Shown here one piece after another: positions 1 through 64,000 of a DNA stretch of 64,000 bases (within the stretch, counting starts at the first letter, position 1; every line of letters begins with the position of its first letter). The position numbers and the translations under genes were made by a program. This DNA is from Bacteroides sp. (GTDB lineage Bacteria > Bacteroidota > Bacteroidia > Bacteroidales > Muribaculaceae), in contig JAAVCX010000030.1 in assembly GCA_014802105.1 (NCBI GenBank), forward strand, positions 1 through 64,000, given 5' to 3'. The notes beneath the pieces are model-generated. The model did not search any database. It was not told where the DNA came from and saw nothing but the letters and a program-made list of their open reading frames with translations.

Positions 1-1465
<1,465 letters not shown>

Positions 1466-1543
1466 TTAACGGTAGAGAGATTTGAGGTGAGACGGATTGG
1501 TGTCTATCGGCCGATGTCGGTTGAAACAAGGGTCTAACATCTG

Positions 1544-1576
1544 CAAAGATACAAATTTTATCTTAATACCTGCAAA
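1544..1576 (-). promoter_or_regulatory. Bacteroidetes-type promoter for nifJ
   Basis: On the minus strand TATCTTTG (1544..1551) matches the -7 consensus TAnnTTTG. A TTTG lies 21 bp upstream within a T-run (1573..1576), the expected place for the -33 element. It points at nifJ with a leader of about 105 nt. Confidence 0.6.
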
Positions 1577-1599
1577 AAAATTTCCCTTGAGAGATGGAT

Positions 1600-1654
1600 T
1601 TGACATCTTGACATTTTGTCAATTTGACATTTTGACATTTTGACAAGATGTCAA
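1600..1654. repeat. TGTCA-type repeat array, copy 1
   Basis: A 55-bp run of short units alternating TTGACATTT and TTGTCAAT. It is closed by a perfect 11-bp inverted repeat: TTGACATCTTG at 1600..1610 and CAAGATGTCAA at 1644..1654. It lies immediately downstream of the four-helix-bundle gene. Related arrays occur at 2427..2501 and 60455..60515. Confidence 0.85.
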
Positions 1655-1665
1655 ACCGGCCTTGA

Positions 1666-2415
1666 CTATCGTAGCGGACGCAGGCCGTCACATCCAGGGA
1701 AGCCGCTGCATCCCCAGAACTCGCGTCCCTGTCCCTGCCCTTTCTTCTGCATTCTCCTGAGCATAGGTTTTCCACATTTGGGGCAGGCGGGGGCTCCCTG
1801 AGCGTCGGCCTGCTCTCTGCGGGCCTGAAGACGACTTTGGGTGAGATTTTCGGTAAAGCCTCCCTGCTGCCTGAAGTCGCGTAGCTGAGCGGCAAGCATA
1901 CTGGTGAGCATCACGTTGATTTTCAAGCATAATGCCACCAGGCAGTTGCAGGCATCGGAGTCACTGCCACGCTCCAGGAAGCAGTCAAAACGTGCCTGTT
2001 GGGCGGCGATATGGGCTATGGCATCAGATATGAAGTTCTCGCCATAGACAGGTTTCTCGAGCTGCAGATTTATTACACTCAGGAAACGGCGGTCGTCGGT
2101 GGGCCACGGGGCGAGCGAGTGTCTCATCATGTAGTTCATAAAGTCGCCCATCAACTCGTGGGTGCTGGCGCGGGCCACATCGGTCAGACGCATTTCTGTC
2201 TCCAGGGAGGTTTCATGGCGTCCCGATCCCTCGGCTATATTGGCTCGGATGGAGCGCGCGGCCTGGGTCATCTGGTCGAAGAGGCGGTGACCTGGGTCGA
2301 TCCTATGATCGACAAAGCGATCACAGAAGCGCTGTGTGGCCAGCTCTATGATATTGGCGAGCACCCAGGCATTGAGCCAGAAGTAGGAGGGCGCCGAGGT
2401 AAATCTGATAGCCAT
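1666..2415 (-). CDS. Four-helix-bundle (S23/Avd-like) protein with suffix domain and C4 zinc finger
   Basis: A ~249-residue protein. The N-terminal part (about 1-110) has the S23/four-helix-bundle pattern: a long helix with LFDQMTQAARSIRANIAEGS, then helices with RASTHELMGDFMNYMMRH. A second helical 'suffix' region follows (to about 195). The C terminus carries CPKCGKPMLRR and FWGCSGFPGC, a topoisomerase-type C4 zinc finger. The family is widespread in Bacteroidales as 'four helix bundle suffix domain' proteins of unknown role. S23 relatives are encoded inside 23S rRNA intervening sequences, and Avd relatives bind reverse transcriptases; neither partner is present here. The frame also opens upstream at a TTG (2430), but that start lies in repeat sequence; the ATG giving MAIRFTSAPSYFWLN fits the family better. 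It is bracketed by TGTCA arrays. Confidence 0.82.
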   Translation of the reverse strand: MAIRFTSAPSYFWLNAWVLANIIELATQRFCDRFVDHRIDPGHRLFDQMTQAARSIRANIAEGSGRHETSLETEMRLTDVARASTHELMGDFMNYMMRHSLAPWPTDDRRFLSVINLQLEKPVYGENFISDAIAHIAAQQARFDCFLERGSDSDACNCLVALCLKINVMLTSMLAAQLRDFRQQGGFTENLTQSRLQARREQADAQGAPACPKCGKPMLRRMQKKGQGQGREFWGCSGFPGCDGLRPLR

Positions 2416-2426
2416 AGGGAGGGGGG

Positions 2427-2501
2427 TCAAATTGTCATTTTGTCATTTTGACATCTTGTAATCTTGTCATCTTGTCAATTTGACATTTTGACAAGGTGTC
2501 A
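2427..2501. repeat. TGTCA-type repeat array, copy 2
   Basis: About 75 bp of short units (TTGTCATTT, TTGACATC, TTGTCATC) ending TTGACATTTTGACAAGGTGTCA. The same ending, with one base change and one extra unit, closes copy 1 near 1620..1653 in the same orientation. The four-helix-bundle gene therefore sits between two direct copies, and its 5' end abuts this one. Confidence 0.82.
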
Positions 2502-2509
2502 GGAGGGGG

Positions 2510-4834
2510 TCAGTCGAGCTCGATCTCGTCGATGAAGACAAAGCCGGGGGCGCCGGCGCCGGGATGCCAGGAGGGGATGGCGGCCTCGGGGGTGACCGTG
2601 AGCTTGACATAGCGGGCTTCGACGGGTGGAAAGTCGAAGGTGTGGGTCTCGGTCGAGGAGCGTCCCTCGGTCATCGGCCCATAGTCGCAGGAGGCTACCT
2701 GGAGATATTTCCCGCCGTCGTCGCTGACTTCCACCTTGATGGCTCTGGCGTCAAATATCCAGGCCCCGGTCTCGACATTGGTGTGGATAGTGAGGCGACT
2801 CACTTGCTGTGGCCGGCCGAGGTCGACCACGGCTATGAGATCGTGACCTGCATATCCGAGCCATTCGCCGCTATGGTAGGGGCCTCGGGCCCGCTTGCCA
2901 TCGGTCAGTATGGCTCCTCCGCCGGCGGCATAACGGGGGTGAGGCGGAGTGACGAGCGTGACGGGACAACAGGTGGCTTTATTGAAATTGACCCGGGCCG
3001 TAAAGGGCCTGCTTGTTTCCTGGCCGCGCAGGGCCACAGCCTTGATGTCGGCCGAGGCTCCGAGCATGACGGGGCCTGTGTAGAGCGGCGAAGCAGCCGA
3101 GGGGTCGGAGCCGTCGAGGGTGTAATGGACGGGCGCGCCGTCGACGGTAGAGAGCGTGAGCGCCAGGGCGCGGGCGTTGATGTCGGGGGTGATGTCGCCC
3201 GTCACGTCATAGAGATGGCGCGCATAGTTGTAGCCGGCCGCTTCGTAGTGGTTGATGAGGCGGGCCAGGCGTCGGGTGAACTCCTCGTAGTCCTTGGGGG
3301 CATCGCTCCATTGCACTTCGGCGAGCGCTCCCATGCGCGGCAGTTCCATATACTGCACCTGAGAGAATGTGGGGATATATTCGGTCCACAGATTGGCCTG
3401 AACACCGACTATATGGCTCCCCTCCTCCGCAGAGAGCTCGTCGGGCACAGGGGTGAAGCTATATACCTTCTCGAGCGGCACATAACCGCCGATGGCGTCG
3501 GGCTCCCGGTCGCGGTCGATACTCTGATAATAGTCGAAGTAGAAGTAATCGTTGGGGGTCATGATCACGTCATGGCCCCTGCGGGCAGCCTCTATGCCTC
3601 CCCCCTGTCCGCGCCACGACATGACTATCGCACCCGGGGCGAGTCCGCCTTCGAGAGTTTCGTCCCAGCCTATCATGTTGCGTCCGTGAGAGGTGAGAAA
3701 TTCCGAGGCGTGGTGTATCAGGTGGCTCTGGAGTTTCTCCTCGGGAGTGCCCGCGTCATCGGCTTTGAAGCCGAGCTGTTTTATCTTCGCCTGACACTTG
3801 GGACACTGCTCCCAACGCAGCTTCGGACACTCGTCGCCACCCACGTGAATGTATCGGCTCGGGAAAATATCGATAATCTCGCCCAACACATCGTCGATGA
3901 AACGATAGGTCGAGTCGTTGCCGGCACAGAGCACCTCCTCGCTGACACCCCAGTCTCGCCACACCTCGTAGGGGCCCCCGGTGCATCCGAGATGAGGATA
4001 GGCCCTGAGGGCGGCCTGCATGTGGCCGGGCATGTCGATCTCGGGCACGACGGTGATATGTCGCTCGGCGGCATAGCGCACTATCTCCCGGGCCTCGTCC
4101 TGAGTGAAGAAGCCTCCGTAGGGTATCGAGTCATACTTGCCGGAATTGTGGCCTAAGACGGTGGCCGTGCGCTCCGAACCGAGAGCCGTGAGCCCGGGCC
4201 GGCTCTTGATCTCTATGCGCCAGCCCTGGTCGTCGGAGAGATGCCAGTGGAAGGTGTTGATATTATGGAGCGCGAGCATGTCGATGAAAGTCTTCACCGA
4301 GTCGAGCGGGAAGAAATGTCGGCACACGTCGAGATGGGCTCCGCGATAGGAGAACCGCGGCTGATCACTGATAGTCACTCCGGGGAAAACCACATTATTG
4401 TCGCCGGCCACGGGTATCGACTTACGCAGGGTCTGAAGCCCGTAGAAAGTGCCGGCAGCCGAGACGCCGTTGACGGTGATACCATCGGCGCCCACTTTCA
4501 GCCGGTAGGCTTCGGGGTTATCTCCGTCGAGAGTGGCGAGCAGTGCTATGCGGTCTCGGCCGGGGGTGCCCGGCTCAACCTTTGGGGTCAGGCCGGTGAG
4601 CTGAGTGAGATAGCCGGCAAACAGGCGTGCGTCAGAGGCCAGTACACTGTCGCCGGGAGTGTAGACAATCACCGTGGAGGGGCCGAGCACGAAGCTGTCG
4701 CCTTTGACAGGCTCTATCACCGCGGGCAAGGGCACAACTTCATAATCGGCGGTGAGCCGGCCACGCGTGGCACAGGAGGTGGCCAAGGCCGACACGGCGG
4801 TCAGGGAGGCCAACAGATAGAGGAGTGGTTTCAT
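2510..4834 (-). CDS. Beta-N-acetylhexosaminidase, GH20, lipoprotein
   Basis: A 774-residue secreted exo-hexosaminidase that would release terminal GlcNAc/GalNAc from host or bacterial glycans. The signal peptide ends at Cys21 (ALATSC), so it is probably a lipoprotein. An N-terminal GH20b-like domain (about 35-155) precedes the catalytic barrel (about 160-510). The barrel contains FHWHLSDDQGWRIEI and the catalytic HVGGDE (D334-E335). C-terminal to it are a chitobiase-type Ig-like segment (VHYTLDGSDPSAASPLYTGP) and a discoidin/F5-8-type domain (about 640-774). It begins 18 bp after hutI on the same strand, so it may be read through from the hut operon, an unusual pairing. Family and activity class are confident; the natural substrate is unknown. 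Confidence 0.93.
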   Translation of the reverse strand: MKPLLYLLASLTAVSALATSCATRGRLTADYEVVPLPAVIEPVKGDSFVLGPSTVIVYTPGDSVLASDARLFAGYLTQLTGLTPKVEPGTPGRDRIALLATLDGDNPEAYRLKVGADGITVNGVSAAGTFYGLQTLRKSIPVAGDNNVVFPGVTISDQPRFSYRGAHLDVCRHFFPLDSVKTFIDMLALHNINTFHWHLSDDQGWRIEIKSRPGLTALGSERTATVLGHNSGKYDSIPYGGFFTQDEAREIVRYAAERHITVVPEIDMPGHMQAALRAYPHLGCTGGPYEVWRDWGVSEEVLCAGNDSTYRFIDDVLGEIIDIFPSRYIHVGGDECPKLRWEQCPKCQAKIKQLGFKADDAGTPEEKLQSHLIHHASEFLTSHGRNMIGWDETLEGGLAPGAIVMSWRGQGGGIEAARRGHDVIMTPNDYFYFDYYQSIDRDREPDAIGGYVPLEKVYSFTPVPDELSAEEGSHIVGVQANLWTEYIPTFSQVQYMELPRMGALAEVQWSDAPKDYEEFTRRLARLINHYEAAGYNYARHLYDVTGDITPDINARALALTLSTVDGAPVHYTLDGSDPSAASPLYTGPVMLGASADIKAVALRGQETSRPFTARVNFNKATCCPVTLVTPPHPRYAAGGGAILTDGKRARGPYHSGEWLGYAGHDLIAVVDLGRPQQVSRLTIHTNVETGAWIFDARAIKVEVSDDGGKYLQVASCDYGPMTEGRSSTETHTFDFPPVEARYVKLTVTPEAAIPSWHPGAGAPGFVFIDEIELD

Positions 4835-4852
4835 GATAAGCAGCGGGGGGTA

Positions 4853-6091
4853 TCAGGTGTTAATCTCGGAGCCCCGGAGATAGACTTTGCGTATCACCGG
4901 GGTGGCGTAGGCGTAGGGGTAGAAGTCGAGCGACGGGAGCTGACGGGTGATATAGAAATTGGCCACTTTGCCCGGGGCTATGCTGCCATAGTCACGGCCA
5001 CAGTCCATGGCGTAGGCTCCGTTGAGAGTGGTGGCGTTGAGAGCCTCGGCTGTGGTGAGCTTCATCTTGATACATCCGAGCGACATTACCATGCGCATAT
5101 TTCCCGAGGGGGACGATCCGGGATTGTAGTCAGAGGCCAAGGCTACGACAGCCCCCTCGGCTATGGCCTGCCGGGCCGGCCCGTAGGGCATGCCCAGAAA
5201 GAAGGAAGCACCGGGGAGCATGGTGGCCACCGTGGAGTTGCGGCTCAGCAGGTCGATCTCCTCGCGGCCTATACGCTCGAGATGATCGACCGAGAGAGCA
5301 CCGTGGGCCACTCCGACCTGCACTCCGCCCGAGACGGCGAGCTCGTTGGCATGGATCTTGGGGCGCAGTCCGTAGCGTGCGGCCGCCGTGAGGATGCGGT
5401 CGGTATCCTCGACGGTGAAGAAACCCTCGTCACAGAAGACGTCGACAAAGTCGGCCAGTCCCTCGGCGGCTACGGCCGGGATCATCTCGTCGCAGACCAG
5501 GGTGACATAGTCGCTCTGACGGCCCTTATAGGCGCGTCCGACGGCATGGGCACCGAGGAAGGTGGCCCTCACCCTCATCGGGGTGCTCCCGGCTATGCGT
5601 GCTATGACGCGCAGCATCTTGAGCTCGTCGGCCGTGGTGAGTCCATAGCCGCTCTTGATCTCGACACATCCTGTGCCCATGGCGGTGATCTCGTTGACAC
5701 GCTCCATGGCCTGGGCATAAAGCTCCTCCTCAGAGGTGGCGTGGAGCAGGTCGGCCGAGTTGAGTATACCTCCGCCCTGACGGGCTATCTCTTCATAGCT
5801 CAGGCCGTTGATTTTGGCTATGAACTCCATCTCGCGGCTTCCGGCATAGACGATGTGGGTGTGGGAGTCGCAGAAGGAGGGGAAGAGCCAACCGCCGGCG
5901 GCGTCGACCACCTCTTCGTTCTCGCGCGGAGCGGGCACCCGGCTCATGGGGCCGAAGTCGGCGATGAGCTCTCCGTCAGTGCGCAGCCAGGCGTCGGCAA
6001 TGGTGTCGATCTCCTTCATGGCCGGGCCGCGCAGGTGGGAGCGACGCTCGCGGTCGGCTCCCACCAGACAACCTATATTGATAATCAGCAT
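4853..6091 (-). CDS. hutI: Imidazolonepropionase
   Basis: HutI hydrolyses 4-imidazolone-5-propionate to N-formimino-L-glutamate, the third step of histidine degradation. The 412-residue length is normal. The amidohydrolase metal site is seen as DSHTHIVYAGSR (His77/His79). Later motifs include GCVEIKSGYGL, KIHANELA and ALASDYNPGSSPS. It follows hutH with only 2 bp between them, so translation is probably coupled. It is the last hut gene of the minus-strand run ftcD-hutU-hutH-hutI. Confidence 0.96.
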   Translation of the reverse strand: MLIINIGCLVGADRERRSHLRGPAMKEIDTIADAWLRTDGELIADFGPMSRVPAPRENEEVVDAAGGWLFPSFCDSHTHIVYAGSREMEFIAKINGLSYEEIARQGGGILNSADLLHATSEEELYAQAMERVNEITAMGTGCVEIKSGYGLTTADELKMLRVIARIAGSTPMRVRATFLGAHAVGRAYKGRQSDYVTLVCDEMIPAVAAEGLADFVDVFCDEGFFTVEDTDRILTAAARYGLRPKIHANELAVSGGVQVGVAHGALSVDHLERIGREEIDLLSRNSTVATMLPGASFFLGMPYGPARQAIAEGAVVALASDYNPGSSPSGNMRMVMSLGCIKMKLTTAEALNATTLNGAYAMDCGRDYGSIAPGKVANFYITRQLPSLDFYPYAYATPVIRKVYLRGSEINT

Positions 6092-6093
6092 GA

Positions 6094-7575
6094 TCAGGGA
6101 TTATTGCGTAAGAAATCGACCGAGGCGGCGATCAGGGGTGCCATGACGGTGTCGTTGATGATGAAGGGGACTACGCGTCGATACTCACTGTGCCACTGCT
6201 CGAGGGCGGGCGACGATTTGAGCGGACGGCGCAGGTCGAGAGCCTGGGCGGCGTTCATCAGCTCGATGGCAAGGATGCGCTCGGTGTTGTCGACCACGCG
6301 GCAGAGCTTGGTGGCCGAGTTGCCGCCCATCGAGACATGGTCTTCCTGGCCCTGAGAGGAGGGGATGGTGTCGCAACTGGTGGGCCAGCAGAGCCCCTTT
6401 GACTGGTTGACTATAGAGGCGGCCGCATACTGGGGGATCATGAAACCGCTGTTGAGACCGGGGTTGGCCACCAGGAAGGAGGGGAGCCCGCGGCTTCCCG
6501 AGATGAGACGGAAAATGCGACGCTCGGAGATGCTTCCCAGCTCGGCCACGGCGATGGTGAGATAATCCATAGGCAGGGCGATGGGCTCTCCGTGGAAGTT
6601 GCCGGCCGAGACTATAATATCTTCGTCGGGGAAGATGGTGGGATTGTCGGTGGGTGAATTGATCTCGGTCTCGATCACGTCGGTGACGTATGAGATGGCG
6701 TCTTTGGCGGCTCCGTGTACCTGGGGCATGCAGCGGAAGGAATAGGGATCCTGCACATGCTGTTTGGGGCGGCTGATGAGCTCGCTGCCCTCGAGCCAAC
6801 GGCGCACGGCACGTGCCGTGGCGAGCTGGCCGGGATGGGGTCGCACTGCGTTGACCTCATCGCCAAACGGCTCTATGCGGCCGTCGAAGGCATCGAGCGA
6901 CATGGCGCCGATCTTGTCGGCGAGTGCGCTCAGCCTATGTATGCGCAGCAGGGCATAGACGGCGTGGGACGACATGAACTGAGTGCCGTTGAGCAGAGCC
7001 AGACCCTCTTTGGAGACAAGCTTGACCGGCTCCCAGCCCTTCTCGACGAGCACCTCGGCGGCAAGGCGGGTCTCGCCCTTATAGATGACCTCGCCCAGAC
7101 CGAGCAGGGGCAGGCACATATTGGCCAGAGGAGCCAGGTCGCCCGAGGCTCCGAGCGATCCCTGCTGATAGACCACGGGGAGAATATCCTCGTTGAAGAA
7201 GTCGACCAGACGGTTGACTGTCGAGAGCTGCACACCGGAGTTGCCGAACGACAGCGACATGATCTTGGTGAGGAGCATGATCTTGACAATCTGCGGATCG
7301 ACCTTGTCGCCACATCCACAGGCGTGAGACTTCACCAGATTTTCCTGGAGCGTGGCCAGGTCGTTGGCCCCGATGGATATATTGCAGAGTGAGCCGAAGC
7401 CTGTAGTGATACCGTAGATGGGGCGGTCACACTCCTTGATTTTATCGTCGAGAAACTGACGGCAACGGTTGATGCGTTCTACCGACTCGTCGCTGAGGGC
7501 GAGTGTCATTTTCTTGTCGAGGATTTCCCCTACCCGCTCGATAGTGAGACGCTCGGGACTTATATAATGGATCAT
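6094..7575 (-). CDS. hutH: Histidine ammonia-lyase
   Basis: HutH removes ammonia from L-histidine to give trans-urocanate, the entry step of the pathway. The 493 residues include GSLGASGDLAPLA, whose Ala143-Ser144-Gly145 would cyclise into the MIO prosthetic group. Other family motifs are YGITTGFGSL near residue 54, QDPYSFRCMPQVHGA, and NFHGEP. Like HutI and HutU it should be cytoplasmic. It is the third gene of the operon, 55 bp behind hutU. No hut repressor gene is adjacent, so regulation cannot be inferred locally. Confidence 0.97.
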   Translation of the reverse strand: MIHYISPERLTIERVGEILDKKMTLALSDESVERINRCRQFLDDKIKECDRPIYGITTGFGSLCNISIGANDLATLQENLVKSHACGCGDKVDPQIVKIMLLTKIMSLSFGNSGVQLSTVNRLVDFFNEDILPVVYQQGSLGASGDLAPLANMCLPLLGLGEVIYKGETRLAAEVLVEKGWEPVKLVSKEGLALLNGTQFMSSHAVYALLRIHRLSALADKIGAMSLDAFDGRIEPFGDEVNAVRPHPGQLATARAVRRWLEGSELISRPKQHVQDPYSFRCMPQVHGAAKDAISYVTDVIETEINSPTDNPTIFPDEDIIVSAGNFHGEPIALPMDYLTIAVAELGSISERRIFRLISGSRGLPSFLVANPGLNSGFMIPQYAAASIVNQSKGLCWPTSCDTIPSSQGQEDHVSMGGNSATKLCRVVDNTERILAIELMNAAQALDLRRPLKSSPALEQWHSEYRRVVPFIINDTVMAPLIAASVDFLRNNP

Positions 7576-7630
7576 GATGAGTTGATGATTTAAGGATGAT
7601 TGATGATTGGATTGGATTGGGCCGGGCCGG

Positions 7631-9643
7631 TCAGCTGAAGGCGGCGTCGACGAGGGCGTCGTCGGCGATATTCGGCAGAGTGACGCGTAAGAGCGGTGTG
7701 CGCTCCATCTCGCGCTTGATGGCCGAGATAGCTCCGGGATTACGGGCCCAGCTACGGCGTGCTATACCGTTGTTGACGTCCCAGAGGAGCATCTCGTCTA
7801 TGTGGCGGGCCGAGTCGGCAGAGCCGTCGATGACCATGCCGAAGCCACCGTTGATGACCTCGCCCCAGCCTACTCCGCCGCCATTGTGGATCGACACCCA
7901 TGTGGCGCCGCGGAAGGAGTCGCCGATGACGTTATGGACAGCCATATCGGCGGTGTATTGCGAGCCGTCATAGATATTGGAGGTCTCGCGATAGGGGGAG
8001 TCGGTGCCCGAGACATCGTGGTGGTCGCGGCCGAGGACGATGGGTGCCGAGATCTCGCCGCGGGCGATAGCGTCGTTGAAGGCCCGGGCTATGAGGGTGC
8101 GTCCGAGCGAGTCGGCATAGAGGATGCGGGCCTGAGAACCCACCACGAGCTTGTTGCGGCCGGCCTCGCGTATCCAGTGGATATTGTCGCGCAACTGCCC
8201 CTTGATCTCGTCGGGAGCCTCGGCGAGAATCTCCTCGAGCACCCGGGCAGCTATCTCGTCGCTCTTGGCCAGGTCGGCGGGATCGCCCGAGGAGCACACC
8301 CAGCGGAAGGGCCCGAAGCCGTAGTCGAAGAACGAGGGGCCCATGATGTCCTGCACGTAGGAGGGATAGCGGAAGGAGCCGTCGGGGGCGAGGATGTCGG
8401 CTCCGGCACGCGAAGCCTCGAGCAGGAAGGCATTACCGTAGTCAAAGAAGTACATGCCGCGGCCGGTGAGGGTGTTGATGGCGGCCACCTGGCGGCGCAG
8501 CGACTCCTGCACATGTTTCCTGAACTGTTCGGGATCGGCAGCCATCATGGTCTTGGCCTCCTCGAAGGAGAGTCCGGCAGGATAGTATCCGCCCGCCCAG
8601 GGATTATGGAGCGAGGTCTGGTCAGAGCCGAGATCCACCTCGACACCATCGGCGGCGAGACGCTCCCAGAGGTCGACCACGTTGCCCTGATAGGCGAGCG
8701 ACACGGCCTCACGGTTGGCCCGGGCAGTCTTGACACGCTCGAGCAGCTCGTCGAGCGAGGTGTAGACCTCGTCGACCCAGCCCTGGGAGTGACGGGTGGC
8801 CACAGCCTTGGGGTTGACCTCGGCTATGACACTGACTACTCCGGCTATATTGCCGGCCTTGGGCTGGGCTCCCGACATGCCGCCGAGACCGGCCGAGACA
8901 AAGAGCATTCCGCCCAGGTCGTGACGCCCCTCGGGGAGCCGGCGTCGACCGGCGTTGAGGACGGTGATGGTGGTGCCGTGGACTATGCCCTGAGGGCCGA
9001 TATACATGTAGGAACCGGCTGTCATCTGTCCATATTGCGAGACACCGAGGGCATTGAAACGCTCCCAGTCGTCGGGCTTGGAGTAGTTGGGGATCACCAT
9101 GCCGTTGGTGACGATGACACGCGGAGCGTCGGGATGGGAGGGGAAGAGACCGAGGGGGTGGCCCGAGTACATGACGAGGGTCTGATGGTCGGTCATCTCA
9201 GAGAGATATTTCATGGCGAGGAGATACTGGGCCCAGTTCTGGAACACGGCTCCGTTGCCGCCATAGGTGATGAGTTCGTGAGGGTGCTGGGCCACGCGCG
9301 GATCGAGATTGTTCTGGATCATCATCATGATAGCGGCCGCCTGGCGCGAACGGGCGGGATACTCGTCGACGGGACGGGCATACATCTCGTAGTCGGGGCG
9401 CAGACGGTACATGTAGATGCGACCATAGGTCTCGAGCTCCCGGGCAAATTCGGGAGCGAGCTCGGCATGGAGATGCTCGGGGAAATAACGCAGGGCATTC
9501 TTCAGGGCGAGACGCTTCTCCTTGGGGGAGAGTATATCCTTGCGGCGGGGCGCATGGTTGACATTGGGATCGTAGGGACGGGGGGACGGGAGCTTATCGG
9601 GGATACCGGCAGCCACCGCCGAGCGGAATTCTTCTTTAGTCAT
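7631..9643 (-). CDS. hutU: Urocanate hydratase
   Basis: HutU adds water to urocanate, using tightly bound NAD, to give imidazolone propionate. The protein is 670 residues, about 110 longer than the classical ~555-residue enzyme, and belongs to the long form seen in Bacteroidetes. Conserved motifs include YGGNGAVFQNWAQY, MYSGHPLGLFPS, YGQMTAGSYMYIGPQGIVHG, the Cys-containing FGPFRWVCSSGDP, and HNGGGVGWGEVINGGFG. It lies 33 bp behind ftcD and 55 bp ahead of hutH on the same strand. Confidence 0.96.
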   Translation of the reverse strand: MTKEEFRSAVAAGIPDKLPSPRPYDPNVNHAPRRKDILSPKEKRLALKNALRYFPEHLHAELAPEFARELETYGRIYMYRLRPDYEMYARPVDEYPARSRQAAAIMMMIQNNLDPRVAQHPHELITYGGNGAVFQNWAQYLLAMKYLSEMTDHQTLVMYSGHPLGLFPSHPDAPRVIVTNGMVIPNYSKPDDWERFNALGVSQYGQMTAGSYMYIGPQGIVHGTTITVLNAGRRRLPEGRHDLGGMLFVSAGLGGMSGAQPKAGNIAGVVSVIAEVNPKAVATRHSQGWVDEVYTSLDELLERVKTARANREAVSLAYQGNVVDLWERLAADGVEVDLGSDQTSLHNPWAGGYYPAGLSFEEAKTMMAADPEQFRKHVQESLRRQVAAINTLTGRGMYFFDYGNAFLLEASRAGADILAPDGSFRYPSYVQDIMGPSFFDYGFGPFRWVCSSGDPADLAKSDEIAARVLEEILAEAPDEIKGQLRDNIHWIREAGRNKLVVGSQARILYADSLGRTLIARAFNDAIARGEISAPIVLGRDHHDVSGTDSPYRETSNIYDGSQYTADMAVHNVIGDSFRGATWVSIHNGGGVGWGEVINGGFGMVIDGSADSARHIDEMLLWDVNNGIARRSWARNPGAISAIKREMERTPLLRVTLPNIADDALVDAAFS

Positions 9644-9676
9644 GGTCAGTAATAAGGTCAGTTAGGGATAAGTTAC

Positions 9677-11380
9677 TTAGCGCGCGAGCACTTCGTCAAC
9701 CACGGCGAGCACGGCAGCCTCGGCCTCGAGAGTCTCGGCGGCTATGGCGTCGGCACGGGCAAGCAGCTGCTCAGCCTTGGCGCGGTCGTGGAGCTGAGCG
9801 GCGTTGATGCGCACATTGAGACGGGCTCCGAGCACAGCCGAACGGGCGGCCAGAGCACCTACTCCGGCATCGCTGACCGAGGCGGGATTGCCGGTCGAAG
9901 CCATCGACTTGAGCAGCGGCATGGTAGCGGCGGCGGCTTCCATGGTGGCGAGGGGTATCTCGGTGGCATAGAGAGTGGCGGCCTCGATAGCAGCGGCGCG
10001 GGCGGCCTTCTCCTCGTCGGTCGACTTGGGCATCTTGAAGGCGTCCATGATGAGATTGAAGGCCTTGGTGTCTTCATCGACGAGATGGAGCAGACGCTCC
10101 ACAAGTTCCTGACCCTGATCGGCCTGATCGGAGAACTCTTTCCAACGGTCGTCCCAGCCGGCCTTGTGGGAAGAAAGATTGGCCACCATAGTACCCAGGG
10201 CGGCGGCGAGCGCACCCATATAGGCGGAAATGGATCCTCCGCCGGGCGCGGGCGACTCGGAGGCTGTCTCGTAGGCAAACTCCGCGCAGGTCAGGCCTGT
10301 GAGGCTCTTGCCGGGTTCATTAGGAGCGATGAGATACTCGACGACTTTCTCTTCGGGCTTGAAGGGAGCAAGCTCGTCGAGGCCCATCGACCTGACTGCC
10401 ATGCGTATGATCTCGCTCTCGGGGAGACCCGTGGAGCGTTGCTGTTTGTGCAGGAAGTAGCGGCCGGCCTCGATGAGTGTGCGCTTGGGCACCAGACCGA
10501 CTATCTCGGTGCCGGTGACACGCAGACCGCGGGCGGCTGCCGCACGGCTCACTTCGTCAAAAGCGACATGGAGGGGTGTGACGGCTATGTCGGTAATGTT
10601 CATCGACACCTGGGCTATGCCATACTCGTCGATAAACCAGCCGATGGCCTTGGTGGCCTTGAGGGTGCCGGGCTGCATGAGTGGTCTGCCGTTCTCGTCC
10701 TTGAGGGGTTTGCCGTCGGGTCGTCCGCCCTCGCGCACGGGTCGTCCTTTCTCGCGCACATCAAATGCGATGGCGTTGGCCCGGCGTGTCGAGGTGGTGT
10801 TGAGATTGAAATTGACTGCTATGAGGAAGTCGCGCGCTCCGATAGTGGTTGCGCCGGTGCGGGCGGCTTTCTCGTCGAAGGGGCGGTCGCCGAAGTCGGG
10901 GCCTTTGCCTGGATGGTTCATTTTCTCGGGGAGAGCCTCGTACTCACCGGCGCGACACACGGCGAGGTTTTTACGCTCGGGGGTGAAAGCGGCGGCTTCG
11001 TAGCAATAGGTAGGAATCTCGAGCTCGTCGGCCACTCTCCTGGCCAGAGTGCGCGCAAGCTCGGCACACTCCTCGAGGGTGATACCTGAGATGGGGATGA
11101 GGGGACACACGTCGGTGGCTCCCATGCGTGGATGGGCTCCGTGATGATTGCGCATGTCGATGAGCTGAGCTGCCTGTCTGATGCCGCGGAAGGCGGCTTC
11201 GACTACGTCGGCGGGAGCGCCTACAAAGGTGACAACTGTGCGGTTGGTGGCTTCACCGGGGTCTACGTCGAGGAGTTTGATCCCCTTGACGCTTTCGATA
11301 GCATCGGTGATGGCCTTGATAACTGCATGGTCTCGTCCCTCGCTGAAGTTGGGGACACACTCGATGATCTGGGTTTTCAT
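9677..11380 (-). CDS. ftcD: Glutamate formimidoyltransferase / formimidoyl-THF cyclodeaminase
   Basis: A 567-residue bifunctional enzyme. The N-terminal formiminotransferase region (about 1-330) starts IIECVPNFSEGRD and has NHHGAHPRMGATDVCPLIP. It passes the formimino group of formiminoglutamate to tetrahydrofolate. The C-terminal cyclodeaminase region (about 345-567) has ASESPAPGGGSISAYMGAL and makes 5,10-methenyl-THF plus ammonia. It replaces HutG/HutF-HutG in this pathway, so histidine ends as glutamate, ammonia and a one-carbon unit. It is the first gene of the run. No clear TAnnTTTG promoter was found in the 140 bp upstream. Confidence 0.96.
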   Translation of the reverse strand: MKTQIIECVPNFSEGRDHAVIKAITDAIESVKGIKLLDVDPGEATNRTVVTFVGAPADVVEAAFRGIRQAAQLIDMRNHHGAHPRMGATDVCPLIPISGITLEECAELARTLARRVADELEIPTYCYEAAAFTPERKNLAVCRAGEYEALPEKMNHPGKGPDFGDRPFDEKAARTGATTIGARDFLIAVNFNLNTTSTRRANAIAFDVREKGRPVREGGRPDGKPLKDENGRPLMQPGTLKATKAIGWFIDEYGIAQVSMNITDIAVTPLHVAFDEVSRAAAARGLRVTGTEIVGLVPKRTLIEAGRYFLHKQQRSTGLPESEIIRMAVRSMGLDELAPFKPEEKVVEYLIAPNEPGKSLTGLTCAEFAYETASESPAPGGGSISAYMGALAAALGTMVANLSSHKAGWDDRWKEFSDQADQGQELVERLLHLVDEDTKAFNLIMDAFKMPKSTDEEKAARAAAIEAATLYATEIPLATMEAAAATMPLLKSMASTGNPASVSDAGVGALAARSAVLGARLNVRINAAQLHDRAKAEQLLARADAIAAETLEAEAAVLAVVDEVLAR

Positions 11381-11480
11381 GGATATTTTTAATATAAAGT
11401 ATAGAAATTATAGCTTCGGGATTTAAATTACGAGCCTAAGTTTTCAGCATAGGTTTTTTCGGGTGGGGAGTAAAGGCAAT

Positions 11481-11517
11481 CAAGGGCCTTAGGGCCTTGT
11501 GGGCCCTAAAGCCCTTG
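11481..11517 (-). terminator. Strong hairpin after the SusCD/TlpA operon
   Basis: CAAGGGCCTTAGGGCC (11481..11496) pairs with GGCCCTAAAGCCCTTG (11502..11517) around a 5-nt loop with one mismatch. It sits 6 bp past the TlpA-like gene's stop and ahead of ftcD. Neither side has a good U-tract, so it may terminate poorly or act as a processing stem. Confidence 0.55.
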
Positions 11518-11523
11518 AATGGG

Positions 11524-12888
11524 TTACTTTAGGCTCTTGAGAAGCTCGAGGGTCTCGGGCTGGGACGGACGGGTGACCTTGTAGCGGTAGAGTTTGCCCT
11601 GGGGGTCGTAGAGCAGGAAGTGGGGTATGCCGCTGACATTGAGTATGCGTGCGAGATTGCCCGAGGCATCGAGGAGCTGATTGCCGTGGAGCTCGAGGTC
11701 TTTGACCTTTTTGAGCCATGCGTCGCGCGAGGAGTCGATCGAGATGGAGACAAAATTGACGGGCGCGTCGGCCAGGGTCTTTTCAAGTTCCTTGAGATAG
11801 GGTATCTGCTGCACACAGGGGCCACACCAGGAGGCCCAGAGGTCGATATAGATCCATTTGCCATGGAAACTGGAGAAGGGCACTGGATTGCCCTCGACAT
11901 CGATCAGGGTGACATCTTCGGGGAAGAGTGCGCCGGGGAGGGTGACCACCGAGCGTTTGAGCTGTTCGGCCCATTTGGAGGAGATGCCGAAACGGCTCTG
12001 GAGGTCGGCGAGCATGTCGAGTCCGGGCTGCAGACCTTCGGCCGGCTTATAGCTTGTCACATAGTTGCTGACGAGATCATCGGTGACCTTGTCGATGATG
12101 GTCTTGTTGGTGTAGAGCTCGCGCAGGGCGGTGAGCTTCTCGGGGAGCGTGCCACGCAGGGAGCGGCCAACATTGACGGGGGTCGACGGGAAGGAGGCGG
12201 CCAGGTCGTTGTCGAGGATAGTGTTGGCCGCGGGGAGAAAGTCAGAGGAGTTGACCGGTGTGGTCAATCCTGCGCGCTGACGTAAATGCATGACCATGCG
12301 ATAGGCGTCAGAGGCTCCCGAATAGGCCGAGAGACGCAGATATTGCTCCACTATGGCCGGGGCGGGGTCAGCCTTGAGCACCGAGTCGACCACGACCTCA
12401 TAGGCACGCAGACGGGAGAGGAGTTGAGCAGAGTCGGACTTCACCGACCACTCGCCGATAGAGCGCGAGAAGTCCGTGTAGGCCTCGGTGCAGGCTGCAA
12501 TGTCTTTATTGGCGGCATCGCCGAGGTTGACCTTTATCAGGCCGTCTTTAGCGATCGAGAGATCGACGGGGGCGTCAGCGTCGAGACGCGCCGCAGGGAT
12601 GTAGGCAGTGGTCTGGCTCTGGAAGGGAACCTCGGTGTTGTAGACATAGACGGTGTAGAGGTCGTAGGGCGAAGCAATCATCGGCGAAGTGTAGAGGCCC
12701 TGATTGTCGGGAGCCGCCATGGTGACAGAGGCGTTGGGATCATTGTTGCCCACGGGTCGCACAGCCAGCGAGAAAGGCTTGTCGGAGGGCGACTCGGAGA
12801 TGCGGAAAGAGACGACAGGTGCCTGAGCACCGGCCATAAAGGCCATGCACAGGCACACGGTCGAAATGAGTTTTCTGAATGAATTCAT
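11524..12888 (-). CDS. TlpA-like thioredoxin-fold periplasmic protein
   Basis: A 454-residue secreted protein with a signal peptide ending near FMAGAQA. Residues 25-300 form a variable region with no recognised enzyme motif. Residues ~310-454 form a TlpA/AhpC-type thioredoxin domain with the redox pair WCGPC (Cys355, Cys358) and the cis-Pro region VSGIPHFLLYD. Such proteins reduce or isomerise disulfides in the periplasm. It is the last gene of the SusC-SusD-DUF4843-PKD-like operon and is followed by a hairpin. TlpA proteins commonly end such operons in Bacteroidetes. Its partner substrate is unknown. Confidence 0.88.
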   Translation of the reverse strand: MNSFRKLISTVCLCMAFMAGAQAPVVSFRISESPSDKPFSLAVRPVGNNDPNASVTMAAPDNQGLYTSPMIASPYDLYTVYVYNTEVPFQSQTTAYIPAARLDADAPVDLSIAKDGLIKVNLGDAANKDIAACTEAYTDFSRSIGEWSVKSDSAQLLSRLRAYEVVVDSVLKADPAPAIVEQYLRLSAYSGASDAYRMVMHLRQRAGLTTPVNSSDFLPAANTILDNDLAASFPSTPVNVGRSLRGTLPEKLTALRELYTNKTIIDKVTDDLVSNYVTSYKPAEGLQPGLDMLADLQSRFGISSKWAEQLKRSVVTLPGALFPEDVTLIDVEGNPVPFSSFHGKWIYIDLWASWCGPCVQQIPYLKELEKTLADAPVNFVSISIDSSRDAWLKKVKDLELHGNQLLDASGNLARILNVSGIPHFLLYDPQGKLYRYKVTRPSQPETLELLKSLK

Positions 12889-12941
12889 TTCGTAAAGGGA
12901 CTAAAAACTTTGATTTTCAATGGTGTTAGGAGCGCCTGATT

Positions 12942-14504
12942 TCAGACACGCTTCTTGTAGAAGACGCTGCTGATGCGGTCAGCGCAGTCAAGGTAAGATT
13001 TGGACGGCTTGGCACCGGGATTGTCGGTGCGGACATTGCGGGGATCGTAGAAATATATATTGCCACGACCGGTCGAGGTATTGACAGTGGCCACGATGAG
13101 CGTTTCGCTATTCTTGACCGAGGTCTTGTCGACATCGATAAAGGTGATCTCCTCGTCAGAGGGGTATTCGAGGGCCCACTGGGAGGGAGAGGGGAGGTCG
13201 TTGATACCATCGGTGCCCTCGAGCATCACGTAGACGTGGTTGCCGTTGTAGTAGTAGGTGCGCTGATAAATGTCCGAAGCGGCAAAATTGGAGTCGACTG
13301 CCGGGATAGCCGAGGAGGCATTACCTACAACCTTACGGCCAAGAAGGGAGGGAGCACCATTAGCATAGGCACTGAAACCCGAGAAGCAGCTCCAGATAAT
13401 GTCACCGTTTGACTTGTCGCGGGTGAGAGAGTACATAGTGTAGACGTCCTGCGGTATGATGCCCCACTCTCCATAGTCGACATACTCGATTTTCTGCTGG
13501 CCCACACCTGTGGCGATCCACTCGTCGTTGACGAGCTCGGTGGTAGCGGAGTAGACGTAAGCACCTGTGTCATAGCTGTAAGCACGGTTGCTGAGCGAGG
13601 CGGGGTTCTTGGTGATGTAGGCGATCTCGCTGTTGAGATTGCCGTAAGCCTCGTAGGTGTTGATGGCAACTCCGTCGTATGAGATATTCTTCCAGGAGGT
13701 CTCCTCGACGGCGATCGCGTCTTCAGACATTATAGTGACGGCACGATGCGCCTTGCTGTCGAGAGCCACACACTCGGCCGAGAAGGGAAGAAGCACCTCG
13801 GCATTGAAATCGGAGGGGTATTCGATATTGGAGACGAGTGCAAATGTATTGGGATCGAGGAAGTAGCATCGCTTAGAGGTCGAGACCATCAGACGGGCCT
13901 TTGCGTCCATAGGCCATGAGGGATGTATGAGCTGCACTCCCACCATAGGCTCGTGAGGAGCCTCAGGAAGGACGAAAGCGATACAGTCGTCAAACACGAT
14001 GGGCTCGATGCCCTCCTCGAGCTCCTCGGGAGTCATGTCCTTGAGGAATACGAGTCGGCCCTCGCCGGCGCCATTGTTGGAGATTACACAGTAGCCCGAC
14101 TCAAAGGTGCGGTTGACGTTTACCTCATACTCCTGAGAGAAACCTATCTCGCCGTCGGTGACGTTGAGTATCACCTGATAGGTGCCACCTAAGGGGAAGG
14201 TGTAGCGGAAAACGGGTTCGGTCGAGATTACCTCAAAGCCATCGGCAGCTCTCGAGGTGGAGGGTATGCACCACTCGTAGGAGAGAGGATTGGTACCGGT
14301 ATACTCGATCTTGGGATCGATGACTGTCTCGGAGCCGTGATAGTTGTTGACCACAGGGATCTTGTCGGGATCAGTACCGGTGGCTACCGACAGCGAGGGG
14401 AGCTCGGAGGGAGTGCCATAAGTACTCTCGTCGTCTATACAAGCCGAGAAGCCGAGCGAAAGCGCCGAGACGGCAGCCAGAGTAAATATCTTGTTGAATT
14501 TCAT
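12942..14504 (-). CDS. PKD-like family lipoprotein
   Basis: A 520-residue lipoprotein: the signal peptide ends SLGFSAC with Cys22, followed by IDDES, an acidic stretch like the Bacteroides surface-export signal. An N-terminal PKD/Ig-like module (about 45-135) contains NPLSYEWCIPS and FPLGGTYQVILNVTDGEIGF. The rest (about 140-520) looks beta-rich, possibly propeller-like, and has no catalytic motif that I recognise. It lies between DUF4843 and the TlpA gene. The position suggests a surface-exposed ligand-binding protein cooperating with the SusCD pair, which is an inference. Confidence 0.82.
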   Translation of the reverse strand: MKFNKIFTLAAVSALSLGFSACIDDESTYGTPSELPSLSVATGTDPDKIPVVNNYHGSETVIDPKIEYTGTNPLSYEWCIPSTSRAADGFEVISTEPVFRYTFPLGGTYQVILNVTDGEIGFSQEYEVNVNRTFESGYCVISNNGAGEGRLVFLKDMTPEELEEGIEPIVFDDCIAFVLPEAPHEPMVGVQLIHPSWPMDAKARLMVSTSKRCYFLDPNTFALVSNIEYPSDFNAEVLLPFSAECVALDSKAHRAVTIMSEDAIAVEETSWKNISYDGVAINTYEAYGNLNSEIAYITKNPASLSNRAYSYDTGAYVYSATTELVNDEWIATGVGQQKIEYVDYGEWGIIPQDVYTMYSLTRDKSNGDIIWSCFSGFSAYANGAPSLLGRKVVGNASSAIPAVDSNFAASDIYQRTYYYNGNHVYVMLEGTDGINDLPSPSQWALEYPSDEEITFIDVDKTSVKNSETLIVATVNTSTGRGNIYFYDPRNVRTDNPGAKPSKSYLDCADRISSVFYKKRV

Positions 14505-14548
14505 TTGTTCTAAACTTTAGAATAGGTGATTAGTAACCAAAACCGCTA

Positions 14549-15307
14549 TTACCACTCGGGGTCGCTCATAAACTCGACCTCGGGGTGATCTTCATGGAGA
14601 GGGATGCAGATATAGTTGCGGAGAAATCCGGGGAAATTCGTGAAAGGGCCCATGATATTGGTCGCATCTATGAAATAGTCTCCATAAGTCTTTATCAAAT
14701 TATTGAAGGTGTCGATATCGGCCTCGGGGCCCAGGCGGTACAAGTATTCAAAGAAGAGCTGGGCGTTCTCGAAAGAGTAGACCGGCCACGGGCCGTAGGT
14801 GAGCCACCAGGAGGGCTGAACCGTAGGACGTATGTCGGAATAGGTGATCTTGAAGACCGAACCCTTGACTGTGCGGAGATCGTCGTTCTCACCGATGACG
14901 AAACGGCCAGTGACAGCACGCTGGGTGAGCTCGGGATCGCGGTCGCGCAGGAGATTGATCTTGATCTGACCCTCGGTGGAGCCGGCGGGCACTGTAGCGT
15001 CGAGGATCTCGTAGTGAGTGCCCTCGATCATGGTCGAGGAGTCGGGGACGATCTCGAGCTTGATAGCGCGGTCATAGTCCTTGACCGAACCCATCACCGA
15101 GACAGGGAGGGTGAAGGTGAAGGAATTGGCGATATTGTAAGAGAAGATATACTCGTAGGTGGAATCGGACTCGTTACGGTTGTTGATGTAGTTGAAGAAA
15201 ACCGAGTCTTTCTGGGTGGTGTCGTAGACCATGTAGTCGTTCTCGCTACAGGAGGCGAGAACAGCGGCCACAGCCCCGAGGACCATAAATTTGCGCAGAA
15301 TTTTCAT
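14549..15307 (-). CDS. DUF4843 domain lipoprotein
   Basis: A 252-residue lipoprotein with signal peptide VAAVLASC (Cys20) followed by SEND. The pattern YDTTQKDSVFFNY, PVSVMGSVKDYDR and DSSTMIEGTHYEI matches DUF4843, a Calx-beta-like fold found next to SusD/RagB genes. The function of the family is not known; a cell-surface accessory role in ligand capture is the usual guess. It lies 31 bp behind susD and 44 bp ahead of the PKD-like gene. Confidence 0.84.
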   Translation of the reverse strand: MKILRKFMVLGAVAAVLASCSENDYMVYDTTQKDSVFFNYINNRNESDSTYEYIFSYNIANSFTFTLPVSVMGSVKDYDRAIKLEIVPDSSTMIEGTHYEILDATVPAGSTEGQIKINLLRDRDPELTQRAVTGRFVIGENDDLRTVKGSVFKITYSDIRPTVQPSWWLTYGPWPVYSFENAQLFFEYLYRLGPEADIDTFNNLIKTYGDYFIDATNIMGPFTNFPGFLRNYICIPLHEDHPEVEFMSDPEW

Positions 15308-15338
15308 TGCTGATTAAAGATTAAAACGGGGTTGAGAC

Positions 15339-16796
15339 TTATTCGGGACGATATTCAAACTCATCGGTGGGCACGGGCACCACATAGATGTCGTCGGAGG
15401 CAAGAATGGTGCGGGGTTCGAAGTTGGACTCGAAGTCCTTGCGCAGACGCTTCATGTTGTACCACTGCTGACCCTCGCCGAAGAACTCCTTGTGGAACTC
15501 GTGGTAGATGCGATCGGCGGTGAGGGGGGTGACAGCCGGTGAGAGGGGGGTGAGTCCACGCGAGGTGAGCTGGTCGTTGAAGTATCCGAGTGCCTTCTGG
15601 GGATCGGAGTCGAGGAACGCCTCGGCAGCTATGAGATAGAGCTCGGGCACGCGGATGACGTTGACACCGCTGATCTCAGAACGGGTGGACACGCTGTTGT
15701 TATTGATACCGGCCTCGTCGACGAGCTTGAAGTATTTGGTCTGCACGCTGCTCTGGCGGAAGTGAGATGTGCGCGAGTCCTGAGTAGTGGAGGCTCTGTC
15801 CTCGTTGAAGACACTCTGCCAGGGATAGGCGTGAGTGCTACCCGAGTTATCGTCGTAGGGGGCATAGCCCGAATAGCTGGTGACGGTGTAGAGCTCGTCT
15901 TTGCAGGTTTCGATAAATTTGGGAGCATAGACACCGAAGATGGTCTCCTTGGGAGAGATTACTCCGGCGATGAAGTCTTTGATCTCGGTCTGGTCAACCA
16001 GGGGGAAGACGTCAGACTTGATGACCATCTCGGCATAGGCACCGGCCTTGTCGGTCTCGCCCATATAGAAGTAGAAGCGGGCGAGCAGAGCGCGCACGGC
16101 CCAGACATTCATGTGGGTCTCGCGCCAGTTCATGAACTTATCATACTGGTTGTCGTCGCGGGGATACTTCATGAGGGGCTCGTCGACAGGAGCGAGGAGC
16201 TTCTCGGCCTCGAGGAGGTCACCCTCGATTTTCGCGGCGGCCTGACCTACCGTGAGGATGGGCTTCACCGAGAAGTTCCAGGTCTCGACGTAGGGGATGC
16301 CGCGCGAAGCGGGATCGGTAGAGGCAAAGAGGCGGAGCATCTCGAAGTGGAGCAGGGCACGCACTGCGAGCATCTCGCCCATATAGGCATCGCGGTGGGG
16401 GAGCGATAGAGAGGTGTTGTCGATATTCTTGATGACATTGTTGGCATAGCCGACAGCCTTGTAGGCGGCAGTCCAGACACCGCTGAAACGGTCGCGCACA
16501 TACTGGTTCTCGTAGTCATACTTTGAGAGCGCAGTCATTGCGGTGGTTCCCGAGGTGAAGTCCTGGGCCATCACGTCGGTGAGGCCCCAGAGGAGACTCT
16601 CGCCATAGAGCGAAGCAGAGGCGAGCGAGCCGTAGACGCCGTAGATAGCATCCTCGAAACCCTTGGGGGAGTCGAAGAGGTCACCCTCGACCTTCTCGCC
16701 CGAAGGTCTCACGTCGAGAAAGTCGTTGCAGGCAGTCGTGGAGACGCCGAGAACGAGGGTGAGAAGAGTTGCTGATAATATATTGTGTATTTTCAT
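15339..16796 (-). CDS. SusD/RagB family surface lipoprotein
   Basis: A 485-residue SusD-like lipoprotein (VSTTAC, Cys23, then NDFLDVRPSGEK). Typical features are the N-terminal TPR-like helices (GFEDAIYGVYGSLAS, RALLHFEMLRLFA), the GIPYVETWN loop, and the C-terminal RVPELYLIAAEAFLDSD. SusD proteins form the lid over the SusC channel and bind the imported ligand. It lies 14 bp behind susC. The ligand cannot be told from sequence; no glycoside hydrolase, lyase or peptidase is in the operon. Confidence 0.94.
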   Translation of the reverse strand: MKIHNILSATLLTLVLGVSTTACNDFLDVRPSGEKVEGDLFDSPKGFEDAIYGVYGSLASASLYGESLLWGLTDVMAQDFTSGTTAMTALSKYDYENQYVRDRFSGVWTAAYKAVGYANNVIKNIDNTSLSLPHRDAYMGEMLAVRALLHFEMLRLFASTDPASRGIPYVETWNFSVKPILTVGQAAAKIEGDLLEAEKLLAPVDEPLMKYPRDDNQYDKFMNWRETHMNVWAVRALLARFYFYMGETDKAGAYAEMVIKSDVFPLVDQTEIKDFIAGVISPKETIFGVYAPKFIETCKDELYTVTSYSGYAPYDDNSGSTHAYPWQSVFNEDRASTTQDSRTSHFRQSSVQTKYFKLVDEAGINNNSVSTRSEISGVNVIRVPELYLIAAEAFLDSDPQKALGYFNDQLTSRGLTPLSPAVTPLTADRIYHEFHKEFFGEGQQWYNMKRLRKDFESNFEPRTILASDDIYVVPVPTDEFEYRPE

Positions 16797-16810
16797 TGAT
16801 GATTGTCAGT

Positions 16811-19800
16811 TTAGAATGTCACGGAGAGAGAAAGATTGACGTTGCGGCTGAAGGGATAGGAGGTACCGCGCTCATACTTGGCAGAAGTGATGCGGAAGAG
16901 GTCGTCGGCACCGGCGCTGACATAGAGACGCTGCAGGCCGTAGCGGGTCACCCAGCTCTGAGGCACATTGTACTGGAGGGTCACAGAGGAGAGCCAGAGC
17001 TCGTTGTCCTTCTCGACGAAACGGTCGGTATAGGTGTAGGAGCGACCGCCGTCGGTCTGGATAGCGAGATATTTTGCTACGTCGCCGGGCTTTTTCCAGC
17101 GGTCGTTGAAGGCACGTATATCGACGTTGCGCTTGGGATCGACGTTCTCGACCTTGGCCATGCGGGTGGAGTTATACATGTCGCCGCCGAAACGGTAGGA
17201 GAAGTTCACGTTGAGCGAGAGATCCTTCCACTGCAGGAACGAGGAGAAAGTGCCCTGGAGCTTGGGATTGGTGTCGCCGCAGGCCACCTGGTCGAGGGCG
17301 TTGTAATCGTAGGTGTAGGTGCCGTCGGGGCGGATGAAGATTTCCTTACCGGTGGCGGGGTCTATACCTGCCGAGCGCACTGCATAGATAGCTGTGGGCG
17401 ACTCGTTCTCGTGATACTGGATGCGGGGAGAGGTGCTGGTGTTGATAGTGGCGTTCTCCTCGTTGAAGCGCTTGAGCGCGTCAGAGATGGCGAGAATCTT
17501 GCTCTTGGAGTGGAGACCGTTGACCGAGAGGTTCCAGGTCCAGTCGCGGGTCTGCAGCACTTTACCCCAGACACTGAACTCGATACCCCATGAGCGCTGG
17601 CTACCGAGGTTACTCTTGACCGAAGCGGCACCCGAGGAGGGGGGCAGCGACACGTCGCAGAGCATGTCGGTGGTGTTCTCGCGATAGTAGTCGGCGTTGA
17701 TATTAAGACGGTCGGTGAAGAGCGACGAGGTCAGACCGATATTGAGTTTCTTGGTGGTCTGCCAGGTAAGGTCGGGGTTGGCCATCGTGATAGGTATAGC
17801 GCCGACGCCGGCAAAGTGGAGGTAGTCGGTGGAATACTGATAGGTGGTGATAGCCTGATAGGAGTTGAACTTGACCGAACCGGTGTAGCCGTAAGAACCG
17901 CGCAGACGGAGGATGTCGACAAAGCCGAGATCCTTGACGAAGTTCTCGTTGTGGAGGTTATAGCCGAGACCTGCCGACCAGAAGGGGGCGGTGCGGTTGT
18001 TGGAGCCAAACTTCGAGGAGCCCGACAGACGGTAGGAGCCGTCGATGACGTAGCGGTTCTTGATGATGAAGTTGGCAGCGGCAAAACCACCGACCGAAGT
18101 GGCGAGATCCTCGCTACCGTAGGGAAGGATCGAGTTATAGTAGTTGGTAGCGTAGGCTATGTCGTTGAGCTCGTCGGAGAGGAAGCCCGAGGCGGCAAGC
18201 TGGGAGCCTGTCGACTTCTGCTTCTTGATTTCCCATCCGAGATTAAGGGTGAGCATGGTGCCTTCTTTGTCGAAGGGCTGTATCCAGTTGCCCACGATCT
18301 TACCGGTCCAGTTGTCGGAAGTGCTGTTGCCCTTGAGGTAGTAGCCTTTCTGGCCGAGATTGGTCTCGAAGGCAAACTGGGTGCTCTCGGGGGAATAGAA
18401 GCGGTCGGAAGTGCCGCGCGAGGTGGAGTAAGCACCCTGGGCGGTGACATAGAGATTGGGCTTGAAATTGTAGCGCACATCGAGGCTGACGTTCTGAGTG
18501 CGTGCCTCGGTCTTGTCAAAAGAGCTGAGGGTAGCATCATAGAGGGGGTTGCCGATGTTGTAGGAGAGGAGCTTGGTGTAGTTGCCCTGCGAGTCATAGG
18601 GGGAATCGTAAGGGTTCATCTTCACATAGTCGTCGAAGTTGCCGTAGGGCGAAGCCTCGGTAGAGAGCGAGGTGTGATCGGCGCGGAGGGTGACGATCAG
18701 CTTCTCCTTGTGGCGGTAGCTCATGTAGATATTGAAGCCGTAACGGTTACGGGCATCGTCTTTCATGACACCGTTGATACCGGCATAGTCGGCGGTGAAG
18801 TTATAGTCGAGACACGAGCCGCGGCCGCTGACCGAGAGCGAGTGGGTGTGGGAGAACGAGTTGCGCACAGGCTTGGAGATCCAGTCCACATCGCGGCCCG
18901 AGTTGACCAGGGCGAGTTTCTGATAATAGATATTATCGATCTCTGACTGAGAGAGCGACGAGTCGGGATATTTGCCTTGGCTGTAAAGGCCGGCGATACG
19001 CTCGAACTCGAGCTTCTGGGCGGCATTACACATATCGTAGCTCGACAGATCGGCAAAGCTCATCTGAGGGGTGAAGGTGTAGCGCACGCGCACAGGAGCC
19101 TGCGACACTCTCTTGCGCTGGATGATGATCACACCGTTGGCGGCGTTCTCACCATAGAGGGCGGTGGCCGACGCATCCTTGAGGATATCGACGCGGTCGA
19201 TGTCCTGGATGTTCATGTCGTAGAGTGCCTGGAGATTGCTCTCCACGCCGTCGATCACGATCAGAGGCTGGTTGAGGCCGGTCTCCTGGCCCGACGAGAG
19301 AGAGGTGGTCGAGCGGATCACCAGGTCGGGGATATTATTGGGGTTGGATCCTGCCGAGTTGTTCTGCTGGATATTGAGGCCGGCGTCGAGGGTCGAGAGC
19401 GCCTGCATGATATTGGTAGCAGACACATTGAGTATCTCGTCGCCCGAGAGAGTACGGGCGGCGCCGGTGTAGGTGTTACGGTTACGGGTGAAGTATCCGT
19501 TGACCACTACATCGTCGAGCTTCTGGGCATTTTCCTCGAGCACGATCTCCATATCCTTGCCAAACTGGGGAGCGAGCACCTGGGTGGCATAGCCGATGTA
19601 GGAGAAGCGGAGCTGAGCGCCCGAAGGTACCGTCAGCGAGAATTCGCCGTCGATATTAGTAGCAGTACCGGCTACCATCTTCTCACCCTGCATTGCGGAG
19701 ACCGCGACGCCGGGCATAGGCAGGCGCTCGGTCGAATCAAGGACTATACCCTTGACGGTACCGCCCGGAGTCTGAGCCGAAGCGGCGAGAGCCATGACAG

Positions 19801-19870
19801 CCACCATCATCACCGACAACGCCTTGAACAACCGTCTTGCAACGGCTGTAAGAGTCTGTTCAGATTTCAT
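16811..19870 (-). CDS. SusC/RagA family TonB-linked outer membrane protein
   Basis: A 1019-residue TonB-dependent transporter. After the signal peptide (to about 32) comes a carboxypeptidase-regulatory-like domain (about 35-115, GTVKGIVLDSTE and FSYIGYATQVL). The plug domain follows (about 120-265, QPLIVIDGVES and VDILKDASATALYGENAANG). The beta-barrel ends in the aromatic signature VNLSLSVTF. It energises uptake of a large ligand with SusD as its lid. It is the first gene of the five-gene operon. There is no N-terminal signalling domain and no sigma/anti-sigma or hybrid two-component gene nearby, so control must be elsewhere. Confidence 0.95.
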   Translation of the reverse strand: MKSEQTLTAVARRLFKALSVMMVAVMALAASAQTPGGTVKGIVLDSTERLPMPGVAVSAMQGEKMVAGTATNIDGEFSLTVPSGAQLRFSYIGYATQVLAPQFGKDMEIVLEENAQKLDDVVVNGYFTRNRNTYTGAARTLSGDEILNVSATNIMQALSTLDAGLNIQQNNSAGSNPNNIPDLVIRSTTSLSSGQETGLNQPLIVIDGVESNLQALYDMNIQDIDRVDILKDASATALYGENAANGVIIIQRKRVSQAPVRVRYTFTPQMSFADLSSYDMCNAAQKLEFERIAGLYSQGKYPDSSLSQSEIDNIYYQKLALVNSGRDVDWISKPVRNSFSHTHSLSVSGRGSCLDYNFTADYAGINGVMKDDARNRYGFNIYMSYRHKEKLIVTLRADHTSLSTEASPYGNFDDYVKMNPYDSPYDSQGNYTKLLSYNIGNPLYDATLSSFDKTEARTQNVSLDVRYNFKPNLYVTAQGAYSTSRGTSDRFYSPESTQFAFETNLGQKGYYLKGNSTSDNWTGKIVGNWIQPFDKEGTMLTLNLGWEIKKQKSTGSQLAASGFLSDELNDIAYATNYYNSILPYGSEDLATSVGGFAAANFIIKNRYVIDGSYRLSGSSKFGSNNRTAPFWSAGLGYNLHNENFVKDLGFVDILRLRGSYGYTGSVKFNSYQAITTYQYSTDYLHFAGVGAIPITMANPDLTWQTTKKLNIGLTSSLFTDRLNINADYYRENTTDMLCDVSLPPSSGAASVKSNLGSQRSWGIEFSVWGKVLQTRDWTWNLSVNGLHSKSKILAISDALKRFNEENATINTSTSPRIQYHENESPTAIYAVRSAGIDPATGKEIFIRPDGTYTYDYNALDQVACGDTNPKLQGTFSSFLQWKDLSLNVNFSYRFGGDMYNSTRMAKVENVDPKRNVDIRAFNDRWKKPGDVAKYLAIQTDGGRSYTYTDRFVEKDNELWLSSVTLQYNVPQSWVTRYGLQRLYVSAGADDLFRITSAKYERGTSYPFSRNVNLSLSVTF

Positions 19871-19967
19871 TTCACTGTGATTGGTTAAATAAGTTGTTTA
19901 ATTACATTCCTGCACTGTTGTTACTAAAAAGGAGCCAAAACTCACATTTTGGCACTCTTTCACTATT

Positions 19968-19975
19968 CAAAATTA
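19968..19975 (-). promoter_or_regulatory. Possible -7 element for the SusC operon
   Basis: TAATTTTG on the minus strand matches TAnnTTTG exactly, about 98 bp upstream of the susC ATG. The -33 position lacks TTTG, so the promoter may need an activator or be a chance match. Confidence 0.4.
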
Positions 19976-20121
19976 CAAAAAGTTAGCGACATACACAATA
20001 TCCCGCCACAATATATAGTATATATAAACACCGACACATCTGACAGTCAAAGACTTAACTTTTAGTTAAAATTTAAGAAATCGTCACGGGGCGTCCGGCG
20101 AGCCCGCGAGAGGGAAGATTT

Positions 20122-20153
20122 TTTGGGCTTATGGGAGGTTTTTGCTATCTTTG
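20122..20153 (+). promoter_or_regulatory. Bacteroidetes-type promoter
   Basis: TTTG (20122..20125) and TATCTTTG (20146..20153) are separated by 20 bp, a textbook -33/-7 pair. It drives the LTA-synthase-like gene. Transcription would start near 20160. Confidence 0.7.
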
Positions 20154-20172
20154 CCAGTGACAATCAGACACC

Positions 20173-22044
20173 ATGGCCACAGAGCCGCGGAGACATTCAT
20201 CACATCAAGGCTCACAGGCCATGACCCAATCCTACTACTCGATCAACAACCCCCATAGCAAAGGCTCCTACCGGCAGAGTCCGCGCGGATTGGCACGCTA
20301 TTTCACGCCCTACTTCGGGGCGTGGTGGATAGCGTCGTTTCTCGTCTACGGGTGGTTTGTGATCGACTGGTGTCTGACTACCGACTTCTCAGCCATGATC
20401 CATGGCAAGACCACCTATATCAGCATGCTGATCATACCCACCGTGGTCAGCGCGGGAGCCGTCGTGAGCCGCCGATGGTGGATAGAGTGGCTGATACTGC
20501 TGGTGTTTATCCTCTTTCTGCTCGCCAACCTGATGTATTGCCGCACATTCATGAGACAGATACCCCCGGAGTGCTACCTGATGGCCGGCAACCTGCGGGG
20601 CTTTGAGGCGAGCGTCACGGCCTCGCTCAGATGGAGCGACCTGATCTTCGCGGCAGTGTGGATAGCCGCCGGTATAGCCGGGGCAGCCCTGGGGGGCAAA
20701 CGCGCACGCCGGCAGCCGCCTGGAGTCTATCTCGCGCTCTTAGGCCTGGGGGCAGCCTGGTGGATAATGGTGTTGTGCAAACGCCCGATGAGCGGACGCG
20801 TGGCCGACGCCCTCGAAAGCACCACCCGCTTCAGCACATTCACTCCGCTCTACTCCCCCTTTGCGATACTGATCTACGAAGCAACCCAGAGCGACAACCT
20901 ATCGGCCGAGACCGAGGCCGAAGTGGCACGATGGATGCAACTGCACGAGGCCCACACGTCGCGCTATGCAGCCGAGCTGATGGCCGACTCCACACGCGTC
21001 TATCCCTCGAGGACACTGCTGGTTATCGTGGAGTCGTTAGAGTCATGGCCCATAGGGCTGAGACTCGGCGAGGCCGAAGTGACACCACGGCTAAACCGTC
21101 TCATCGCCGACAGCGCCGTCTACTACAACCCCAACGTTGTGACACAGACCCGCTCAGGCCGCTCGATCGATGCCCAATTGCTCTATCTCGCCGGGATGCA
21201 CCCCCCGACGACAGGCATCTTCAGCTACACCCGCCTCCACCGCCCCTATCAGACCCTCGCCACCGAGAGCCGCCGTCACGGCATAAAATCCTATCTCTAC
21301 TCGTCGGACATGCCCGAGACCTGGAACGGGAAAAATATAGACACCGCCTTTGGTATAGACTCAATCTATATGAACGACCGGCTCGGCCTGAGAGCCGACC
21401 ACTCGGCAGGCTCCTCGATCAGCCTCCCATACGATGAAGACCTGATGGCGAGCATGCTCGGACTGACAGCCGGCAACCCAGACTGGACAGGCGAGGGCCG
21501 AGCCTTGGGCGTAATGGTGACACTATCGAGCCACGCGCCTTTCAACGCCTATAAGCCCGAGTTCAGATTTCCCGTCAGACCAGAGGGGTGTGACGACAAC
21601 CTGCATGAATATCTCAGCTCCATACACTATGTCGACCACTGCCTCGGCCGGCTCGTCGACTCCTTGAGATCGAGACCGGGCGGAGAAAGAACCATGATAG
21701 CCATCACGGGCGATCACGAAGCCTTCGGAGCACGCCGGCGCGAGATACCACGGAGCCAGACCTACGTCGACCGTGGCGAACACACTCCGCTGATCATCAT
21801 CAACTCCCCTTACGCTGGCCGGGACTCTACCGAGATAGGCCAGGTGGACGTCCACGCGGCCCTGCTCGATGCCTCGGGTCTCTATGGCGAGGCGCAATGG
21901 AGAGGCATGGGCCTCTCGCCATGGGACCGACACCGCCGGGAACTTGACCCGGGCCATCCCGACAAGGCCCGGAGAGTCAGCGACGCCCTGCTCAGCCACC
22001 CCTCACTGTGGGAAAAACATATCCCGAAACAAGTATCTCTTTAG
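20173..22044 (+). CDS. LTA-synthase-like sulfatase-superfamily membrane enzyme
   Basis: A 623-residue protein with about five N-terminal membrane segments (about 50-205). A periplasmic alkaline-phosphatase/sulfatase-fold domain follows (about 275-610). Visible motifs are LLVIVESLESWP (Glu287, metal), the nucleophile region TRSGRSIDAQ (Ser331 where LtaS has Thr), FSYTRLHRPYQT, and ITGDHEAFG (metal Asp/His). Relatives transfer glycerol phosphate or phosphoethanolamine from phospholipid to an acceptor. Gram-negatives lack LTA, so periplasmic glycan or lipid A decoration is more plausible (inference). The ATG at 20221 (MTQSYYSINN) is an alternative start, since residues 1-16 are short and polar. 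A division gene follows 4 bp later. Confidence 0.85.
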   Translation: MATEPRRHSSHQGSQAMTQSYYSINNPHSKGSYRQSPRGLARYFTPYFGAWWIASFLVYGWFVIDWCLTTDFSAMIHGKTTYISMLIIPTVVSAGAVVSRRWWIEWLILLVFILFLLANLMYCRTFMRQIPPECYLMAGNLRGFEASVTASLRWSDLIFAAVWIAAGIAGAALGGKRARRQPPGVYLALLGLGAAWWIMVLCKRPMSGRVADALESTTRFSTFTPLYSPFAILIYEATQSDNLSAETEAEVARWMQLHEAHTSRYAAELMADSTRVYPSRTLLVIVESLESWPIGLRLGEAEVTPRLNRLIADSAVYYNPNVVTQTRSGRSIDAQLLYLAGMHPPTTGIFSYTRLHRPYQTLATESRRHGIKSYLYSSDMPETWNGKNIDTAFGIDSIYMNDRLGLRADHSAGSSISLPYDEDLMASMLGLTAGNPDWTGEGRALGVMVTLSSHAPFNAYKPEFRFPVRPEGCDDNLHEYLSSIHYVDHCLGRLVDSLRSRPGGERTMIAITGDHEAFGARRREIPRSQTYVDRGEHTPLIIINSPYAGRDSTEIGQVDVHAALLDASGLYGEAQWRGMGLSPWDRHRRELDPGHPDKARRVSDALLSHPSLWEKHIPKQVSL

Positions 22045-22048
22045 CAGC

Positions 22049-22342
22049 ATGAAAGAATTTTTAGTCTGGTGTCGACGATACCTGTCGCTGACACTTCTGA
22101 TAGCACTGATCGTGCTGTCGATAGTGTTGTTTTTCAATGAAAACTCGCTCGTGAGCACCATCGACCAGGAGAAACGCATCGATGAACTCAAATCGAGAAT
22201 CGAGGAGGTCACCGACACTCTCGAACACTACCGTAACCTCAACCGCTCGCTCAGCAACGACCGCGAGACCATGGAGCGCATCGTGCGCGAGCAACACCAC
22301 ATGCAACACCCCGACGAAGACGTATATCTATTTGAAGAATAA
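22049..22342 (+). CDS. FtsB/DivIC-like septum formation protein
   Basis: A 97-residue bitopic protein. It has a short basic N terminus (MKEFLVWCRRYL), one membrane helix (about 11-29, LTLLIALIVLSIVLFF), and then a coiled coil (about 40-85, DELKSRIEEVTDTLEHYRN and RETMERIVREQHH) ending in an acidic tail (DEDVYLFEE). Size, topology and the tail fit the FtsB/DivIC family, which links FtsL and FtsQ in the divisome. The ATG at 22049 puts the membrane helix at the N terminus; longer in-frame starts run back into the preceding gene. Confidence 0.85.
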   Translation: MKEFLVWCRRYLSLTLLIALIVLSIVLFFNENSLVSTIDQEKRIDELKSRIEEVTDTLEHYRNLNRSLSNDRETMERIVREQHHMQHPDEDVYLFEE

Positions 22343-22349
22343 TTCCCCT

Positions 22350-22706
22350 ATGAACAACCGCACAGCTTCAGTCCTTGCCATCGCAGGGCTACTGATCATA
22401 CTCGCAGCCGCCGCTCTCCCATTCTTTCACCTGCCACGCACGGCGGCGGCCATCACCTATTCGGCCGGAGCCGCCCTTCTGTTGGCCGGCCGACTCCTCA
22501 CCAAAGCTCCCGAGGGCGCAAGCCTGCGCCTGAAACGCCTGCTGAGGATGGAGGTATGGGCCGCGCTGGTCTTCGTAGCCGGCGCAGTGTTCCTGTGGAT
22601 GCCCATCAAGCCCGGCGAGGGAGCCGGCAACGACTGGCTCGCCTTCACCTTGGCCGGAGGCATATTAACAGCCTACTCCTCGCTCATGATCCCGCGCACC
22701 AAGTGA
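22350..22706 (+). CDS. Small four-helix membrane protein
   Basis: A 118-residue hydrophobic protein beginning MNNRTASVLAIAGLLII. It has about four predicted membrane segments (about 5-25, 29-50, 66-86, 92-112) joined by short basic loops (TKAPEGASLRLKRLLRM). No enzyme motif is visible. It starts 7 bp after the FtsB-like gene, so it is probably co-transcribed. I recognise no named family; it resembles conserved hypothetical membrane proteins found beside divIC in Bacteroidales. Confidence 0.72.
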   Translation: MNNRTASVLAIAGLLIILAAAALPFFHLPRTAAAITYSAGAALLLAGRLLTKAPEGASLRLKRLLRMEVWAALVFVAGAVFLWMPIKPGEGAGNDWLAFTLAGGILTAYSSLMIPRTK

Positions 22707-22757
22707 GCGGCCCCATAAACCGAGAAGCAGGCCTTATCAACGAGTAGGGTATTCCGA

Positions 22758-23519
22758 TTATTTCTCGTTTACTATCGCTCCCGAGGAACTTTTCACCGAC
22801 AGGGAGCCTTTCTTTATATTCACAATTGAGCCCGAGGAGGCATGCACGCTGCCCTCATGAGCATTAAGCCCGGTAAATTTGGCTATAGCCCCCGAAGAGA
22901 TGTGGGCCGTGAGGGTAGCCACGTCGCCATTGAGAGTAACTATCGCACCCGATGAAGCATTGACATGCGCCGTCTTGGCTTTGAGCGAGGATATGTCCAT
23001 GATGCATCCCGATGAGGGTTGAAGATCGAGTGTGCCGCACTTGAGAGAATGCTCAGCCTTGAAAATTGCACCCGAGCTACCTCTCACAGTGAAATCATCG
23101 GAGATCGACATGGCTGTGGCCAGGGTGAAGCAGGAGCCCGAGCTTATCCCGGCTTCCCGGAAAGCCGGCGCGGTCACGTAGACGGCAAGAGATTTGATAT
23201 TCATGTTGCGCGGAAGGAGTTCGCGCTCGATATACACCTTGAGAGTACCGTTCTCTACGGTCACCACGGTGTGATCCACGAGCTGCTCAGAGCCGACTAT
23301 ACGCACCGAGTTGGAATTCCCCACCGTGTAGAATACCGTCACACCGCTTTTTGCTTCCACTGACGTGAATGATTTATTGATTTTGAGATGTCGCTCCGTC
23401 AGATCTCGCGAAGCGGCTTCATCACCTGGATATTTTTCGGATGCTTCGACGGTGGTGCATTGCACATTGAGGCTGACTGTCGCGGCCATCAGCAGAGCCA
23501 GAAGAATAAATCTTTTCAT
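22758..23519 (-). CDS. GIN-domain (DUF2807) exported protein
   Basis: A 253-residue exported protein (signal peptide MKRFILLALLMAATVSLNV). The body is made of short beta-repeats rich in Ser-Ser-Gly-Ala/Ser steps (VHASSGSIVNIKKGSL, AHISSGAIAKF), typical of the head GIN/DUF2807 right-handed beta-helix. The N-terminal part has FTSVEAKSGVTVFYTVG. The role of the family is unknown; adhesion has been proposed. The start is set at 23519: a more upstream in-frame ATG (23606) lies before the likely -7 element and would bury the signal peptide. Confidence 0.85.
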   Translation of the reverse strand: MKRFILLALLMAATVSLNVQCTTVEASEKYPGDEAASRDLTERHLKINKSFTSVEAKSGVTVFYTVGNSNSVRIVGSEQLVDHTVVTVENGTLKVYIERELLPRNMNIKSLAVYVTAPAFREAGISSGSCFTLATAMSISDDFTVRGSSGAIFKAEHSLKCGTLDLQPSSGCIMDISSLKAKTAHVNASSGAIVTLNGDVATLTAHISSGAIAKFTGLNAHEGSVHASSGSIVNIKKGSLSVKSSSGAIVNEK

Positions 23520-23558
23520 AGGATGATTATATGGAAGAATGAGTGATTTCCGATGATG

Positions 23559-23566
23559 CAAAGTTA
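23559..23566 (-). promoter_or_regulatory. -7 element of the GIN-domain gene
   Basis: TAACTTTG on the minus strand fits TAnnTTTG, about 40 bp ahead of the ATG at 23519. The -33 region is not clear. It supports the shorter start. Confidence 0.5.
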
Positions 23567-23755
23567 CAGTCTTTCCAGCTATCGGCAGCGAAAAATGCTC
23601 TTTCAAATTCTCTCACCCACCATTCATAACACTCTGACAATCCATCAATTACAACATTCAAGATTTTCCCAAATCTCTCCTGAATGAAAACCCACTGACA
23701 ATCAACCACTTACGCCACACTCGCAAGAAATCGCAATACACCGCTGATTATCAAG

Positions 23756-25177
23756 CTATTGCTCGAGCAACTGAATGAATTCCCTCGCATCGGCCACTTC
23801 AGATGACGAGATGCGCTTTTTCAGGCGATACTTACGGTTGTAGAGCGCAGAGGGTGTGAGGCCGGTGAGCAGACTCATCACACGGGGCGTCAGACCTCCG
23901 GCAGCATAGAGGATGATGGTCATGTCAGCCTCGCTCAAATCGGGCAACTGGGTGCGCAGTCGCTCTATCACATTGTCGCGATAGGTGTTGACGGTCTGTT
24001 CGAGACTACGGAGAAACTTAGGTTCACGGCAGCCGTCAACGATGCCGCTGAGAGAATCAGCGATACGCTTCTCGGAGTTTTTCGACAGCGAGGCATCGAG
24101 CAGCAGATTGGCAGCCATCTCTATAGCATCATAGTGGTCGCGGAACAGGCGGTCGACCCTCGACGACATCTCGGCAAGCGAAGTCTCTTGAGCGCGGTTT
24201 TCCTCATGTCGTCGGCGCAACTCATCGTTGAGCATCAGCAATTCACGCTCAGTCTCGGCACGGCGGCGAGTGGCCCGCAACCTCATCACCAGTATCACCA
24301 CCCCAAGCAGCGACGCAAGCACCACTGCCGCACCCATGGCGAGAAGCAGGCGCAGCTCCGAACTACGCACCTTCATCTCCTCCTCACGTCGACGAGTATG
24401 TTCGAGATTGTAGAGGTCTTCGTAGACTTTCGACTCGGACAGCGAGGTTATCAGCGAATCCTGAAGAGCCGTGAGCCGTTCCTCCATGACCTCGGCACGC
24501 GGGCGGTCGCCACAGGCGGCATAGATGTCGGCGAGCAGACGCAACTCCTCACGCGAGTAGTGCCGGGGGGCATCATAGTAAGCGAGCATCTCAAGCTCGG
24601 GACTATCATCAGTGAGCCTCCCGGTGCGCGCGAGTGCGTAGGCTCGGTAGAGCAATTCAGTGTCAGTGAGTTGGTCGAAGCCTATACTGTCTGACAGCGC
24701 CAACACACCGACCCATTCGCCGAGTCCCGTCAGAGCCGGAAGCTGCCGCCGGAGCAGAGAGGTGGGAGCCGAGGGGAGAGAGGTGATATACTCTACACAT
24801 TCACGATATCTCTTAGCGTCAGTGAGTGCATCGGCATAGATACCTTGCGCCTCCTCGTCATCGGGAGTGCAACCGAGTGCCATTTCGGCAAACGATAGTG
24901 CTGAGATTGTGTTATGGGCCGCAGAGTGGCAGAGGGATATCATCTTATAGGCCGCACCCTTCACATCGTCATCGGCCTCGGGTGCCGAGGCGGCCTCATC
25001 GGCGGCATACATAGCCTCGGGCACACGCTGCTCGCTCAGATAGGCCTCGGCCTCCTCGCAACGCTCGCGCGCCTGAGTCAGCGACTGCACCGGTTCATCG
25101 CCCCGGCCGTCACAGCCGGTCGACATTACGAGTGCCGCCGCGACACATATCGCACTAAGAGGGTGTCTGCATCTCAT
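23756..25177 (-). CDS. TPR - membrane helix - HTH regulator
   Basis: A 473-residue protein. An N-terminal signal with lipobox-like VMSTGC (Cys21) precedes about six TPR-like helical hairpins (about 30-255, ALSFAEMALGCTPDDEEAQG). Then come a membrane helix (about 285-305, LLLAMGAAVVLASLLGVVILV), a charged coiled coil (RAETERELLMLNDELRRRH), and a C-terminal HTH of LuxR/AraC-like look (DLSEADMTIILYAAGGL, LTPSALYNRKYRLKKRI). The layout suggests a periplasmic sensor joined directly to a cytoplasmic DNA-binding domain, a one-component membrane regulator known in Bacteroidetes. The ATG at 25177 is preferred; the longer frame (to 25228) would put charged residues before the signal. Targets are unknown. 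Confidence 0.75.
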   Translation of the reverse strand: MRCRHPLSAICVAAALVMSTGCDGRGDEPVQSLTQARERCEEAEAYLSEQRVPEAMYAADEAASAPEADDDVKGAAYKMISLCHSAAHNTISALSFAEMALGCTPDDEEAQGIYADALTDAKRYRECVEYITSLPSAPTSLLRRQLPALTGLGEWVGVLALSDSIGFDQLTDTELLYRAYALARTGRLTDDSPELEMLAYYDAPRHYSREELRLLADIYAACGDRPRAEVMEERLTALQDSLITSLSESKVYEDLYNLEHTRRREEEMKVRSSELRLLLAMGAAVVLASLLGVVILVMRLRATRRRAETERELLMLNDELRRRHEENRAQETSLAEMSSRVDRLFRDHYDAIEMAANLLLDASLSKNSEKRIADSLSGIVDGCREPKFLRSLEQTVNTYRDNVIERLRTQLPDLSEADMTIILYAAGGLTPRVMSLLTGLTPSALYNRKYRLKKRISSSEVADAREFIQLLEQ

Positions 25178-25265
25178 GACATCGGCGAAGATACGCCGTT
25201 TCCACGGAATTACCAAAAAATTAAACACTCCGAGTCGGCCGCTCTCGTACGTGCGTGAATATTAG

Positions 25266-25298
25266 TGTTGGGGGAGTGGAAAATTTTTCCTACCTTTG
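25266..25298 (+). promoter_or_regulatory. Promoter for the trpS operon
   Basis: TACCTTTG (25291..25298) matches the -7 consensus. TGTTG at 25266..25270 lies 20 bp upstream, a one-mismatch -33. The leader to the trpS ATG would be about 87 nt. Confidence 0.6.
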
Positions 25299-25390
25299 CA
25301 GGAAATTATATCCTGACGCGGCCGATCCTCAGATCAGTCGCCGTCAACCATCATCACACTCACCGTAACTTAGTTCCACATCACATAGCG

Positions 25391-26452
25391 ATGAAAGAAA
25401 AAGAGATAGTGCTCTCAGGCATCCGCGCCACCGGCAACCTTCACCTCGGTAACTACTATGGAGCCCTGAGCAAATTTGTGGCCATGCAGGACGACTATGA
25501 CTGCAATTATTTCATAGCCGACCTCCACGCCCTCACCACCAACCCCGACCCCAAGGCCCTCCATGAGAATGTGCGCAATATCCTTGCCGAATACCTGGCG
25601 GCCGGAGTAGACCCCGACAAATCGACCATCTTCGTGCAGAGCGATGTGCCCGAAATCTCTGAAATGTACCTCCTGCTCAACATGCACGTCGGCATAGGCG
25701 AACTGATGCGTACCGCCTCGTTCAAGGACAAGGCACGCAAACAGCTCGGTATCACCGACGACACCCAGGACATCGAGAAACAGATCATTGGCGCCGAGAC
25801 CAACAAGCGCGTCAATGCCGGCCTGCTCACCTACCCCACCCTCATGGCCGTAGACATCCTGATACAGAAAGCCCACAAGGTACCCGTAGGCAAAGATCAG
25901 GAACAGCACCTGGAGCTCACCCGCCGCTTTGCCCGCCGCTTCAACTCTTTCTATGGCGTAGACCTCTTCCCCGAACCTCAGAACTTCAACTTCGGCGAGC
26001 ACTCGGTCAAGGTGCCCGGCCTCGACGGCTCAGGCAAAATGGGCAAGAGCGAGGGCAACTGCATCTATCTCGTCGACGAGGAGAAAGTGTTGCGCAAGAA
26101 AGTGATGCGCGCCAAGACCGATGAAGGCCCCAAGGAGCCCAACCAGCCTGTCAGCGAGCCTGTCGAAAACCTTTTCACCCTGCTCGAGCTCACCTCGGGC
26201 CCCGAGATAGTGAAGCAATATCGCGATGCCTACGCCGACTGCTCGATACGCTACGGCGACCTCAAGAAACAGTTGGCCGACGATATCCTCAAAGTGACCA
26301 CACCCATACGCGAGCGTTACGAAGACATACGCGCCGACGAGGCCTACATAGCCCGCGTTGTAAGACAGGGTGCCGAGAAGGCTCGCGAGCGTGCCGCCAA
26401 GACTCTGGCCGAAGTGCGCCAGGCCATGGGCATCATCAAATTCAAAGGCTGA
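25391..26452 (+). CDS. trpS: Tryptophan--tRNA ligase
   Basis: A 353-residue class I aminoacyl-tRNA synthetase. The HIGH-type motif is HLGNYYG (His18), and the KMSKS-type loop is KMGKS in GSGKMGKSEGNCIYL. The substrate pocket has FIADLHALTT, and GKDQEQHLELTRRFA follows. It charges tRNA-Trp in the cytoplasm. The ATG at 25391 gives the usual short N terminus (MKEKEIVLSGIRATGN). An upstream in-frame start at 25265 precedes the promoter and is rejected. It lies 3 bp ahead of the DUF2723 gene. Confidence 0.97.
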   Translation: MKEKEIVLSGIRATGNLHLGNYYGALSKFVAMQDDYDCNYFIADLHALTTNPDPKALHENVRNILAEYLAAGVDPDKSTIFVQSDVPEISEMYLLLNMHVGIGELMRTASFKDKARKQLGITDDTQDIEKQIIGAETNKRVNAGLLTYPTLMAVDILIQKAHKVPVGKDQEQHLELTRRFARRFNSFYGVDLFPEPQNFNFGEHSVKVPGLDGSGKMGKSEGNCIYLVDEEKVLRKKVMRAKTDEGPKEPNQPVSEPVENLFTLLELTSGPEIVKQYRDAYADCSIRYGDLKKQLADDILKVTTPIRERYEDIRADEAYIARVVRQGAEKARERAAKTLAEVRQAMGIIKFKG

Positions 26453-26455
26453 TAA

Positions 26456-29400
26456 ATGAAACGCTACAACCTCATCAACGACCTGCTCGGCTGGGCTTGT
26501 TTCCTTGTCGCAGCAGTCACCTACATGCTGACTCTGGAGCCCACCGCCAGTTTCTGGGATTGTCCGGAGTTCATCTCCCAAGGCTACAAACTGGAAGTAG
26601 GCCACCCGCCGGGCAACCCCATCTTCATGCTGGCGGCCCGCTTCTTCGTCAACTTTGCCTTTGGCGACGTCACCAAAGTAGCCCTCATGGTCAACGCCAT
26701 GTCGGGACTCCTCTCGGCGGGCACCATCCTGCTTCTCTTCTGGACGGTGACTCACCTGGTGAAGCGACTGATAGTCAAAGACGACGCCACGGAGGTGAGC
26801 CTCGTGCAGATGCTTGTCATCTTCGGTTCGGGAGTGTGTGGCGCCCTGGTCTACACCTGGAGCGACACCTTCTGGTTCTCGGCCGTCGAGGGTGAGGTCT
26901 ATGCTTTCTCGTCGTTCTGCACGGCGCTCGTGTTCTGGCTCATCCTGAAATGGGAGAACCGCGCCCACACGCCCCACAGCGACAAATATCTGATATTCAT
27001 AGCCTATATAATAGGTATATCCATCGCCGTCCACCTGCTCAACCTGTTGTGTATCCCGGCCATAGGTCTGGTCATCTACTATCGTCTCAGCAAGTCGGCC
27101 ACAGCCACCGGATCGCTGATCACTCTGGCGCTCTCGGCCGTGGTGGTAGGTCTGATCCTTTATGGTCTGGTGCCCGGCTTCATCGAGGTGGCCCAATACT
27201 TCGAGCTCTTCTTTGTCAATGTTGCCGGCTTCTCCTACAACATCGGAGTGCTCATCTATGCCATTCTCGCCGTGGCCTCGTTCATCTGGGCCGTGCGCGA
27301 GCTCTATCTCCAGCGCAGCGTCAGCGCCATACGCTGGAGCGTGGCACTGAGCATCCTCCTCTCGGGTATCCCCTTCATAGGCAACAGCATGTGGATCCCC
27401 GTGATCGTGATGGGTGCCACGATGTGCTATCTGTGGATGGCAAAGAAGCTACCCGTGAGATTGCTCAATCTCGTGGTGACGAGCATCTTCGTGATCTTCA
27501 TCGGCTACTCGAGCTATGCCCTGCTGCTGATACGCTCCAACGCCAATCCTCCGATGAACCAGAACGCTCCCGACAACGTCTTCTCGCTGGCGTCCTATCT
27601 CAACCGCGAGCAGTATGGCGAGCGTCCGCTCTTCTATGGCCAGACCCTCAACTCGTCGGTAGTCTATGAAGCCGATGCGCAGGGACAGCTCTCGCCCCGC
27701 TATGACGAAGGTGGAAGCCAGTACAGCAAGACGGCCAAGACCTCGCCCGAGGAGAAAGACCGTTACGTCTTCCAGGGCTACAAGAAAAACTACATCATGT
27801 CGCCCGAGCTCAATATGCTCTTCCCGCGCATTTACAGCGGAGCCTATAAGAACGACTATTCGAGCTGGATCGGAGGCCTGAAAGGTACACCCGTGAAAGC
27901 GACCCAATATGTCGACAGCAACGGCAACCCCCTTCAGAAAGTCGACCGCATCAAGCCGACCTTTGCCGAAAACCTCAACTTCTTCCTCGTCTACCAGCTC
28001 AACCACATGTACTGGCGTTATTTCATGTGGAACTTCGCAGGTCGCCAGAACGACCTCCAGGGCAACGGCGAGGTCAACCGCGGCAACTGGATCTCAGGCT
28101 TCCCGTTTATCGACAATGCCCGTCTGGGCGACCAGAGCCTTCTCCCCTACGAAGAGGGTGAAGGCAATCCGGGCCACAATGTCTTCTACATGCTCCCGCT
28201 CATCCTCGGCCTGATAGGTCTCGGATGGCAAGCCTTCGTGTCAAAGCGCGGCATCGAGCAGTTCTGGGTGATATTCTTCCTCTTTTTCATGACAGGTATC
28301 GCCATAGTGCTCTACCTCAACCAGACCCCCGGACAGCCTCGTGAGCGCGACTATGCCTTTGCCGGATCGTTCTATGCCTATGCCATCTGGGTAGGCATGG
28401 GTGTGGCCGGTGTGTGGCAACTGATCTGCATGGCTCTCAGCCGCAAGCCCAAGGCCGAGAAAGACACTAAAGCACCCGCTCCCGAGAGCGAGGCCAACGT
28501 TCAGGACAACGTCTCGTCCAAGAGTGCTCTGACGGCCGCCATCTTAGCTTGTGTGATCGGTCTGGCCGTGCCCATTCAGATGGTCTCGCAGACCTGGGAC
28601 GATCACGATCGCTCAGGCCGCTACACCACCCGCGACTTCGGCATGAACTATCTGTCGTCGGTCGACGAGAACGGCATTATCTTCACCAACGGTGACAACG
28701 ACACCTTCCCCCTGTGGTATGCCCAGGAGGTCGAGGGCTACCGCACCGACGTCAAGGTGGTCAACCTCAGCTATCTCACCACCGACTGGTATGCCAACCA
28801 GATCACCCACCCCTCCTACAATGCCGCCGGCGTAGAAGTACAGGCAAAGCCTACCGACTATGCCTACGACCGCATGAATTTCAGCTACTACCATCCCGAG
28901 GCCAAGGACACTACCGCAGTACTCGTCGAGAGCTCGCTGGCCCAGCTCTATGATCCCTCGTCGAGCCGCAACGCCTGGAACGCGCCCATGATGCTCCACA
29001 CCAGGATGTATATGCCCGCCAATCTCGAGGAGGCTGTGGCTCAGGGACGCATCACCCCCGAGGAGGCCGCCAAGGCCTCGTCGGTGATCGATGTCGATAT
29101 GGCCAACGATGTGGCTTCGCAGCGCACAGGCGGCCTGACTCTGAGTCAGGTGCTGACACTCGACATCATCAACTCGAGCGTCAAGAACGGCTGGAAGCGC
29201 CCCGTCTACTTTGCCTCGACCGTTCCTGCCGAAGACTACTATATCGGTCTCCAGCCCTACATGCGCTCCACCGGTATGGCCTTTGAGTTTACACCTGTAT
29301 ATAATGATGAGAACAGCAGCCGTGACATCCTGGCCATCAATCTCGACAAAGCTTATCGCAATATCACCGAGAAATTCCGCTGGGGAGGTCTCGAGAATGT

Positions 29401-29998
29401 CACCGCTCCCGGCGATCTCTATCTCGACGAGACTGTGAGACGCATGGTGACCACCCATCGCACATATATCGTGGAGACCGCCACAGCCCTTGTCAACGAG
29501 GCCATACTCGCCTCACAGGCCGCCGAGGAAAATCCCGAGCTCGCCGACAGCGAGGAGATCAAGGCATTCCAGGCCGACCGCTATGCCAAAGCGTTGGAGC
29601 TCATGAAGATCTGTGAGGAGAAGCTCCCCGAGGCAGCCGCCCCCTACGCCCTGCAGATGCGTCAGAAGATGGCTCAGGTATATGCCCGCATAGGCTTGGT
29701 CACCGACAATCCCGAGTATCTCCATCATGCTTTCGACCTGCTTGAGGCCGAGATACGCCGCGCCGGCCATAACGCCCGCTACTATCAGAGCCTCACCCCC
29801 TGGCAATACTCGACCCTGTCTATGAACGACCGTTTTGCCGAGACCTACTATCTGGTATATCTCCTGCAAGACTACTCAGATCTCGGGGGCGACGCCGAGT
29901 CGATGATCCACGAGCTCGAGGATCTCGGAGTAAACTTCGACCGCATAGCCAATATCATCGAGGCCCAGCGCAAGAACAAGTCGTCAGCGCAGCAATAA
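26456..29998 (+). CDS. DUF2723/TMEM260-like membrane glycosyltransferase
   Basis: An 1180-residue protein with about a dozen membrane segments in the first 340 residues, further segments about 570-660 and 695-715, and a long soluble C-terminal region. The N-terminal motif PTASFWDCPEFI (Asp35, Glu38) followed by VGHPPGNPIFML is the DUF2723/PF11028 signature. The human relative TMEM260 is a protein O-mannosyltransferase, so a lipid-linked-sugar transferase acting outside the inner membrane is likely. A role in Bacteroidetes protein O-glycosylation is an inference. The C-terminal ~170 residues look TPR-like (YALQMRQKMAQVYARIG). It follows trpS by 3 bp. Confidence 0.85.
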   Translation: MKRYNLINDLLGWACFLVAAVTYMLTLEPTASFWDCPEFISQGYKLEVGHPPGNPIFMLAARFFVNFAFGDVTKVALMVNAMSGLLSAGTILLLFWTVTHLVKRLIVKDDATEVSLVQMLVIFGSGVCGALVYTWSDTFWFSAVEGEVYAFSSFCTALVFWLILKWENRAHTPHSDKYLIFIAYIIGISIAVHLLNLLCIPAIGLVIYYRLSKSATATGSLITLALSAVVVGLILYGLVPGFIEVAQYFELFFVNVAGFSYNIGVLIYAILAVASFIWAVRELYLQRSVSAIRWSVALSILLSGIPFIGNSMWIPVIVMGATMCYLWMAKKLPVRLLNLVVTSIFVIFIGYSSYALLLIRSNANPPMNQNAPDNVFSLASYLNREQYGERPLFYGQTLNSSVVYEADAQGQLSPRYDEGGSQYSKTAKTSPEEKDRYVFQGYKKNYIMSPELNMLFPRIYSGAYKNDYSSWIGGLKGTPVKATQYVDSNGNPLQKVDRIKPTFAENLNFFLVYQLNHMYWRYFMWNFAGRQNDLQGNGEVNRGNWISGFPFIDNARLGDQSLLPYEEGEGNPGHNVFYMLPLILGLIGLGWQAFVSKRGIEQFWVIFFLFFMTGIAIVLYLNQTPGQPRERDYAFAGSFYAYAIWVGMGVAGVWQLICMALSRKPKAEKDTKAPAPESEANVQDNVSSKSALTAAILACVIGLAVPIQMVSQTWDDHDRSGRYTTRDFGMNYLSSVDENGIIFTNGDNDTFPLWYAQEVEGYRTDVKVVNLSYLTTDWYANQITHPSYNAAGVEVQAKPTDYAYDRMNFSYYHPEAKDTTAVLVESSLAQLYDPSSSRNAWNAPMMLHTRMYMPANLEEAVAQGRITPEEAAKASSVIDVDMANDVASQRTGGLTLSQVLTLDIINSSVKNGWKRPVYFASTVPAEDYYIGLQPYMRSTGMAFEFTPVYNDENSSRDILAINLDKAYRNITEKFRWGGLENVTAPGDLYLDETVRRMVTTHRTYIVETATALVNEAILASQAAEENPELADSEEIKAFQADRYAKALELMKICEEKLPEAAAPYALQMRQKMAQVYARIGLVTDNPEYLHHAFDLLEAEIRRAGHNARYYQSLTPWQYSTLSMNDRFAETYYLVYLLQDYSDLGGDAESMIHELEDLGVNFDRIANIIEAQRKNKSSAQQ

Positions 29999-30051
29999 AA
30001 CATCCGTTCCACCCGCAACCCCCTCTTAGAAATCCCCCACCCGACTACTCA

Positions 30052-31122
30052 ATGGATCAAAAGAAAATAAAAGTGGGTATCACCCACGGTGACATTAACG
30101 GCATCGGCTACGAGACCATCCTGAAGGCACTCGAAAACGCCGAACTGGCCGAGATATGCACCCCGGTGGTCTATGGATCGGCCAAAATAGCCGCCCATTA
30201 CCGCAAACTCATGGATCTGCCCGAGGTGAAATTCACCCGCATCGCCGGTGCCGACCAGGCCGATGGAGATCTCAACTATATAATTAATGTGGTAGGCGAG
30301 GATGTCATGCCCGAGCCGGGACAGGTATCAGCCACCTCGGGCCAGGCCGCTCTGGCCGCCCTCGAGCAGGCCGTGAGCGACCTCAAGCAAGGCCTCATCG
30401 ACGTGCTTGTCACCTGTCCTATCTCCAAAGATGCCATCCATAGCGACGAGTTCAACTTCCCCGGCCACACCGAGTTTCTCGAAGCCCGTCTGGGCGAGAG
30501 CGGCGACAAAGCCATGATGATCATGGCCGGCGAGCGCCTCAGGGTAGCGCTCGTGACCATTCACGAGCCGCTGGCCTCCGTCTCGGCCGACATCACCCGC
30601 GAGAAGATCGTCGACAGCATACAGCGTTTCGCCCACTCGCTCACAGCCGACTTCGGCATACACAAACCTCGCATCGCGGTGCTCTCGCTCAACCCCCATG
30701 CCGGCGACAACGGCGTGATAGGCAAGGAGGACTCCGAGATAGTGGCTCCCGCCATCGAGGAAGCTTATAAAAAACATGTCCTCGCCTTCGGCCCCTATCC
30801 CGCCGACGGATTTTTCGGCAGCGGAGCCTATTCAAAGTTTGACGGTGTCCTGGCAATGTATCATGACCAGGGGCTCATCCCCTTCAAACTCATCGAGGGG
30901 GAGAACGGCATCAACTACACCGCCGGACTCAAGAGTGTGCGCACCTCGCCCGACCACGGTACCGCCTTCGATATAGCCGGCCAGGGCAAAGCCGACCCGC
31001 AGTCATTGCGCCAGGCCATTTACACAGCCATAGACATATACCGCAACCGACGCCGCGAAGCCGAGGCTACCGCCAACCCCCTGCGTCGCCAGAACTTCGA
31101 CCGGGGCCGCGGCAACGACTGA
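30052..31122 (+). CDS. pdxA: 4-hydroxythreonine-4-phosphate dehydrogenase
   Basis: PdxA oxidises 4-phosphohydroxy-L-threonine to the precursor that PdxJ joins to deoxyxylulose phosphate, in pyridoxal phosphate synthesis. The 356 residues include VGITHGDINGIGYE, VTCPISKDAI, FPGHTEFLEA (metal His), and MYHDQGLIPFKL. The C-terminal region has RTSPDHGTAFDIAGQGKADP. It lies 53 bp behind the DUF2723 gene and 25 bp ahead of the nucleotidyltransferase, so it may be transcribed with the lipid locus. Confidence 0.96.
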   Translation: MDQKKIKVGITHGDINGIGYETILKALENAELAEICTPVVYGSAKIAAHYRKLMDLPEVKFTRIAGADQADGDLNYIINVVGEDVMPEPGQVSATSGQAALAALEQAVSDLKQGLIDVLVTCPISKDAIHSDEFNFPGHTEFLEARLGESGDKAMMIMAGERLRVALVTIHEPLASVSADITREKIVDSIQRFAHSLTADFGIHKPRIAVLSLNPHAGDNGVIGKEDSEIVAPAIEEAYKKHVLAFGPYPADGFFGSGAYSKFDGVLAMYHDQGLIPFKLIEGENGINYTAGLKSVRTSPDHGTAFDIAGQGKADPQSLRQAIYTAIDIYRNRRREAEATANPLRRQNFDRGRGND

Positions 31123-31147
31123 GCCTACCGTCTAAAACCGACCCACA

Positions 31148-31864
31148 GTGTACTACGCCATCCTTGCCGCCGGACACGGCTCCCGACTCAAAGACGAAGG
31201 TCTCACCACCCCCAAGCCTTTCGTCAAGGCCGGCGACGCCTCACTGCTTGACAGGCTCGTCAGCCTGCTTTCGGCCCGTGACGACTCTACCGGCCTTGGC
31301 GTGATCCTCAACCCCGACTCCATGAGATGGGCCCGCGAGAACGGTGCCGATGCCTCCCTGTCAGGGATCGATCATCTCGTGAGCGTCTTCACCGAGGGGT
31401 CGTTGGAGTCGCTCAGAGCATTGGCTCCCTCCATACGTGAGAGTGGCGACAGCCACTTCTGCCTGACGACAGTCGACAGCGTGTGGGACGCGCGGGAGTT
31501 CTCCGCCTATCTGAAAGCCTTTGACGATCAGAAAGACGATATAGACGGCCTCATGGCGGTCACCTCATATATCGACGATGACTCTCCTCTCTGGGTAGCC
31601 GTCGACCGCGACTCTGAGATCACCGGTTTCCGCGACACACCTCCCGAGGATGCGCGCTATGTCTCGGGCGGAGTCTATCTGCTCCCCATGAGCGCTCTCG
31701 ATCTGCTCGACGATTGTCACGACAGGGGACTGAGACGCATGCGTGACTTCCAGCGCGCTCTGATAGCCAACGGTCTCAGACTCAAAGCCTATCCCTTCAG
31801 CGTCATCATTGATGTAGACCGGCCCCGCGATCTCGATGCCGCCCGGAGGCTGTTTCACTCCTGA
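31148..31864 (+). CDS. Sugar/polyol-phosphate nucleotidyltransferase (MobA/GlmU-like fold)
   Basis: A 238-residue NTP-transferase starting at GTG. The N terminus reads MYYAILAAGHGSRL and then TTPKPFVKAG, the nucleotide-binding signature of the family. LTTVDSVWD is the likely metal Asp region, and GGVYLLPMSAL the substrate side. Its own substrate cannot be read from sequence. Because it heads a run with two CDP-alcohol phosphotransferases and MIPS lies elsewhere in the window, an inositol-phosphate cytidylyltransferase (as in archaeal IPCT) is an attractive hypothesis. It is 40 bp ahead of the ATP-grasp gene. Confidence 0.75.
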   Translation: MYYAILAAGHGSRLKDEGLTTPKPFVKAGDASLLDRLVSLLSARDDSTGLGVILNPDSMRWARENGADASLSGIDHLVSVFTEGSLESLRALAPSIRESGDSHFCLTTVDSVWDAREFSAYLKAFDDQKDDIDGLMAVTSYIDDDSPLWVAVDRDSEITGFRDTPPEDARYVSGGVYLLPMSALDLLDDCHDRGLRRMRDFQRALIANGLRLKAYPFSVIIDVDRPRDLDAARRLFHS

Positions 31865-31903
31865 GCCCCTCTTTACCCCCTTTCCCTTACACTATTACCC
31901 TTC

Positions 31904-32770
31904 ATGGCCGATACAAAAATAGCAGCAATACTCCGCGCCGGAGCCTATTCACCCAACCACATAGGCAACGACGCAGCTATCATCAACCTCACCTGCGAGC
32001 AACTGCGCAAGCGGGGGTGTGCCGTAAAGACCTACTCGGAGGAACAGCTCATAGCAGGAGCCGTCACCGAGCCTAACGTCATACACATGTGTCGCGACCA
32101 GCGCTCGTTTCCCGTGCTCCAGGCTATGGAAGAGGAGGGAAGAGTAGTGATCAACTCGGGCTACGGAGTGGAAAACTGCACCCGCGAGCGACTGACACGC
32201 ATACTCCTGGGCTCGGGCTTCCCCTATCCCGAGAGCATCATAGTCAACACCAACCAGACCGTCACCGAACAGATGACCCGCCTTGGCATGTCGCAGGCCT
32301 GGATCAAGCGCGGCGACACATACGCCCAGCATAAAGAAGACGTCACCTACGTGCGCCATCCCGATGAGGCCCAGGAGGTGCTTCAGGAATACTTCCTGAG
32401 AGGCATCAAGCGAGCCGTAATCAACCGCCACCTCTCGGGCGACCAGGTGAAATTCTACGGAGTGCGCGGCACCGACTACTTCTATTGTTTCTACCACTTC
32501 GAGAAAAGCTTCTCCTATAAGGGGGACGACAAGGCACGCCACTTCGACAAAGATCTCATGAGATTTGACCTCGATAAGTTTCGCGACACCTGTGACCGTG
32601 CCGCCGACCTGCTCGACATACGCATCTATGGAGGCGACGCCATCATAGCCCCCGACGGCTCCTTCTCGATCATCGACTTCAACGACTGGCCCAGTTTCGC
32701 TCCCTGTCGAGTCGAGGCCTCGGCCGTCATAGCCCGTGCCATACTCGCTGAGATAAAGAAGCGCAAGTGA
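31904..32770 (+). CDS. ATP-grasp family enzyme (RimK/ITPK-like)
   Basis: A 288-residue ATP-grasp protein. The N-terminal Rossmann-like part (MADTKIAAILRAGAYSPNH) is followed by the ATP-binding subdomains (AWIKRGDTYAQHKEDV). The C-terminal metal loop YGGDAIIAPDGSFSIIDFND has the D-x-N pattern of RimK and of inositol 1,3,4-trisphosphate 5/6-kinases. It could be a carboxylate-amine ligase or an inositol-phosphate-type kinase. The neighbourhood of lipid head-group enzymes makes the second worth testing. It lies 40 bp behind the nucleotidyltransferase. Confidence 0.7.
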   Translation: MADTKIAAILRAGAYSPNHIGNDAAIINLTCEQLRKRGCAVKTYSEEQLIAGAVTEPNVIHMCRDQRSFPVLQAMEEEGRVVINSGYGVENCTRERLTRILLGSGFPYPESIIVNTNQTVTEQMTRLGMSQAWIKRGDTYAQHKEDVTYVRHPDEAQEVLQEYFLRGIKRAVINRHLSGDQVKFYGVRGTDYFYCFYHFEKSFSYKGDDKARHFDKDLMRFDLDKFRDTCDRAADLLDIRIYGGDAIIAPDGSFSIIDFNDWPSFAPCRVEASAVIARAILAEIKKRK

Positions 32771-32821
32771 CACAGGCTCCTCCTCACTTTGTGACCGCTA
32801 CGATAAAGACCTTACAGAAAA

Positions 32822-33367
32822 ATGTCATCAGAAAGCATCAACCGACTCAAGGACAGGTTTCTCCACGGCGAGGGACTCATCACCACTTTCCTGCGCTCCA
32901 TAGTCTCCTCCCAGGCAGCCTCATGGACCGACATGATAGTGCGCATCGTGCTCTTCTCCCTCGTGTTCACACATCTTGACCCCTTCTACCGCTCCAATCT
33001 CTCGGTGGCATGCGGAGCCATCGTGGGCGGTATCGTCAACTGCGTCATCAACTACCACTTCACCTTCCACGCCACCGGTCAGAATGTCAAGGCCGTCATC
33101 ATCAAATATGCCCTCGTCTGGACCGGCTCGATGCTCCTCAACATGTATGGCACCACCTTTGCCTCCCAGGCCCTGAGCCACTGGGACTTCCTCCATTCCT
33201 TAGGCTTTACGGCCGACGCTATCTTCACCGTCTCGACCCTAACAGTGTCACTGCTGGTGTCGTGGTTCTGGAACTTCACCCTCCAGCGTTACTTCGTGTA
33301 CCGGCCTACGCGCTTCGACAACACCGCCATAGCCATCGTCAACTTTTTCATTCCCAAGAAACATTAA
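32822..33367 (+). CDS. GtrA-like membrane protein
   Basis: A 181-residue protein with four predicted membrane segments (about 40-57, 62-80, 97-115, 135-157). The GtrA pattern is present in CGAIVGGIVNCVINYHFTF at helix 2 and WFWNFTLQRYFVY at helix 4. GtrA family members are thought to flip or present lipid-linked sugars. It may move a lipid head-group intermediate made by the adjacent enzymes (inference). It lies 7 bp ahead of the first CDP-alcohol phosphotransferase. Confidence 0.82.
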   Translation: MSSESINRLKDRFLHGEGLITTFLRSIVSSQAASWTDMIVRIVLFSLVFTHLDPFYRSNLSVACGAIVGGIVNCVINYHFTFHATGQNVKAVIIKYALVWTGSMLLNMYGTTFASQALSHWDFLHSLGFTADAIFTVSTLTVSLLVSWFWNFTLQRYFVYRPTRFDNTAIAIVNFFIPKKH

Positions 33368-33374
33368 CTGAGCC

Positions 33375-34061
33375 ATGAGTATAAAAAAACAAGCCAAAGC
33401 ACAACGCGACGCCCTGCAGCAGGGCATCTATTGTGTCATCAATCCTTTCGTGCGCCTGCTCATACGCATGGGCGTCACCCCCAACATGGTCACCACCATC
33501 GGTCTGCTCGGCAACATAGCCGCCGCGGCCCTGCTGGTCTGGGCAGGTTACACCGGGTCGCCCTACAACATGAACTACGACATGGTCACCTGGGCCGGCA
33601 CCATCATCATCCTGTTCTCGCTCTTCGACATGCTCGACGGCCAGGTAGCACGCCTGGGTGGCATGGTCTCGACCTTCGGAGCCATGTATGACTCTGTGCT
33701 CGACCGCTATTGCGAGCTGTTCACCCTCGGCGGCATCTCCTACTATCTGATCCAGACAGGCTACGTGGGCGGAGCGCTGATTACCTTCATAGCCCTCGTA
33801 GGCTCCATCATGGTGAGCTATGTGCGCGCCCGCGCCGAAGGCCTCGGACTGGAGTGTAAGATCGGTTTCATGCAGCGTCCCGAGCGAGTGGTGGTCACCG
33901 CTCTCGGAGCCCTGGCCACAGGCATAGTGGGATCGTGTGTATCAGCCTCTGATTTTGATGCCACCTGGATCCTCATCGGAGCCATGACCATCATCGCCGT
34001 GTTTGCCAACCTCACAGCCTTCGCCCGAGTGGAACACTCCCGCCGCCAGCTCATCAAGTAA
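33375..34061 (+). CDS. CDP-alcohol phosphatidyltransferase, copy 1
   Basis: A 228-residue membrane enzyme with about six helices. The full signature D-x2-DG-x2-AR-x8-G-x3-D-x3-D is present: Asp85, Asp88, Asp106 and Asp110 in FDMLDGQVARLGG and FGAMYDSVLD. The family joins a CDP-activated group to an alcohol. In gut Bacteroidetes the PI-phosphate synthase belongs here, so this is the best candidate in the window for making the inositol phospholipid. PgsA or another head group cannot be excluded from sequence alone; an AR/ER pair (VRARAEGLGL) follows the active site. Its stop is 31 bp ahead of the PAP2-like gene. Confidence 0.85.
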   Translation: MSIKKQAKAQRDALQQGIYCVINPFVRLLIRMGVTPNMVTTIGLLGNIAAAALLVWAGYTGSPYNMNYDMVTWAGTIIILFSLFDMLDGQVARLGGMVSTFGAMYDSVLDRYCELFTLGGISYYLIQTGYVGGALITFIALVGSIMVSYVRARAEGLGLECKIGFMQRPERVVVTALGALATGIVGSCVSASDFDATWILIGAMTIIAVFANLTAFARVEHSRRQLIK

Positions 34062-34092
34062 CACCCCTCAATCCCCCTCTCCGGCCTTCAGC

Positions 34093-35052
34093 ATGCTGAA
34101 ATCACGTTATCTGCCTACGGCCCGTGAGGCCGTGACCTTCACGGTGTGTCTCGCCCTATGGCTGGCTGTCACGGCCATATTCGTGGGGTTTCGTCCCGAA
34201 CACCTCTATATCGCCGTCTTTCTGGCCGTCATGCTCTTTGCCACCGGCTTCACCCGACGGCTGGTAGTGGCCCTGCTGCCTTTCATAGTCTTCGGCATCT
34301 CCTACGACTGGATGAACATCCTGCCCAACTATGAGGTCAATCCCGTCGACATCCGGGGCCTCTACTCCACCGAGTCGTCGCTCTTCGGCATCACCCTCCC
34401 CGCAGTTTCATCTGAAGTGGCCGGAGTCATCGTCACCCCCAACGAGTGGTGGGCGCTCCACACCTCCCCGGTGCTCGACTTCATGGCCGGATGTTTCTAC
34501 CTGTGCTGGGTGCCGGTTCCCATCCTCTTCGGTCTCTGGCTCTATCTCGACCGCCAGTATGAGGTCTATCTCCACTTCTCGCTGGTGTTTCTGCTGGTCA
34601 ACCTCCTGGGGTTCGCAGGCTACTATATCCATCCCGCCGCCCCGCCGTGGTATGTGGCTATGCACGGCTTTGACTTCATACCCGGCACTCACGGCGAGAC
34701 TGCCGGCCTCGGCCGATGGGACGCCATGATGGGGGTCGGTATCTTTGACGGTCTCTATTCGCGTAATTCCAACGTTTTCGCGGCAATGCCCTCGCTCCAT
34801 GCGGCCTATATGCTCATAGCGTTCATCTACTCGCTGAGGGCCCGGTGTAGCGTGTGGCTCAGGGTGCTCTTCGCTTTCATCTGTCTCGGCATCTGGTGGA
34901 CAGCCGTCTACACCTGCCACCACTATATCCTCGACGTGGCCGCCGGTATCGGCGTCACCCTTCTGGGCTGGGCCATTTTTGAAGCAGGCCTCATGAGACT
35001 CACCGCGTTCCGACACTTCATCGACAAATACAAAGCCTATATCTCGGCGTGA
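34093..35052 (+). CDS. PAP2/Aur1-like phosphotransferase (inositol phosphoceramide synthase-like)
   Basis: A 319-residue protein with six or more membrane segments and the PAP2_3/Aur1 pattern. YYIHPAAPPWYV precedes the catalytic AMPSLHAAYM and CHHYILDVAAG. In yeast Aur1, and in the Bacteroides inositol lipid locus, such enzymes move phosphoinositol from PI to (dihydro)ceramide. Transfer of another head group or simple lipid phosphatase activity is possible. The ATG at 34093 is chosen since longer frames run into the previous gene and add polar sequence before the first helix. Its stop overlaps the next start by 4 bp. Confidence 0.8.
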   Translation: MLKSRYLPTAREAVTFTVCLALWLAVTAIFVGFRPEHLYIAVFLAVMLFATGFTRRLVVALLPFIVFGISYDWMNILPNYEVNPVDIRGLYSTESSLFGITLPAVSSEVAGVIVTPNEWWALHTSPVLDFMAGCFYLCWVPVPILFGLWLYLDRQYEVYLHFSLVFLLVNLLGFAGYYIHPAAPPWYVAMHGFDFIPGTHGETAGLGRWDAMMGVGIFDGLYSRNSNVFAAMPSLHAAYMLIAFIYSLRARCSVWLRVLFAFICLGIWWTAVYTCHHYILDVAAGIGVTLLGWAIFEAGLMRLTAFRHFIDKYKAYISA

Positions 35053-35987
35053 ACTCCCGCGAAGACTATCTGCGCTCGCTCAAATCGGGCGACACCGAGG
35101 AGGGGATAGACCTGCTCTTCTACCGGCCCATCGGGTATATGTGGGCCCGACTGGCTTCACGTCTTGGCATCACGCCCAACAATATCACCATAGCCTCGAT
35201 CTTTCTGGGAGTCGGGGCCGGAGTGTGCTTCGGCTTCAACGATCTGTGGGTCAACGTTGCGGGTATGTTATTGCTCATCTGGGCCAACTCCTTTGACAGC
35301 GCCGACGGCCAGTTGGCACGCCTCACTCACCAGTATTCACGCCTCGGGCGCATACTCGACGGAGTGAGCGGCGACCTGTGGTTTGCCTCGATCTATATAG
35401 CTATCGTCATCCGCGAGAACAGCACCATCCCCCTCTTTCACGATCACCCCTGGGAGCTCTGGGTCTTAGCCGTGGTCGCCGGTTTTTTCCACGCCAAGCA
35501 AGCCTCCACGGCCGACTGCTACCGCCAGTTTCATCTCTATTTTCTCAAGGGGAGCGAAGGAAGCGAGCTCGACAGCTCCGAGAGTCTCAGCCGACAGCTC
35601 AGGGAGTCGGGAGTGACCTGGCGCAATGGCTTCTTCCGCCGCCTCTGCATGAGCGTCTACATCGCCTACACCCGATCGCAGGAGCGGCTGACCCCCCGGA
35701 TGCAGGCTCTGCGCCAAGCCCTGGCCGAGCGCTGGCCCGACGGCAAAATACCCGCCGGTTTCAGAGCCGACTTCCGCCGCCGCTCGCTGCCACTGATGAA
35801 ATATACCAATATCCTCACCTTCAACTGGCGCTCTATCGGTCTGTTCATCACCCTCTTCATCGGTCAGCCCTGGCTATACTTCGTCTATGAGCTCACCCTG
35901 CTCAATCTCGTGTGGGTCTATATGATACGGCGTCACGAACGCATCTGCCGCCTGATGATAAATGAAATCCACAGCTACCGGCAATGA
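35049..35987 (+). CDS. CDP-alcohol phosphatidyltransferase-like protein, copy 2, altered motif
   Basis: A 312-residue membrane protein starting at GTG inside the previous stop. The signature region reads FDSADGQLARL and GRILDGVSGD: Asp83, Asp86 and Asp104 are in place. The fourth position (108), where the family has the presumed catalytic Asp, is Gly, with Asp109 next to it. A hydrophilic stretch (about 165-250) splits the membrane helices and makes it longer than usual. It may use another acceptor or have a shifted active site. It is coupled by a 4-bp overlap on both sides (PAP2-like before, HAD after). Confidence 0.8.
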   Translation: MNSREDYLRSLKSGDTEEGIDLLFYRPIGYMWARLASRLGITPNNITIASIFLGVGAGVCFGFNDLWVNVAGMLLLIWANSFDSADGQLARLTHQYSRLGRILDGVSGDLWFASIYIAIVIRENSTIPLFHDHPWELWVLAVVAGFFHAKQASTADCYRQFHLYFLKGSEGSELDSSESLSRQLRESGVTWRNGFFRRLCMSVYIAYTRSQERLTPRMQALRQALAERWPDGKIPAGFRADFRRRSLPLMKYTNILTFNWRSIGLFITLFIGQPWLYFVYELTLLNLVWVYMIRRHERICRLMINEIHSYRQ

Positions 35988-36688
35988 ACAAGCGCGTCAG
36001 ATGCATACTCTTTGACTACGGAGGCACCCTCGATGCTCCCGGCGAGCATTGGAGCCATCTGATCAGCCGCGCATGGACAGCCGCCGGCGCCGACATTCCT
36101 CACGAAGAGTTCCGCCGGATTTACGTCCTGGCTGAAAGAGCGTTGGCCACTGCGGGAGCCGTGGCCGCCGACGACAACTTCCTCTCACTCATGCGCAAGA
36201 AAATCGCGCTTGAGAATACATTTCTCTCCACCCCCTTTCCGCCCGACATCTGCGAGCATGTAGCCGCCGACTGCTACCATATTGCGAAGCGCAACATTCA
36301 GGAAGTTAAACCCATCCTCGAGCACATTGCCGCCGAAGTTCCCGTAGGGATAGTGTCCAACTTCTATGGCAACCTACGCGCAGTGCTCGCCGACATGGAC
36401 ATCCTCAACATCTTCTCCGCCGTGACCGACAGCGGCGAGGCCGGCATGCGTAAACCCGACCGGCGCATCTTCACCGAAGCCCTCTGCCGGATAGATCCAC
36501 GTCTCACACCCTCCGAGGCCCTCATGGTAGGCGACAGCATCGACAAAGACATCATTCCCGCCCATAGCCTCGGCTTCAAGACCGCCCTATTGCCCGGCAT
36601 CCCCTGGGATCCCGCATCACCTCAGCCCCGGCTCCCGGCCGAGACTATACAGATCAGCTCGATAGCCGAAATCCTCCGGTATCTTTAA
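35984..36688 (+). CDS. HAD-superfamily hydrolase
   Basis: A 234-residue cytoplasmic protein. Motif I is LFDYGGTLD: Asp11 is the nucleophile, and the usual second Asp (general acid) is Gly13. Motif II is GIVSNFYGNL, the Lys is in MRKPDRRIF, and motif IV is MVGDSIDKDI. The cap is helical. The altered motif I is shared by other HADs, and does not itself rule out phosphatase activity. Being the last gene in the lipid run, it could remove phosphate from an inositol phosphate or a lipid head group, which is speculative. Confidence 0.8.
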   Translation: MNKRVRCILFDYGGTLDAPGEHWSHLISRAWTAAGADIPHEEFRRIYVLAERALATAGAVAADDNFLSLMRKKIALENTFLSTPFPPDICEHVAADCYHIAKRNIQEVKPILEHIAAEVPVGIVSNFYGNLRAVLADMDILNIFSAVTDSGEAGMRKPDRRIFTEALCRIDPRLTPSEALMVGDSIDKDIIPAHSLGFKTALLPGIPWDPASPQPRLPAETIQISSIAEILRYL

Positions 36689-36748
36689 AAACCATTCACC
36701 CCGACCTATAACCACCCGGTGGTTTTTCGGGCAGTTTTTCCTTAATCC

Positions 36749-36780
36749 TTTGCTATTGTTGGGTGATTTTACTAATTTTG
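36749..36780 (+). promoter_or_regulatory. Promoter for the polysaccharide export operon
   Basis: TTTG (36749..36752) and TAATTTTG (36773..36780) with 20 bp between, matching the Bacteroidetes consensus. The leader to the ATG is about 30 nt. Confidence 0.7.
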
Positions 36781-36815
36781 TGACACGTTAATCAATACCA
36801 TATTTCACTTTTCAG

Positions 36816-39230
36816 ATGAAACTCAGATCATTTCTGCTCTCACTCCTGTGCATGACATCCCTCCTGGCCTCGGCCCTGACCGATCAGGAGGTCATCGGAT
36901 ATATCAAACAGCAGATGGCTGCCGGTAAGTCCGATCAGCAGATCGGTAAGGAACTCATGGCCAAAGGTGTCACTCCCGAGCAGGCCAAGCGCATCAAGGC
37001 CCAGCTTGAAGCTGAGGAAGCGTCTGAGAAAAAAATAACCAGCTCAAATGTCCAGGCCTTCGAGCGCGAGCGCCAACACTCGTCGGCCGAAGATATCTCG
37101 ACCGATTCATTCAACGACATCAAGCGCGAGGTCGACGAGGGGGTTGACGACCGTGTCTCCTCACGCCAGATCTACGGCCACCAGGTGTTCAACTCCCAGG
37201 CACTCACCTTTGAGCCCGGCGACAACATCGCCACCCCCAAGAATTATGCCCTGGGCCCCGGCGACGAGGTGGTCATCGACATCTGGGGCGCCAGCGAGGA
37301 TCATCTGAGACAGACCATATCTCCCGAGGGGAGCATCATGATCTCCCAACTGGGCCCGGTCTACCTCAACGGCATGACCATCGCCGAGGCCAACCGTCAC
37401 ATCAAGAACCTCTTCGCCAATAAATATTCCGGAGTCGACGACTCCCAGACCGACGTGCAGCTCACTCTGGGACAGGTGCGCACCATCCAGGTAGAGATCG
37501 TCGGCGAGGCCGCCACTCCCGGCACCTACCGCATGAGCCCGTTCTCGACAGTGTTTCACGCTCTCTACCGCGCCGGTGGCATCAGTGACATCGGCTCGCT
37601 GCGTAACATCCAGGTGATACGCAACGGCAAGAAGATAGCCGGAGTAGACATCTACGACTACCTGTTCAACCGCAAGGCCTCGGGCAATATACGCCTCCAG
37701 GAGGGCGACATGATCCTCGTGCCCACCTACGAGTCGCTGGTCGACATTACGGGTAATGTCAAGCGCCCGATGTATTATGAGATCAAGCCCGACGAGACCC
37801 TCAGCCGAGTCATCGAATATGCCGGAGGCTTCACGGGCGACGCCTACGAGGAGATGGTGAGACTCTCGCGCCAGAACGGCACCGAAAATCAGCTCTTCAA
37901 CATCGAGCGTGGCGAGTTTGACACCTACCGTCTCAAGGACGGCGACATGATCTCGGTCGGCACTATCCTCGACCGCTACTCCAACCGAGTGGAGGTCAAG
38001 GGTTCGGTCTATCGTCCGGGACTCTACGCCATCAGTTCCGACCTGGCCACTGTCGGCGACCTCATACGCAAAGCCGACGGCCTCACCGACGATGCCTATA
38101 TCAGCCGAGCCCTCCTCTATCGCGAGGGGCCCAACCTTGAGCTCGAAGTTCAGGCCATCGACCTCAACGCCATCTTCAACAAACAGATCCCCGACATAGC
38201 CCTGCGCCGCAATGATGTGCTCGTCATTTCGGGCATCCACGAGATCGAGGAGCGCGGACAACTCACTATCACAGGCCAGGTAGCCCGTCCGGGCTCCTAC
38301 CCCTTTGCCGTCAACACCACCCTCGAAGACCTGATCCTCCAGGCCGGAGGTCTGCTCGAGGGAGCCTCCACCGCCCGTGTCGACGTGGCCCGACGCATCT
38401 CCGACCCATCGACCACCACCCCTACTCAGCAACTCTCTGACATCTTCTCGCTGTCGATCGAGAACGGTCTGGCTGTAGGCGATGCCAAAGGCTTTATCCT
38501 CAAGCCCTACGACCTCGTGACAGTGCGTCGCTCGCCCGGCTACTCCCCCCAGGAGGAAGTTGCCGTCAACGGCGAAGTGCTCTTTACCGGAAATTACGTG
38601 ATCGAGAAGCGCAACGAGCGTATCTCTGACATCGTGCGCCGTGCCGGAGGCACAATCCCCGGAGCATATATCAAGGGAGCTCACCTCAGCCGTAAGCTCT
38701 CCGAGAGCGAGATGCTGGCACGCCGTGAAGTGATACGTCTGGCCATGGCCAACTCTGCCTCTGAAATGTCTGACTCCATCTCGCTCAACAAGATCGAGAT
38801 CGCGCCTACCTACAATGTCGGTATCGACCTTGAGAAAGCACTCGCCAACCCCGGCTCCCACTACGACGTGGTGGTGCAGCCCGGCGATGAGCTCTATATC
38901 CCTCAGGAGCAGAGCGTAGTGAAGATCTCGGGCGAGGTGATGTTCCCCAACGCCGTGGTCTACGAGCCGGGCAAAAATCTCAAATATTACATTGGCCAGG
39001 CCGGCGGTTACGGCCAGTCAGCCCGCAAGAACAAGGCCTTTGTGGTCTATCTCAACGGTAAAGTGGCCGAGGCCAAGCGCAACACTGTGATCGAGCCCGG
39101 TTGCCAGATCATCGTTCCCGCCAAGAGCAAGACCTCGGGCACCGACTGGAGCAAGATCCTCTCGATAGCCACCAGCTTCTCGTCGGTAGCGGCCCTCGGC
39201 GCGACAATCACCAATATATTCAAGAAATGA
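36816..39230 (+). CDS. Polysaccharide export protein, Wza-like with SLBB domains
   Basis: An 804-residue exported protein (signal peptide to about 20, LLASA). A helical region follows (about 22-110, VTPEQAKRIKAQLEAEE). Next is a polysaccharide-export domain (about 130-225, YALGPGDEVVIDIWGASED). Five SLBB-like modules can be seen: VDITGNVKRPMYYEI, VEVKGSVYRPGLYAI, LTITGQVARPGSYPF, VAVNGEVLFTGNYVI and VKISGEVMFPNAVVY. A hydrophobic tail follows (IATSFSSVAALGATITNIF). It would form the outer-membrane/periplasmic channel for capsule or exopolysaccharide. It is about twice the size of E. coli Wza owing to the extra SLBBs. A Wzz-like partner follows 21 bp later. Confidence 0.93.
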   Translation: MKLRSFLLSLLCMTSLLASALTDQEVIGYIKQQMAAGKSDQQIGKELMAKGVTPEQAKRIKAQLEAEEASEKKITSSNVQAFERERQHSSAEDISTDSFNDIKREVDEGVDDRVSSRQIYGHQVFNSQALTFEPGDNIATPKNYALGPGDEVVIDIWGASEDHLRQTISPEGSIMISQLGPVYLNGMTIAEANRHIKNLFANKYSGVDDSQTDVQLTLGQVRTIQVEIVGEAATPGTYRMSPFSTVFHALYRAGGISDIGSLRNIQVIRNGKKIAGVDIYDYLFNRKASGNIRLQEGDMILVPTYESLVDITGNVKRPMYYEIKPDETLSRVIEYAGGFTGDAYEEMVRLSRQNGTENQLFNIERGEFDTYRLKDGDMISVGTILDRYSNRVEVKGSVYRPGLYAISSDLATVGDLIRKADGLTDDAYISRALLYREGPNLELEVQAIDLNAIFNKQIPDIALRRNDVLVISGIHEIEERGQLTITGQVARPGSYPFAVNTTLEDLILQAGGLLEGASTARVDVARRISDPSTTTPTQQLSDIFSLSIENGLAVGDAKGFILKPYDLVTVRRSPGYSPQEEVAVNGEVLFTGNYVIEKRNERISDIVRRAGGTIPGAYIKGAHLSRKLSESEMLARREVIRLAMANSASEMSDSISLNKIEIAPTYNVGIDLEKALANPGSHYDVVVQPGDELYIPQEQSVVKISGEVMFPNAVVYEPGKNLKYYIGQAGGYGQSARKNKAFVVYLNGKVAEAKRNTVIEPGCQIIVPAKSKTSGTDWSKILSIATSFSSVAALGATITNIFKK

Positions 39231-39251
39231 TCCTAACCCCATCATAACATC

Positions 39252-40400
39252 ATGCACGACGAATATAAAAATCCCGATACCGTCTCCGCGACCTCTGACG
39301 AAGAAGCCGAGATCGATCTCCTCGAGCTCGCCTCACGCCTGTGGGACAACCGACGTAAAATCATGCGCTGGTGTGGCATCGGTGCAGTGATAGGTCTGAT
39401 CATAGCTTTCAGCATACCCAAAGAATATCTCGCCACCGTGAAACTGGCTCCCGAGATCAAAGACGGCAAGTCGGCGGGAAGCCTGGGTGCTCTCGCCTCG
39501 ATGGCAGGCCTATCAGCCGGCTCGTCATCCTCTGACGCCCTCAATCCCGACCTCTACCCCGAGGTGGTCAACTCGGTACCTTTCATCACCAGCCTCTTTG
39601 ACGTCAGAGTGCCGCTGGCCGATGACGACTCCGTCACGATGCCGGTCATCCAATACCTACAGACTGAGGTCTCGTCACCCTGGTGGAACGTCATTCTCGG
39701 ATTGCCCGGAAAATTAATCGGCCTGCTAAAAGGTTCCGATGAGCAGTCGGCCGACCACACTCTCGACAATTTCCGGCTCACACCCCAGGAGCTGGGGCTT
39801 GTCGAAGCTCTCAGAGGCCGCATCTCCACAACCATCGACTCAAAAAGCTCGCTTGTCAGCATCAATGTGACCATGCAGGATCCACTGGTGGCCGCCGTGC
39901 TCGCCGACACCGTGATGGCACGTCTTCAGGAATTTGTCATCGACTATCGCACAACCAAGGCACGCCAGGATCTCAAATATATCGAGACCCTCAACGAAGA
40001 GGCCAAGGCTACCTATTACAAGGCTCAGCAGAACTACGCCGCCTATCTCGACCGCAACCAGAACCTCTCGCTCTTCTCGGCCCAGACCACCCGCGACCGA
40101 CTGCAGAATGAGGCCCAGCTCGCCTTCAACCTCTACAACCAGACCGCCCAACAGGTGCAGACCGCCCAGGCAAAGGTGCAGGAAAACACCCCTGTCTTCG
40201 CCGTAGTCACCCCGGCCACAGTGCCCGTAAAAGCAGCTAAGCCACGCAAAGCCATAATCCTCGTCGGCTTTATCTTCTTGGGCTTTGTGCTGTGCTCGGC
40301 ATGGATACTTATGGGCGAGCCCCTCATGGAGAAGTTCCGCAAGCCAGCCGTAAAGGAGAACTCTTCCGCCCACGCCTCCGACGACACTCCGGCCGCTTGA
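39252..40400 (+). CDS. Wzz-like polysaccharide co-polymerase
   Basis: A 382-residue inner-membrane protein. An N-terminal cytoplasmic stretch (EIDLLELASRLWDNRRKIM) leads into TM1 (about 41-58). A large periplasmic loop with coiled coil follows (about 60-330, ARQDLKYIETLNEEAKATYY). TM2 (about 334-352) lies after PVKAAKPRKAIILVG, the proline-rich signature of chain-length regulators. No tyrosine kinase domain is attached. It should set chain length and bridge to the Wza-like channel encoded just upstream. Confidence 0.9.
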   Translation: MHDEYKNPDTVSATSDEEAEIDLLELASRLWDNRRKIMRWCGIGAVIGLIIAFSIPKEYLATVKLAPEIKDGKSAGSLGALASMAGLSAGSSSSDALNPDLYPEVVNSVPFITSLFDVRVPLADDDSVTMPVIQYLQTEVSSPWWNVILGLPGKLIGLLKGSDEQSADHTLDNFRLTPQELGLVEALRGRISTTIDSKSSLVSINVTMQDPLVAAVLADTVMARLQEFVIDYRTTKARQDLKYIETLNEEAKATYYKAQQNYAAYLDRNQNLSLFSAQTTRDRLQNEAQLAFNLYNQTAQQVQTAQAKVQENTPVFAVVTPATVPVKAAKPRKAIILVGFIFLGFVLCSAWILMGEPLMEKFRKPAVKENSSAHASDDTPAA

Positions 40401-40414
40401 CTCCACGACTGAAA

Positions 40415-41119
40415 ATGTATCGTAAACTTCTGTTGATCATCATCCTCGCGACCCTGGCCCGGATCTCTCCGGCCCAGAGCCGCGAGGCCTCTATTCTCGA
40501 GTCTCTGATCTCGGCCGCCGACACTCTCGCGGCCCCGGCAGAAGCCTCCTCAGGGGCAGAGATTTCTCAAAATCCTTTCGCCTCGCTGATCAGCCACCTC
40601 AAGCACGACACCGTCTCTCACGTCGCTCCGTCCAAAATATCCACCTTATCCCTGACATTCATCACCCGGACGTTTCTCACTGCCGACTATTATTCCACAG
40701 GCACCGCCTCGGGAGCCGAGGCCGGCGATCCGGCACTGTTCATGACCTACCTGCGTCGCTGTGGCCCCCTCACGAGTCCTTACGGCTGGCGCGAAAGCTC
40801 AGGCAGACCTCATCGGGGAGTAGATGTCGCGATGGCTGTCGGCGACACTGTCAGAGCCGCCCTCTCGGGCACAGTCGAGTGTATCGACTGCCAGCCCCGA
40901 GGCTACGGCCACTACGTGACACTTGTCCACGAAGGGGGTCTCGAGACCCGATACGCCCATCTGTCACGGACGCTGGTCACGCCCGGACAATACGTCATGG
41001 CAGGGGAGCCCATAGCTCTGAGCGGAAACAGCGGCAACTCCACAGGCCCGCATCTCCACTTCGAGACGCGCCTCATGAAAATCCCCTTTGACCCCCTCGG
41101 CGGCCTCGCAATCCCATAG
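40415..41119 (+). CDS. M23 family (LytM) metallopeptidase
   Basis: A 234-residue exported protein (signal peptide MYRKLLLIIILATLARISPA). A low-complexity Ala/Ser region (about 35-85) leads to an M23 domain (about 125-234). Zinc ligands are visible in RPHRGVDVAM (H-x3-D) and GPHLHFETR (HxH). GNSGNSTGPH is also typical. It would cleave peptidoglycan cross-bridges, or act as an activator if the fold is non-catalytic; both zinc motifs are intact, so activity is likely. The ATG at 40415 yields the signal peptide, whereas longer frames overlap the wzz-like gene. It is 14 bp behind it, so probably in the same operon. Confidence 0.9.
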   Translation: MYRKLLLIIILATLARISPAQSREASILESLISAADTLAAPAEASSGAEISQNPFASLISHLKHDTVSHVAPSKISTLSLTFITRTFLTADYYSTGTASGAEAGDPALFMTYLRRCGPLTSPYGWRESSGRPHRGVDVAMAVGDTVRAALSGTVECIDCQPRGYGHYVTLVHEGGLETRYAHLSRTLVTPGQYVMAGEPIALSGNSGNSTGPHLHFETRLMKIPFDPLGGLAIP

Positions 41120-41244
41120 AATCAATATCACGGGATCTCAATCATCCGGATGACATCATATCAGAATAACATCCCCGCTACCTGCCTCACCCCCCTCCCG
41201 GAAAAAATCTCTACCCCCCACAGTCAATACTTTACACTTTTTAT

Positions 41245-41440
41245 TGAACTGATCTAAACTTATTACAAATTAACAATTCGAGATTGTTTTGGAGCTAATT
41301 TTGAGGTTTTTGAGGGAGAGATGGGGATCCATCGTGACCGATACAACCGAAGAAATTAGCCTAAAACAATCCGAAGGGTTAATTCAACGAATATTTCAGT
41401 TCTGGTTTTTAACTTTTTGTAATTAGTTTAGATCAGTTCA
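41245..41440. repeat. 196-bp MITE-like inverted-repeat element
   Basis: Terminal 25-bp inverted repeats with one mismatch: 41245..41269 (TGAACTGATCTAAACT...) and 41416..41440 (...AGTTTAGATCAGTTCA). A second, inner inverted pair is at 41282..41301 and 41353..41371 (GATTGTTTT...GCTAATTT), around a small GATGG/CCATC stem. No coding frame. This is the look of a non-autonomous transposable element or a large structured RNA. No clear target duplication was seen. The sequence at 41120..41244 holds nothing else recognisable. Confidence 0.65.
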
Positions 41441-41465
41441 TAGGTTAAAATTCACAACTAATTGC

Positions 41466-41473
41466 TATCTTTG
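41466..41473 (+). promoter_or_regulatory. -7 element for coaX
   Basis: TATCTTTG matches TAnnTTTG, 18 bp ahead of the coaX ATG. The -33 position (about 41442..41445) reads AGGT at the right border of the MITE-like element, so the canonical TTTG is missing. Confidence 0.6.
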
Positions 41474-41491
41474 CGAGTCAAAACATAGCCA

Positions 41492-42235
41492 ATGGCTCAC
41501 TACCTCACCATAGACCAAGGCAACTCTGAAGCCAAGATAGCTCTCTGGGACGACAATCGCCTGCTGGAATTTCTCATGGAGCCCGCTCTCACTCCCCGCA
41601 AGGTGAGCGACTTCGTGGGGTCACGCCGCCTCAGCGGAGCCATATATTGCTCCGTGACGCGCGAGGATGTCGACATACTGCGCCATCTGCGTCATCTGTG
41701 TCCCAAATCCCTGCGGCTCACTCCGGCCACTCCGTTGCCGATCAGTAACGCCTACTCCACCCCTTCGACTCTCGGCAGCGACCGCATCGCCGCCGCTGTC
41801 GGTGCATGGGCCGATTATCCCGGCAAAGACATCCTGGTGGTCGACGCCGGCACCGCCGTCACCTACGACTATGTCAGCGCCGACGGAGTGTATCACGGAG
41901 GCAACATCGCGCCCGGCATCTCAATGGAGCTGCGCGCCCTTCATGAGTTTACGGCCCGCCTGCCGCTCGTGCCCTTTCCCGAGAATATGCCCGAGCTGTG
42001 TAGCGGAGCCCTCTTCGGCGACAGCACTTCCCGCGCCATCGCCCTGGGAGCCGTCTATTCGGTAGTGGCTTCCATCAACTTCTACCGCTCCCGCCTGCCC
42101 GAAGATACCGTGGTGGTGCTCGGCGGAGGGTGTGGCCACCATCTTGCCCCTGTCTGCGGCTTTGACGTCAGGGTCGACGAACACCTTGTCAGCAAAGGCC
42201 TTAACCGTATATTGCTTTACAATGAATCACTCTAA
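41492..42235 (+). CDS. coaX: Type III pantothenate kinase
   Basis: CoaX phosphorylates pantothenate, the first step of coenzyme A synthesis. The 247 residues show the ASKHA-fold signatures of the family: LTIDQGNSEAKIALWD (phosphate 1), TLGSDRIAAAVGAW, VVDAGTAVTYDYV, and GGNIAPGISME. Type III enzymes need a monovalent cation and are not feedback-inhibited by CoA. The 3' end overlaps the following gene's start by 14 bp in another frame. A MITE-like element ends 51 bp upstream of the start. Confidence 0.95.
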   Translation: MAHYLTIDQGNSEAKIALWDDNRLLEFLMEPALTPRKVSDFVGSRRLSGAIYCSVTREDVDILRHLRHLCPKSLRLTPATPLPISNAYSTPSTLGSDRIAAAVGAWADYPGKDILVVDAGTAVTYDYVSADGVYHGGNIAPGISMELRALHEFTARLPLVPFPENMPELCSGALFGDSTSRAIALGAVYSVVASINFYRSRLPEDTVVVLGGGCGHHLAPVCGFDVRVDEHLVSKGLNRILLYNESL

Positions 42236-43472
42236 CCACCTCATCCTCGCAGCCACTCTATTCTGCGCCCTAATCTGTGGCACCTCAGCCTCGGCTCAGG
42301 AAACAAGCCCCTATTCCAAGTTTGGCTACGGAATACTCAGCGACAACGCCTCCTCCTCCCAGCTCCAGATGGGTTCTACCGGCTATGCCGAACACTCCGG
42401 ACGGCAGGTCAACGCCATGAATCCCGCGGCATACGCCTCGACCGACTCCATGACCTTCCTCTTTGATCTCGGAGTCAGTGTCAACCGCTACTGGCGCAAA
42501 GACGACTCCGGCTCTCAGAAAGACTGGGGAGGTGGCATCAACTACGTCACCATGCAGTTTCCCGTAGCCAAAAACGTCGGCATGTCAATAGGCCTCGTGC
42601 CCTACTCGGCGGTTGGCTATGCCTTCGGCTCGACAGTCAACAACGGCTATTCATCCCATCAGGGATCGGGAGGCATCAACCAACTCTATGTCGGCGCAGC
42701 CTGGAGCCCCGTCAAGGGCCTCTCGGCAGGTTTCAACGTCGGCTACCTCTTCGGTAATATAGGCAACGACGTCTATGCCACCACCTCGACCGGCGTGGGT
42801 GCCGTCTTCGAGCAGGTCATGGAGGTTCAGGACTACCACTTCCGTCTCGGTGCCCAATACACCTATCCCATCAACCGCCGCGACAATATCACCCTCGGCG
42901 TGACTTTCGATCCCGGCAAGAGCATGCTCGGCAAGACCTATGTGCTCAAGTATCTCCAGAGCTCATCGACCGCCCCCGACACCGTGGCTCCCGGTGTAGT
43001 CAGACTCAAAGGCAACTTCTCTATGGCTCCGTCGTGGGGCGCAGGTATCGCCTGGGATCGCGACAACCGCATCCACGCCGAGCTTGACTTCACCTATCAG
43101 CCCTGGAAAAACGCCAAATACTCCCAGATCGAAAACTTCTCCTCGACACGTCTTGACAACCGTTTCCGTGTCGCCCTGGGCGGCAGCTACATGCACGATC
43201 CCCGAGGCAGCTACTTCAAGCGCGTCACCTATCGCGCCGGCTTCTACTACAACCGCGATTACATCATGGTAGGCGACAACCACATCCATGACTGGGCAGT
43301 CAGCTGTGGACTCGGACTCCCGACCTCCCAGAGCAAGACCCTTGTCAACCTGGGCTTCCAGTATCTCAACCGCAGCGCTTCGCCCGCATCGCTGGTCAAT
43401 GAGAAATACTTCAACGTCACTCTGGGTATCAACTTCAACGCCACCTGGTTCTTCCACCGTCAGCTGCGCTGA
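42222..43472 (+). CDS. Outer-membrane beta-barrel protein
   Basis: A 416-residue protein with a signal peptide (MNHSNHLILAATLFCALICGTSASAQ). The mature N terminus ETSPYSKFGYGIL is a pattern seen in conserved Bacteroidetes outer-membrane proteins. The body alternates aromatic and polar residues as barrel strands do (YTYPINRRDNITLGVTF, YRAGFYYNRDYIMVG) and ends VTLGINFNATWFFHRQLR. FadL/OmpP1-like transport is possible but not shown. The start is inside coaX (14-bp overlap), confirmed by the signal peptide. It touches lptC by 1 bp. Confidence 0.82.
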   Translation: MNHSNHLILAATLFCALICGTSASAQETSPYSKFGYGILSDNASSSQLQMGSTGYAEHSGRQVNAMNPAAYASTDSMTFLFDLGVSVNRYWRKDDSGSQKDWGGGINYVTMQFPVAKNVGMSIGLVPYSAVGYAFGSTVNNGYSSHQGSGGINQLYVGAAWSPVKGLSAGFNVGYLFGNIGNDVYATTSTGVGAVFEQVMEVQDYHFRLGAQYTYPINRRDNITLGVTFDPGKSMLGKTYVLKYLQSSSTAPDTVAPGVVRLKGNFSMAPSWGAGIAWDRDNRIHAELDFTYQPWKNAKYSQIENFSSTRLDNRFRVALGGSYMHDPRGSYFKRVTYRAGFYYNRDYIMVGDNHIHDWAVSCGLGLPTSQSKTLVNLGFQYLNRSASPASLVNEKYFNVTLGINFNATWFFHRQLR

Positions 43473-44158
43473 TGCTCCCTCAGGCTCCCCGATCCATGAG
43501 TTGTCATCTGTCATCCCTGAGGCTGCTCCCCGCCGTCATAGCCCTGAGTCTGGGCGCGGCGTTCATGCCGGTCATCTCGAGTTGCAAGGAAGACTCCAAG
43601 CTCGACACCGTGTCGGTCGACTCTGTCCTGATACCTACAATGGTGACACGCGATGTCGAGACCCTCATCAGCGACTCCGGCGTCACGCGCTACCGCATTG
43701 TCACCCCCGTGTGGTATGTCTACGACGAGATCGACACCCCCCTGTGGAGATTTCCCGAAGGGCTCAACCTCACGAAGTTTGACAACTTCTTCCGCACCGA
43801 GACCACCGTCAGAGCCGACTCGGCCATCTACTACAAAAACCAACAGCTCTGGCGCCTCGACGGCAATGTGCGCATAGTCAATATCCTCAACGAGAAGATA
43901 CTCACCCAGCAGCTTTTCTGGAACCAGCGCACCCATAAGATCTACTCCGACTCCTTTGTACACATCGAGCAGACCGACCGTGTGCTCGAAGGACTCCACG
44001 GCTTCGAGACCAACGAGCAGATGACCGACTATCGCATGAAGTCTTTCTCGGGCATCTTCCGCGACTCGGAGTTCAAGAGCGACCGGCAGCCCCGCGCCGA
44101 GAGCTCCGACTCAACCGCCGCCCCGGCCGACACCGTCGCTATACCCCAAGGTAAATAG
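43472..44158 (+). CDS. lptC: LPS export periplasmic protein LptC
   Basis: A 228-residue protein. The N-terminal hydrophobic stretch ends at VISSC (lipobox-like). The LptC/OstA-fold body (about 50-205) carries TRYRIVTPVWYVYDE, YYKNQQLWRLDGNVRIVN and KIYSDSFVHIEQTDRVLEG, the paired strands of the jelly roll. LptC passes LPS from LptBFG to LptA. The ATG at 43472 overlaps the previous stop by one base; an inner ATG at 43496 (MSCHLSSLR) is also possible. The last ~25 residues are low-complexity. Confidence 0.88.
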   Translation: MLPQAPRSMSCHLSSLRLLPAVIALSLGAAFMPVISSCKEDSKLDTVSVDSVLIPTMVTRDVETLISDSGVTRYRIVTPVWYVYDEIDTPLWRFPEGLNLTKFDNFFRTETTVRADSAIYYKNQQLWRLDGNVRIVNILNEKILTQQLFWNQRTHKIYSDSFVHIEQTDRVLEGLHGFETNEQMTDYRMKSFSGIFRDSEFKSDRQPRAESSDSTAAPADTVAIPQGK

Positions 44159-44206
44159 CGCCCCGACAAAATTCCTTTACTCCATACCCCACACTCTACA
44201 CTCTCT

Positions 44207-45493
44207 ATGACCACCTGGCTCATCATCACCCTCGGATCACTACTGCTCTCGGGCTTCTTCTCGGGCACCGAGATAGCCTTCGTCACCAGCGACCGTGTCA
44301 GAGTCGGCCTCGACGCCACCCGCGGAGGCCTCATCAGCCGCATCATCTCCCACTACTACGCCCGGCAGGAATTTTTCATCTCCACCATCCTCGTGGGCAA
44401 TAATATAGTGCTCGTAATCTACGGTATGGGAGCCGCCGCCCTGCTCGAGCCCTGGATCGAACGCTATGTCACCTCGAGCCAGGCACTCATCCTCCTGTTC
44501 CAGACCCTGATCTCTACCCTGGTGATCCTCTTCACCGGTGAGTTCATCCCCAAGACAGTGTTCCGCATCAACCCCAACGCCTCCTTGCGTCTGGCCGCCC
44601 TGCCGATCTATCTGTTTTATATAGTGCTCTATCCCGTCTCGGCTTTCACATCCTGGATCTCAAGACAGCTCATGCGCCTGGCCGGTATCAAAGGCAACGA
44701 CTCCTCCCTACAGCTCTTCTCGATCAACGACCTCAACGACTATCTCGAGAACAAGATCGACGATCTCGACAATCCGCGCGAGACCGAGGTCGAGAACGAA
44801 GTCAAGATCTTCCACAATGCCCTCGACTTCTCCTCGACTCAGCTGCGCGACTGTATGGCCCCGCGCAACGAGCTCGTGGCTGTAGACATCGACGACACTA
44901 CCCGCGAGGAACTCTCGCGACTCTTCACCACCTCTGGCCGCAGCAAGATACTCGTCTACCACGACGACATCGACAACGTGGTGGGCTATGTCCATGTCTC
45001 GGAACTCTTTGACCCCAGCAGCGACTGGAAAGAACATATCAAAGAGGTGCTCTATGCGCCCGAAAGCCTGTTGGCCAACACCATGATGAGACGTCTGCTC
45101 TCCGAGAAACGCTCCATGGCCGTGGTGGTCGATGAGTTTGGCGGCACAGCAGGTCTCGTCACCCTCGAGGATCTGGTTGAGGAAATCTTCGGCGACATCC
45201 AGGACGAGCACGACAAGAACGGCATCACAGCCATCGAGATCACCCCGGGAGTCTATGACTTCTCGGGACGCATCGAAGTGCGCACCCTGCGCGACGACTA
45301 TCGTCTCGACATCCCCGAGAGCGATGAATACCAGACCCTCGCCGGCTACGTCATCCACTCCACCGGCACTCTCCCCTCTCAGGGCGAAGAGGTTATCATC
45401 GACGATCTCGCCTTCACCATACGCGAGCGCTCGGCCACACGCCTCGACCTCATAAGGGTAGCCCCGGCTCCCGAGACGACTGATCGGGACTGA
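44207..45493 (+). CDS. CNNM/CorC-type membrane protein (DUF21-CBS-CorC_HlyC)
   Basis: A 428-residue protein of the hemolysin/CNNM family. The DUF21 domain covers about residues 1-175 with four membrane segments (LLSGFFSGTEIAFV). Two CBS domains follow (about 205-330, MAPRNELVAVDIDD and RSMAVVVDEFGGTAGLVTLED). A C-terminal CorC_HlyC domain (about 345-420) completes it. These proteins are linked to Mg2+/Co2+ transport; GldE of gliding bacteria is a relative. It follows lptC by 48 bp. Confidence 0.9.
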   Translation: MTTWLIITLGSLLLSGFFSGTEIAFVTSDRVRVGLDATRGGLISRIISHYYARQEFFISTILVGNNIVLVIYGMGAAALLEPWIERYVTSSQALILLFQTLISTLVILFTGEFIPKTVFRINPNASLRLAALPIYLFYIVLYPVSAFTSWISRQLMRLAGIKGNDSSLQLFSINDLNDYLENKIDDLDNPRETEVENEVKIFHNALDFSSTQLRDCMAPRNELVAVDIDDTTREELSRLFTTSGRSKILVYHDDIDNVVGYVHVSELFDPSSDWKEHIKEVLYAPESLLANTMMRRLLSEKRSMAVVVDEFGGTAGLVTLEDLVEEIFGDIQDEHDKNGITAIEITPGVYDFSGRIEVRTLRDDYRLDIPESDEYQTLAGYVIHSTGTLPSQGEEVIIDDLAFTIRERSATRLDLIRVAPAPETTDRD

Positions 45494-45544
45494 GCGGCCT
45501 CCACTACGCTCCCCCCATCGACAGACCGACAGAAATAAAAAAAA

Positions 45545-45573
45545 CCGCGGCAGGAATCACTCTCCTGTCGCGG
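45545..45573 (-). terminator. Intrinsic terminator of the LEA-like gene
   Basis: CCGCGGCAGGA pairs with TCCTGTCGCGG (one G-U/mismatch) around a 7-nt loop. On the minus strand it is followed by a run of eight Ts, so it terminates 45610..45960 well. On the plus strand it may also serve the CorC-like gene. Confidence 0.8.
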
Positions 45574-45609
45574 CTCTTGCATTAAGTAATTGTGTATTTA
45601 TGTATTAGG

Positions 45610-45960
45610 TTACTTCAATTTATCGGAAAGCGAGGCTGCCCCGTCGGCGATCTGATCGAGCGCGCTGGCGGCGGCCGACTTCACTTTATCCAGGAAAGGC
45701 TCAGCCTTTTCCTTGATCTGCTCGGCCGAAGCCGACAGAGACTCCTGAGCGGCCGCAATGGTCGAGGCTGCAGTCTCCTTATACTCTCCGGCCTTGTCGG
45801 CCAGAGTGTCCTTAGCCTGAGCGATAGTATCCTGAATAGATTCCTTGGCGGCCTTGACCTGAGCCTGTCCGGCCACCTTTGCGGCCTCGGCACTTACCTC
45901 AGCGGCCTCGCGGGATATAGCCCCGGCCGCATTGGCGATGTTCTGCTGTGTAGAGTTCAT
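45610..45960 (-). CDS. Ala-rich LEA/apolipoprotein-like small protein
   Basis: A 116-residue protein with no signal peptide, no Cys, no aromatic residue beyond single Phe/Tyr, and very high Ala/Lys/Glu/Asp content. Repeats of an 11-residue-like helical pattern (AAEVSAEAAKVAGQAQVKAA, IQDTIAQAKDTLADKAGEY) give a long amphipathic helix, like group 3 LEA proteins or YtxH/DUF883 stress proteins. A membrane-coating or desiccation/stress role is inferred. It stands alone, divergent from rubrerythrin, and has its own strong terminator. Confidence 0.75.
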   Translation of the reverse strand: MNSTQQNIANAAGAISREAAEVSAEAAKVAGQAQVKAAKESIQDTIAQAKDTLADKAGEYKETAASTIAAAQESLSASAEQIKEKAEPFLDKVKSAAASALDQIADGAASLSDKLK

Positions 45961-46267
45961 ATCTTTATTCTTTTTAATTATTAATCGTTTTACCGGAAGC
46001 CCCTCGTCAGGGAGCTAATCCTGCTAATATAACATACCCTCGGGCCCGGGAGTTTGACCGGCTAAACATAAAGTAAGTTAAAACGCCACCCACGTGAACA
46101 AAATCCCTGTCGCGTTTGTTATACAAAAAATTCGGTTACCCCGGGGGCTGACCCGCGGCATCAGATAATTTTTGCCCGAAATTTTCAGCTCCACTACTTG
46201 TCAGTGACACGCCTAATTGTTAATTTTGTGACCAATCTTTCACAACACCTATAAACACTATTGATCT
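45961..46267. other. Divergent intergenic region, LEA-like gene / rubrerythrin
   Basis: About 300 bp. The right half holds the rubrerythrin promoter. The left half must hold a minus-strand promoter, but only a seven-of-eight match (TATGTTTA, near 46072) was seen. No gene. Confidence 0.5.
46197..46228 (+). promoter_or_regulatory. Promoter for rubrerythrin
   Basis: CTTG (46197..46200, one mismatch to TTTG) and TAATTTTG (46221..46228) separated by 20 bp. The leader is about 33 nt. Confidence 0.6.
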
Positions 46268-46819
46268 ATGAAGAAGAAATTCATCTGCACCGTCTGTGGT
46301 TATGTTCACGAAGGTGACGCAGCTCCCGAAAAGTGTCCTCTCTGTGGCGCTCCCGCCAGCAAGTTTGACGAAATCGATGAAGAGGCTCCCCTCACCTTTG
46401 TCACCGAGCATGTGATCGGCGTAGCCAAAGACACCGACGAGGAGATGAAGAAAGACCTCAACGCTCATTTCATGGGTGAATGTACCGAGGTCGGCATGTA
46501 TCTCGCCATGTCACGTCAGGCCGAGCGCGAGGGCTATCCCGAGATCGCCGACGCCTTCCGTCGCTATGCCTTCGAGGAGGCCGAGCACGCCGCCAAGTTT
46601 GCCGAGCTTCTGGGCGATGTAGTCTGGGACACCAAGACCAACCTCTTCAAGCGCATGACCGCCGAGGCCGGTGCCAACGCCGACAAGATGCGCATCGCCG
46701 CCCGCGCCAAGCAGCTCAACCTCGACGCCATCCATGACACCGTTCATGAAATGGCCAAGGACGAGGCCCGTCACGGCAAAGGCTTCGAGGGTCTCTACCG
46801 TCGCTTCTTCGGCAAGTGA
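46268..46819 (+). CDS. rbr: Rubrerythrin (N-terminal rubredoxin domain)
   Basis: A 183-residue 'reverse' rubrerythrin. The rubredoxin-type Fe(Cys)4 site comes first (Cys7, Cys10, Cys23, Cys26 in CTVCG and CPLCG). The four-helix di-iron ferritin-like domain follows (about 50-180), with [24 protein letters not shown] and [15 protein letters not shown] supplying Glu/His ligands. It reduces H2O2 and protects anaerobes from oxygen. It is monocistronic with its own promoter and terminator. Confidence 0.94.
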
Positions 46820-46857
46820 TCTGATCTCGATCCGATTTTTACACATTAATTAATAAA

Positions 46858-46893
46858 GGCGGGCGCCGGGACTCTTTTGTCCCGACGCCCGCC
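46858..46893 (+). terminator. Terminator hairpin after rubrerythrin
   Basis: GGCGGGCGCCGGGAC (46858..46872) pairs with GTCCCGACGCCCGCC (46879..46893) around TCTTTT. A 15-bp GC-rich stem with one mismatch, but without a long downstream U-tract. Confidence 0.7.
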
Positions 46894-47011
46894 GGCTTAT
46901 AGCCCCTGCCACGACCCCCCACACCATCGGTCAGACGCGGCTACGAAATTAAAAAAATAATCTTTAAAGAAAAATTTCTTTAATTATATTTTTTATTAAT
47001 AATAAAGTGAT

Positions 47012-47019
47012 TATCTTTG
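47012..47019 (+). promoter_or_regulatory. -7 element for pckA
   Basis: TATCTTTG matches TAnnTTTG. The -33 zone is a T-run without G. Transcription would start about 110 nt ahead of the pckA ATG, leaving a long leader. Confidence 0.6.
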
Positions 47020-47137
47020 CACTTGGAAAAGAAGATTGACGCCTCGACCGACCCCTCGGCCCGAGGCCTCCAAAGTGTTCAGAATATACAAAACATAAAT
47101 CACCATATTATTATAACCCTAAAGTTCAATAGTTACA

Positions 47138-48739
47138 ATGGCTACAATTGACCTGTCAAAGTATGGTATCACCGGCGCTACCGTGATCCACAACCCCAGC
47201 TACGACCAGCTCTTCATCGACGAGACCAAGCCCTCACTCGAAGGCTATGAGAAAGGTCAGGAGACCGAGCTCGGCGCCGTCAACGTAATGACCGGCATCT
47301 ACACCGGCCGCTCGCCCAAGGACAAGTTCTTCGTAAAGGACACTACCAGCGAGAACACCATCTGGTGGACCACCGAGGGCTACAAGAACGACAACAAGCC
47401 CATCACCCCCGCCACCTGGGATGCCCTCAAGGCTATCGCCGACAAGGAGCTCTCCAACAAGACCCTCTATGTAGTTGACGCTTTCTGCGGCACCAACCCC
47501 GACACCCGTCTCTCCGTTCGCTTCGTGATGGAGGTAGCATGGCAGGCCCACTTCGTGACCAACATGTTCATCCGCCCCACCGAGGAGGAGCTCAAGAACT
47601 TCACCCCCGACTTCATCGTGCTCAACGCCTCCAAGGCTAAGGTTGAGAACTGGAAGGAGCTCGGCATCAACTCCGAGACCTGCGTGGCCTTCAACCTCAC
47701 CGAGCGCATGCAGCTCATCATCAACACCTGGTATGGCGGCGAGATGAAGAAGGGCATGTTCTCTATCATGAACTTCTACAACCCCCTCCGCGGCATCGCC
47801 TCCATGCACTGCTCGGCCAACACCGACCTCAACGGCGAGAACACCGCCATCTTCTTCGGTCTCTCGGGCACCGGTAAGACCACCCTTTCCACCGACCCCA
47901 AGCGTCTCCTCATCGGCGACGACGAGCACGGCTGGGACGACAACGGCGTCTTCAACTACGAAGGCGGCTGCTACGCCAAGGTCATCAACCTCGACAAGGA
48001 GTCTGAGCCCGACATCTACAACGCCATCACCCGCGACGCCCTCCTCGAGAACGTGACCGTCGACGCCAACGGCAAGATCGACTTCACCGACAAGAGCGTC
48101 ACCGAGAACACCCGTGTAAGCTACCCCATCGACCACATCAAGAACATCGTTCGCCCCTCACGCGGTCCCGCCGCCAAGAACGTCATCTTCCTCTCGGCCG
48201 ATGCCTTCGGTGTGCTTCCTCCCGTATCGATCCTGACCCCCGAGCAGACCAAATACTACTTCCTCTCGGGCTTCACCTCCAAGCTCGCCGGCACAGAGCG
48301 TGGCATCACCGAGCCCACTCCCACCTTCTCGGCCTGCTTCGGCGCAGCCTTCCTCTCGCTTCACCCCGTGAAGTATGCCGAGGAGCTCGTTAAGCGCATG
48401 GAGCAGAGCGGCGCCAAGGCTTACCTCGTGAACACCGGCTGGAACGGTACCGGCAAGCGTATCTCCATCCGCGACACCCGCGGCATCATCGACGCCATTC
48501 TCGACGGCTCTATCCTCACCGCCCCCACCAAGAAGCTCCCCATCTTCGACTTCGAGATTCCCACCGAGCTCCCCGGCGTAGATCCCAAGATCCTCGACCC
48601 CCGCGACACCTACGCCAACCCCGCAGAGTGGACCGAGAAGGCCGACAAACTCGCCGAGATGTTCATCAAGAACTTCACCAAGTTTGAGGGCAACGAGGCC
48701 GGCAAGGCTCTCGTAGCAGCAGGCCCCCACCTCGGCTGA
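47138..48739 (+). CDS. pckA: Phosphoenolpyruvate carboxykinase (ATP)
   Basis: A 533-residue enzyme interconverting oxaloacetate + ATP and PEP + CO2 + ADP. In Bacteroidetes it fixes CO2 on the way to succinate as well as serving gluconeogenesis. Motifs: [10 protein letters not shown] near 50, [16 protein letters not shown] (P-loop), [20 protein letters not shown] (metal site), and [17 protein letters not shown]. Codon choice is strongly biased toward C-ending codons, suggesting high expression. It has its own promoter and terminator. The malate dehydrogenase of the same branch is at 61-62 kb. Confidence 0.98.
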
Positions 48740-48815
48740 TCAACACGACCCAAGAGCACATGTCGACACCACCCCGTGATGACGACATGTCGCTCACGAT
48801 AAACCCTATTCCTTA

Positions 48816-48853
48816 GCGAGCATCGGGCATCCGCCCGATGCTCGCTCGCTTTT
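48816..48853 (+). terminator. Intrinsic terminator of pckA
   Basis: GCGAGCATCGGGC and GCCCGATGCTCGC form a perfect 13-bp stem with a 4-nt loop, followed by TCGCTTTT. Confidence 0.85.
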
Positions 48854-49074
48854 ATGCAGACACTGACGAGCTCCACTCCACCCCGTCCTCGCGACAGAAT
48901 TGCATCACTCGCGAAATATGAACGACATCGGCCCTCGCATATTTTTTAACATATACACCACCTAAATAGGCATAATTTTACACATATTCACTTAATATTC
49001 CCAAATTCTACCTTAATTAACTTACGATAGGGAATTTTAAAGTAAAAAACTTTTCACATTTGGAAAAATACCAC

Positions 49075-49082
49075 TACTTTTG
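49075..49082 (+). promoter_or_regulatory. -7 element for MIPS
   Basis: TACTTTTG matches TAnnTTTG; a TTTT lies 20 bp upstream as a weak -33. It predicts a ~115-nt leader and supports the ATG at 49205. Confidence 0.5.
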
Positions 49083-49204
49083 ACCTCGAAATATAGGTCG
49101 AATTGTGCAGACTCCTCACGTACTATACCGCGACAGCGGCTTCCCCCTATATACCGATACACAGAAATAATAGAAAAACTAACCCCACAATTCCCCAATC
49201 AACA

Positions 49205-50548
49205 ATGAGTAATTCTACCGTTAAACCCGCCAGCGGCAAGCTCGGCGTACTCGTAGTAGGACTCGGCGCCGTCACCTCTACTTTCATGACCGGCGTCCTC
49301 ATGGCCCGCAAAGGCCTCACCAAGCCTGTAGGCGCGATGACCCAGTATGACAAAATCCGCGTAGGCAAAGGTGCTGACAAGAAATATCTCAAATATGAGG
49401 ACATCGTCCCCATGGCCAAGCTCGACGACATCGTCTTCGGCGCATGGGACGTATATCCCGCCAACGCATACCAGAGCGCTGTCTATGCCGAAGTTCTCGA
49501 GGCCAAGGACATCGAGCCCGTCAAGGATGAGCTCGAGAAGATCGTGCCCATGAAGGCCGCCTTCGACAAGAACTATGCCAAGCGTCTCAACGGCGACAAC
49601 GTCATGACCGACAAGACCCGCTGGGAGATGGTGGAGCAGCTCCGCGAAGACATCCGCAACTTCAAGAAGGAGACCGGTGTAGAGCGCGTAGTAGTGCTCT
49701 GGGCCGCTTCGACCGAGGTTTATGTACCCGTTGACGAGAAGATCCACGGCACCCTCGCCGAGCTCGAGGCTGCCATGAAGGCCGACGACAAGGAACACAT
49801 CGCCCCCTCGATGTGCTATGCCTACGCAGCCCTCTCGGAAGGCGCTCCCTTCATCATGGGTGCCCCCAACACCACCGTCGACATCCCCGCCATGTGGGAG
49901 CTTGCCGAGAAGACCGGCATGCCCATCGCCGGCAAGGACTTCAAGACCGGCCAGACCCTCGTGAAGAGCGGTTTCGCCCCCATCATCGGCACCCGTTGCC
50001 TCGGCCTCAACGGCTGGTTCTCGACCAACATCCTCGGCAACCGCGACGGCCTCGTGCTCGATGAGCCCGCCAACTTCCGCACCAAGGAGGTATCCAAGCT
50101 CTCTACTCTCGAGTCGATCCTCGTGCCCGAGGAGCAGCCCGACCTCTACGGCGCCAACTGCGGCGGCGCTGAGGAAGGCGGCCACCAGGGCTACTACCAC
50201 AAGGTACGTATCAACTATTATCCCCCCCGCAACGACTCCAAAGAGGGCTGGGACAACATCGACATCTTCGGCTGGATGGGCTATCCCATGCAGATCAAGA
50301 TCAACTTCCTCTGCCGCGACTCTATCCTCGCCGCTCCCCTCTGCCTCGACCTCGTGCTGCTGAGCGACCTCGCCGCTCGCGCAGGCCGTCACGGCATCCA
50401 GCGCTTCCTCAGCTTCTTCCTCAAGAGCCCCATGCACGACTACACCAAGAACGAAGTGCCCGTCAACCACCTCTTCAAGCAGTATGTAATGCTCAAGAAC
50501 GCCATCCGCGAGATGGGCGGCTACGAGGCTGACGAGGAGATCGACTGA
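49205..50548 (+). CDS. myo-Inositol-1-phosphate synthase
   Basis: A 447-residue MIPS (inositol-3-phosphate synthase), converting glucose 6-phosphate to inositol phosphate with NAD. Family signatures: Rossmann loop VLVVGLGAVTSTFMTG near the N terminus, FGAWDVYPANAY, VVLWAASTEVY, MGAPNTTVDIP, and GKDFKTGQTLVKSG with the catalytic Lys. In Bacteroides the matching gene sits in an inositol lipid cluster; here it stands 12.5 kb away from the phosphotransferase locus, beside psd-pssA. The ATG at 49205 is used; a longer frame from 49103 adds a low-quality leader sequence. Confidence 0.94.
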   Translation: MSNSTVKPASGKLGVLVVGLGAVTSTFMTGVLMARKGLTKPVGAMTQYDKIRVGKGADKKYLKYEDIVPMAKLDDIVFGAWDVYPANAYQSAVYAEVLEAKDIEPVKDELEKIVPMKAAFDKNYAKRLNGDNVMTDKTRWEMVEQLREDIRNFKKETGVERVVVLWAASTEVYVPVDEKIHGTLAELEAAMKADDKEHIAPSMCYAYAALSEGAPFIMGAPNTTVDIPAMWELAEKTGMPIAGKDFKTGQTLVKSGFAPIIGTRCLGLNGWFSTNILGNRDGLVLDEPANFRTKEVSKLSTLESILVPEEQPDLYGANCGGAEEGGHQGYYHKVRINYYPPRNDSKEGWDNIDIFGWMGYPMQIKINFLCRDSILAAPLCLDLVLLSDLAARAGRHGIQRFLSFFLKSPMHDYTKNEVPVNHLFKQYVMLKNAIREMGGYEADEEID

Positions 50549-50591
50549 TCCGCGAGCCAAGCTTAGGCATACTAACACCTTAATTATATAC

Positions 50592-50627
50592 AGCGGGTAT
50601 CCGACACCATGTCAGATACCCGCTTTT
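50592..50627 (+). terminator. Intrinsic terminator of MIPS
   Basis: AGCGGGTATC...GATACCCGC stem, extended by GAC/GTC across a small bulge, then CTTTTCT. Well formed. Confidence 0.85.
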
Positions 50628-50722
50628 CTGTCGTCAATCTGCCACCGGTCCGACACCTCAACGCGACAAAATGCCCTCACGACCCTCCCTTTCCGTCTCA
50701 AATCAAAATAATTGCACACGAC

Positions 50723-50754
50723 TTTGGGAATATGGTCAAAAATGCCTATATTTG
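50723..50754 (+). promoter_or_regulatory. Promoter for psd-pssA
   Basis: TTTG (50723..50726) and TATATTTG (50747..50754), 20 bp apart, a perfect consensus pair. The leader is about 50 nt. Confidence 0.75.
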
Positions 50755-50810
50755 CAAATTAAACGATCTCTCCATCTTATTACAAACACAGTCAGTCACC
50801 TAATCCAGTC

Positions 50811-51476
50811 ATGAGGGTCAAGATCCACCGCGAAGGCACCAACATACTCATCGTGCTCCTGCTCATGCTCGCTGTCATCAACCTGTCGGCCTGGATGTTC
50901 ATACGCCCTGTCGAGATACCCATCGTGTTCAGCTCAGTGTGTGGTGTGCTCTATCTTCTGGTAGTCAATTTCTTCCGCTCACCCCGGCGCACCTTCCGCG
51001 GCGACCGCGACAACGTGATAGTCTCCTCGGTCGACGGCACTGTAGTGGCCCTCGAGGAGGTCTTTGAGCCGGAGGTGTTGCGTCGCAAAGTGAGAATGGT
51101 CTCGGTGTTCATGAGCGTCTTCAACGTCCATGCCAACTGGTTTCCGGTCGACGGCCAGGTACTCCTGGTGCGTCACCATCGCGGCCGCTTCCTCAGCGCC
51201 TATCTCCCCAAAGCAAGTATCGAGAACGAGCGTTCGACCGTGCTCATACGCGCCAACAACGGCCAGGAAATACTCATGCGCCAGATAGCCGGAGCGGTAG
51301 CCCGACGCATCGTCACATACGCCCACCCCGGCGAACAGGCCAACATCGAAGACCACATGGGCTTCATCAAATTTGGATCGCGCGTAGACCTCTACCTGCC
51401 GCTCGATGCTAAAATCAATGTCAAAATAGGCGACAAGACCACCGGCGGAGTCTCAGTGATAGGTCGGCTTAAATAG
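50811..51476 (+). CDS. psd: Phosphatidylserine decarboxylase
   Basis: A 221-residue proenzyme. Two N-terminal membrane helices (about 11-50) are followed by FFRSPRR, SSVDGTVVALEEV, and FMSVFNVHANWFPVDG. Self-cleavage should occur at KFGSRVDLYLP, between Gly189 and Ser190, making the pyruvoyl group. The short form is typical of Bacteroidetes. It makes phosphatidylethanolamine from phosphatidylserine, and is directly followed by pssA (11 bp), which supplies its substrate. Confidence 0.95.
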   Translation: MRVKIHREGTNILIVLLLMLAVINLSAWMFIRPVEIPIVFSSVCGVLYLLVVNFFRSPRRTFRGDRDNVIVSSVDGTVVALEEVFEPEVLRRKVRMVSVFMSVFNVHANWFPVDGQVLLVRHHRGRFLSAYLPKASIENERSTVLIRANNGQEILMRQIAGAVARRIVTYAHPGEQANIEDHMGFIKFGSRVDLYLPLDAKINVKIGDKTTGGVSVIGRLK

Positions 51477-51487
51477 ACAATACCGAC

Positions 51488-52189
51488 GTGAAACAGATCA
51501 GATCATATATCCCCAACACCATCACGCTGCTCAATCTCCTGTGTGGCTGCATAGCCGTGACCCTGTCGTTCCACTCCGACACGGTGTTTGACACCCTCAC
51601 AGGCCAGCAGTGGGCCTGCATCTTCATAGCCACCGCCGCAGTCTTTGACTTCTGTGACGGCCTCTCGGCACGCCTGCTCGGCGCCTACTCCCCGCTGGGC
51701 AAAGAGCTCGACTCGCTCAGCGATCTGGTGAGCTTCGGCCTGGCCCCGGCCTTCCTGGTCATGAACCTCATGAGGCTCAACGACAGCCCCGTCGCGCTGA
51801 CGCTGATACCGATTTTCATCGCGCTCATGGGAGCACTGAGGCTCGCTAAATTCAATATAGACACGCGCCAGACCACCTCTTTCATAGGTCTCCCCATTCC
51901 GGCCAACGCTATCTTCTGGATCGGAGTCATAGGCTGGACCCGCGTCCACGGCTATCCGGGCGACTGGGTGATCATCCCCCTTGTCATTGTCATAGCACTG
52001 CTCATGGTCAGCGAGATCAAAATGTTCTCGCTTAAGTTTCACGACCTTAGCTTCCGCTCCAATGTGCGCCGCTATGTGATCATAGCCGCCACCATCCTCT
52101 TCGTAATCACCGACGGCGTGGCAGGTCTGGCATGGACTATCGTCCTCTATATCCTCATCTCCCTGCTGGGCAAGAAAGCCAACGCCTGA
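51488..52189 (+). CDS. pssA: CDP-diacylglycerol--serine O-phosphatidyltransferase
   Basis: A 233-residue membrane enzyme, GTG start. The CDP-alcohol motif is complete: FDFCDGLSARLLGAYSPLG and KELDSLSDLVSFG (D-x2-DG-x2-AR-x8-G-x3-D-x3-D). It joins CDP-DAG and serine to phosphatidylserine, which psd decarboxylates. Eight or so membrane helices extend to IVLYILISLLGKK. With the two copies at 33-36 kb, the window has three members of this superfamily. Confidence 0.94.
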   Translation: MKQIRSYIPNTITLLNLLCGCIAVTLSFHSDTVFDTLTGQQWACIFIATAAVFDFCDGLSARLLGAYSPLGKELDSLSDLVSFGLAPAFLVMNLMRLNDSPVALTLIPIFIALMGALRLAKFNIDTRQTTSFIGLPIPANAIFWIGVIGWTRVHGYPGDWVIIPLVIVIALLMVSEIKMFSLKFHDLSFRSNVRRYVIIAATILFVITDGVAGLAWTIVLYILISLLGKKANA

Positions 52190-52235
52190 TCCCGGTTCCG
52201 ACTATCACCTCTTTCTCCCCTTCCATCGTCTTGAA

Positions 52236-52592
52236 ATGGCTTCGTTTTTTATTACAATCCTCGTAGTCTATGTCTTCTGGCTCGTGGTCAAGCCCCTGCT
52301 GAGCCGCTACCTTCACCGTCGCTTCCAGCGCAAGGTCGAGGACATGATCCGCAACGCCTACGGCATCCCCCGCGAGGACAGCGGCAACGGCCACCGCAAC
52401 GACCGTCAGCCACACAACGCCCCCCCGCGTCGCCGACGCAAGATCTTCTCGGCCGATGAAGGCGAATATATCGAATTTCAGGAAACCATCGTAGAAGTCA
52501 CGGCCGAGACCGAGACAAACCCGTCGGGCCGCAACCAGGCCCACACTCCTGCCGAGCCTCGAGTCTCTGACGCCGAGTGGGAAGAAATCTGA
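52236..52592 (+). CDS. DUF4834 family membrane-anchored protein
   Basis: A 118-residue protein with a single N-terminal membrane helix (about 2-20, FFITILVVYVFWLVVKPLL). A basic stretch (RYLHRRFQRKVEDMIRN), a disordered Gly/Asn/Arg/Pro linker, and a short acidic motif (KIFSADEGEYIEFQETIVE) follow. This pattern is DUF4834, restricted to Bacteroidetes, of unknown role. It follows pssA by 46 bp and is the last gene before a terminator. Confidence 0.82.
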   Translation: MASFFITILVVYVFWLVVKPLLSRYLHRRFQRKVEDMIRNAYGIPREDSGNGHRNDRQPHNAPPRRRRKIFSADEGEYIEFQETIVEVTAETETNPSGRNQAHTPAEPRVSDAEWEEI

Positions 52593-52646
52593 CGGTTTTC
52601 TCACGCTCCCTCCGTTAATTAAAATAAATCTCATCGCCCCTGTCGC

Positions 52647-52673
52647 ACCCCCCTGCGCCGGGGGTTGTCTTTT
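52647..52673 (+). terminator. Intrinsic terminator of psd-pssA-DUF4834
   Basis: ACCCCC pairs with GGGGGT around a 7-nt loop (CTGCGCC), then TGTCTTTT. Confidence 0.7.
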
Positions 52674-52789
52674 AGAGATTATTCAATAAAAGTTCTGATC
52701 CCCCTTTCAGGCAAGCGACGCCTCGAAATTGGTCAAAATGTATTTAATTTAGGTAAAAACACCCATCCGACTCAATTAAATTATCTTAT

Positions 52790-52823
52790 TTTGCCACAAA
52801 CACAAATTTTCTACCTAACTTTG
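52790..52823 (+). promoter_or_regulatory. Promoter for the RND efflux operon
   Basis: TTTG (52790..52793) and TAACTTTG (52816..52823), 22 bp apart, slightly wide. The leader is about 65 nt. No regulator gene is adjacent. Confidence 0.55.
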
Positions 52824-52895
52824 TGTGCATTTTTCCATACCGAAACAATCATTAACAACGACAATAATTAATTCATTAAGACGACATCGCAAGCA

Positions 52896-54077
52896 ATGAA
52901 ATCCATCTCGTCACTTTCAAAGGGTTGTCTGGCCGCCGTAGTGGCCGCCGCCACCCTCGCTTCATGCTCGGGCAACAAGTCAGGACAGGCCATGCAGATG
53001 CCTGCTCCCTCAATTGCCACCGTCACACTCTCGCCCGAGAACGTTGACCTCTCAACCACCTATCCCGCCACTGTCAAGGGTAAGACCGACATCGACATCC
53101 GTCCTCAGGTCACCGGCTTCATCACCAAGGTACATGTCGACGAAGGACAGAAAGTGCGCAAGGGCCAGGTGCTCTTCACTCTCGACCAGGTGCAGTTTCA
53201 GGCAGCTGTCGACCAGGCCCGCGCCTCGGTCAACTCAGCTCAGACCGCTGTCAACACCGCTCAGATGACCGTCGACTCCAAGCGCAAGCTCCTCGACAAG
53301 AACATCATCTCCCAGTATGAGTTCCAGCTCGCCGAGAATACCCTCCAGCAGGCTCAGGCCCAGCTCGCTACCGCCAAGGCCGCTCTGGTCAACGCTCAGA
53401 AAAACCTCGCCTACACCGTGGTGACCTCACCCAGCGACGGCGTGGTAGGCCAGATCCCCAACCGTGAAGGCTCCCTGGCCAGCCCCTCTTCGGCCCAGCC
53501 CCTCACCACCGTCAGCGACAACTCTCAGGTCTATGCCTACTTCTCGCTCACCGAGAAAGACCTGCTCAACCTGGCCCAGACTTCAGGCTCCTCGGTCGAT
53601 GCCGCCATCAAGTCGATGCCTGCCGTTCAGCTCCGTCTCTCCGACGGCACCATCTACCCCGTCGAGGGCAAGGTAGCCACCGTCTCGGGCGTGATCGACA
53701 ACAACACCGGTGCCTCGAGCGTGCGCGCTCTCTTCAACAACCCCTCGGGAGTGCTCCGCAGCGGCTCCACCGGTCAGGTCATCATCCCCAACCATAAGGA
53801 GGCAGTCATTCTGATCCCCCAGAAGGCCACTTTCGAGCTTCAGGACCGCCGTTTTGCCTACGTGGTCAATGACTCCAACAAGGTAGTCTCCACCCCCGTG
53901 ACCGTAGAATCCACCGACGACGGACAGAAATTTGTAGTCCTCTCGGGCCTCAAGGCCGGCGACCGCATCGCCGTCGAAGGTATCGGCACCAAGCTCCAGG
54001 ACGGCATGACCATCAACCCCGTCGATCCCGCTGCCCAGGCCGCTGCTCAGGCCGCTGCCCAGGCTCCCGCCAAATAA
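52896..54077 (+). CDS. RND efflux periplasmic adaptor, lipoprotein
   Basis: A 393-residue AcrA/MexA-type adaptor. Signal peptide with lipobox TLASC (Cys24). The barrel-sandwich hybrid has DIDIRPQVTGFITKV and KVRKGQVLFTLD, an alpha-hairpin spans about 95-165 (Ala/Gln-rich coiled coil), then VVTSPSDGVVGQIP and membrane-proximal domains. The C-terminal tail is a run of Ala/Gln. It links the inner-membrane pump to the outer-membrane channel, both encoded directly downstream. Confidence 0.95.
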   Translation: MKSISSLSKGCLAAVVAAATLASCSGNKSGQAMQMPAPSIATVTLSPENVDLSTTYPATVKGKTDIDIRPQVTGFITKVHVDEGQKVRKGQVLFTLDQVQFQAAVDQARASVNSAQTAVNTAQMTVDSKRKLLDKNIISQYEFQLAENTLQQAQAQLATAKAALVNAQKNLAYTVVTSPSDGVVGQIPNREGSLASPSSAQPLTTVSDNSQVYAYFSLTEKDLLNLAQTSGSSVDAAIKSMPAVQLRLSDGTIYPVEGKVATVSGVIDNNTGASSVRALFNNPSGVLRSGSTGQVIIPNHKEAVILIPQKATFELQDRRFAYVVNDSNKVVSTPVTVESTDDGQKFVVLSGLKAGDRIAVEGIGTKLQDGMTINPVDPAAQAAAQAAAQAPAK

Positions 54078-54185
54078 AGAGCCAGGCCTCTGAAACCACC
54101 ATCATCACACACATCTCTCTCCCCCCTCTCCGCTACCCTTTCCACCAAAACTAACTTCACCATTCATCCCGCTTAATTTCAAGCA

Positions 54186-57100
54186 ATGAAACTCGATACC
54201 TTTATCAACAGGCCGGTGCTGTCGACGGTGATCTCAATCTTCATCGTCCTGCTGGGTCTGATCGGACTCTTCTCCCTGCCGGTCACCCAGTTTCCCGACA
54301 TCGCACCTCCTACCATCTCCGTCTCAACCACCTACACCGGAGCCAACGCTCAGGCTGTGCTCAACTCGGTGATCGCCCCTCTCGAAGAGGCTATCAACGG
54401 CGCCGAGGGCATGACCTACATGGAGTCGACCGCCACCAACACCGGCTCGGCCAACATCTCGGTATACTTCAAGCAGGGTTTCAACCCCGACATGGCAGCC
54501 GTCGATGTGCAGAACCGTGTAGCCAAGGCCCAGAACCTGCTCCCTGCCGAGGTCACCAGAGTGGGCGTGCTCACCCAGAAGCGACAGACCTCGATGCTCC
54601 TCTCGATCGCCCTCTATGACCCCAGCGGCAACTACTCCGAGGAGTTTCTCGACAACTACATGAAGATCAACGTCATCCCCCAGCTCCAGCGTGTCTCGGG
54701 CGTGGGCGACGTAATGAGCTTCGGCGCTGACTACTCGATGCGTATCTGGCTCAAACCCGAAGTAATGGCCCAGTATGGTCTGGTACCCTCCGACATCTCC
54801 TACGCGCTGGCCGAGCAGAACATCGAGGCCGCTCCCGGTGCATTTGGCGAGCAGGGCAACCAGAGCTTCCAGTACACCATGAAATATCGCGGACGCCTCA
54901 CCACCCCCGAGCAGTTTGAAGACATCGTAGTGGCAGCTAAGCCCACCGGCGAGATACTCCGCCTGGGCGAAGTGGCCACCATCGAGCTCGGCCGCGTGAC
55001 CTACGGTTTCCACAACGCCCTCAACGGCTATCCCGCCACGAGCTGTATGATCTTCCAGACCGCCGGCTCCAACGCTACCCAGATCATTAACGACTGTCTC
55101 AAGGTAGTCGACTCGATGAAAAAAGAGCTCCCTGCCGGCCTGGCCTTCGCTGTGCCCATGAACAACAACGACTTCCTCGATGCCTCGATCCATGAGGTGA
55201 TCAAGACCCTCATCGAGGCCTTCATCCTCGTGTTCTTCGTGGTATATGTGTTCCTCCAGGACATCCGCTCGACCATCATTCCCGCCATCGCCATCCCCGT
55301 GGCCCTCGTGGGTACATTCTTCTTCATGAACCTGATCGGTTTCTCGATCAACCTCATCACCCTCTCGGCTCTCGTGCTTGCTATCGCGATCGTGGTCGAC
55401 GACGCCATCGTAGTGGTCGAGGCCGTCCACGCCAAGCTCGACGTCGGCTACAAGAGCGCCCGCAAGGCCTCTATCGACGCCATGAGCGAGATCGGCGGCG
55501 CCCTGGTCTCGATCACCCTGGTCATGATGCTCGTGTTCATCCCCGTGTCGTTCATGTCAGGCACCACCGGTGTGTTCTATCGTCAGTTTGGTCTCACCAT
55601 GGCCATAGCCATCGCCCTCTCGGCACTCAACGCGCTCACCCTCTCGCCCGCCCTCTGTGCAGTGTTCCTCAAGGCCCACGGCGACGAGAGCACCCTCAAG
55701 GAGCGTATGGGCAAAGCCTACTCGGCAGCCGCCGAGGCCACTATCGGCCACGCCAAGCGACGCTTCACACTCAACTTGCCCCCGCTGGTGACCGGCCTCT
55801 TCCTGGTAGCCACCATCACCTTCATGGTGCTCGGCTGGTATAATATCCACAAACCCCTCCAGCTCACTATCGCCTCTGTCTGTGCCATCATCACTATCCT
55901 CGGCATCTTCAGCAAGCGTTTCCATGCCGGTTTCGAGAAAGGCTTCTCGCGTGTGCTCCGCGTCTATGACCGTCTCACCGCCTTCTTCATCGGCCATAAG
56001 ATCACTTCGTTTGCCATCGTAGGAGCCGCCGTGGCCATCCTCGTCTGGCTCATGGGTATCACCAACTCCACCCTCGTGCCCAACGAGGATACAGGTACAA
56101 TCTTCTGTATGATCGACATGCCCCCGGGCACCTCTCAGGAGCGCACCCTCGAAGTGCTCGACCAGGTAGACCACATCCTTGCTCAGGTACCCGAGATAGA
56201 GTATCGAATGAAGATCGCCGGCTACTCGTTCATGGCCGGTCAGGGTGCTACCTACGGTACCTTCATCCTCAAGCTCAAGAACTGGGATGACCGCACCCGC
56301 CCCGACCAGAGTTCCGATGCAATCCTGGGCAAGCTCTATGCGATGACCGGAGCGGCCGTCAAGGATGGCCGAGTGGTGATGTTCGCGCCCCCTATGATCA
56401 CCGGCTACTCGCTCACCAACGGTTTTGAGCTCAAGATGCAGGACAAGACCGGCGGCGACATCAACGACTTCTTCGCTATCGTCCAGGGCTTCCTCGGCCA
56501 GCTCAACCAGCAGCCCGAGATCCAGGTGGCCATGACCACGTTCAACCCCACCTTCCCCCAGTACATGATCGACATCGACGCCGCTAAGTGTAAGCAGGCA
56601 GGCCTCTCGCCCAGCGACATTCTGACTACACTCCAGGGCTACTACGGCGGTATGTACATCTCCAACTTCAACCGCTTCGGTAAGATCTACCGCGTGATGA
56701 TGCAGGCCAGCCCCGAGTCACGAGTGTCGCCCGAGACCCTCTCGGCCATTAAGGTGCGCAACGGCAACGAAATGGCCTCAGTCTCCAACTTCGTGACTCT
56801 CACCAAGGTCTACGGCCCCGACCTGCTCAACCGCTTCAACATGTTCCAGTCCATCTCGGTGACCGGCCAGCCTGCTCCCGGCTACTCCTCGGGCGACGCC
56901 CTTGCAGCCGTGCAGCGTGTAGCCGCCGAGACTCTGCCCCCGGGCTACGGCTACGAGTACTCGGGTATGACCCGCGAGGAGGCCTCGACCGGCTCAGGCT
57001 CCACCACCGCCGTGATCTTCGGTCTCTGTCTGCTCTTCGTCTACCTGCTCCTCTCGGCCCAGTATGAGAGCTATATTCTCCCCTTCGCCGTAATTTTCTC

Positions 57101-57566
57101 GATCCCCTTCGGCCTCATGGGCACCTTCATCTTCGCTCAGATCTTCAGCATCCCCAACAGTATCTACCTGCAGATCGCGCTCATCATGCTCATCGGTCTG
57201 CTTGCCAAGAACGCCATCCTCATCGTCGAGTTTGCCGTCGAGCGCCGACGCACAGGCATGTCGATCGTCAACGCCGCCATCCAGGGAGCCTCGGCCCGTC
57301 TGCGACCCATCCTCATGACCTCGCTGGCCATGATCATCGGTCTGCTCCCCATGATGTTCGCCACCGGTGCCGGTGCCAACGGTAACCGTGCCCTCGGCAC
57401 AGGTTCTATCGGCGGCATGCTCATCGGTATGATACTCCAGCTGCTCATCGTGCCCGCCCTCTTCGTGATCTTCCAGAAGATCCAGGAGAAGATCACTCCT
57501 CTGAAATGGGAAGACACAGACAACGAAGGCATCGAGAACGAGATCGAACAGTATTCGGCCAACTAA
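54186..57566 (+). CDS. RND efflux permease, HAE1 family (AcrB-like)
   Basis: An 1126-residue inner-membrane pump, proton-driven. Begins [19 protein letters not shown] (typical AcrB start), with TM1, two periplasmic porter loops, and TM helices with [16 protein letters not shown] (proton-relay Asp pair in TM4) and [11 protein letters not shown]. It is about 80 residues longer than AcrB, with extra sequence between 500 and 600 that includes additional hydrophobic segments ([19 protein letters not shown]), as in other Bacteroidetes homologues. Substrates may include bile salts and drugs (inference). It lies 108 bp behind the adaptor. Confidence 0.96.
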
Positions 57567-57584
57567 TTCTTCACCCGACTCTCA

Positions 57585-58976
57585 ATGAAACTCAACAAAA
57601 TATCTTATATCATCGCAGCGATGGTGGGGGCCTCGGCCCTCACCGGCTGCGGGATCTACGGCAAGTACAGCCCCGAGAAGGTCAACGACGCCACCGTCAG
57701 CCAATATGCCGAGGCCGTCAAACAGACCCCCGACTCAGTCAACCTTGGCAACCTCAAATGGCAGGACGTATTCACCGATCCTCTGCTGGCCGACCTCATC
57801 AACAAAGCCCTGCTCAACAACAAAGACCTGGCCAACGCCAAGCTCAATATCGACATCGCCCATGCCCAGCTTCTCGGCGCCCGCCTGAGCTATCTCCCCT
57901 CGGTAGCTTTCGCACCCAGCGCCCAGCGCGCCTCCAACGGCCTCACCCACACCTGGAGCGAGTGGACCTACACCCTGCCCCTGGCTGTCAATTGGGAAGT
58001 GGACGTCTTTGGCAAAATACTCAACACCAAGCGTGGTGCCCAGGCCTCTTACGAGCAGGCTCAGGCCTATGAGCAGGCTGTGCGCTCCCAGATCATCTCG
58101 GGCGTAGCCCAGGCCTACTACACCATCGCCGCACTTCGCAGCCAGCTCCAGCTCTCGCGCGAGACCGCTACCCTCTGGGAAGCCAGCGTCAAGACCATGC
58201 GTGACCTCAAGGAGGCCGGACGCCTGCGCGAGAACGCCGTGGTACAGAGCGAGGCCCAGTATTACAGTATCCTCTCGTCGATCACCGACCTCGAGACCTC
58301 GCTCCACACCGCCAACAATACCCTCTCGCTCCTGCTCAACACCATGCCTCAGGAGTGGGCTATCCCGGCCAGCGCAGCTCTCGAAATCCCCGTGTTTGCC
58401 AATACCGACATCCCCATGTCTCAACTGGCCGCACGCCCCGACGTCAGAGCCTCCGAGCAGGCCCTCGCCGTGGCCTACTATGCCACCGGCTCGGCCCGCG
58501 CCGCCTTCTATCCCACCCTGGCCATCACAGCCAACGGCGGCTTCACCAACCAGCTCGGCACCTTTATCAAGAACCCCGCCGAGTGGTTCATCAACCTCGG
58601 AGCCTCGCTCACCGCGCCCCTCTTCTCGCGCGGAGCCAATATAGCCCGTCTCCAGGCCGCCAAAGCTCAGCAACAGCAGGCCCTCAACAACTTCCGCTAC
58701 ACACTGCTGAGCGCTTCTGCCGACGTGACCGAGGCACTGGTGACCTATCAGAACGCTTTCGAGAAAATGAAATGGCTCGCCCTGCAGGTCGATGACATGT
58801 CAAAGGCTCTCGACATCACCAACGAGCTGCTCCTCTTTGACGGATCGACCACCTATCTCGAGGTGCTCACCGCCCAGCAGAGCCTCCTGAGCGCCCAGAC
58901 AGCTCAGATCTCCACCAACCTTGCCGCCACCCGCGCTCTCATCAACCTCTACCAGAACCTCGGAGGCGGCCGCTAA
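57585..58976 (+). CDS. TolC/OprM-like outer-membrane efflux channel
   Basis: A 463-residue lipoprotein (ALTGC, Cys22) of the OEP/NodT family. The two-fold repeat is visible: first half with LNNKDLANAKLNIDIAHAQLLGARLSY cut by strands, second half with LAARPDVRASEQALAVAYYA. Long coiled-coil helices (QQQALNNFRYTLLSASADVTEAL) form the periplasmic tunnel. It follows the pump by 18 bp, completing the tripartite system. Confidence 0.94.
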   Translation: MKLNKISYIIAAMVGASALTGCGIYGKYSPEKVNDATVSQYAEAVKQTPDSVNLGNLKWQDVFTDPLLADLINKALLNNKDLANAKLNIDIAHAQLLGARLSYLPSVAFAPSAQRASNGLTHTWSEWTYTLPLAVNWEVDVFGKILNTKRGAQASYEQAQAYEQAVRSQIISGVAQAYYTIAALRSQLQLSRETATLWEASVKTMRDLKEAGRLRENAVVQSEAQYYSILSSITDLETSLHTANNTLSLLLNTMPQEWAIPASAALEIPVFANTDIPMSQLAARPDVRASEQALAVAYYATGSARAAFYPTLAITANGGFTNQLGTFIKNPAEWFINLGASLTAPLFSRGANIARLQAAKAQQQQALNNFRYTLLSASADVTEALVTYQNAFEKMKWLALQVDDMSKALDITNELLLFDGSTTYLEVLTAQQSLLSAQTAQISTNLAATRALINLYQNLGGGR

Positions 58977-59000
58977 TCTCACCTTAAAATCACCTCAATC

Positions 59001-59789
59001 ATGATAAGCGACAAAGCTCATATCGACCCCTCGGCCAAGATAGGCGAGAACGTCAAGATCCATCCCTTTGCTTTTATCGACAAAGATGTGGAGATAGGCG
59101 ACAACTGTGTGATCATGCCTTTTGCAAGCATCATACGCGGCACTCGTCTGGGCAAGGGATGCAAAATATATCAAGGTGCCATTGTGGGTGCCGACCCCCA
59201 GGATTTCCGCTGGAAGGGTGGTTTCACCTACTGCTTTGTGGGCGACAACACCGTGATACGCGAGAATGTCATCATCAACCGCGGTATTGCCGAGGAGGGT
59301 GGCACCCGTATCGGAGCCGATTCCTTCCTCATGGCCAACTCCCATGTGGGCCACGACTCCCATATCGCCGACAAGTGTGTCATCGGCAACAATGTCTCGA
59401 TAGCCGGAGACGTCGAGATCGGTGAGTGTACCATCCTGTCGTCGGCCGTGGTGATCCACGAAAACTCCCACATAGGCCGCTGGGTGCTCGTCAAGGGCGG
59501 CTGCCGCATCACCGGCAATGTACCCCCGTTCTGCATCATGGCCCATAACCCGACCAGCTACTTCGGCGTCAACGCCTATCTGCTGGGCAAACATGGCAAC
59601 ATGAGCTCTGACCGCATCGACGACATCGCCAAGTGTTACCGCCACCTCTATCAGTCGGGATCGTCGGTATTTGCCGCCCTCAAGCGCATAGCCGCCGACG
59701 TCGACCCCAGCCCCGAGCGTGACGAGATCATCGACTTCATCAACGGTGTCAACCTGCGCATCGTTGCCATCCCCAAAGACCTCGAGTAA
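59001..59789 (+). CDS. lpxA: UDP-N-acetylglucosamine acyltransferase
   Basis: A 262-residue left-handed beta-helix acyltransferase, first step of lipid A synthesis. Hexapeptide repeats start at AHIDPSAKIGENVKI. The catalytic His118 is in SHVGHDSHI. The C-terminal helices (RIDDIAKCYRHLYQS, FINGVNLRIV) are present. The 24-bp distance to the efflux channel gene suggests co-transcription. No lpxC, fabZ or lpxD is next to it, although Bacteroidetes often keep these together, so another lpxA copy may exist in the genome. Confidence 0.93.
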   Translation: MISDKAHIDPSAKIGENVKIHPFAFIDKDVEIGDNCVIMPFASIIRGTRLGKGCKIYQGAIVGADPQDFRWKGGFTYCFVGDNTVIRENVIINRGIAEEGGTRIGADSFLMANSHVGHDSHIADKCVIGNNVSIAGDVEIGECTILSSAVVIHENSHIGRWVLVKGGCRITGNVPPFCIMAHNPTSYFGVNAYLLGKHGNMSSDRIDDIAKCYRHLYQSGSSVFAALKRIAADVDPSPERDEIIDFINGVNLRIVAIPKDLE

Positions 59790-59820
59790 GACCTCTTTCC
59801 CTCAGCGGAAATGATAAGCC

Positions 59821-59869
59821 ACACTAAGCCGTGTAAATCGTCTGTACCACCCGATTTATACGGCTTATG
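59821..59869 (+). terminator. Hairpin after lpxA
   Basis: TAAGCCGTGTAAATCG pairs with CGATTTATACGGCTTA (one mismatch) around an 11-nt loop. No clear U-tract; probably ends the RND-lpxA transcript. Confidence 0.6.
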
Positions 59870-59912
59870 TGATTATCAACAGGTCAGTCCAACAGCACAT
59901 ACACTCCGGCTC

Positions 59913-59920
59913 TACATTTG
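59913..59920 (+). promoter_or_regulatory. -7 element for the phosphatase gene
   Basis: TACATTTG matches TAnnTTTG, 30 bp ahead of the ATG at 59951. No TTTG at -33. It rules out a longer frame opening at a TTG inside this element. Confidence 0.5.
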
Positions 59921-59950
59921 TTTTTAAACAACCTCCCAACAATTTCACTC

Positions 59951-60457
59951 ATGTCAGAATCCACTCCCACTCATAAAGTCCTCTTTGTCTGCCTCGGTAA
60001 TATATGCAGATCGCCGGCGGCCGATGGTATCATGCACTCGATCGTCGAGAGCAGGGGCGTGGCCGCGCACTGGAAGATAGATTCAGCCGGCACAGGTCGC
60101 TATCATATAGGCGATCTGCCCGACCACCGTATGCGACTCCACGCACGTCGCCGCGGATATGATCTCACCCATCGCGCACGTCAGGTCTCCGAAGCCGACT
60201 TTGAAGAGTTTGACATCATCATAGGTATGGACGACGCCAATGTGGCCGATCTGAGACGACTTGCCCCCTCTCCCGAGGCCCAGGCCAAAGTACACGCTAT
60301 GGCTGAATACTTCGCTCCAACGGCCCGTTATGATTACGTCCCCGACCCCTACTATGAAGGCTCCGAAGGGTTTGAGCTCGTCCTCGACCTCCTCGAAGAC
60401 TCCTGCATGAGGCTCTTTGAGAGGATAGAGGAAAAGGAGACTCCCGACAGGCAATGA
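59951..60457 (+). CDS. Low-molecular-weight protein-tyrosine phosphatase
   Basis: A 168-residue cytoplasmic enzyme. The P-loop CLGNICRS (Cys14 to Arg20, CX5R) and the general acid Asp in VPDPYYEG are in place, with IDSAGTGRYHIGDLPDHR between them. In other bacteria these act on capsule tyrosine kinases or arginine/tyrosine phosphates. No kinase is adjacent. The stop codon overlaps the first bases of a TGTCA repeat array, and cdd lies downstream. Confidence 0.93.
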   Translation: MSESTPTHKVLFVCLGNICRSPAADGIMHSIVESRGVAAHWKIDSAGTGRYHIGDLPDHRMRLHARRRGYDLTHRARQVSEADFEEFDIIIGMDDANVADLRRLAPSPEAQAKVHAMAEYFAPTARYDYVPDPYYEGSEGFELVLDLLEDSCMRLFERIEEKETPDRQ

Positions 60458-60515
60458 CATCTTGACAATTTATCATCTTGTCATCTTGTCATCTTGACAA
60501 AATGTCAAGATGTCA
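60455..60515. repeat. TGTCA-type repeat array, copy 3
   Basis: 61 bp between the phosphatase stop and cdd. Perfect 13-bp inverted ends TGACATCTTGACA (60455..60467) and TGTCAAGATGTCA (60503..60515) enclose repeated TTGTCATC units. It belongs to the same family as 1600..1654 and 2427..2501, 58 kb away. Confidence 0.85.
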
Positions 60516-60568
60516 GATACCGACCTTCCCCCCCCTCTCAGAATATCCATCCTCCAATAAATACCATC

Positions 60569-61042
60569 ATGATCTCCCACGATATTATCCTACGGGTCGA
60601 GGAGCTGAGTCCCGACGAGCTCTCAGAGGCCGAGAAATCGCTCTGTGAGGCCGCACGACGTGCTACCTACCGTTCATATTCCCCTTACAGCCATTTCAGC
60701 GTAGGAGCCGCTATATTGCTTAATAACGGCACTATCATCGGAGGGGCCAATCAGGAGAACGCAGCCTATCCCTCGGGTATGTGTGCCGAGCGCACGGCCG
60801 CGTATTATGCAGGAGCGCAATATCCCGGCATCCCCTTCCTTATGATAGCCATAGCGGCCCGCGATACCGACGGTCAGCCTCTCGAGACTCCCGTCACTCC
60901 CTGCGGAGCCTGCCGGCAGGCATTGCTGGAATATGAGAAGCGTTCGGGCATCCCTATCAGGCTACTGCTTGCAGGCACTAAGAAAGTCTACCGCCTCCCC
61001 TCGGTCGCCTCAACCCTTCCCCTCGCTTTCGACGACTTCTGA
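60569..61042 (+). CDS. cdd: Cytidine deaminase
   Basis: A 157-residue zinc enzyme deaminating (deoxy)cytidine for pyrimidine salvage. The zinc site is Cys72-Ala-Glu74 (MCAERTAAYY) and PCGAC (Cys112, Cys115), the tetrameric all-Cys type. YSPYSHFSVGAAI and GANQENAAYPSG bind the nucleoside. The ATG at 60569 is preferred; an in-frame start at 60494 lies in the repeat array. A bidirectional terminator follows. Confidence 0.94.
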   Translation: MISHDIILRVEELSPDELSEAEKSLCEAARRATYRSYSPYSHFSVGAAILLNNGTIIGGANQENAAYPSGMCAERTAAYYAGAQYPGIPFLMIAIAARDTDGQPLETPVTPCGACRQALLEYEKRSGIPIRLLLAGTKKVYRLPSVASTLPLAFDDF

Positions 61043-61051
61043 ATATCAAGC

Positions 61052-61087
61052 AAGGCCCCGTCCACAGATCTTTGTGAACGGGGCCTT
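61052..61087. terminator. Bidirectional terminator between cdd and mdh
   Basis: AAGGCCCCGT-CACA and TGTG-ACGGGGCCTT form a long stem around GATCTT between convergent genes. The minus side is followed by TTGATATTC, the plus side by ATAGTCATTT. Confidence 0.75.
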
Positions 61088-61119
61088 ATAGTCATTTATA
61101 AGAAGTCTTCCTTATCGGA

Positions 61120-62055
61120 TCAGCAGCAACCGGCGAGAGCCTCGTTGGTCTTGTGGACAGCCTCGGCGCTCTTGCGGAAGAGCTCCTTCTCGGCGTCGTT
61201 GAGCTCAAACTCTACGATCTTCTCGATACCGTTCTTACCGATGATGGCGGGTACACCGATGCAGAGATCCTTCTCGCCATACTCGCCGTCGAGCAGAGCC
61301 GAGCACGAGATGAGCTTCTTCTCGTTGTGGAGGATAGCCTTGACCATCTGAGCTCCTGCTGCGCCGGGTGCATACCAGGCCGAAGTGCCGAGGAGCTTGG
61401 TGAGAGTGGCACCGCCCACCATAGTCGAGGCTGCCACCTCGGAGAGAGTCTCCTGCGAGAGATACTGGCTGGCGGGAACGCCACGATAGGCTGCGTAGCG
61501 GGTGAGGGGGATCATGGTAGTGTCGCCATGACCGCCGATCACGATACCCTCAACCTCAGTGGGGTTGGCACCCAGGGCGTTGGAGAGGAAATATTTGAAG
61601 CGGGCGCTGTCGAGAGCACCGCCCATACCGATGATGCGGTGTTTGGGCAGACCGCTGGTCTTGTGTATCAGGTAGGTCATAGTGTCCATGGGGTTGGAGA
61701 TGCACACTATGATAGCGTCGGGCGAATATTTGAGCAACTGCTCGGTGACGCTCTTGACGATACCGGCGTTGACACCGATGAGCTCCTCACGGGTCATACC
61801 GGGCTTGCGGGGAATACCCGAAGTGATGACTACCACGTCGCTGCCGGCAGTGGCCTCATAGTCGTTGGTCACACCGGTGAGACGGGTGTTGAGACCGAGG
61901 ATGCTTGCAGTCTGCATGATGTCCATGGCCTTGCCCTCCGAGACGCCCTCCTTGATGTCGAGGAGCACTACCTCGTCGGCGATGCCACAAGTCACTAAAA
62001 CATTTGCACATGTTGCGCCTACGTTACCGGCGCCTACTACTGTTACCTTTGACAT
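61120..62055 (-). CDS. mdh: Malate dehydrogenase
   Basis: A 311-residue LDH-like NAD-dependent malate dehydrogenase. Nucleotide-binding loop VTVVGAGNVGATCAN, the NAD-selective Asp in VLLDIKEG, the mobile loop GIPRKPGMTREEL (substrate Arg), and the catalytic His in IGGHGDTTM. It reduces oxaloacetate to malate on the reductive branch to succinate, downstream of PEP carboxykinase (pckA in this window). Monocistronic, with a TAACTTTG promoter. Confidence 0.97.
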   Translation of the reverse strand: MSKVTVVGAGNVGATCANVLVTCGIADEVVLLDIKEGVSEGKAMDIMQTASILGLNTRLTGVTNDYEATAGSDVVVITSGIPRKPGMTREELIGVNAGIVKSVTEQLLKYSPDAIIVCISNPMDTMTYLIHKTSGLPKHRIIGMGGALDSARFKYFLSNALGANPTEVEGIVIGGHGDTTMIPLTRYAAYRGVPASQYLSQETLSEVAASTMVGGATLTKLLGTSAWYAPGAAGAQMVKAILHNEKKLISCSALLDGEYGEKDLCIGVPAIIGKNGIEKIVEFELNDAEKELFRKSAEAVHKTNEALAGCC

Positions 62056-62123
62056 AGTATCTATAATAATTGAAAACGGTTACCGATTTTAATACTGTTG
62101 AGGATGGGGAGTTAATTTCTCCA

Positions 62124-62131
62124 CAAAGTTA
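62124..62131 (-). promoter_or_regulatory. -7 element for mdh
   Basis: TAACTTTG on the minus strand, 68 bp ahead of the mdh ATG. No clear TTTG at -33. Confidence 0.55.
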
Positions 62132-62203
62132 ACTAAAATTTTCTATTTTAACGCTCGGGCCGGGCGTGAAATTATTGTCAACTTTTCCCAAACCCTTAGC
62201 CGC

Positions 62204-64000
62204 TTATGAGCCTGCCGCCGCAGTGGGGGCCGACTTTTTGAGCTCGGGATAGGAGATGCGGGTGTGATACATGGTGCGAAGCCGCTGTATGAACGATTCC
62301 TTGACAGCCTGCACGTCGCGAAACGACAGCGGCGACTGATTGTGGAGCCCCTCGGCTATCTGAGCGTCGATGATCTTGTTGACCAGGGCCGCGATAGCCT
62401 CGGGTGAATTATCCTTGAGCGAGCGGGAGGCAGCCTCGACGGCATCGGCCATCATCAGCAGCGATGTCTCTCGGGTCTGTGGATCGGGCCCGGGATAACT
62501 GAAGGGAGTGGGATCCACCTCCTCGCCGGGATGGGCGTTGACGTAGGTATTATAGAAATAGCGGGCCTTTCCGGCTCCGTGGTGCTGGCTGATGAAGTCG
62601 CGTATCACCGGGGGTAGCTTGGCCTTCTCGGCCATGGCGAGACCGTCGGTGACATGGCCTGTGACCACCCTGGCGCTCTGGATGGGATCGAGAGCGTCGT
62701 GAGGATTGACTCCGTGCTGATTTTCGGTAAAGAAAGCCGGATTTTTGATTTTGCCTATGTCGTGATAGAGCGCGCCCGTACGCACCATCTGCACGTTGGC
62801 TCCGATAGCCTGGGCCGCCGCCGAGGCAAGATTGGACACCGCCATGGAGTGATTGAAAGTGCCGGGACACTGCTCGGAGAGCTCACGCAACAGGGGGTTA
62901 TTGGTGTCGGAAAGCTCCACCAGAGTGACGCGCGAGGTGAAACCAAACACTCTCTCGAGCAGGAACATCAGCGTGTAGGAGAACGAGATAAGGATGGCGT
63001 TGATTGCAAAACAGCCATAGATACGGGCCATGATCTTGGCCACCGATCCGGTCGACATGATCTCCATCGAGAGATAGGCCAGCGAGTAGGCCACAAAGAT
63101 CAGGGCGGCCGTGCGTATGAGCTGGGAACGACGGCTGAGATCCTTGAGCGAATCGATAGCCACCACGCCGGCTATAAACTGCACGAAGATAAACTCAGAG
63201 GGGAAAGTCGAGACGATCGCACATGTCAATATCTCTATGATATGGGCGAAATAGGCTGTGCGCGAGTCAAGAAAAGTCAGCACGAGGATCGGCACTATGG
63301 TGAACGGCATGATATACAGTCCTGAGCGGAAAGTGGCCTGCATGGCAAAAGCCACCAGCGTACACACCGTCAGCAGCGACATCAGGAAGATCACCGTGTG
63401 GTCGTCGTTGAAATACTCCCTCCTGAAGATATAGAGATAGCCATACATCGCCGCCATGAGTATGATGACATAGAGAGCCTGGCCGGCTATCGGATAGTGA
63501 TGCTGGGAGATCTTGGTGTCAGAGCGCTCCTCGATCATCTCCTCATAGGTGTCGAGGATGGTGGCCAGGCGTGTGTTGACTATATCGCCCTTGTCGATGA
63601 TACGTTCACCCTGCTGTATCACTCCCACGGGAGCGGTGGCTTTCTGATAGGCCTCGTCGAGCAGGCGCCGGGTAGTGAGGGAGTCGAGAGTGACATTGGG
63701 CTGAAGCATATCGGCCAGATGGGTAGCCGAGAGAGCTCCGCGCATATTTCCCCGGCGCATCACCGAGTCGATATGCTCGTAGGCACGGTAGGCCGAGAGA
63801 AACTCAGTCGTCGGCACCGAGATAGCCACATTATCGTGGACGAATCGCACCGCCGGCAACTCTCCGTCGCTGATGCGCTGATAGGTCTCTGCATCGACTA
63901 TACCGTTTTCGTAGACCTGACGCACCGCCTTGATGATCTGATTTTTCTGAGCCGGGCTCACATCGGGGAGCGTAGTGGCGTTGAGACGCGTGGTATACTC
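62204..64000 (-). CDS. 7TM-HD phosphohydrolase (PgpH-like), 5' end cut
   Basis: The last ~599 residues of a membrane HD-domain protein; the frame remains open to base 64000, so the start is outside. An extracellular domain (to about 160 of the visible part) is followed by seven membrane helices (about 170-385) and an HD domain. This includes NHSMAVSNLASAAA, the HDIGKIKNPAFFTENQ metal site, VTGHVTDGLAMAE and the ISQHHGAG motif. Listeria PgpH degrades c-di-AMP; Bacteroidetes homologues are presumed to do the same. A start at 63961 is a GTG inside the domain, not a true start. Confidence 0.9.
   Translation of the reverse strand, partial: EYTTRLNATTLPDVSPAQKNQIIKAVRQVYENGIVDAETYQRISDGELPAVRFVHDNVAISVPTTEFLSAYRAYEHIDSVMRRGNMRGALSATHLADMLQPNVTLDSLTTRRLLDEAYQKATAPVGVIQQGERIIDKGDIVNTRLATILDTYEEMIEERSDTKISQHHYPIAGQALYVIILMAAMYGYLYIFRREYFNDDHTVIFLMSLLTVCTLVAFAMQATFRSGLYIMPFTIVPILVLTFLDSRTAYFAHIIEILTCAIVSTFPSEFIFVQFIAGVVAIDSLKDLSRRSQLIRTAALIFVAYSLAYLSMEIMSTGSVAKIMARIYGCFAINAILISFSYTLMFLLERVFGFTSRVTLVELSDTNNPLLRELSEQCPGTFNHSMAVSNLASAAAQAIGANVQMVRTGALYHDIGKIKNPAFFTENQHGVNPHDALDPIQSARVVTGHVTDGLAMAEKAKLPPVIRDFISQHHGAGKARYFYNTYVNAHPGEEVDPTPFSYPGPDPQTRETSLLMMADAVEAASRSLKDNSPEAIAALVNKIIDAQIAEGLHNQSPLSFRDVQAVKESFIQRLRTMYHTRISYPELKKSAPTAAAGS

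Follow-up and report, generated by a model that had tools for sequence, protein, structure and literature searches.

Do seven packed lipid head-group genes serve a single route to inositol lipids, or does one locus hold two? The window, meaning the whole 64,000-nucleotide stretch that was analysed, comes from a genome that is 77% complete. Seven reading frames are present at 31148-36688, all intact and all on the + strand. In order they are NTP, GRASP, GtrA, CAP1, PAP2, CAP2 and HAD. The spacings from NTP through GRASP and GtrA to CAP1 are +39, +51 and +7, and PAP2-CAP2 and CAP2-HAD each overlap (-4). The CAP1-PAP2 spacing is unsure, as it depends on the PAP2 start codon. The likely start is ATG 34093, which leaves a gap of 31; the longest frame begins at TTG 34003 and gives an overlap. 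The packed seven-gene locus described in the original prediction is therefore real: its frames, its Pfam matches and its short gaps and overlaps were all recovered. A gene for myo-inositol-1-phosphate synthase (49118..50548, + strand, start codon unsure) lies 12 kb downstream in the same window. It matches PF07994 (3e-102) and PF01658 (4e-29), the latter being the single match to that family in the genome.

The seven-gene order is found again in many genomes, so it is more than chance. Two inositol-lipid gene sets appear to be interleaved in it. GtrA, CAP1 and PAP2 correspond to BT_1524-1523-1522 of B. thetaiotaomicron, and NTP, GRASP, CAP2 and HAD to the alternative cluster, an unproven one that has been put forward for B. 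vulgatus and Prevotella. We consider it probable that this is a dual-route operon, with the classical genes as one arm and the alternative genes as the other.

The classical arm

The GtrA-like membrane protein (32822..33367) is BT_1524-like by position. Its match to PF04138 (2.7e-5, 24.8 bits) falls just under the Pfam cut-off of 26.1, and homologues with 35-39% identity sit in the same position in four classical-type loci (L174-L177). CAP1 (33375..34061) matches Pfam CDP-OH_P_transf at 8e-15 and keeps the full eight-residue CAP signature. Its closest solved relative in a profile search of the PDB is RsPIPS (5d92, 2.8e-20). The top NCBI model is NF052561 (PIPSynBT1523) at 4.7e-84 and 281.7 bits, which is below that model's cut-off of 350. 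R171 and R218 of CAP1 align with the phosphate-binding R153 and R191 of RsPIPS, the positions being counted by hand from the alignment, and the lysine of the Mt K135 type is replaced by Arg151. Comparison of the 33375 product with PIP synthases, a check proposed along with the original prediction, thus finds it PIP-synthase-like. PAP2 (34093..35052 with the likely start) matches Pfam PAP2_3 at 2e-22. It scores 484.2 bits against NF052609, the equivalog model for the BT_1522 phosphoinositol dihydroceramide synthase (Aur1 type), over the cut-off of 480.

Curated models and relatives of known structure identify the enzymes of this arm, and a path is predicted from them. Inositol-phosphate synthase would make L-inositol-1-phosphate, which CAP1 would join to CDP-diacylglycerol to give phosphatidylinositol phosphate (PIP). 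A PgpA-type phosphatase encoded elsewhere would convert PIP to phosphatidylinositol (PI), and the PAP2/Aur1 enzyme would transfer phosphoinositol to dihydroceramide. A predicted PIP phosphatase of this type is found away from the locus (PF04608 5e-32, at C6), and this match outside the cluster rules out a complete absence of PgpA from the source genome. PgpA is present in 18/18 genomes with CAP1 and in 0/6 without it, G161 being one of the six. NF052609 matches occur in 13/13 CAP1 genomes, 11 of them above the cut-off, and in 0/27 of the alternative-only genomes tested. The genome also encodes a serine palmitoyltransferase (NF047600, 651.2 bits against a cut-off of 640). With that gene, the synthase in the window and a PAP2 above its cut-off, the proposal that the locus belongs to inositol lipid synthesis is well supported.

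The more specific proposal was a CDP-inositol route, with the ATP-grasp, GtrA and second phosphotransferase genes as spare parts. This holds for only half of the locus. Such a route is plausible for NTP with CAP2, but the 33375 phosphotransferase to which it had been assigned is CAP1. Since CAP1 is PIP-synthase-like and NTP fits CAP2, the locus holds both routes and the supposed spare parts belong to them.

The alternative set across genomes

NTP and GRASP occur together in 29 genomes, out of 30 with NTP and 31 with GRASP (n=247). The exceptions are G039, with NTP and without GRASP, and G137, with a GRASP fragment and without NTP. The idea that GRASP is a passenger gene was rejected on this co-occurrence (29/30) and the fusions. 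Single frames join NTP-GRASP-CAP2 (L033), NTP-GRASP (L036, L037, L054), NTP-CAP2 (L144, L145) and CAP2-HAD (L157). CAP2 is the next recognised gene after GRASP in 80/80 named loci; these are the best 80 of at least 564 by identity to the GRASP of Bacteroides ihuae, so counts on them describe close relatives. Bacteroides ihuae itself (L196) has inositol-phosphate synthase, NTP, GRASP, CAP2, U2 and HAD. We argue that GRASP belongs regularly to the alternative set, coupled to HAD, and is no oddity of one locus.

Gaps in the NTP distribution might seem to refute a single pathway. They are mostly resolved: among 22 CAP2 genomes where NTP was not recognised beside GRASP, a full-length NTP is found in 20, at the CAP2 locus in 4 and elsewhere in 16. 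This leaves G295 and G446, with CAP2 and without a full NTP. Could CAP1 be the partner of NTP instead? Six genomes (L167-L172) carry GRASP beside CAP1 with no CAP2 found, and NTP is absent from 6/6, which rejects CAP1 in this role. That GRASP persists in these six counts against the dual-route reading. Membership of the four genes in one pathway is supported by the co-occurrence and the fusions, while the reactions assigned to them are all inferred.

The classical block is inserted between the GRASP gene and CAP2 in at least 27 further genomes from the window's family. These composite loci were chosen because CAP1 and CAP2 stood close together; 27 is a lower bound. The composite layout is found in several genera.

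What the alternative arm might do

NTP (31148..31864, PF00483 1e-9), a nucleotidyltransferase and proposed CTP:inositol-phosphate cytidylyltransferase, would activate an inositol phosphate with CTP. Alignment A2 holds 30 of 50 NTP frames and that of the window, and R13, K23 and D110 are invariant in it (31/31); they are the Arg, Lys and Asp named for TmIPCT. In the structure search proposed for this product, the predicted fold matches T. maritima IPCT (4jd0, TM 0.77/0.75) at rank 6 with other nucleotidyltransferases alongside. Neither fold nor profile shows a specific closeness to IPCT. The best profile match is a thymidylyltransferase (3.5e-11, against 1.9e-9 for 4jd0). The nearest named relatives are weak ones, sugar-1-phosphate enzymes with IPCT close behind. 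NTP is not listed among the matches of the NCBIfam inositol cytidylyltransferase model, and no relatives were found among viral contigs. A CDP-inositol-type route is a plausible and the best reading for NTP, only when it is paired with CAP2 at 35049.

GRASP (31904..32770) has no Pfam match. The structure that AlphaFold predicts for it, with a mean pLDDT of 85 and values below 50 at residues 199-217, resembles ATP-grasp enzymes, so the label first given to the second gene was right. The proposed role is that of a kinase acting on a soluble inositol phosphate before or with NTP, and the profile search of the PDB suggests this. Its first match is ITPK 1z2n (1.4e-6 and 6.7e-9), although the 6.7e-9 score is a sum of stretches of which none is significant alone (best single 0.06). 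A single stretch matches AtITPK4 at 7e-7. The ligase PsnB scores 7.7e-8, with a single stretch at 2e-6.

These scores bear on another reading, in which only the classical route makes an inositol lipid and NTP, GRASP, CAP2 and HAD attach some other head group, such as glycerate, or an amino acid if the ATP-grasp protein is a ligase. For GRASP the Foldseek top 50 consists of ligases, among them PsnB, a peptide ligase, and ITPK is not first. Caulobacter CpgD has T. maritima IPCT as its top fold match and uses phosphoglycerate, according to PMC12275187. It would also be odd for one operon to hold both arms if they made the same lipid. Against this, inositol-phosphate synthase lies within the fetched stretch of alternative-set loci in 22/29 cases, and in 46/80 of the best 80 of at least 564. 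B. vulgatus makes PI-dihydroceramide (PI-DHC) and is reported to do so without homologues of BT_1522/23/25 (PMC9246714). We regard a different head group as unlikely, though it is the first of the rivals to keep in mind.

CAP2 (35049..35987, PF01066 1.6e-11) would take phosphoinositol from the CDP donor and pass it to a lipid alcohol, of which dihydroceramide and diacylglycerol are the probable candidates. None of the 27 alternative-only genomes tested has the Aur1-like synthase, so PI-ceramide may be made by CAP2 itself. It has seven of the eight residues of D1xxD2GxxAR...GxxxD3xxxD4, and D4, the "absolutely conserved" fourth aspartate, is Gly108. The same glycine is found in 33/33 CAP2 sequences of alignment A3 (32 of 60 CAP2 frames and the window) and, by our own sum over BLAST-defined sets, in 149/152 frames with a readable motif. 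Three CAP2-like frames upstream of NTP (L032, L034, L039) keep D4; they stand outside A3 and are counted in the 152. In a tree a single branch (97/84) sets the glycine form apart. An insertion in place of a substitution was rejected, as F112, I115 and Y116 align gap-free with relatives that bear D4.

The HAD-type phosphatase-like protein (35984..36688, PF00702 1.2e-12) would remove a phosphate around the CAP2 step. Its motif I is DxGxT rather than DxDxT (DYGGT in the window), so that Asp+2 is missing, and DxG is found in 129/129 family members examined. With CAP2 lacking D4 and HAD lacking Asp+2, the activity of neither is assured. Alignment A4 holds 29 of 52 HAD frames and the window; A8 (n=27) was picked by hand for diversity.

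One can imagine that in the alternative set PI-DHC is made by HAD instead of CAP2, with CAP2 first making PI. This was suggested in PMC9246714, which also reports a CAP2-HAD frame in P. veroralis to set beside that of L157. The missing Asp+2 (129/129) could favour transfer over hydrolysis. However, composite loci carry a PI-DHC synthase alongside HAD, and G251 and G315 keep NTP, GRASP and CAP2 with no HAD at the locus, though the GRASP site is altered in both. The HAD fold also has an aspartyl-phosphate mechanism that handles phosphomonoesters, not phosphodiesters. We think HAD is quite unlikely to be the synthase.

The GRASP metal site ties this protein to HAD. K135, K183, D245, D258 and N260 are intact in the window and in 142/152 frames (alignment A1 holds 39 of 70 GRASP frames and the window). 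Metal-site residues are altered in 10/74 loci, natural variants carrying E245, S258 or D260 among them. HAD, counted at the locus only, adjoins GRASP in 0/10 of these against 58/64 loci with an intact site. The intact site is found without HAD at the locus in L168, L169, L144 and L145. Among the six genomes lacking the alternative arm the motif is changed in 4/6, and L168 and L169 keep it. Where NTP sits away from GRASP, HAD adjoins NTP in 7/7 named genomes.

Altered sites might mean that the composite is a genomic relic, with one arm decaying and inactive in the lineage. PgpA no longer lies in the block, either in the window or in its closest relatives, CAP2 lacks a catalytic Asp, and the GRASP metal site is changed in some related genera. 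Yet none of the seven frames is broken and they stand close together, the GRASP site is intact in the window, and the layout is repeated in several genera. The D4 change is common to the whole CAP2 clade, alternative-only genomes included. Decay is the least probable of the scenarios considered here, and we give it very little weight.

A possible scheme for the functional dual-route operon is a phosphate relay. GRASP would take the inositol phosphate that inositol-phosphate synthase makes and phosphorylate it once more, NTP would make a CDP donor from the bisphosphate, CAP2 without D4 would transfer straight to (dihydro)ceramide or diacylglycerol, and HAD would strip the extra phosphate. All loci with a changed GRASP metal site lack HAD beside it, and this raised our estimate for the relay slightly, though we still judge it rather unlikely. 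If the relay is true, the CDP-inositol and PIP routes could end in the same D-1-linked lipid. In its absence, a head group of mirror-image form would result from CDP-inositol made with L-inositol-1-phosphate, and two stereochemically different inositol lipids would then be present in some cells.

Comparison with known systems

The CDP-inositol route of Rhodothermus marinus, reportedly described by Jorge in 2015 and cited in PMC10191378, resembles the alternative arm in having a cytidylyltransferase, a CDP-alcohol phosphotransferase and a lipid acceptor. Six genomes of other classes in the phylum have a CAP2 relative, inositol-phosphate synthase and a nucleotidyltransferase, which is IPCT-like in the two tested (L343, L360). 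Unlike the window, these loci have a CAP that keeps D4 and no GRASP or HAD was seen in them. The thermophile IPCT/DIPPS enzymes (4jd0, 2xme, 4mnd) share the fold, the catalytic Arg/Lys/Asp and, through L144 and L145, the NTP-CAP single frame. They differ in that the NTP sequence is not specifically similar to them and GRASP is added.

In the published view, nearly all Bacteroides and Prevotella species with inositol-phosphate synthase carry either of two clusters close to it, and one of these clusters is unproven. We argue that the published scheme of the unproven route is incomplete: it leaves out an ATP-grasp enzyme that is part of the route, and the route's phosphotransferase has lost an aspartate described as absolutely conserved. 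The term ATP-grasp is absent from the main text on this pathway (PMC9246714), and GRASP as part of it is new with respect to the published scheme. The overlooked GRASP and altered CAP2 may explain how the pathway works. Should GRASP prove to be an inositol-phosphate kinase, an ITPK-like enzyme would have a place in bacterial lipid synthesis. The top literature matches listed for Muribaculaceae or Duncaniella inositol lipids, and for ATP-grasp with inositol, include nothing on the locus.

The window resembles both published clusters. It has CAP1, PAP2 and GtrA in the order corresponding to BT_1522-1526 of B. thetaiotaomicron (PMC9246714), and inositol-phosphate synthase, PgpA and serine palmitoyltransferase are also in the source genome. 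It differs in that PgpA and inositol-phosphate synthase are outside the cluster and four alternative-set genes flank it. By published description rather than by sequences, NTP, the CDP-alcohol phosphotransferase and HAD are in the same order as in the alternative cluster of B. vulgatus and Prevotella (BVU_RS13095-13115, PMC9246714), except that the window has BT-type genes inserted. Since this composite recurs in the window's family, two routes thought to be alternatives can probably serve one cell, and both could be tested cleanly by genetics in one background.

The operon and its classical arm

Seven tightly spaced reading frames lie at 31148..36688 on the forward strand. Reading frames and Pfam agree with the original prediction on their presence, order and spacing. 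They encode a nucleotidyltransferase (NTP, from 31148), an ATP-grasp protein (GRASP, 31904), GtrA (32822), a CDP-alcohol phosphotransferase (CAP1, 33375), PAP2 (probable start 34093), a second CDP-alcohol phosphotransferase (CAP2, 35049) and an HAD-type phosphatase-like protein (HAD, 35984). The GRASP product has no family in a Pfam scan, and its AlphaFold model (mean pLDDT 85, residues 199-217 below 50) has the ATP-grasp fold that had been claimed for it. An inositol-phosphate synthase, absent from the original prediction, lies in the window at about 49118-50548, with phosphatidylserine decarboxylase and CDP-diacylglycerol-serine phosphatidyltransferase downstream. PdxA (30052-31122) is a conserved neighbour directly 5' of NTP, as at 46 of 80 named loci (the best 80 of at least 564 by identity to the Bacteroides ihuae GRASP). 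A 127-base gap follows the operon, and 36816-41119 then encodes a polysaccharide export (SLBB) protein, a 382-residue protein that is Wzz-like by appearance only, and an M23 peptidase. The source assembly is 2.08 Mb and 77% complete.

CAP1, PAP2 and GtrA together with PgpA form the classical, BT_1522-type arm. PAP2 exceeds the NCBIfam cut-off for phosphoinositol dihydroceramide (PI-DHC) synthase (484.2 vs 480). In the proposed comparison of CAP1 with PIP synthases, its top solved relative is the R. salmoninarum PIP synthase (2.8e-20), and its top model, PIPSynBT1523, gives 281.7 bits, under the cut-off of 350. CAP1 R171 and R218 align with PIP synthase R153 and R191, which Clarke et al. 2015 (PMC4634129) assign to inositol phosphate binding. 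PgpA tracks CAP1, as a single copy in 18/18 genomes with CAP1 and in 0/6 without it. The window's genome has one PgpA, away from the locus and 31-57% identical to cluster copies, and a serine palmitoyltransferase (NF047600, 651.2 vs cut-off 640). Given the PAP2 and CAP1 matches, PgpA and the serine palmitoyltransferase, synthesis of PI and PI-dihydroceramide through the characterised route is predicted for this organism.

Membership and proposed donor of the alternative arm

NTP, GRASP, CAP2 and HAD form an alternative arm. In a 247-genome sample of the order NTP is found in 30 genomes, GRASP in 31 and both in 29 (Fisher p about 3e-34, kinship of genomes ignored). CAP1 is found in 14, five of them with GRASP. 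At the 80 named loci picked by GRASP similarity, the fetched flank holds CAP2 in 80/80, NTP in 69, HAD in 66 and inositol-phosphate synthase in 46. Several members are fused into single frames: NTP-GRASP-CAP2 in L033 (L numbers are fetched loci), with 820 residues, NTP-GRASP in L036, L037 and L054, NTP-CAP2 in L144 and L145, and CAP2-HAD in L157. The NTP-CAP2 frames (L144:13854-15527, L145:3521-5197) recall the thermophile IPCT-DIPPS architecture. The two genomes that carry them are of the window's genus, and each frame is some 8 kb away from the classical block.

In 22 genomes with CAP2, BLAST recognised no NTP next to GRASP, and 20 of these have a full-length NTP match. It is at the CAP2 locus, divergent or fused, in four genomes (G256, G435, G347, G396) and elsewhere in the other 16, where three (G331, G358, G249) are of a divergent type with a possibly different substrate. 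No full-length match was found in G295 or G446. In all six genomes that have GRASP and CAP1 but no CAP2, the only matches are short ones, to other nucleotidyltransferases. NTP and CAP2 thus co-occur even where they are not linked, as expected of an enzyme that makes a donor and the transferase that uses it.

The original prediction likened NTP to archaeal IPCT. A fold search confirms a nucleotidyltransferase and ranks T. maritima IPCT sixth, amid sugar and other enzymes. The top profile match is a thymidylyltransferase (3.5e-11), with IPCT 4jd0 at 1.9e-9 over nearly the whole length. PMC12275187 names an Arg, a Lys and an Asp for TmIPCT, and these correspond to NTP R13, K23 and D110, invariant in 31/31. 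These residues do not fix the substrate, because the phosphoglycerate enzyme CpgD has them too. The inositol assignment rests on gene context.

CAP2 is nearest to AF2299 (2.2e-11), followed by choline/ethanolamine phosphotransferases (2.5e-5, 3.5e-4) and more weakly by PIP synthases (1.7e-3 and up). The class signature has four aspartates, and in CAP2 Gly108 replaces the fourth (D4) in 33/33, with Asp (29) or Asn (4) as the next residue. This is a substitution, since F112, I115 and Y116 line up gap-free with D4-bearing relatives. A tree of 59 chosen sequences places the Gly form on one side of a single branch (97/84 support, 98% of bootstraps); one Ser row falls within that side, and the program warns of long branches between distant rows. 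In other classes, six genomes (L343-L347, L360) hold a D4-intact CAP2 relative, inositol-phosphate synthase and a nucleotidyltransferase together. L343-L347 belong to genus g252 of another class of the phylum. IPCT-likeness was checked in two of the six: the L343 enzyme matches archaeal IPCT at 6.3e-24 and NF041135 at 132.7 bits, and that of L360 gives 121.2 bits to NF041135. These genes are possibly an R. marinus-type CDP-inositol lipid route. That D4-keeping relatives stand with inositol-phosphate synthase and, in the two checked, an IPCT-like nucleotidyltransferase supports a CDP-inositol donor for all of the CAP2 group. It also suggests that the loss of D4 arose together with GRASP, HAD and a different type of NTP. 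NTP, GRASP and HAD were not found in the fetched stretches of the nearest D4 rows (L353, L354). The full set does not accompany every Gly or Ser row: NTP and GRASP are missing from the loci of L349, L351, L355 and L193. In L351 (G796) a paralogue of CAP2 has Ser in place of D4; it shares a contig with NTP, GRASP, CAP2, HAD and a membrane protein of neighbour family U2 (L350). L032, L034 and L039 have a second CAP2-like gene, D4 intact, a few kb upstream of NTP.

The PI-DHC synthase model matches 13/13 CAP1 genomes, 11 above cut-off, and 0/27 alternative-only genomes. PMC9246714 reports that B. vulgatus makes PI-DHC without BT_1522/23/25 homologues. Some other enzyme therefore does that step. 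By analogy with CDP-ethanolamine:ceramide enzymes, CAP2 would be the natural candidate in the alternative arm.

GRASP, HAD and a proposed phosphate relay

The first PDB match of a 40-sequence GRASP profile is inositol trisphosphate 5/6-kinase (ITPK, 1.4e-6). A more diverse set of 27 gives 6.7e-9, a sum over stretches of which none is significant singly (best 0.06). A single significant stretch is found in AtITPK4 (3.7e-7 overall, 7e-7 for the stretch) and in the peptide ligase PsnB (7.7e-8 and 2e-6); next come human-type ITPK1 entries and glutamate ligases, at about 1e-5 to 1e-4. GRASP has the metal motif D245...D258-x-N260-D-[WF]-P-S; D-x-N is the ITPK form and E-x-N that of most ligases. The Foldseek top 50 holds D-Ala-D-Ala ligases, PsnB, RimK and ArgX. 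A kinase is favoured by sequence and not by fold.

K135 and K183 are invariant across 152 GRASP frames, and the metal residues are changed in 10: E245 in L167, L170, L171 and L172, S258 in L155, L156 and L165, and D260 in L147, L158 and L190. These were probably several events, because the three changes differ and are spread over genera g3 (3 loci), g194 (1), g179 (2), g183 (1) and g177 (3). In the order and family sets 74 fetched loci carry GRASP, and HAD accompanies it at 0/10 with an altered site vs 58/64 with an intact one (Fisher p 1e-8, kinship ignored). Two of the six intact loci without HAD end at a contig edge (L040, L192), and L144, L145, L168 and L169 are real exceptions. Such coupling is expected if HAD has to take off a phosphate put on by GRASP. 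It raises our estimate that GRASP is a kinase slightly, to somewhat better than even. At L167-L172 GRASP adjoins the classical block (GtrA-CAP1-PAP2), and NTP, CAP2 and HAD are not at the locus. The metal site is altered in four of these six, which softens but does not remove the awkwardness of GRASP persisting without NTP and CAP2.

HAD motif I is D-x-G in 129/129, so that the second Asp of most HAD phosphatases is missing. Active DxG members of the HAD enzymes exist, and this one may still cleave phosphomonoesters. The published idea that HAD is itself the PI-DHC synthase is now weaker, as composite loci already hold such a synthase beside it. In the proposed mechanism NTP would make the donor (CDP-inositol or CDP-inositol phosphate), CAP2 would transfer to dihydroceramide or diacylglycerol, GRASP would be a kinase and HAD a phosphatase. 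In a relay version of it, judged less likely than not, GRASP would add a second phosphate and HAD would strip the extra one. The relay would account for a kinase and a phosphatase here but not in simple CAP-synthase-IPCT loci. Gene order, the identities of the classical arm, the unity of the alternative arm, the residue changes and the GRASP-HAD coupling are supported by the data, and the donor, the acceptor and the roles of GRASP and HAD are inferred.

Two gene sets in one operon

NTP surroundings were fetched from 29 other genomes of the order. NTP, GRASP, CAP2 and HAD occur together at 27/29, fusions included (the exceptions are L038 and L040, the latter truncated by the contig end), and inositol-phosphate synthase is also visible at 22. 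BLAST found no CAP1, PAP2 or GtrA in these stretches. Loci reached via CAP1 in genomes outside the window's family carry the classical set. The clearest, L174 and L175, have inositol-phosphate synthase, PgpA, GtrA, CAP1 and PAP2, and L175, with a U2-family membrane protein after PAP2, agrees in order with the published BT_1526 to BT_1521.

Among the 198 genomes searched in the window's family, 160 carry CAP2 and 61 carry CAP1. The CAP1-PAP2 block sits between GRASP and CAP2 in at least 27 fetched loci and the window, nearly always with GtrA. Of these 27 loci, 19 also include NTP and 23 include HAD, which is fused to CAP2 in one. The fullest arrangement is NTP-GRASP-[PgpA-GtrA-CAP1-PAP2]-(acyltransferase)-CAP2-HAD-synthase. 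The block lacks PgpA in the window, as it does in the three loci most closely related to it (L136-L138). The acyltransferase, GlsA/OlsF-like (neighbour family U1), lies between PAP2 and CAP2 in 11/27, e.g. L150:7614-8462, and a relative adjoins a CAP2 homologue in G105 (L349).

According to the available part of Heaver et al. 2022 (PMC9246714), almost every Bacteroides or Prevotella species with inositol-phosphate synthase has one of two clusters, and no mention of a combined one was found there. Among the literature matches listed, mostly open-access, nothing was found on a composite cluster or on an ATP-grasp enzyme that takes part in making bacterial inositol lipids. GRASP with HAD and the D4-less CAP2 are two specific leads through which the alternative route can be tested.
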